Virus record (IMG/VR): IMGVR_UViG_3300048839_000302
Coordinates: 1-20,333 of that record
Origin: a virus
Reading direction: 5' to 3' (one strand)
Length of the DNA stretch: 20,333 nt
The notes under the pieces are model-generated. The model did no database searches. It saw nothing but the letters and a program-made list of their open reading frames with translations, and was not told the DNA's origin. Numbering within the stretch: the stretch's first letter is position 1; each line of letters opens with the position of its first letter. The position numbers were made by a program, and so were the translations under genes. Positions 1 through 20,333 of this stretch are shown piece after piece.

Positions 1-218
1 CGGAGGCCAACACGATTGTGTGGTATGGCCCCGAGTGGAGCAACGACATCTACGAGCAGGCCAACGGGCGTATCACCCGCTCAGGGCAGAAGAACAATCA
101 GTACATCATCCACATCGCCGGCACGGAGATCGAGCGGCGTATCTACGCCCGGCTGCGCGAGCGTGGCCGCACCCAGGGTGTGCTGCTGGCGATGGCGAAG
201 GAGGGGACGCTGGGATGA
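1..218 (+). CDS. SNF2/DEAD-like helicase, C-terminal fragment (5' partial)
   Basis: The reading frame is open from the left edge (first full codon at position 3) and ends in TGA at 216-218, leaving about 71 residues of a larger protein. The segment reads VWYGPEWSNDIYEQANGRI followed by TRSGQKN, which matches helicase motif VI of SNF2-type superfamily 2 ATPases (consensus near QAxGRxxRxGQ), where the arginine contacts ATP. The tail after it (IERRIYARLRERG) is typical of the end of these phage helicases. The ATPase motifs I-III would lie upstream, outside the window. Its role is presumably DNA remodelling in phage replication or recombination, judging from the primase-helicase a few genes downstream. 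The next gene overlaps it by 4 bases (ATGA), suggesting translational coupling. The family call is fairly sure; the exact function is not. Confidence 0.8.
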   Translation, partial: EANTIVWYGPEWSNDIYEQANGRITRSGQKNNQYIIHIAGTEIERRIYARLRERGRTQGVLLAMAKEGTLG

Positions 219-415
219 AACGCCGGACAGCCACATGGGGGGCGCCTACAACGCCTGCCGCGAACAGTGATATACTGGTGACTCTTACGCAGCAAAGACT
301 GCGGCAGCTACTGCAACTCGTGCACCCCGATCGGCACGGCGGGTCCGAGTTGAGCAAAGAAGTTTTTCAATGGCTAGGCGAGATTCGTTGTAAAAAGCTT
401 GACAAGCAAAAATAG
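215..415 (+). CDS. Small J-domain-like protein (HPD motif), 66 aa
   Basis: This 66-residue protein contains LLQLVHPDRHGG, with an HPD tripeptide at residues 37-39 preceded by a short amphipathic helix and followed by a second helix (SELSKEVFQWLGEIR). That is the helix II-HPD-helix III core of a J domain, which in DnaJ co-chaperones stimulates the ATPase of Hsp70/DnaK. The first J-domain helix is short or absent, and no Gly/Phe or zinc-finger region follows. Small HPD proteins are common in phage replication regions, but their partners are mostly untested. The start chosen is the ATG overlapping the helicase stop (ATGA); an in-frame GTG at 278 would leave the HPD core intact. A promoter lies across its 3' end. 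Recruitment of host DnaK to the replication complex is inference. Confidence 0.72.
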   Translation: MKRRTATWGAPTTPAANSDILVTLTQQRLRQLLQLVHPDRHGGSELSKEVFQWLGEIRCKKLDKQK

Positions 416-427
416 ATCAGGCAGAAT
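399..427 (+). promoter_or_regulatory. Sigma70-type promoter
   Basis: A perfect -35 hexamer TTGACA lies at 399-404. A 17-base spacer is followed by CAGAAT at 422-427, which matches 4 of 6 -10 consensus positions, including the key A at position 2 and T at position 6. The local DNA is AT-rich compared with its surroundings. Transcription would start near 434 and give a leader of about 30 bases before the ATG at 464. It overlaps the end of the J-domain-like gene and would drive the three genes up to the terminator at 2409-2442. No experimental support is available; the spacing and hexamers are seen directly. Confidence 0.6.
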
Positions 428-463
428 GCGCAATACGTTTCATCAACCACGGGGGATTCAACC

Positions 464-871
464 ATGACTGACCAAGCGGCAACGGCGCCCAACGTCGAAG
501 CCATCATCGCGAAGTACATCGAGCTGCGTGATGCAATTGACGCAGCGAAGGCGGCGTACGAGTCCAAGGTCGCCGGCTTCAAGCAGGCGCAGGAGGGCAT
601 CGAGGCTTACCTGATGGGGCTGGCCAACACGACCGGCCAGACGTCGTTCGGTTGCGCCGCCGGCACCGCGTTTGTCACGACACAGAACGGCTGCAGCGTC
701 GCCAACAAGGAAGCGTTCATGTCCTTCGTTCGCGAGAAAGACGCGTGGCCGCTGCTCAATGTCGCCGCCAACAAGACCAACGTCAAGGAGTATCTTGACG
801 CCCACAACGAACTGCCACCTGGCGTCAACTGGACCTCGATGAAGGTGATCCAGATTCGCCGGGGCAAGTGA
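464..871 (+). CDS. Conserved phage protein of unknown function, 135 aa
   Basis: The N-terminal half (about residues 10-55) is predicted to be helical and charged (KYIELRDAIDAAKAAYESK), consistent with a coiled coil. The C-terminal half has a small beta-rich segment (GTAFVTTQNGCSV) and then SFVREKDAWPLLNVAANKT and LPPGVNWTSM. This pattern (K-Y-x-x-L-R-D at the start, an 'FVRE...AWxLL..xANKTxV' block, and 'LPPGVN' near the end) is one I recognise from many phage early regions, where it is annotated only as hypothetical. It is the first gene after the promoter at 399-427, with a weak GGGGG ribosome-binding site about 8 bases before the ATG. The gene after next encodes a zinc-motif protein often found next to it in phages. 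I do not assign a function. Confidence 0.8.
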   Translation: MTDQAATAPNVEAIIAKYIELRDAIDAAKAAYESKVAGFKQAQEGIEAYLMGLANTTGQTSFGCAAGTAFVTTQNGCSVANKEAFMSFVREKDAWPLLNVAANKTNVKEYLDAHNELPPGVNWTSMKVIQIRRGK

Positions 872-878
872 GGCGATC

Positions 879-1067
879 ATGAATACCGCCGAGCTTCGCG
901 TGCTAGGCGACATGACCGTGGCGCTGACGAAACTGCGGCAGAACGAATGCAAACATCTTTGCGTCGAGAATGCTGCGGCAGACATCTTTTCCAAACTGCT
1001 GGAAGCCTATGCTGCCAGCCAACCAACCGTAGTTACGATTAACTTTACTGGCAAGGAGCAACAATGA
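879..1067 (+). CDS. Small hypothetical phage protein, 62 aa
   Basis: This 62-residue protein sits between two better supported genes, with 7 bases upstream to the previous stop and a 4-base ATGA overlap with the following start. A GAGG element overlapping the upstream stop codon gives it a plausible ribosome-binding site 5-6 bases before the ATG. The first two thirds are predicted to be helical with two cysteines (NECKHLCVENAAADIF); the end is a beta-prone stretch (PTVVTINFTG) followed by a short polar tail. I see no recognisable motif and do not recognise the family. Tight packing and coupling on both sides are the main reasons to accept it as a real gene. It is probably co-translated with its neighbours and so part of the early replication-associated operon. 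Confidence 0.65.
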   Translation: MNTAELRVLGDMTVALTKLRQNECKHLCVENAAADIFSKLLEAYAASQPTVVTINFTGKEQQ

Positions 1068-2401
1068 GCACAGCAATCGCAACGATTCCCGAACTCCCGT
1101 CTTACCTGCAAGTCGGCAGCGAAGCCGCACGCGCCCGCAACCTGGCCGCGATGGGCGGCATCAAGGCCGGCGGCTTCCCGCGCATCTCGATCGGTGGCGC
1201 CAAGTTCCACCTGATCGACGGCGACGACAAGATCCTGCTGACTGATCCGAATAATCGCGAGCTTCCGGCCATGCAGCTCGAAGTCTCGGTGGTCGGTTTC
1301 AACCCTGGCGTGTCGAAGACCTACTACAAGGGCAAGTGGCAGGAGGGCGACGCCGACGAGCCGGACTGCTCGTCGGACGACGGCATCACGCCCGACCCGC
1401 ATGTTGCCGCGCCGCAATGCACCAACTGCGCGGGCTGTCCGCAGAACCAGTGGGGCAGCAAGATCAGCGAGCAGGGCAAGCAGATCAAGGCGTGTTCCGA
1501 CAACAAGCGCCTGGTGATCCTGCCGGTGTCCGACCTCGACGCCAGCAAGGCCATTGCCTTCACGATCACGCCGGCGTCGCTCAAGCCGTGGGCCGAGTAC
1601 GTGCGGGCGCTCGACAGCCGGGGTGTCGAAATCAGCACATGCGTCACCAAGATCCAGTTCGACCCCACTGTCACGTTCCCCAAGCTCCAGTTCAAGTTCG
1701 GCCGCTACCTGACGCCCGAGGAACTGGCCATCGTCCGCGAACGCGAGACCGAGGACGACGTGCGGCTGATCGCCAGCCCCAGGAAGTCGGCTCCGCAGTC
1801 GCCGCGTGCCGCCGCACCGGCCGCTCCCGCCCAGCCTGCTACTGTGGCCCCAGCTCCGTCTGCCCCCGTTGCGCCGACGGCACCCGCCGCTGCTCCGCCC
1901 CCCGCGCCGGCCGAAGTGAAGCCCGAGTGGAAGGCCGGCCTGACCGACCAGATCGCCGCCGCCATCGAGGCTGTCGGTGGCCCCGACTCGCCGGGCGGCG
2001 CTGCCCTGATGGCCCAGTTCAAGCCGAAGCAGGAGCCCGCTCCGGAGCCCAAGGCGGCTGACCCCTACGAGGGCCTGCCGGCGCACGTCAAGCCCGCCGT
2101 GGATGCTGCTGGCGGCATCGACAGCGACGCCGGCAAGTCCGTATATGTCGCGCTGTCCGGTCGCCCGTTGGCGACGCCGCCTGCCGGTCAGCCTGCTGCC
2201 GAGGCACCGGCCAAGCGCCGCGGTCGTCCGGCTGCCAAGCCCGCCGAGACGCCGGCCCAAGCGCCTGTTGCCCAACCGGCTACGACCGTAGCACCTGCTG
2301 CTACACCCGCCGCACCGGCCGCCAGCTTTGCCAACGCCGCGCCGGCGCCGGGCGACCTCGAAGCCCTGCTTCGCAACGCCATGCAGACGCCAACGGCGTA
2401 A
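1064..2401 (+). CDS. Conserved phage replication-region protein with Cys motif, Pro/Ala tail and AT-hook, 445 aa
   Basis: Residues 1 to about 240 form a compact domain with a cysteine cluster (CTNCAGCPQNQWG, then KACSDNKRLVILP) that could bind a metal, and a conserved run KFGRYLTPEEL at its end. I recognise this domain from many phage early regions. It is sometimes suspected to bind single-stranded DNA, but I know of no proven function. Residues from about 250 to 430 are Ala/Pro-rich and probably disordered. Inside this tail are two similar blocks (AAIEAVGGPDSPGG near 299 and AVDAAGGIDSDAGK near 345) and an AT-hook-like KRRGRP at 384-389. The last 15 residues (GDLEALLRNAM) could be a short helix. 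The start ATG overlaps the previous stop (ATGA) and has AAGGAG 6 bases upstream. A DNA-binding accessory role in replication is inference from the AT-hook and neighbours. Confidence 0.8.
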   Translation: MSTAIATIPELPSYLQVGSEAARARNLAAMGGIKAGGFPRISIGGAKFHLIDGDDKILLTDPNNRELPAMQLEVSVVGFNPGVSKTYYKGKWQEGDADEPDCSSDDGITPDPHVAAPQCTNCAGCPQNQWGSKISEQGKQIKACSDNKRLVILPVSDLDASKAIAFTITPASLKPWAEYVRALDSRGVEISTCVTKIQFDPTVTFPKLQFKFGRYLTPEELAIVRERETEDDVRLIASPRKSAPQSPRAAAPAAPAQPATVAPAPSAPVAPTAPAAAPPPAPAEVKPEWKAGLTDQIAAAIEAVGGPDSPGGAALMAQFKPKQEPAPEPKAADPYEGLPAHVKPAVDAAGGIDSDAGKSVYVALSGRPLATPPAGQPAAEAPAKRRGRPAAKPAETPAQAPVAQPATTVAPAATPAAPAASFANAAPAPGDLEALLRNAMQTPTA

Positions 2402-2408
2402 GCTGGTT

Positions 2409-2442
2409 CGGGACAGCTACCCTCGTGGCTGTCCCGCTTTTT
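2409..2442 (+). terminator. Rho-independent terminator after the 445-aa gene
   Basis: A perfect 9-bp stem CGGGACAGC / GCTGTCCCG (2409-2417 and 2428-2436) with a 10-base loop is followed by CTTTTT (2437-2442). It begins 8 bases after the stop at 2401, so it should end transcripts from the promoter at 399-427 or reduce readthrough into the HTH and primase genes. The last T residues also form the outer edge of the next inverted repeat. Confidence 0.85.
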
Positions 2443-2525
2443 GGTGGCTGGCTGGGCTTTGAAGGTCTCTACGCGAGGACACCCCCCTCGCCCGACCCGA
2501 TAGGGGATCCCGGCCAGCCACCAAA
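2440..2525 (+). repeat. Long inverted repeat / RNA stem ahead of the HTH gene
   Basis: Bases 2440-2456 (TTTGGTGGCTGGCTGGG) pair with 2509-2525 (CCCGGCCAGCCACCAAA) as 17 consecutive pairs with a single G-U. The 52-base loop contains a second 6-bp stem, GCGAGG / CCTCGC (2473-2478 and 2486-2491). The right arm ends directly against the strong GAGGAGG ribosome-binding site of the next gene. It abuts the terminator but does not overlap its stem. Possible roles are an RNase III processing site, translational control of the regulator gene, or a cruciform or protein-binding site. I cannot choose among these from sequence. Confidence 0.7.
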
Positions 2526-2536
2526 GAGGAGGTAAA

Positions 2537-2824
2537 ATGTTCAACCGTGAAAGCTTCGCCCGGGTCTTTGACGACTCCGGCCTGACCAAGACCGAGATCG
2601 CCGACATCTACGGCGTGTCACGCCAGACGGTGTACGCCTGGTACTCCGGCGACTCGGCGCCACTCCAGCGCACGGTCGTCGCCCGCGAGCAACTCTACAC
2701 TCGCGCGCTGATCACGGCGCTTGACAAACGCCTGCTGCCGCTGCCCAGGAACCCGGTTCAGCGAAAAGAACGCCTGCTCAAGATGCGGCAGGCCCTGCAC
2801 GACCTGGCCAAGCCGAAAGGCTGA
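2537..2824 (+). CDS. Helix-turn-helix DNA-binding protein, 95 aa
   Basis: Residues about 16-38 (LTKTEIADIYGVSRQTVYAW) form a clear helix-turn-helix: first helix TEIADIY, turn GVS, recognition helix RQTVYAWY. This fits Cro/XRE-type or related small phage regulators. The C-terminal half (RALITALDKRLLPL and RLLKMRQALHDLAKPKG) is basic and helical and could dimerise or contact DNA. It has an excellent ribosome-binding site (GAGGAGG, 5-6 bases before ATG) and follows a terminator and a long stem structure, so its expression may be separately controlled. The primase-helicase gene starts 3 bases after its stop, so the two are almost certainly co-transcribed. It could be a transcriptional regulator or an origin-binding accessory for the primase; the sequence supports DNA binding only. 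Confidence 0.8.
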   Translation: MFNRESFARVFDDSGLTKTEIADIYGVSRQTVYAWYSGDSAPLQRTVVAREQLYTRALITALDKRLLPLPRNPVQRKERLLKMRQALHDLAKPKG

Positions 2825-2827
2825 CAA

Positions 2828-5665
2828 TTGGACACCCATGACTTCCTCCGGGCCATCCTGCCCGAGGGGTGCTGGTACTTCGCCGCTACGCCGTCGCCTT
2901 CGGGCCGCGGCTTCAAACACTATGCGTGCGCGACAATCGGCGAACTCACCGCCAGGATTACGCACCTCGACGCCGAGCAAAAGCAAAACGTCTACTATGC
3001 GTGCTCGGGCTACCGGTCCGAGTTCATCACCGGCAAGGATAACAAACGCCACTACCGAACAAAGGACAACGTCAAGCTGGTCAAGGCGTTCTGGCTCGAC
3101 CTTGATGTAGGCGAAGCCGAGATAGGCAAAGCCCCCAAATACCCGACGCAGGGTGCCGCCGTTGCCGCGCTTGGCCAGTTCTTGGCGAAGACCGGCCTGC
3201 CAGTCCCGATGGTCGTCAGCTCGGGCTACGGCGTCCACGTCTACTGGCCGCTCGCCAACCCGATCATGCCCGGCCAGTGGGCGCACACCGCCGCCATGCT
3301 CAAGGCGCTGACCGTCGGCTGCGGTATGCTCACCGATCCCACGCGCACCTCGGACGAGGCCAGCATCCTGCGCCCTGTCGGTACACACAACCGCAAGGTG
3401 AAGAACGGCATAGCCGGCGCGATGCCCGTCACCTGCGGTGCCGCCGTGCCACCGATCGAGCACGTCGACCTGCACCGCCTGATCGAGGCGTCGGCGGCCA
3501 ACCTCAACATCGAAACACCTCAAGACACGCACACCCAGAAAGCCAACCCGCTTGGCCTTATCGTGCCAGTGGGCGGCTACCAGAAGTCGGACGCCGACCG
3601 CGTGGCCGACCGCTGCGCCCAAGTCAGGCTGCTCAAGGACTTCGGCGGCATCAGCGAGCCCCAGTGGTACCATGCCCTGCAGGTCGTCGCCTTCACCGAG
3701 AACGGCGAGGCCAAGGTGCACGAGTGGAGCGCCCGGCATGCCGACTACAAGCAGGACGAGACGCAGAGGAAGCTCGATCAGGTCAAAGGCATGGCGCCGA
3801 CCACCTGCGCCAAGCTCGACGGCATACATCCGGACGCCTGCAAGGGATGCAAGTACAAGGGGAAGATAACCTCGCCCATCCAGCTCGGCATCGAGGTCAA
3901 GGAAGCCGCGCCGCCCACGCTGACCGTTGTGCAGGATGGTGCCAGCAAGACAATCGAACTACCCAACCCCCCGGCACCCTTCCGGCGCGGCACGTCCGAC
4001 CAGCCGGGGCTCTACGTCGACGTCGAGGGCGTGCCGGTGCGCTTTTACCCGTACGACCTTTTCCCTGTCGAGCTGTGCAAGGACATGGACATGGGCTACG
4101 AGGCGACTCGGGTGCGCCACCACCTGCCCCATGAAGGCTGGCAGGAGTTCAGCTTCCGCTCGGCGCTGGTGGCGTCACAGCGCGACTTCGTGACGGTCAT
4201 GATGGACAACTCCGTCAAGCCCGAAAACAGCAAATTCATGGCGGCATATATGACAAGCTATCTGCAAGAACTCCAGAGCAAGACCAAGCTGCGCAAGCTC
4301 TACGGATCCATGGGCTGGAAGGAGGAGGGCTTCCTGCTTGGCCGCAAGCTCTACACCAAGGACGGCGTGCAGGCGGCCGGCGTCTCGGATCGCGTCAGCA
4401 CGGATATCGTCAATGGCCTCTCGACTGGCGGCACCCTCGAAGGCTGGCAGGCCGGCGTCAAGCTGCTTGACCAGCCGGGAGTGGAAGCCCACCTGTTCAG
4501 CTTCCTCGTGGGCTTCGGTGCGCCGCTGTTCAGCATCACCGGCTACGACGGCTCCATGATCTCCATGCTGGGCTTCACCAACAGCGGCAAGACGCTGAGC
4601 GCCACCTGCATGATGTCCATCTACGGCCAGTACAAGCGCTTGCGCATCGGCAAGAAGGATACGCTCAACGCCAAGATCGAGAAGATGGCCATGCTGGGCA
4701 ACCTGCCGGTCTACATGGACGAGCTGACCAACATCGAGCCCGCCGACTTGTCGCAGCTCGTCTATCAGGTCAGCGAAGGCCGGGGCCGCGCCCGGCTGCG
4801 CTCCGACTCGACCATGAGGGAAGCTGCGGAGTGGCAGACCCTTGGCGTGGCCAGCACCAACGCCTCGCTGGTCGGCAAGCTGGCGCTCGGCAAGGACAAC
4901 GCCGAGGCCGAGATGATGCGCCTGCTGGAGTACCGCGTCGAGAACATCGCGTGGTTCGAGCGGCAGATGACCGACATCTACGGGGCCGTCACGAAGAACT
5001 TCGGCCACGCGGGCGAGGCGTACGTGCAGTACCTCGTCAAGGCCGACAAGGACACCCTCAAGGCTGAGATCGACAAAGTAGTGGAGGGCCTGCGCGAGGC
5101 TGTCGGGTTCTCCGGCAAGGAGCGCTACTGGGTCAACACCTGTGCGGTGATCCTGTATGGTGCCGTGATCGCCCAGGCATTGGGCCTACTCGGCTTCAAG
5201 GACTTCGGGGCCACATATACCCGACTGTTCCACTGGGTCTGCAATCTGATCAGGGCGAACCGCGGCGAAGTGGTCGAGTCAAAGGTCGACGACGAAACCG
5301 TGCTGGCCCAGTTCTTGGACTCGGCGATGTCCGGCCGCCTGGTGGTCAACGAGATGTCCATGGGCAGCCATGAGTCTGTCACCACAGTCGTCAAGCCGCC
5401 GATGGGCGCGCTGGTCGTGCGCTACGAGCAGCACACTGGCCACCTGTTCATCGACCGGAAGGCGCTGAAGAAGTACCTCACCGAGCGACAGGTCGACTAC
5501 ACGCCGCTCAAGAAAGCCCTGGCGAAGTCCGGCGTGCTGATGGACGCCGACAAGAAAAAGGTGCTTGGTGCCGGTACGACATTCACTGGTGGCCAGGTCG
5601 ATACATGGCAAATAGACGGCCGGCATGTTGCGTTGTCGGGCGTCGTTCAGGCGATGGAGGCGTGA
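2828..5665 (+). CDS. Primase-helicase: PrimPol-like N-terminus plus DUF927-type P-loop ATPase, 945 aa
   Basis: The N-terminal region (about 1-215) shows the signature of archaeo-eukaryotic primase/PrimPol domains: WLDLDVG with metal-binding D91 and D93, SSGYGVHVYW with H137, and RPVGTHNRK at 182-190. A cysteine cluster (C327, C338, C341) follows the linker. The C-terminal half matches the DUF927 family, with Walker A GFTNSGKT at 582-589 and Walker B LPVYMDE with D631 and E632, so it is a likely ATP-driven helicase. The end (VDYTPLKKALAKSGVLM) resembles a winged-helix tail. The enzyme would unwind phage DNA and synthesise primers in the cytoplasm. The start is TTG at 2828, with AAAGG 7 bases upstream; the first in-frame ATG lies about 130 codons in, past the first catalytic motif. 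It is coupled to the HTH gene upstream and overlaps the next start by one base (TGATG). Confidence 0.88.
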   Translation: MDTHDFLRAILPEGCWYFAATPSPSGRGFKHYACATIGELTARITHLDAEQKQNVYYACSGYRSEFITGKDNKRHYRTKDNVKLVKAFWLDLDVGEAEIGKAPKYPTQGAAVAALGQFLAKTGLPVPMVVSSGYGVHVYWPLANPIMPGQWAHTAAMLKALTVGCGMLTDPTRTSDEASILRPVGTHNRKVKNGIAGAMPVTCGAAVPPIEHVDLHRLIEASAANLNIETPQDTHTQKANPLGLIVPVGGYQKSDADRVADRCAQVRLLKDFGGISEPQWYHALQVVAFTENGEAKVHEWSARHADYKQDETQRKLDQVKGMAPTTCAKLDGIHPDACKGCKYKGKITSPIQLGIEVKEAAPPTLTVVQDGASKTIELPNPPAPFRRGTSDQPGLYVDVEGVPVRFYPYDLFPVELCKDMDMGYEATRVRHHLPHEGWQEFSFRSALVASQRDFVTVMMDNSVKPENSKFMAAYMTSYLQELQSKTKLRKLYGSMGWKEEGFLLGRKLYTKDGVQAAGVSDRVSTDIVNGLSTGGTLEGWQAGVKLLDQPGVEAHLFSFLVGFGAPLFSITGYDGSMISMLGFTNSGKTLSATCMMSIYGQYKRLRIGKKDTLNAKIEKMAMLGNLPVYMDELTNIEPADLSQLVYQVSEGRGRARLRSDSTMREAAEWQTLGVASTNASLVGKLALGKDNAEAEMMRLLEYRVENIAWFERQMTDIYGAVTKNFGHAGEAYVQYLVKADKDTLKAEIDKVVEGLREAVGFSGKERYWVNTCAVILYGAVIAQALGLLGFKDFGATYTRLFHWVCNLIRANRGEVVESKVDDETVLAQFLDSAMSGRLVVNEMSMGSHESVTTVVKPPMGALVVRYEQHTGHLFIDRKALKKYLTERQVDYTPLKKALAKSGVLMDADKKKVLGAGTTFTGGQVDTWQIDGRHVALSGVVQAMEA

Positions 5666-5826
5666 TGATCCAATGCTCAGCTTGCGGATCTGTGATCCGC
5701 CACATGTGGGAGGGCCACCACGACCCCGAGACCGGGGAGTTCGTCTGTGATGGTTGCTACGCGCCGGAATTGCACCCTGACCCGGACGTGGAGGAGTATG
5801 ACTGGTTGTTGGATGAGGAGGACTAG
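5665..5826 (+). CDS. Small zinc-ribbon protein, 53 aa
   Basis: Two CxxC pairs, C4-C7 (CSAC) and C28-C31 (CDGC), are spaced 20 residues apart, as expected for a four-cysteine zinc ribbon. The C-terminal 20 residues are strongly acidic (DPDVEEYDWLLDEED). The start ATG shares one base with the primase-helicase stop, giving a TGATG restart site, which favours this start over the longer frame that would run inside the upstream gene. Such tiny acidic zinc ribbons are common in phage early operons and may act as protein-protein adaptors or host-targeted inhibitors, but no function is visible here. The family assignment rests on the cysteine pattern alone. Confidence 0.75.
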   Translation: MIQCSACGSVIRHMWEGHHDPETGEFVCDGCYAPELHPDPDVEEYDWLLDEED

Positions 5827-5827
5827 A

Positions 5828-6049
5828 ATGTGGAGCCCTGTTGAAGCACTGAAGCGGGTAATAGCCCGCGAGGTCATGGCCGAGCGCGAAGCCTGCGCTA
5901 AATTATGCGAAGAACTTGTCCCCCTCCCGGCAGGACACGGGGGTCGGTGGAAAGGCTACGGCCCGTCGAAAGGCACACGAGACGGCAAGGAACTTGCTGC
6001 GCTTATTCGCGCGCGGCCTAGCCCGCTAAACGTCAATGCGGTACAATAA
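5828..6049 (+). CDS. Hypothetical phage early protein, 73 aa
   Basis: The start is the ATG one base after the preceding stop, with a strong GAGGAGG 6 bases upstream (5815-5821); the longer in-frame extension overlaps the zinc-ribbon gene and is unlikely. The N-terminal half is a charged helix (VMAEREACAKLCEELV), a pattern (AERExCAxxCE) seen in many small phage proteins. The middle (GHGGRWKGYGPSKGTRDGK) is glycine-rich and basic, and the end has another short helix (ELAALIRAR). I recognise the general type but know of no assigned function. It is the last gene of the replication operon; the following 169 bases hold no gene. Confidence 0.7.
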   Translation: MWSPVEALKRVIAREVMAEREACAKLCEELVPLPAGHGGRWKGYGPSKGTRDGKELAALIRARPSPLNVNAVQ

Positions 6050-6105
6050 CACTGTGTCACCCCGCGCGCCGCTCCCCTCCCCCATTTGGCCCGCGGGTTC
6101 TTTTT

Positions 6106-6122
6106 GTGCTAAAATTTAGTAC
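6106..6122 (+). promoter_or_regulatory. AT-rich imperfect palindrome, candidate operator
   Basis: GTGCTAAAATTTAGTAC is a 17-bp palindrome centred on A6114: CTAAA pairs with TTTAG and GT with AC, with one mismatched position on each side. It sits in the AT-rich 6100-6170 stretch of the gap between 6050 and 6218, ahead of the lipoprotein gene. No convincing -35/-10 pair is visible around it; TTGTGC at 6104 lacks a good -10 at 16-18 bases. A short CCCGCGGG palindrome followed by TTCTTTTT (about 6090-6105) could be a weak terminator for the operon upstream. The regulatory role is inference. Confidence 0.35.
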
Positions 6123-6218
6123 AGTCATACCAGAATATGGAACATTTATGCTGTTTAACGCATACGGTCGGGGCCTAGTTTGAATTGCCCGCCGGATCAC
6201 TACCAGGAGTACGCTACC

Positions 6219-6482
6219 ATGCTTAAAGCTAAACTGCTGATCGTCGCACTCACGCTGTCGTTGTCCTCGTGTGGCGCCTACGCTGTCGAGCCAGTTGGCA
6301 AGGACGGCCGGACGTTTCAGTTTACCGAAGAGGAAGCGCAAACTTGCAAGGAGGGCGGCGGGTGCACAATCGCGACGAACGACGCGCTCAAAGAAGACGC
6401 CGCCATGATCATGCTGCTCATGCAGACCGTCGGCGAACTGCAGAAACAACTGCGCGCGGAGAAGTCCAAGCGCTGCATCTGA
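6219..6482 (+). CDS. Small phage-encoded lipoprotein, 87 aa
   Basis: The N-terminus MLKAKLLIVALTLSLSSCG is a classic lipoprotein signal: two lysines, a hydrophobic core, and lipobox LSSC with Cys18 as the lipidation site. A signal peptidase I site after AYA is a less likely alternative. The mature part (about 70 residues) has two more cysteines in its first half (TCKEGGGC), which could form a disulfide, and ends in an amphipathic helix (MIMLLMQTVGELQKQLRAEK) with a final cysteine. The ATG at 6219 has AGGAG at a good distance and removes a 13-residue TTG-started extension that would spoil the signal peptide. The gene stands alone between an AT-rich leader and a strong terminator. It would face the periplasm from a membrane. 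A superinfection-exclusion or lysogenic-conversion role is possible but unproven. Confidence 0.75.
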   Translation: MLKAKLLIVALTLSLSSCGAYAVEPVGKDGRTFQFTEEEAQTCKEGGGCTIATNDALKEDAAMIMLLMQTVGELQKQLRAEKSKRCI

Positions 6483-6528
6483 ACAATCCCCTATCGGAGT
6501 CGGAAGCACGATGACCGACTGGGGCGAG

Positions 6529-6552
6529 AAAGCCGGGCATGCCCGGCTTTTT
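6529..6552 (+). terminator. Palindromic terminator between convergent blocks
   Basis: Arms AAAGCCGGGC (6529-6538) and GCCCGGCTTT (6541-6550) form a perfect 10-bp stem with a two-base AT centre. On the plus strand it is followed by more T (a run of five). On the minus strand the stem is followed only by TTT then CTCG, so it is weaker in that direction but could still stop the late transcript, which ends at 6572. It separates the plus-strand lipoprotein gene from the minus-strand late operon. The flanking 6483-6571 stretch has no credible gene. Confidence 0.88.
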
Positions 6553-6571
6553 CACGTCCAGAAGCAGGCTA

Positions 6572-6979
6572 TTACCTGCCTATTGCCCGCGCCGTCACTG
6601 TGCTGCCAGCCACGTTGCCGCTCGACGCCAGCACCTTGACGCTGGAGAATGGCCGGACGTCCATGAGGAACCAGCCCGTCGCGGCGGCTGCCAGGCCCGT
6701 CAGGTCGCCGCTGGCCATGAGGATCGGGCTGTTCGGCGTCGTGTAGTCGGCCGTCGCGCTGGCCAGGGTGACGTAGGTACTCTCCGGGTGGATCTTGCCC
6801 TGCACGACAAAGGCGTCGAGATCCTGCCCGGTCACGACAGCCTCAACGGCCAACTTCTCGATGCGCGACGTATCGACCTCGATCAGCGTCGTGTTGCCCG
6901 TCTGTGCGACTGCAACGGCTTCGTTCTTGGCGAAGACGTGGAAGTCCTGCCGGGGATGTTGCGACGTTTCCTGCGCCAT
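6572..6979 (-). CDS. Conserved phage protein of unknown function, 135 aa
   Basis: This is the last gene of the minus-strand late operon, ending 20 bases from the terminator. It starts 10 bases after the Rz-like stop, with a good AAGGAG site overlapping that stop. The protein has no signal peptide or membrane segment. After a short N-terminal arm, it is predicted to be mostly beta strands with alternating hydrophobic residues (TLIEVDTSRIEKLAVEAVV, YVTLASATADYT, GWFLMDVRPFSSVKVLAS, GSTVTARAIG). This resembles a small beta-sandwich of the kind found in phage head-decoration or tail-associated proteins. I recognise similar hypothetical proteins in phage late regions but cannot assign a function. 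Its position after the lysis genes is slightly unusual for a structural protein. Confidence 0.72.
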   Translation of the reverse strand: MAQETSQHPRQDFHVFAKNEAVAVAQTGNTTLIEVDTSRIEKLAVEAVVTGQDLDAFVVQGKIHPESTYVTLASATADYTTPNSPILMASGDLTGLAAAATGWFLMDVRPFSSVKVLASSGNVAGSTVTARAIGR

Positions 6980-6989
6980 TCTGCTCTCC

Positions 6990-7451
6990 TTAATAAGTCG
7001 GAAATCGATGCCTACGGAAGAATTCGCGGGCCTCTTCTACTCGGGCCGCGTCTTCGGCTGCGTCTCGGATGAATTGCTCGTCGGGGGTGCAAGCAGCCAC
7101 TGATTCTTGGCGGGCTCCAGCAGGTGCTTCGGCACCGGCGGCAGGCTGGGACACTGCACGGCGACTGGCGTCGCGGCGCACCCGAGCAGCGTAGTTGCGC
7201 ACAGCGTTGTCACGAGCCACTTCAAGATTCTTTGCCCAGGCATCACCCATCTCCTTTGCGATTCTGCGATTCTCGGCCTCGACGCGGCGTGCCTCAGCTT
7301 CAGCCTGCTTGCCCAGCACCTCGACCTGTGCCTTGAATACGGCGAAGGCCCGAGCCTCGCCTCGCCACAAGTTGAAAGTCAGGGCGAGCAGCGCCGACAG
7401 TATGCCAATGACCACCAGCTTCCAGTTGCTCAACGCCCAAAGCCACATCAT
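6990..7451 (-). CDS. Rz: Rz-like inner-membrane spanin (i-spanin), 153 aa
   Basis: The N-terminus has a single signal-anchor helix (WKLVVIGILSALLALTFNLW, about residues 10-29). A long charged periplasmic coiled coil follows (VEVLGKQAEAEARRVEAENR), and the C-terminal region is rich in Ala, Arg and Glu. This is the standard architecture of the i-spanin, which links through the periplasm to an outer-membrane lipoprotein and fuses the two membranes in the last step of lysis. An Rz1-like gene is nested in another frame inside it, which strongly supports the call. The start chosen is the ATG overlapping the upstream stop (ATGA at 7451-7448); an in-frame longer version would overlap the neighbouring gene by 60 bases without reason. 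The symbol reflects function and context rather than sequence identity to the lambda protein. Confidence 0.87.
   Translation of the reverse strand: MMWLWALSNWKLVVIGILSALLALTFNLWRGEARAFAVFKAQVEVLGKQAEAEARRVEAENRRIAKEMGDAWAKNLEVARDNAVRNYAARVRRDASRRAVSQPAAGAEAPAGARQESVAACTPDEQFIRDAAEDAARVEEAREFFRRHRFPTY
7037..7243 (-). CDS. Rz1: Rz1-like outer-membrane lipoprotein spanin (o-spanin), 68 aa, nested in Rz
   Basis: The gene is entirely inside the Rz-like gene in a different frame. The N-terminus MPGQRILKWLVTTLCATTLL leads to lipobox LLGC with Cys22 as the lipidation site. The mature part is about 47 residues and proline-rich (CPSLPPVPKHLLEPAKNQWL), as in Rz1 proteins, which sit in the outer membrane and bind the C-terminus of Rz. 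An AAGGAGA site lies about 7 bases before the ATG at 7243; an adjacent in-frame GTG at 7246 is a possible alternative start. Full nesting of Rz1 in Rz is the lambda-type arrangement. Confidence is high because lipobox, proline content, size and location all agree. Confidence 0.88.
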   Translation of the reverse strand: MPGQRILKWLVTTLCATTLLGCAATPVAVQCPSLPPVPKHLLEPAKNQWLLAPPTSNSSETQPKTRPE

Positions 7452-7633
7452 TCCACCCCGCGCTGTTGGCCAAACCAGAACCCCACCATGAGCGTCAGCA
7501 TCGGCGCCCATGTGGTCATGTAGGTGTCAAACGGCAGCCGCTCGGACACCAGGCCCCACAGCGATGCCGCCTGCACGACCGCAAGGTTGCCCAGCGTCAG
7601 CAGCGCCATGAATCCCAGCTTCTTGTCAGTCAC
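7448..7633 (-). CDS. Small two-TM membrane protein, holin/antiholin-like, 61 aa
   Basis: Two hydrophobic segments, KLGFMALLTLGNLAVVQAA (about 5-29) and TWAPMLTLMVGFWFGQQ (about 41-57), are joined by a short polar loop. The ends are short and hydrophilic (MTDKK and QQRGVE). The start is GTG at 7633, with a good AAGGAG 8-10 bases upstream; no ATG is available that keeps the first segment. It lies between the SAR lysozyme and Rz, and its stop overlaps the Rz start (ATGA). Its size, topology and place in the cassette suggest a second holin, antiholin or other lysis-timing protein. I do not recognise a named family, and a structural or unrelated membrane role cannot be excluded. Confidence 0.68.
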   Translation of the reverse strand: MTDKKLGFMALLTLGNLAVVQAASLWGLVSERLPFDTYMTTWAPMLTLMVGFWFGQQRGVE

Positions 7634-7682
7634 CGTTCTCTCCTTGGTGCCCCGCCGCCCGGCGTCACCGATCGACCGTTGC

Positions 7683-8156
7683 CTACTGGGCAGCGGCGGG
7701 GTCTTGGCCCATGCACAGCCGGTACTCGGCTTCCCGCCGGGTTGCCAGGCCGCGTAACTTTTTGCCGCCCGCGTATACCCACCGCTTGATCTCAGCGCAC
7801 CCGCCTGCGTAATCCCCGGCGTTCCAGCGCTTGACCATGGTCGAGCCGCAGAACGCCTTGATCCCTATATTGTACGCCAGCGACAGGGCGGCGTCCAGCT
7901 CCCACTGATAGAGCGGCACGCGCACGCAGGCCGCGATTGCAGCCTTGCGCTCGCTCAGGTCGTCGAGCAGCAGCACCATCTCACGCTCGACTGTCGTGCG
8001 TTGCCCTGGCTTGACACCCTCGGTGCGGCCGGCGCCGATCGTCGGTACGCCCACGGCGTCGACATACGTAGTGTCGCGGTAGCCTTCGTGCAGCACGACC
8101 CCCACGAGCAGGGAGGCCGAGACGGCGAGTGCGGCGATGGCCGAGCGTCGAATCAT
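7683..8156 (-). CDS. SAR endolysin (T4-type/GH24 lysozyme), 157 aa
   Basis: The catalytic pattern E-8aa-D-5aa-T of GH24 phage lysozymes is visible as E24 (LHEGYRD), D33 (YVDAVG) and T39 (VPTIGAG), with the fold continuing through QWELDAALSLAYNIG, WNAGDYAGGC and the terminal GLATRREAEYRLCMG. The enzyme would cleave the peptidoglycan glycan chain. The N-terminus (MIRRSAIAALAVSASLLVGV) is a weakly hydrophobic, Ala/Gly/Ser-rich signal-anchor-release helix placed directly before E24, as in P21-type lysozymes. Such an enzyme is exported by Sec, stays tethered and inactive, and is released when the membrane depolarises. It usually works with a pinholin, and the holin-like gene directly upstream overlaps it by 4 bases. 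No cysteine lies in the SAR segment, so control is more R21-like than P1 Lyz-like (inference). Confidence 0.92.
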   Translation of the reverse strand: MIRRSAIAALAVSASLLVGVVLHEGYRDTTYVDAVGVPTIGAGRTEGVKPGQRTTVEREMVLLLDDLSERKAAIAACVRVPLYQWELDAALSLAYNIGIKAFCGSTMVKRWNAGDYAGGCAEIKRWVYAGGKKLRGLATRREAEYRLCMGQDPAAAQ

Positions 8157-8383
8157 TGGTCGTTGTCAGCGGCCCGCTTCTGGCGGGCAAGCTCCAGGTG
8201 CTGGTGCTTGTAGTACCACGTCAGGCCGAGCTGGCCGATCAGGCCGATCACGGCGACGAACATACCGATGATCACGCCGATCTCGTTAAGAGTCAGGCCG
8301 AAGTAGACGGTGCCGGCGGCTGCCGCCTGGGTCACGACGTTGGCCGTCTTGATGGCGAGTGTTCCGGTTGTTTGGTCATGCAT
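8153..8383 (-). CDS. Putative holin, 76 aa
   Basis: This small membrane protein has a glycine/alanine-rich weak hydrophobic segment (residues about 14-32, VVTQAAAAGTVYFGLTL), then a strong transmembrane helix (IGVIIGMFVAVIGLIGQLGL, about 35-54), then a basic, polar tail (YYKHQHLELARQKRAADN). That two-helix layout with a charged C-terminus matches class II holins. A weak, small-residue first helix is also a pinholin feature, where TM1 leaves the membrane before TM2 forms small holes. Its stop overlaps the SAR endolysin start (ATGA), the usual holin-endolysin pairing. The ribosome-binding site is AAGGGG about 8 bases before the ATG. The pinholin subtype is inference; a holin role is likely. Confidence 0.8.
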   Translation of the reverse strand: MHDQTTGTLAIKTANVVTQAAAAGTVYFGLTLNEIGVIIGMFVAVIGLIGQLGLTWYYKHQHLELARQKRAADNDQ

Positions 8384-8407
8384 TATTGCTACCCCTTAGC
8401 CCAAAGT

Positions 8408-8896
8408 TTAAACTGTCAATAACAGGTGCATTTCGGCTTGTTGCTGAACGGCGACCGTAGTCGCATCTTCACACACCACAGCGAGATGTTCCATGTCGCC
8501 GAAGCGAAACCCTACTGCGCCCCCAAGAGCCTCGGCTGCGCCGACGGCGGCTGCTTCGACCCTAGCGGTAGCCGTCGCGGTAGCCGCCGCGACGGCGCTA
8601 CCACTAGTGACCCCCTCGCCCGTCGCGTAGCAAAAAATACCTGCGGTCGAACTTGATTCCCCGGCGGACGCGGCGATAGAAAGTAACATCGCGGTGCCTT
8701 GCCCGAGTAGCACTGCAGCCCCGGCGGACTGCGCCAACAACTCAATCTCCCCCGGGACCTGCTCTGCGACAAACGGCTGTCCTTGATATGCGACGTCCAG
8801 CTCGTAAGCGTCTATCCCATTCGCAGAAACATGGACAAACGGTTGCCCAAGATAGGCAATCGTCAGCGTTTGCAAGTCTGCCGCAGTAATACTCAT
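8408..8896 (-). CDS. Phage tail-region hypothetical protein with repeated YxGQPFV motif, 162 aa
   Basis: The N-terminal 45 residues carry two copies of a short motif, AYLGQPFV (14-21) and AYQGQPFV (36-43), a signature I associate with small phage proteins encoded next to tail fibres. The middle is low-complexity Ala/Gly/Ser/Thr (SGSAVAAATATATARVEAAA), and the C-terminal third is a mixed segment ending in QQQAEMHLLLTV. There is no signal peptide. The start codon overlaps the preceding stop (ATGA), and 24 bases separate it from the holin gene. The likely role is as a minor structural or fibre-associated protein, given its neighbours, but no function is known to me. The Ala-rich part makes distant homology searches unreliable. 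Confidence 0.65.
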   Translation of the reverse strand: MSITAADLQTLTIAYLGQPFVHVSANGIDAYELDVAYQGQPFVAEQVPGEIELLAQSAGAAVLLGQGTAMLLSIAASAGESSSTAGIFCYATGEGVTSGSAVAAATATATARVEAAAVGAAEALGGAVGFRFGDMEHLAVVCEDATTVAVQQQAEMHLLLTV

Positions 8897-9216
8897 ATCA
8901 AGTTGAGTTTCCGCGCCCGAGCGATCATCGCGTCGAGCAGTTGCTTGGACTGCACATTGGTAAGCTGCCCCGCCTCATAGCGGCGAATCGCATCACGCAG
9001 CGTGACCTTGGTGTTCTCCTCATCCGCTGCTTCCGCCTCGGCTGCTGCACGTGCGGCTTTCTCCGCCGCGATCATCGCATCGAAGGCATCCCGCACCTGA
9101 GTTTTCGTCGGCTCGGTCTTGAACGACAGAAACACGCTGCGCGTCTCGGCATCGTTGGCAATCCGCAGCGTCCATGTGCCGTTGCGCTCCTTGTACTTCT
9201 CGACGATCTTTGCCAT
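8893..9216 (-). CDS. Small coiled-coil phage protein downstream of the tail fibre, 107 aa
   Basis: This is a basic and highly charged protein. The first 35 residues are beta-prone (KYKERNGTWTLRIANDAETR). A long helix rich in Ala, Glu and Lys (AFDAMIAAEKAARAAAEAEA) is predicted to be a coiled coil. A second helical part (VTLRDAIRRYEAGQLTNVQSK) ends in ARARKLNLI. It is joined to the tail-fibre gene by a TAATG overlap and to the next gene by ATGA, so the three are translationally coupled. Small coiled-coil proteins following tail-fibre genes are often fibre chaperones or minor tail parts, which fits here, but the sequence itself only shows the coiled coil. Similar phage hypotheticals exist; I do not recognise a named family. 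Confidence 0.68.
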   Translation of the reverse strand: MAKIVEKYKERNGTWTLRIANDAETRSVFLSFKTEPTKTQVRDAFDAMIAAEKAARAAAEAEAADEENTKVTLRDAIRRYEAGQLTNVQSKQLLDAMIARARKLNLI

Positions 9217-11714
9217 TACACGACCCTCATCTTTGACAGCCAGCCGTTGTAGGTCGCCCCGCCGAAGGCTTGCACCTCAAGCTCCACCGCGCCCGTCTCT
9301 GTCGGCGTCAGGGTGACGCTGACCTCTTCCCAATCGTCAGGGCCGGTGTATGCGCCGTAGGTCATGTCGCTGTAGACGTCGTTGGCGATTCCGGCGAGCT
9401 GCCCGCCCTTGCACATCAGCCGCATCGTCAGCCCGGTGTTGTCCCGCGCCATGCGCACGCTGATCGTCTTTGAGACGTTTGCGGCGAGGGCGATGCCGCG
9501 TAGCTTCATGTCCAGCGGCCAGTCGGCGTTGCAGTCGGTGGTCGTCGGGGAGAACTTCCACGAGTAGGCCGTTGTCGCGTCGTAGGGCATCGTCGCGTCG
9601 GTAACGATCTGTCCGAAGTAACCGGCGATGCGGTGGTCGTCCGCCGTGCCATTGTAGTTGTGCAGGAAGCTGTGCCCGGTTGACCATGGGCTTGCCCCGC
9701 CAGCCAATCCAAGCGGGCTGGTGACATTGTAGAATTCGATATTGTTCAAATACTGTTCAGGCCAGCCGTTGTTTGTGAATGTAGCAGCAGCATGGCTGAA
9801 ATGTCCTGATTGAACAACTAGCCCCGCTTGCTGATTAGAACCAGCAAAGATTGATGTACCGGGCGGAACATTACCGCCTTCAAGGTATTTGATTACAGTT
9901 TTATTTCCGCCCATTTGAAATAACAAACATGTTGTAACGCAATCTCGGGATATGATGCTTTGGTATTCGCTCTTATCCGAGCCATACTGAATGAAAACCC
10001 CATAGTTGCACCCTTTTGAGATTGAACTGCCTCCTGAGACTAAAAATGGGGTGTTGCTGAACAATCCGAATCCTGTGCAATTCACGAATTGAAGATCATC
10101 GTAATAGAATGGGCCACCATTTCCGACTAAATATACTCCGTAGTTGAATCTGGCTACGGCAAGATTCTCAATGTTGATGAATGTTCTTACGTCAGTATAA
10201 AACCCAACACCGGCGCCATTCTGCCCATCCCACCATGTCTCTCCGCTTTGTGTGGTCATCGCTGTGCGATCCCATCCACCGGAGTAATTCAGCATTGATC
10301 CATACGTTCCTGAATCAGTTACCGCATTTGTCGTTGTCGTCGTTGCGGCAGCAGACGGCCCGATCTTCACCGCCTCCCGCTTGTACGTCGCCACCGTCTC
10401 GGTCGTCCCGACCTTGTGGCTGTAACCGACAGGCGTGGTCGCGTAGGCAGACGGTACATAATTCGTGTGGCAATCCAGCACCACCCGCGTCCCGTTGATC
10501 GACTGAATCCCGACGAATGTCTCGCCGGTCGTGTTCTTGCCGATGAGGGATGTGAGCGACAGGCTGTCAGCATCGGCGCTCGGCAGGCATCCGATGATCT
10601 CCCCGATCAGGAAGGTTTGCGCCCCATTGTCGGTATTCACCACCAGCGCACACGACTGGATGGATGCACCGAGGGCGGCGCTGGTATCCACCGTCACCGG
10701 CATCCAGTAGTTGAGAATCTTCGGACTCGGTACGCTGATGGTATCCACCGGCGTCGCACCCGCTGCGTCCGAGCAGAGCGTGATAGACAGGTCGGCATCG
10801 GCCATCACCGTGCCTGCAGTCTGCTTGATCCAGAACGATACCTGTTCATAAGCGGACAAGTCGAGCGTACCTGTCGGGAAGTACGCCGCCTTGCCGGTCG
10901 TGAAGCCTGCGGCAATGGCAATCGAAGCCGAACCGTAATGGTTCTTGTAGTCCGTGGTATTGACGGTCGCGGTGACGTTGGCGCTGGCCGTCCATGCGCC
11001 TTCCTGCGAGGAACACCCGGCAATGAGCTGCGTCTTGGCCGCAGCAAGTTCCACCACGGCGTTGTTGATCTTGCGGAATCCGCCCGTCGCGCCGCCGACA
11101 CCATTGCCAACCGAACCGTCTAGGCTGAATGTATCGGCGTTGATGTAGGTGATCTGCCAGATACCGTTGGCGTTGGTGTTGGTGGTGTGGCCGGTCAGGA
11201 GGATGTAGTCGTTGTCGGACAGGCCGTGGCTGGCCTTGGTAACAACGATGGGCGTGGCGTTGGTGGAGCTGGTGATCCCAAGACCGGTAAGTACCGGCGT
11301 TCCCGTCCATGTGGCATTGCCCACCAGCGTCGGCTCGGGGGAAGCCATGAGGCGAAAGACATCCCCCGGAACGATACGCACCGCCGTTGCGCCGGTGGTC
11401 ATCGTTTTCCACCTGCCGCCGATGTAATACTGTCGATCCACGCCCTGATTCGCCAGCGCGGTGCCGCCGGACAGCGCAGCGATGGTCAGCGAAGTTCCGC
11501 TTAACCATGCGGTGATCTTGTAGCAGGCATAGATCGAGGCGTTCCAGATCGTTAGGTAATGTCCGATCAGCGAACCGTCATTGGGGAAGCTGGCAGTGGC
11601 GGCGCTGAAGGTGGTCGAGGTAATGCGGCCATCCGTGCCGGAAGCGAGCAGCGCGAACGACGTGCCGCCGTAGTTGTCGTTGCCGCCTTCGTAGTCGATG
11701 AAGAGGGTGGTCAT
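9216..11714 (-). CDS. Tail fibre / tailspike protein with beta-helix and carbohydrate-binding-like modules, 832 aa
   Basis: The N-terminus (MTTLFIDYEGGNDNYGG, residues 1-17) is a typical start of phage fibre proteins that attach to the virion. Residues about 147-213 (from SSTNATPIVVTKASHGL to VGGATGGF) look like an FCCH-type beta module. About 230-375 resembles a beta-sandwich carbohydrate-binding module (LDLSAYEQVSFWIKQ). Residues about 510-650 are a run of short parallel strands (IENLAVARFNYGVYLVGNG, GCNYGVFIQYG), as in right-handed beta-helix tailspikes. A C-terminal sandwich follows from about 690 (ISVRMARDNTGLTMRLMCKG). No catalytic triad can be assigned, so enzymatic depolymerase activity is only possible. 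The gene would determine host recognition. The segment encoding the beta-helix is much more AT-rich than the rest. It follows the 143-aa gene by 7 bases with a weak ribosome-binding site. Confidence 0.82.
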   Translation of the reverse strand: MTTLFIDYEGGNDNYGGTSFALLASGTDGRITSTTFSAATASFPNDGSLIGHYLTIWNASIYACYKITAWLSGTSLTIAALSGGTALANQGVDRQYYIGGRWKTMTTGATAVRIVPGDVFRLMASPEPTLVGNATWTGTPVLTGLGITSSTNATPIVVTKASHGLSDNDYILLTGHTTNTNANGIWQITYINADTFSLDGSVGNGVGGATGGFRKINNAVVELAAAKTQLIAGCSSQEGAWTASANVTATVNTTDYKNHYGSASIAIAAGFTTGKAAYFPTGTLDLSAYEQVSFWIKQTAGTVMADADLSITLCSDAAGATPVDTISVPSPKILNYWMPVTVDTSAALGASIQSCALVVNTDNGAQTFLIGEIIGCLPSADADSLSLTSLIGKNTTGETFVGIQSINGTRVVLDCHTNYVPSAYATTPVGYSHKVGTTETVATYKREAVKIGPSAAATTTTTNAVTDSGTYGSMLNYSGGWDRTAMTTQSGETWWDGQNGAGVGFYTDVRTFINIENLAVARFNYGVYLVGNGGPFYYDDLQFVNCTGFGLFSNTPFLVSGGSSISKGCNYGVFIQYGSDKSEYQSIISRDCVTTCLLFQMGGNKTVIKYLEGGNVPPGTSIFAGSNQQAGLVVQSGHFSHAAATFTNNGWPEQYLNNIEFYNVTSPLGLAGGASPWSTGHSFLHNYNGTADDHRIAGYFGQIVTDATMPYDATTAYSWKFSPTTTDCNADWPLDMKLRGIALAANVSKTISVRMARDNTGLTMRLMCKGGQLAGIANDVYSDMTYGAYTGPDDWEEVSVTLTPTETGAVELEVQAFGGATYNGWLSKMRVV

Positions 11715-11721
11715 GGTCGCG

Positions 11722-12153
11722 TTAGTCTTCAGTTATCGCGCTCGCAGTTTTAATCACGGGCGTCACGCCAACCGCCATAGTCACATTCGGAGTCAATGTG
11801 CCACTATAGAGCACCTTGCCTGTGCCAGCCGCGTCTGTCCCGACAGCAAAATGCGTCAAAGCCGCCCCCGGCGACGCCGTGCATTCCGCGAACGGGATCG
11901 CCGATACCGGCGACACGCTGTTGTCCGTCACTGTCCAGCCGCTGCCCGAACGGGCCACAGCGACTCGGGCATAGCCGGTGTAAGCCGTCTCGTTGGTCGC
12001 CTGGTTGCCAGCTTCGCCGGGGTCGGACGTGTGTAGACTGACATACAGGTTGGTCAGCGGTGCCGACGCGGCGTTGTCCGCGATGTTGGCGATGGCTGTC
12101 GCATTGAAGATCAGCTTCAGCCAGTCGTTCTCGAAAGTGCTGCTTTTGCTCAT
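11722..12153 (-). CDS. Conserved tail-associated phage protein, 143 aa
   Basis: The N-terminus STFENDWLKLIFNATAI, followed by TNLYVSLHTSDPGE and YTGYARVAVARSG, is a pattern I recognise from many tailed phages, where it is annotated as phage tail fibre or hypothetical tail protein and is encoded just before a fibre gene. The first 30 residues form a helix and the rest is beta-rich with Gly/Thr/Val strands (GTGKVLYSGTLTPNVTM), suggesting a small structural or adaptor protein of the tail tip. An AGGAG site sits about 8 bases before the ATG, and the tail-fibre gene begins 7 bases after the stop. The exact function is not established; the position supports a link between the tail and the fibre. 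Confidence 0.78.
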   Translation of the reverse strand: MSKSSTFENDWLKLIFNATAIANIADNAASAPLTNLYVSLHTSDPGEAGNQATNETAYTGYARVAVARSGSGWTVTDNSVSPVSAIPFAECTASPGAALTHFAVGTDAAGTGKVLYSGTLTPNVTMAVGVTPVIKTASAITED

Positions 12154-12195
12154 GATGAATCTCCTATTGTGTTATTTCGCCCGTTGGGGGTTTTC

Positions 12196-12798
12196 TTAAC
12201 GCGTCGTTTCGCTCACCAGGCATACGTTGCCCTCGATCACAGTCGTTACTGTTCCGTCGCCAGCCACAAGCTCAAGGTCGTACACGCCGGACTCGAACGT
12301 GAACGCGGCTGTGTCGGTGGCGCTGATCAGCAGTGTGATCGTACCGGCGGCGCCGCCGAGCGTGATGCCGCCATCCTCGGTCGTCATCGAGTGCAGGGTG
12401 GCCGTCGACTCGACAGTCTCGCGTATCTGCATGCGCGCCGTGTAACCCGTCAAATTGACCGGTGGGTGGTACAGCACCTCCCCGCCGCTCGTGTACGTGC
12501 CGAACCGCGTAGTGTCAACATCGAGCCTCAGGCTGTTGGCGTCGACGTAGTAGCCGTAATACGCGGCACACGCCTGCCGAAGCTCATCCGCCGTGTGGTT
12601 CAACTGGTCCATGCCGGCGACACCGACGACCCACACAGGCCAATCGATGGTCAAGCCGTGACCAGTCGCCGTGACGACGGCCTGGCCGGACTTCGTGATA
12701 CCCGTAATGGCCTTCACCGTGAATTGCGGCTGGCCATACTTGAGCGTCAGCGCAAACGTCGAGCCTTGCTTGATCGTGATATCGTAGTCAGTGCTCAT
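12196..12798 (-). CDS. Tail/baseplate-associated protein with an FCCH-like insert, 200 aa
   Basis: The N-terminus (YDITIKQGSTFALTLKYG) and the C-terminal half (GYTARMQIRETVESTATLH, then TFESGVYDLELVAGDGTVT) match a family of small beta-rich phage proteins similar to the N-terminal domain of baseplate upper proteins (BppU-like). Inserted between them (about residues 30-108) is a module, ITKSGQAVVTATGHGL through DTTRFGTYTSGG, of the type annotated as a ubiquitin-activating E1 FCCH-like domain in phage tail proteins; the name reflects fold similarity, not ubiquitin chemistry. The gene lies 35 bases downstream of the giant gene with an AGGA site and precedes the tail-fibre genes. It probably forms part of the tail tip or fibre network. 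The BppU-like link is moderate confidence; the FCCH-like insert is somewhat firmer. Confidence 0.72.
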   Translation of the reverse strand: MSTDYDITIKQGSTFALTLKYGQPQFTVKAITGITKSGQAVVTATGHGLTIDWPVWVVGVAGMDQLNHTADELRQACAAYYGYYVDANSLRLDVDTTRFGTYTSGGEVLYHPPVNLTGYTARMQIRETVESTATLHSMTTEDGGITLGGAAGTITLLISATDTAAFTFESGVYDLELVAGDGTVTTVIEGNVCLVSETTR

Positions 12799-12833
12799 GG
12801 TCGTATCCTATCAGTTAATTATACCGCCCAGCA

Positions 12834-15800
12834 TCACTCTGTCGCTAGGCCCGCAGCGGCCTCGGACTGCCCCCGCAAGTACCTCGGCATCGTCAGCAGT
12901 GTCCGCTGATTAAGCGGCAGCCCCGCCAACGCTACTTGGCGCCGCAGACTTGCAGGCGATATGGCGATCGGCATGTCAGGGTGCGCTTGGTTCCACGCCA
13001 CAATAGCCTGGCCAACCTCGTTGGCGGCTGCACGATCGCCCTCGCGGATGGCAGCGACCATCTCCTTGGAGAACTGCGCGCGGATATCGTTGTAGAACGC
13101 CACTGACCGCCGGTCGATCGCGTCGCTCTCGTAGACTTGAGCGAGCGCCGCGGAACTGAAACCGAGCGATTGCCAGAATGCTTCCCACGAGCCGACGTCC
13201 ACCAGCTTGCGGCCGCCGGCGTCCGTGGCGTAGCCCTTCTCGAACTGCTCCCAGCCCTTAACCGCGTTCTTGGCGGCGAGCGGCAGGCCCTGCTTCGAGG
13301 CTTCGAGGAAGTTGCCTTTGCTCATGGCGTCGACGCCACTCACGATACCCGAGGCCATCCCGCCCACCGGGCCGAGGATCTCGTCCATGGCGCGACGATA
13401 GTCCACGTCGGCGGCACCGATCCGCGTGCCGGGGATCAGATTACCCGCGCCGACGCGGCTGGCGAAGTTGAGGTCTGTCAAGCTGTTGGCGACGCCGTGC
13501 ATCAGCACGCTCGAAAGATCAGCGCCGACGACTGCCTCGCTGGCTGACTTCAGGGTGTTGCGCATCCAGCGTTTTGAGTTGAAGGGCTCGCCGAACAGCC
13601 GCTGCGCGATGACGTCGATCAGGTCTTGCAGGTCTTCGGCGAACGGCAGGCCGTCGGTGCCCGCCATCAGCACCAGCATGCCCAGCATATACACCGCCGC
13701 CTTGGGGTTCTCCTTGGCGAGGAACGTCATCGTCTCCATCATGAAGATGGGGAACGACTTGAACACGAAGAACAGGCTGCCGACGCCCGAGTCGGCGAGT
13801 GCCGGGCGGTTGGCCTCGTCATAGCGGAACTGCGTGCCGAAGACCGTCTCTTGGGCCTGCTTGTGGGCGGCTTCATTGTCGAGGTTGTTCGACTTGGCCA
13901 CCTTGTAGGCAGCAATGAAGGCCGACACGCGGTTGTACTGTTCGGCCAGCCGGAACGGCGTCATCCAGAGCTTCACCGCCTCCTGCGTGCGCCCGCTGAG
14001 CGAGTATTCCTGCCCGCGCGAGAGGCCCATGAATTGATAGATCTCGGTGTCGAACAACGATCCATCCTGCGCGGCGATCTGCAACGCGTGGCGCAAGCCA
14101 TCCACCTCGTCAATGCCTTCGAGGGGCTTCTGGCCGAGCAGCGTCGGCAGGTCACGGACATCGCGGAAGTGCTTGCCGGCGAGGCGCATGCCTTCAAGCA
14201 GGCTCGCCGTGGCGCGGGCCGGGTTCGTGTGCTGCGTCAGCCACGGTAGCGTGATCATGGGCAATGACGACAGGTTCACGCCCGCCGCAGCGATCGAGCC
14301 ACCGAGGAAATAGACTGTCGCCAGCGCGCGAAGCTTGTTCGAGACCGTCGACCGCGACTCTGGCGACATGACGAAGCCCACCTTCTCGTCGGCGAGGTTT
14401 CGGAAGAACCCGGCATCGGGGCCGTCGAGCTTCCAGAGGTTGGTGTCAGCCTGCGTGTTGATGGCGACCGTACCATCCTTGGTGAAGGCAACGTCGACCT
14501 GCCGACCCTGTAGGGAGTCCTGGATGGCATCGCCCATCTCGGCATAAGCGATCTTGTTGGACATCGACACCGCGAACTCGGCGAGCACGCGCATGCCGTC
14601 CTGGCTGTAGCCGGCCACGTTCTGCCGGCGGAAGAGCCTGTTGCGGCGGGTGCTGTCGGCGGCGATCAGCGCCCGACCAAGGCGCTCCTTCTCGGGCTGC
14701 GTGAGGCTCACCCCGTGGCGTTGGGCGAGATCGAGGAACTGGCCGATCGAGATCGAGCCATCATAGTCGACCTTGTGCTTGAAGCCATAGTCGACGTGCA
14801 GCCCCTCGGGGCCGAAGATTTTCTCCAGCTCTGCCTTCGCCTCGGTGGCATTGGCCTCGCGCTCATACTGCTCGTAGTAGACGGTGATCTGCTTGCCGTC
14901 GGGTGCCGTGACGTAGGCGTGAACGAAGTGGTCGCCGTAGCGCCGCTCGGGGAAGTAGCTGTGCTTCTTGAGCTGCTCGACCTGCACCTTGCGATTCTCA
15001 AACCACTCGGCAAACTTGGCGTCGTCACTGAAGAATTTGCGGTACTTCACCTGCTCGGACGCGAACTCGGCGTCAAGCATCTTGCCGATCATGGCCCATG
15101 CCTGGTCGGCCATGGCGCGCTGCTCCGGCGTGAGCGGCTGCATCAGCGACTTGTACTCGGCGCTGTCGCGCGTGAGGCCGCCAACCGTCGCGGTGAGCAT
15201 GGCTTTGCTGACCGCTGCCTTATCAGACTTTGTGGCTCCTTTGACCCACGTCGACAGTTCCTTGGCGATGGCGCGCTCGAAGATCAGCGCTTTACGCTGG
15301 ATGAAGTGCGTCATGACGTCGAACACGTTGGCGTAGCCTTGTGAGGCTCTCGCGCGGTTGAGGCCACTGCCGATGTAGCCGTGGTACACGCGGCGCAGCG
15401 ACGCGCCGAGCGCCTTCACTTCGAAGCCCGCCTTCTCGGCGAGTCGATCGGTAAGGTCGCGCATGTCCGGCGTGTCAAGGCGCCCGGCAAGATGCGCGTT
15501 CACCTGCTCACGCTGAAGCTGGCCCTCGTTCATGCGCCGCGCGAGGTCAGTGACCGACTCCGTGGCAGCCCGTGAGTAAAACGCGCCAGTCGTATCGATC
15601 TGCCGTTTGACGGCGCTCTTCACAAGCTCGTCACGATATACCGGCGCGCTGCCAGTAAACACGCCGAGCGACTCCAAAGTCGGGTAAACCTCCGGCATCG
15701 CGCGTTGCGCCTGCGCAGCCCACTCCGCCGGCGTGAGTTGCCCGGCCGGCAGTCGTTTGTCTTCGATGAACGTACGCACAGCACGCTGCGTCGAAGAATA

Positions 15801-18800
15801 CTGCGGAGCAGGAGGAACTTCCACGCCCGCGACACCCGCGCTCGTTACCGGCAGATCGTTGCGGTTGAACACAACCGCAGCCCCCTGATTCCCTAGCGTG
15901 TTCTTGCGGCTCAGGTATCCGGCGTATCCCGCGCGGACTACCCCTAACTCGGCCGCGTTCGAGTCCTGGGTGCGGAATAACCCAAGCGCGTCAACATCCG
16001 CGTCGTATAGGTTGTTCAGCACCGCCAAATGCGGCACGCTACCCACTCCGGCTTCTGGGCGCACCCCGTTGCCGGTGTTGACGTAAAACGCCGTCCTGGC
16101 CCGGATGCGTGGGTCAGCAGTCGCCAGCCGTTCGCGCTCGGCCCCGGTAAGCCCGCGGCCAAAATAGTGCCCGCTCAACGTCGTCCGCGGCTCGGTCGAA
16201 AAATGCACCCCTTGGACTCCGTGTACTGCAAACGGCAGGCTGGTATTGACGCGGTCTTTCGGCGAAAGCCGTAAATCGAGCAGCCCTACAGAGAAGACGT
16301 TCCCGTCAAGCACCGTGTAGCCGTCGCGCTGTTTGGCTTCCTCGCCAACCACATCGCGGCTGTGTGCGGCGGGGGTAACGCTACCGTCTTGGTACACGTA
16401 CCCCTCGTTCGTCAACACGGACTCTTGCCCATATTTCTTGGCGAAACGAAGTGCCTCTGCCTCTGGCATTTTAACCATGAAGCTGTCGCCTTGATCCACC
16501 CCGAGGTACTTCCCCGGCCCCTTCAAGTAGGGCAGCTTCAGCGCCTGCAGTTCAGCTTCCAGCTTCGCGTTCGCCGCGACGTTCTCATGGGTGTCGTACG
16601 CACCTTGCGCCTCTTGCACCCCGGTGATGATCGCCCAGCCCGGCTTGCGAAGGAATGTCGCAGGGTCCTGCGCGAACTCGTCGAGGCTTGAGATTGCCCC
16701 CGCAGTAGTCTTGCTGAAAAGTGGCAGGCCCGCCATTGCTTCACCCTTGAGCGCGGGGGTTATGTCGAAGCCGGGTTGCACCAAGTCCGGCTCAGTTCCA
16801 TGCCGTACATCCGATGCCGGGTATTCCGTACCCTCCTCCAGCATCCGAAGCTCGACCTTTCTCCCGCCCAGCTTCTTCAGCAGATCATTCGCCACCTGTG
16901 GGACAATGCGGTCGTAGAAGGCAGCCATCCCCGTGTCGGAAATAGTGATGTCGTCTCCTTCAATCACACCAGACTGCTCGGGCGACTCAATGATGCTATC
17001 GCCCATTGCTTTACCAACGGCGTCGCTAACCATGTTTTCGCGTTCGTTTGTATCACTCACCAGACTGCCGTTCTTGCTGGCAACAAGGCGAATCTTTCCG
17101 TCTGCCTGTTTTGTCCATTCAATCCGGTCGACGACTTTGCGTAGGGCTTCGCGGTAACGCACAACTTGCTGCTCGCCGGTCGTCCAGGCAATCCGGTCGA
17201 AGCCGTTCTCGGCGGCGTAACGGATCATGCGCTTGAGCGCGAGGCCGACCCATGCTTTCGTGTCGGTGACGAAGGGGGCGAAGGGGACGCCTGAAGACGT
17301 GTCGTGGATTATACCCACCACGTCGTACGGCACTCCCTTTTCTTCAAGCCTCCGCGCGAGGAGATTGCCGTTGATGCTGCCCGCGGCCCAATTATTAATC
17401 AGGGTGTGGACGCTCTCCATTCCTTCTTCATCGGCGGCTTTCGCCCACTCGGACGCATTAAACGCTTCGCGCAGTTGTTTCGCTCGCTGCTCTACTCCCG
17501 CGTAGCGGAACCCCTCCTTCCGCCCCTTCTGCGCCCAGTCGCTCTGCAGTTCCTCGATGAAGAGGACGCGCTTTCCGTCGGCGTCGGTGCGCTCGTTGAA
17601 GCGGACGTGGGCCAGGATGTTGGGCTGGTCGAAGTGGGAGGAGCGGAACCCTGTCGCCGGCGCGGCGTCGGTCATTTCGTGCGCTTGAGCAATACGCTGC
17701 GCATGCGTAATTGCAGCGTCAGCAGTTTCGGCATCTGCGACAGCCACTTCTGAGCCGAACACCCGCCCGTTCGGCATGTCCGCCGTGACGTACCACCCCT
17801 CGTAATCGGCGCCAGTCGCTTCACCGAACCGCTTTGCTTGCCAATTTGTTAAGACCGCCTTCGTGGCTGGTGTTGCCCCAGGCAACCTCAACAGCAACTC
17901 GCGGTAGTTCTCGCCGCCGGGGAGTTGCCATTGGGAGAATTTGGTCGTGTCCTTCGTGCGCGTTCCCGCAGCGGCTTCCGCCTCCTCGCGCGTAGCGAAA
18001 GAGCGGCTGCGCGGATCAAACGCAATTTCCCAGTCTCCATTAAGGTCTTGCCGCACGACTCCACCTGGTATCGCAACCTCGCCCAACACCGTCTCCTCAA
18101 CCCGCACGCCATGCTCGCGCACGAACGCCTCGATGTCGGCGACGGAGACCTTGTCCGGCTGGAGGTCGAGCCACTCGGCGAGGCCGACGGCCTCCAACTC
18201 GGCGGCCTTGAACCGGCCTTCCTTCTGTCGGGCGGCCAGCCAGCTCTTCGCTTGGGCGGGGGCGATCGTGCCGTCCTTGCCGGCGACTTTCCTGATGTCG
18301 GCGACGGCTTCGGTGAGCGCCGAGTAGAATGCCTCTGCGGCGGCTTCGCGTCGGGCGGTCGACCGCATCACCTCCCGCTCGAACTCCCTGATCCCCGAGA
18401 TGTCACGCTTGGCATACTCCCCGCGTCGAATCATGGAGAACAGGTCTTCGTAGGACGTGAAGCCCAGGCCGTCAATGTAGTTCTGAATGCGCTCCATGAC
18501 GCGGGCGAGCTTCTGGAACACCTTGGCGATCATGCCTTGGGCTTCCAGCTCGCCGCGCCGCCAGAATTCAAAGCCGTAGGCGCGGGCCTCGGCGGGGATG
18601 GCGCGGATCTCGGACGTGATGTCGGTGCCGTTGGCGGCGTCGTAGGCTTCGGCCTTGGCGACGAGCATGCGGTGCAAACGCGAGCCACTGGCGAAAGCTT
18701 GACGGACGACGCGGCGCTCGGGACCGGTGAGCACGCGCTTGTCGAGGTAATGGAAGCCCTCGTGGGCAGCAACGGAACCGGCGTCGCTCGCTTGAAGCGA

Positions 18801-20333
18801 GACAGTGATCATGTCGCGCAGCTCGCCGAACTGGATCATGCCGGCGCCGCCGGCGACACGCGGAGCAGCTTCGACCACGAGGTCTTTCGGCGTGCCGACC
18901 ATTCCGGCGATCGTGTTCACGATCTCGTCGGTCTTGGCGATGACGGCTTCGTCGACGGCGGCGCGGCTTTGCTGGCGCTCATTTACCCCAATAAAAGCCT
19001 CAAGCTTTCGCAACAACCCCCGCCCCCCATCCGCGTCGTCGTTATAGCTACTTCCACCCTGGCGGATCATCTGGGCTACATACTTAGCTTCGTCTAATAG
19101 CCATCGCGAGGTGGGTTGGACTCCTACATCATCCGCCCGGCTATATAGCTCTGCCGGAGCCCTAGCCGCCTTACTCATCAACGTCTCCGGCATCGCAGCT
19201 TGCGCGGCGTCGGCCAACTTCTGCCAAAAAGTCTCGATCTCGACCTTCGGGATGACCCCGCGCAGAGCTTCAGACACAGCCTTGTCGAGCATTACCATAC
19301 CAGCAGCGTCGTCCTTCGCCATGACGGCGGCCTCGGCGCTGCGCTTCATCAGAGAAGCCGCGCGGCGGAGCTTGTTCGGGGTGGCCACGACGCCTTGGGC
19401 TGTGAGGTTGGCCAACGCCGTGTCGACTGCCTGCGTGTAGGCATTGACGAAGTTCTCGCGGCGCTCGGCGCTGCCGAACTGACGCCCGCGGAACTTCGGC
19501 GTCGTCTGCACTGGCGGTGCTTCGACCTTCGGCGCGGCGCGCTCATAAGCCCGTACAGCAGCCTGTTCCTGCACCGTGAGCGGTTCACCCTGCTGTTGCT
19601 TCAGCAGCGCTACTTGGACTTTGACGCTTGGTGCGCGCCCTTCTTGGCCTTCCGCTGCACCGAATACGCGATCGCCAACGCTTGCGGCAGCGGCTTGCCC
19701 GCGTGCCGCTCCTTCGCCACGTTGGCGCTGAACGCCTCCTTGGACTTCGACTTGACCAGGGGCATAGCCTGTCTCCTTCTCTGCAATGCGAAGAAGCTCG
19801 GCTTCCTTCGCGGTGATGATCGGCGCGGCCGGCGCCGGAGCGGGCTGCTCTCCGATGATGGTCGGCTCAGCCATCCGGGTCTTCTGCACCGGCGCGGCCA
19901 CAGGTTCGACGGGGGCGGCCCCCGGCACCTCGGTCGGCGTCTGGTTGATGATTATCTGGTTGCGCTGCTCCGGCGTGAGTGGCTGCGTGCCGAACTGTTC
20001 GTTGATGAAGGCTTGCTTGTAGGCTTCGTACTCCGGACGGGCGGTCTTGACCTCGGCGGCCGTGATCGGGCCAGTAACGCCTTCCTCGCGGTTGGCTCGG
20101 ATGAACTCGGACAACCCCATGGGCTCAGGCACGGCGGGGCCGGTGTGGGCTTCCGCAACAGGCGGGGCCTCGGGAGCAGGCGGCTCACCTTTGGTCGTTG
20201 GCTTCTGCCCGCGAGCAAGCTGCATGCCGCCACCGAGCAAACCACCGGTGAGCATGCCCAGGGCCGCCGCTTGGCCAACGCCCATGCCGAGTTCTTCGCC
20301 AAGGGCGATGTTCTGCGCGATCTGCTCCTGCGC
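12834..20333 (-). CDS. Giant polyvalent virion-type protein, C-terminal 2499 aa (5' partial at right edge)
   Basis: The frame is open to the window edge. The first ATG in view is at 20285, but 16 more codons read through before it, so the gene probably starts outside. Residues below count from that ATG. Residues 6-22 are a Gly-rich hydrophobic stretch, then Pro/Ala linkers. At 508-512 lies HEGFH (HExxH zincin) with a candidate third ligand in EARAYGFEFW near 566, a probable metallopeptidase. About 785-1150 is a conserved phage domain (GGENYRELLLRLPG, SHFDQPNILAHVRF, EELQSDW, RIAWTTGEQQVVRY). About 1212-1300 is weakly DUF3293-like, and about 1355-1475 (FGRGLTGAERERL to VVFNRNDLPV) resembles ADP-ribosyltransferase-like polyvalent domains. 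The remainder is helical, with hydrophobic segments near 1990-2015 and 2172-2232 (FKSFPIFMMETM, GTDGLPFAEDL), resembling LPD38. Such proteins are typically packaged and injected with phage DNA. Confidence 0.82.
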   Translation of the reverse strand, partial: AQEQIAQNIALGEELGMGVGQAAALGMLTGGLLGGGMQLARGQKPTTKGEPPAPEAPPVAEAHTGPAVPEPMGLSEFIRANREEGVTGPITAAEVKTARPEYEAYKQAFINEQFGTQPLTPEQRNQIIINQTPTEVPGAAPVEPVAAPVQKTRMAEPTIIGEQPAPAPAAPIITAKEAELLRIAEKETGYAPGQVEVQGGVQRQRGEGAARGQAAAASVGDRVFGAAEGQEGRAPSVKVQVALLKQQQGEPLTVQEQAAVRAYERAAPKVEAPPVQTTPKFRGRQFGSAERRENFVNAYTQAVDTALANLTAQGVVATPNKLRRAASLMKRSAEAAVMAKDDAAGMVMLDKAVSEALRGVIPKVEIETFWQKLADAAQAAMPETLMSKAARAPAELYSRADDVGVQPTSRWLLDEAKYVAQMIRQGGSSYNDDADGGRGLLRKLEAFIGVNERQQSRAAVDEAVIAKTDEIVNTIAGMVGTPKDLVVEAAPRVAGGAGMIQFGELRDMITVSLQASDAGSVAAHEGFHYLDKRVLTGPERRVVRQAFASGSRLHRMLVAKAEAYDAANGTDITSEIRAIPAEARAYGFEFWRRGELEAQGMIAKVFQKLARVMERIQNYIDGLGFTSYEDLFSMIRRGEYAKRDISGIREFEREVMRSTARREAAAEAFYSALTEAVADIRKVAGKDGTIAPAQAKSWLAARQKEGRFKAAELEAVGLAEWLDLQPDKVSVADIEAFVREHGVRVEETVLGEVAIPGGVVRQDLNGDWEIAFDPRSRSFATREEAEAAAGTRTKDTTKFSQWQLPGGENYRELLLRLPGATPATKAVLTNWQAKRFGEATGADYEGWYVTADMPNGRVFGSEVAVADAETADAAITHAQRIAQAHEMTDAAPATGFRSSHFDQPNILAHVRFNERTDADGKRVLFIEELQSDWAQKGRKEGFRYAGVEQRAKQLREAFNASEWAKAADEEGMESVHTLINNWAAGSINGNLLARRLEEKGVPYDVVGIIHDTSSGVPFAPFVTDTKAWVGLALKRMIRYAAENGFDRIAWTTGEQQVVRYREALRKVVDRIEWTKQADGKIRLVASKNGSLVSDTNERENMVSDAVGKAMGDSIIESPEQSGVIEGDDITISDTGMAAFYDRIVPQVANDLLKKLGGRKVELRMLEEGTEYPASDVRHGTEPDLVQPGFDITPALKGEAMAGLPLFSKTTAGAISSLDEFAQDPATFLRKPGWAIITGVQEAQGAYDTHENVAANAKLEAELQALKLPYLKGPGKYLGVDQGDSFMVKMPEAEALRFAKKYGQESVLTNEGYVYQDGSVTPAAHSRDVVGEEAKQRDGYTVLDGNVFSVGLLDLRLSPKDRVNTSLPFAVHGVQGVHFSTEPRTTLSGHYFGRGLTGAERERLATADPRIRARTAFYVNTGNGVRPEAGVGSVPHLAVLNNLYDADVDALGLFRTQDSNAAELGVVRAGYAGYLSRKNTLGNQGAAVVFNRNDLPVTSAGVAGVEVPPAPQYSSTQRAVRTFIEDKRLPAGQLTPAEWAAQAQRAMPEVYPTLESLGVFTGSAPVYRDELVKSAVKRQIDTTGAFYSRAATESVTDLARRMNEGQLQREQVNAHLAGRLDTPDMRDLTDRLAEKAGFEVKALGASLRRVYHGYIGSGLNRARASQGYANVFDVMTHFIQRKALIFERAIAKELSTWVKGATKSDKAAVSKAMLTATVGGLTRDSAEYKSLMQPLTPEQRAMADQAWAMIGKMLDAEFASEQVKYRKFFSDDAKFAEWFENRKVQVEQLKKHSYFPERRYGDHFVHAYVTAPDGKQITVYYEQYEREANATEAKAELEKIFGPEGLHVDYGFKHKVDYDGSISIGQFLDLAQRHGVSLTQPEKERLGRALIAADSTRRNRLFRRQNVAGYSQDGMRVLAEFAVSMSNKIAYAEMGDAIQDSLQGRQVDVAFTKDGTVAINTQADTNLWKLDGPDAGFFRNLADEKVGFVMSPESRSTVSNKLRALATVYFLGGSIAAAGVNLSSLPMITLPWLTQHTNPARATASLLEGMRLAGKHFRDVRDLPTLLGQKPLEGIDEVDGLRHALQIAAQDGSLFDTEIYQFMGLSRGQEYSLSGRTQEAVKLWMTPFRLAEQYNRVSAFIAAYKVAKSNNLDNEAAHKQAQETVFGTQFRYDEANRPALADSGVGSLFFVFKSFPIFMMETMTFLAKENPKAAVYMLGMLVLMAGTDGLPFAEDLQDLIDVIAQRLFGEPFNSKRWMRNTLKSASEAVVGADLSSVLMHGVANSLTDLNFASRVGAGNLIPGTRIGAADVDYRRAMDEILGPVGGMASGIVSGVDAMSKGNFLEASKQGLPLAAKNAVKGWEQFEKGYATDAGGRKLVDVGSWEAFWQSLGFSSAALAQVYESDAIDRRSVAFYNDIRAQFSKEMVAAIREGDRAAANEVGQAIVAWNQAHPDMPIAISPASLRRQVALAGLPLNQRTLLTMPRYLRGQSEAAAGLATE

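What the first reader, a model, noticed from the sequence alone, without database searches (positions are those of the whole stretch)
12834..20333. Giant multi-domain polyvalent protein with a zincin motif, cut by the window edge
One open frame covers 7.5 kb and carries in order a Gly-rich hydrophobic segment, an HExxH metallopeptidase site (residues 508-512 from the ATG at 20285), a conserved unnamed domain (about 785-1150), a DUF3293-like stretch, an ART-like stretch and an LPD38-like helical C-terminus. Polyvalent proteins (described by Iyer, Burroughs and Aravind) combine effector domains believed to be injected with phage DNA to counter host defences. The order here, and especially the conserved central domain whose activity is unknown to me, makes this the best candidate for an unusual system. 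A membrane-penetrating C-terminus could help deliver the N-terminal effectors.
Basis: partly seen in the sequence, partly recalled or inferred. Interest (0 to 1): 0.72.

Follow-up and report, generated by a model that had tools for sequence, protein, structure and literature searches.

The report
Giant phage protein with swappable enzymes
A bacterial virus gene encodes a giant protein that is probably packed in the virus particle and injected into the host, and it carries a widespread unnamed domain plus an inserted two-domain cassette, one half of which is related to viral enzymes that destroy the cell's methyl-donor SAM.

Summary
One frame (12834-20333, minus strand, 2499 aa to the edge) encodes most of a phage polyvalent protein. 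A relative (L003) shows about 251 more N-terminal residues, so the ATG at 20285 is not the start. Order: an N-terminal domain related to the N4 virion RNA polymerase N-terminus; a zincin-like domain (HEGFH; HEGxH and two downstream Glu invariant in 12 relatives); an unnamed module (665-1206); DUF3293 (1231-1316); an ART-like domain (1373-1492); a helical PLxRFG tail (1774-2489). LPD38 and ART-PolyVal are not matched.

New here: (1) The module is named in neither Pfam nor NCBIfam, models confidently, has no PDB fold match, and has at least 443 IMG/VR relatives; those sampled lie in giant polyvalent proteins. (2) DUF3293 is related to phage SAM lyases (profile P=4.6e-6 against control best 0.054; Foldseek's most probable hit is T3 SAM lyase), but the window copy has lost the catalytic Glu that 10 of 12 phage copies keep. 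(3) DUF3293 plus ART-like form a ~380-aa in-frame cassette (1209-1588), absent at the exact junction in relatives. Best reading: virion-borne, ejected effector carrier. New variant of a known kind; enzymatic function untested.

The parts
12834..20333 (-). Giant polyvalent protein gene, 2499 aa to the window edge; true start about 251 codons beyond the edge
   Evidence: L003 ORF 9248-11695 supplies the missing N-terminus
20214..20333 (-). C-terminal end of the N-terminal (ejection-type) domain, residues 1-40; rest lies outside the window (L003 protein residues 39-291)
   Evidence: profile hits; related to N4 vRNAP residues 210-432 by hhalign P 8.4e-7
18396..18959 (-). Zincin-like domain, residues 459-646
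   Evidence: 12 relatives, HEGxH, E575 and E582 invariant; helical around both motifs in the model; no PDB sequence match
18750..18764 (-). HEGFH motif, residues 524-528
18588..18590 (-). E582, invariant Glu in the downstream helix, candidate third zinc ligand (E575 is an alternative)
   Evidence: helix 580-592 in the model
16716..18341 (-). Unnamed central module (EEIQSDW-type module), residues 665-1206, ending in the conserved GLPLF
   Evidence: 443 relatives in IMG/VR, 37 in genomes; conserved residues; no Pfam/NCBIfam/PDB match; BFVD matches at E<=1e-3 all phage proteins, many giant
17511..17636 (-). Core motif of the module, residues 900-941 (HFDxPNILAHVRFNERTDxxGxxVLFIEExQSDWxQxGRxxG)
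   Evidence: invariant H900, N905, H909, R911, E928, Q930, D932 in 64 sequences
15570..16709 (-). In-frame cassette, residues 1209-1588, absent at the same junction in L002, L011, L097, L167 (L161 carries other sequence there)
16386..16643 (-). DUF3293 domain, residues 1231-1316, related to phage SAM lyases; catalytic Glu not conserved in this copy (QGDS instead of ExS)
   Evidence: Pfam; model b-a-b-b-a-b; Foldseek 8bb1_E prob 0.93; hhalign and controls; residue alignment
15858..16217 (-). ART-like domain, residues 1373-1492 (H1377, Y1417, N1441, YD1443-1444, E1462 conserved)
   Evidence: 54 loci in IMG/VR, conservation, weak fold hit to ParT ADP-ribosylating toxin
12867..15014 (-). Helical C-terminal PLxRFG / tail-700 domain, residues 1774-2489, with hydrophobic stretches
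   Evidence: NCBIfam NF032893 E 3e-103; PHROG and tblastn hits to F116-like phages; hydropathy
12196..12798 (-). Next gene of the late operon (phrog_1084; tail-fibre assembly-like)
11722..12153 (-). Gp80-like podophage fibre/head protein gene, same operon
7683..8156 (-). Endolysin (Phage_lysozyme), preceded by a holin at 8153-8383; end of the late operon

Best explanation
The gene encodes a virion-packaged, ejected polyvalent protein: a delivery chassis (N-terminal domain of the N4-vRNAP type, zincin-like domain, helical PLxRFG tail) into which effector modules are slotted. Proposed course: the protein is made late, packaged, and expelled with or ahead of the DNA; the N-terminal domain helps it cross the envelope; the zincin may cut the chain; the freed modules act on the host before phage genes are expressed. 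The cargo here is the unnamed EIQSDW module and a probably gained cassette of a SAM-lyase-type DUF3293 domain and an ART-like domain. Shown: the gene, the domain order, modularity, presence/absence of the cassette at one exact junction, conservation of motifs, and the DUF3293-SAM lyase relationship at profile and fold level. Supported by relatives: presence in virions. Inferred: ejection, proteolysis, enzymatic action of every module. In this copy the SAM-lyase-type domain probably no longer cleaves SAM because its catalytic Glu is replaced; in most relatives the residue is kept and SAM depletion at entry, which would blunt SAM-dependent Type I restriction or BREX, is the most likely role.
For: Domain hits and order. 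Central module in giants with known polyvalent domains including ART-PolyVal, LPD38, InPase, PBECR1, Acb1. Late structural neighbourhood in window and L003. Homologous giant in JC1 virions, 51 unique peptides (PMC9144972); DUF3293-bearing giant of Flavobacterium elemo phages deposited as 'structural protein'. N-terminal domain versus N4 vRNAP residues 210-432, P 8.4e-7, other N4 segments 0.1-0.57. Zincin invariants. Cassette: alignments to L011, L097 and L167 stop at residue 1208 and resume at 1585-1590 with at most about 10 residues between; L002 joins PLFSK|AATES seamlessly. SAM lyase: Pfam S-AdoMet_lyase overlaps DUF3293 in two members, best E 0.0016; Foldseek most probable hit T3 SAM lyase 0.93, second 7ock 0.66; hhalign P 4.6e-6 against best of 60 shuffled controls 0.054 and reversed 0.13; G-x-Y, E-x-S/T and Q-[DEN] columns align; 10 of 12 distinct phage copies keep Glu.
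Against: No virion proteomics for this phage or a close relative. Zincin fold not confirmed: no PDB match by sequence or structure, no coordinates to check the third ligand. The Foldseek E-value for SAM lyase is 0.13 with TM 0.46 on the target. The ART-like assignment rests on conservation and a hit of probability 0.35. In the window DUF3293 the Glu-x-Ser motif is QGDS. The central module could be structural rather than catalytic.
Confidence: 0.7

Rival explanations
1. It is chiefly an internal virion or ejectosome structural protein: the modules are degenerate or act as scaffold, building the head interior or DNA channel, with no effector chemistry in the host.
For: The N-terminal domain resembles a likely membrane-spanning ejection domain (PMC12633501); the tail is long and helical with hydrophobic stretches; the DUF3293 copy lacks its catalytic Glu; phage P1 Dar proteins also have roles in head assembly (PMC12810830, listed).
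Against: Polar, enzyme-type residues of the central module are invariant in 64 sequences, HEGxH and two Glu in 12, and cargo modules are exchanged as cassettes, which fits effectors better than scaffold.
Confidence: 0.2
2. It is a late intracellular or lysis-related protein, not injected: the PHROG endolysin label on the central region points to cell-wall or host-shutdown work at the end of infection.
For: phrog_7348 'endolysin' matches 900-1061 (E 5.7e-6); relatives in Nostoc and Microcystis phages are deposited as 'lysin'; the lysis genes lie at the end of the same operon.
Against: The phrog_7348 profile is 2564 long and the match covers the unnamed module, not a lytic domain; no lytic Pfam domain is found in P0001; the homologous JC1 giant is in virions.
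Confidence: 0.07
3. (Rival to one part only.) The DUF3293 to SAM lyase link is a shared ferredoxin-like/PII-like fold, not a shared ligand or activity.
For: Foldseek also lists PII-like DarA and PstA and aspartate kinase domains; the Tyr of SAM lyases is missing in the bacterial stand-alone proteins and the Glu in the window copy.
Against: Profile similarity is far above shuffled and reversed controls, and the columns that align are those reported as conserved in SAM lyases (Gly56, Glu69, Gln104 of Svi3-3; PMC7877911).
Confidence: 0.35

Closest known systems
Phage polyvalent proteins (Iyer, Burroughs, Anand, de Souza, Aravind 2017, PMC5512222)
   Same: Giant size, late/structural context, zincin-like HExxH domain, ART-type domain, several unrelated modules in one chain, shared modules with bona fide members
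   Different: Main cargo module is absent from Pfam (which holds the LPD and PolyVal models hit in related giants); no match to MPTase-PolyVal, ART-PolyVal or LPD38; carries a DUF3293/SAM-lyase-type domain, and DUF3293 is not mentioned in the main text of that paper
N4 virion RNA polymerase gp50 (PMC12633501)
   Same: Homologous N-terminal domain (P 8e-7) and a similar general layout: N-terminal ejection domain, enzyme cargo, HExxH domain, large helical C-terminus
   Different: No RNA polymerase; zincin lies before the cargo; zincin and helical C-terminus show no detectable sequence relation to N4 C1 and C2
F116-like and Bcep22-like giant 'DarB-like antirestriction' proteins
   Same: Same N-terminal domain (43-45% to F116-like) and PLxRFG tail (29% to F116-like); JC1 gp69 is virion-associated
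   Different: Different middle: F116 carries a methyltransferase-annotated protein and ART-type modules; here the EIQSDW module and the DUF3293-ART-like cassette
Phage SAM lyases (T3 gp0.3, Svi3-3; PMC7877911)
   Same: Predicted fold order, aligned Gly, Tyr and Gln positions, profile-level homology of DUF3293
   Different: T3 SAMase is a small protein and the first one made on infection (PMC8406200); here the domain is fused inside a virion-type giant, and this copy lacks the catalytic Glu

Membership tests
Phage polyvalent protein | Several domains with unrelated predicted activities in one large polypeptide | tested here: met
   zincin-like, EIQSDW module, SAM-lyase-type, ART-like in one frame
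Phage polyvalent protein | Encoded among virion structural genes | tested here: met
   window and L003 neighbours
Phage polyvalent protein | Packaged and injected with the DNA | not testable with these tools
   only a homologous giant in JC1 virions
Zincin-like metallopeptidase | HExxH in a helix and a conserved Glu in a following helix | tested here: met
Zincin-like metallopeptidase | Zincin fold and zinc coordination by His, His, Glu | tested here: inconclusive
   no structural or sequence match in PDB; MPTase-PolyVal not matched; coordinates not available
LPD38 (PF18857) | Match to the Pfam profile | tested here: not met
   same library finds it in 6 of 13 related giants
PLxRFG domain protein (NF032893) | Score above the curated cut-off | tested here: met
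   346 bits against cut-off 100
ART-PolyVal (PF18760) | Match to the Pfam profile | tested here: not met
   positive in 6 of 13 related giants
ADP-ribosyltransferase superfamily | ART fold with H / Y / E-or-D active site | tested here: inconclusive
   H1377, Y1417, E1462 conserved; ParT hits at probability 0.20-0.35 only; no PDB sequence match
DUF3293 (PF11697) | Score above gathering cut-off | tested here: met
   29.3 bits against 25
SAM lyase family | Ferredoxin-like b-a-b-b-a-b fold and profile homology | tested here: met
SAM lyase family | Catalytic Glu (Glu69 in Svi3-3) | tested here: not met
   QGDS in the window; present in 10 of 12 distinct phage copies
SAM lyase family | Conversion of SAM to MTA and homoserine lactone | not testable with these tools
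   needs an assay

The most novel reading that the evidence does not exclude
The EIQSDW module is a new enzyme family with a new fold that tailed phages carry in injected giant proteins across many host phyla, and DUF3293 domains in such giants are virion-delivered SAM (or SAM-AMP) lyases that disarm SAM-dependent defences before any phage gene is expressed.
Probability: 0.35. Interest if true: 0.75.

Novelty: new variant of a known kind. Interest (0 to 1): 0.55.

Why it matters
It gives a widespread unnamed part of phage giant proteins a defined boundary, a conserved core and evidence of no known fold, so it becomes a concrete target for structure and assay. It also turns DUF3293, found as a mostly small, apparently stand-alone frame in 16 of 185 sampled genomes of one bacterial class, into a testable SAM-lyase-type family, and suggests that phages may deliver SAM-depleting activity in the particle rather than as an early gene product.

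Tried and rejected
GNAT reading of the central module: suggested by the strand/helix order by eye, dropped because Foldseek finds no PDB match (best probability 0.44, MutL). PHROG 'endolysin' label: profile of a 2564-aa giant, no lytic Pfam domain here. A universal F-S-[R/K] cleavage motif at module junctions: tested in 83 giants, the four tripeptides checked are at most 1.8 times above composition and their permutations reach similar values, so not claimed; what remains is the conserved end GxPLF[S/Q] of the module (74 of 160 module hits followed by PLF within 110 aa). Zincin versus N4 C1, tail versus N4 C2: no signal. PADLOC: no hits. PDB sequence searches with whole protein, zincin, DUF3293 and ART profiles: nothing relevant. 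An alignment-based scan for DUF3293 failed for lack of a conserved stretch and was redone with two sequences. ART hits overlapping DUF3293 in L061 and L155 were an artefact of misplaced rows in A4 and vanished when these were removed. CEN-CEN architectures may partly be one domain split by an insertion; true tandem copies were seen in the Dolichospermum phage.

Full report
Observation. The frame 12834-20333 (-) is open for 2499 codons to the window edge. The window is a 20.3-kb IMG/VR virus record. Contig L003 carries the same protein (83-96% identity over the shared parts) with an ORF that starts 251 residues earlier, MAKFVNPFGEAPSGF..., so the ATG at 20285 is internal. HEGFH is at residue 524 counted from the window edge; HExxH would be expected 0.027 times by chance.

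Context. Downstream on the same strand are a tail-fibre-assembly-like gene, a Gp80-like fibre/head gene, a long tail-like gene, a holin and a lysozyme. Upstream, in L003, come a head-closure-like protein, a fibre gene and virion structural proteins. The gene therefore sits in a late structural operon. The opposite-strand genes at the other end include a DUF927 primase/helicase.

Chassis. The N-terminal ~250 residues (L003) match F116-like giants at about 41-45% and the PHROG of N4 virion RNA polymerase; an alignment of 22 such domains aligns with N4 gp50 residues 210-432 at P 8.4e-7, while other N4 segments give 0.1-0.57. The N-terminal domain of N4 gp50 is described as likely membrane-spanning (PMC12633501). 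The C-terminal 1774-2489 is the NCBIfam PLxRFG tail, also in F116-like phages. A 'DarB-like' giant of Burkholderia phage JC1 was found in virions with 51 unique peptides (PMC9144972); the window tail matches the PHROG of DarB-like antirestriction proteins (phrog_10089, E 4e-31), and I take JC1 gp69 as a member of that group by its published description. These ends recur around different middles: among fetched giants the architectures N-ZIN-ART, N-CEN, ZIN-TAIL, ZIN-CEN-TAIL and CEN-TAIL all occur.

Zincin-like domain. Twelve relatives share HEGxH, E575 and E582 without exception. In the AlphaFold2 model (mean pLDDT 82.6) HEGFH lies in helix 518-534 and E582 in helix 580-592. Pfam MPTase-PolyVal does not match and nothing in the PDB does. 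I take it as a zincin-like peptidase by motif, not by fold. Iyer et al. propose such domains process the polyprotein before packaging, in the head or after injection (PMC5512222).

Central module. Residues 665-1206 form one unit, bounded by a YSxL start and a GxPLF end. A six-peptide scan finds 443 relatives in IMG/VR, a lower bound, and 37 in bacterial genome records from many phyla. Over about 64 sequences H900, N905, H909, R911, E928, Q930, D932, P1020, A1040 and G1053 are invariant and R915, S931, W933, W1028 and Y1060 nearly so; all are kept in the window. No Pfam or NCBIfam family covers it in 72 members. Much of the core models above pLDDT 90 yet there is no PDB match (0 at E<=0.001), while 26 predicted viral structures match, all phage proteins and many of them giants. 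The search used a two-domain model, so a domain-level match could have been missed. Thirteen giants with the module carry LPD38 (6), ART-PolyVal (6), InPase (5), LPD1 (3), helicases, GGDEF, PBECR1, ddrB-ParB and one Acb1. It is thus a widespread polyvalent-protein domain with enzyme-type conservation and no recognised fold. Its activity is unknown; that it is an enzyme acting on a host target is inference.

Cassette. L002, 80% identical over the tail, lacks residues 1209-1588 and reads PLFSK|AATES, the two window junctions joined in frame. In the far more distant L011, L097 and L167 (32-44%) the alignment also stops at 1208 and resumes at 1585-1590 with at most about 10 residues between; L161 has other sequence there. 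The simplest history is gain of a ~380-aa cassette in the window lineage at an existing module junction; no tree was built. The pair DUF3293 then ART-like recurs side by side in L099 and in a Nostoc phage giant.

DUF3293 is related to SAM lyases. Two of 38 relatives hit Pfam S-AdoMet_lyase over the same stretch as DUF3293 (best E 0.0016; window 0.083). The model of 1205-1600 (mean pLDDT 76.6) shows b-a-b-b-a-b there. Foldseek's most probable PDB match is T3 SAM lyase (8bb1_E, 0.93; E 0.13), then 7ock_K (0.66), with PII-like proteins further down. A profile of 19 DUF3293 sequences (13 bacterial, 6 phage) against five T3-type SAM lyases gives hhalign P 4.6e-6; 60 column-shuffled controls reach 0.054 at best, the reversed one 0.13, unrelated alignments 0.49 and 0.62. 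The aligned columns are Gly (Gly56 of Svi3-3), Tyr in phage copies (Tyr58), Glu-x-Ser/Thr (Glu69-x-Ser71) and Gln (Gln104), the residues reported as conserved and ligand-binding (PMC7877911). 'DUF3293' is absent from the text of the paper library, so no published link was found there; papers outside the library were not searched. In the window the motif is QGDS: the Glu is replaced or displaced, as in the Nostoc phage (DGPS), whereas 10 of 12 distinct phage copies keep it. Svi3-3 E69Q loses activity 4500-fold but still binds SAM. So this copy is probably not an active lyase; a SAM-binding role is possible. An ejected, active relative would deplete SAM at entry and could blunt SAM-dependent Type I restriction or BREX; phage SAM lyases are reported to neutralise restriction-modification and BREX (PMC12255297).

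ART-like domain. Residues 1373-1492 match 54 loci in IMG/VR. H1377, Y1417, N1441, Y1443, D1444, E1462 and G1472 are conserved. The fold search lists ParT, an ADP-ribosylating toxin, at probability 0.20-0.35. ART-PolyVal does not match. Plausible, not established.

Verdict. It is a new variant of a known kind, the phage polyvalent protein. The parts worth following are the unnamed module and the DUF3293-SAM lyase relationship. No function of this protein has been tested.

Noticed in passing
L198-L213 (bacterial genomes): Stand-alone DUF3293 frames in 16 of 185 sampled genomes of one class show the same Glu-x-Ser and Gln columns as phage SAM lyases, though not the Tyr; a candidate function for this Pfam family.
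   Followed up: partly
window residues 1202-1208 (16710-16730) and relatives: The central module ends in a conserved GxPLF(S/Q/A) followed by unrelated sequence in each protein; a conserved module terminus at which the cassette was exchanged.
   Followed up: partly
one of 13 giants in A6: An anti-CBASS Acb1 domain (E 7.9e-7) lies in the same giant protein as the central module, i.e. a known anti-defence enzyme as polyvalent cargo.
   Followed up: no
L155:3047-14131: Flavobacterium elemo phages encode a 3.7-kaa deposited 'structural protein' with a Glu-bearing DUF3293/SAM-lyase-type domain; a cultivated phage for testing.
   Followed up: partly
L156 (NC_003298, T3 gene 0.3): T3 SAM lyase is annotated 'SAM-dependent methyltransferase' in this record, as in several relatives; likely misannotation.
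   Followed up: no
L007:4745-16106 (F116): In F116 the N-terminal domain and the PLxRFG tail lie in two adjacent genes (p59, p60), whereas in H66 the matches to both ends carry the same product name; possible frame break or split gene in the F116 record.
   Followed up: no
L006 (Limnohabitans phage DC33): Record is classed as Inoviridae although it is 39 kb and encodes a 3125-aa polyvalent-type protein; the taxonomy looks wrong.
   Followed up: no
window 9216-11714 (-): 832-aa gene with sub-threshold carbohydrate-binding (CBM_4_9) and tail-protein matches; possible receptor-binding protein.
   Followed up: no
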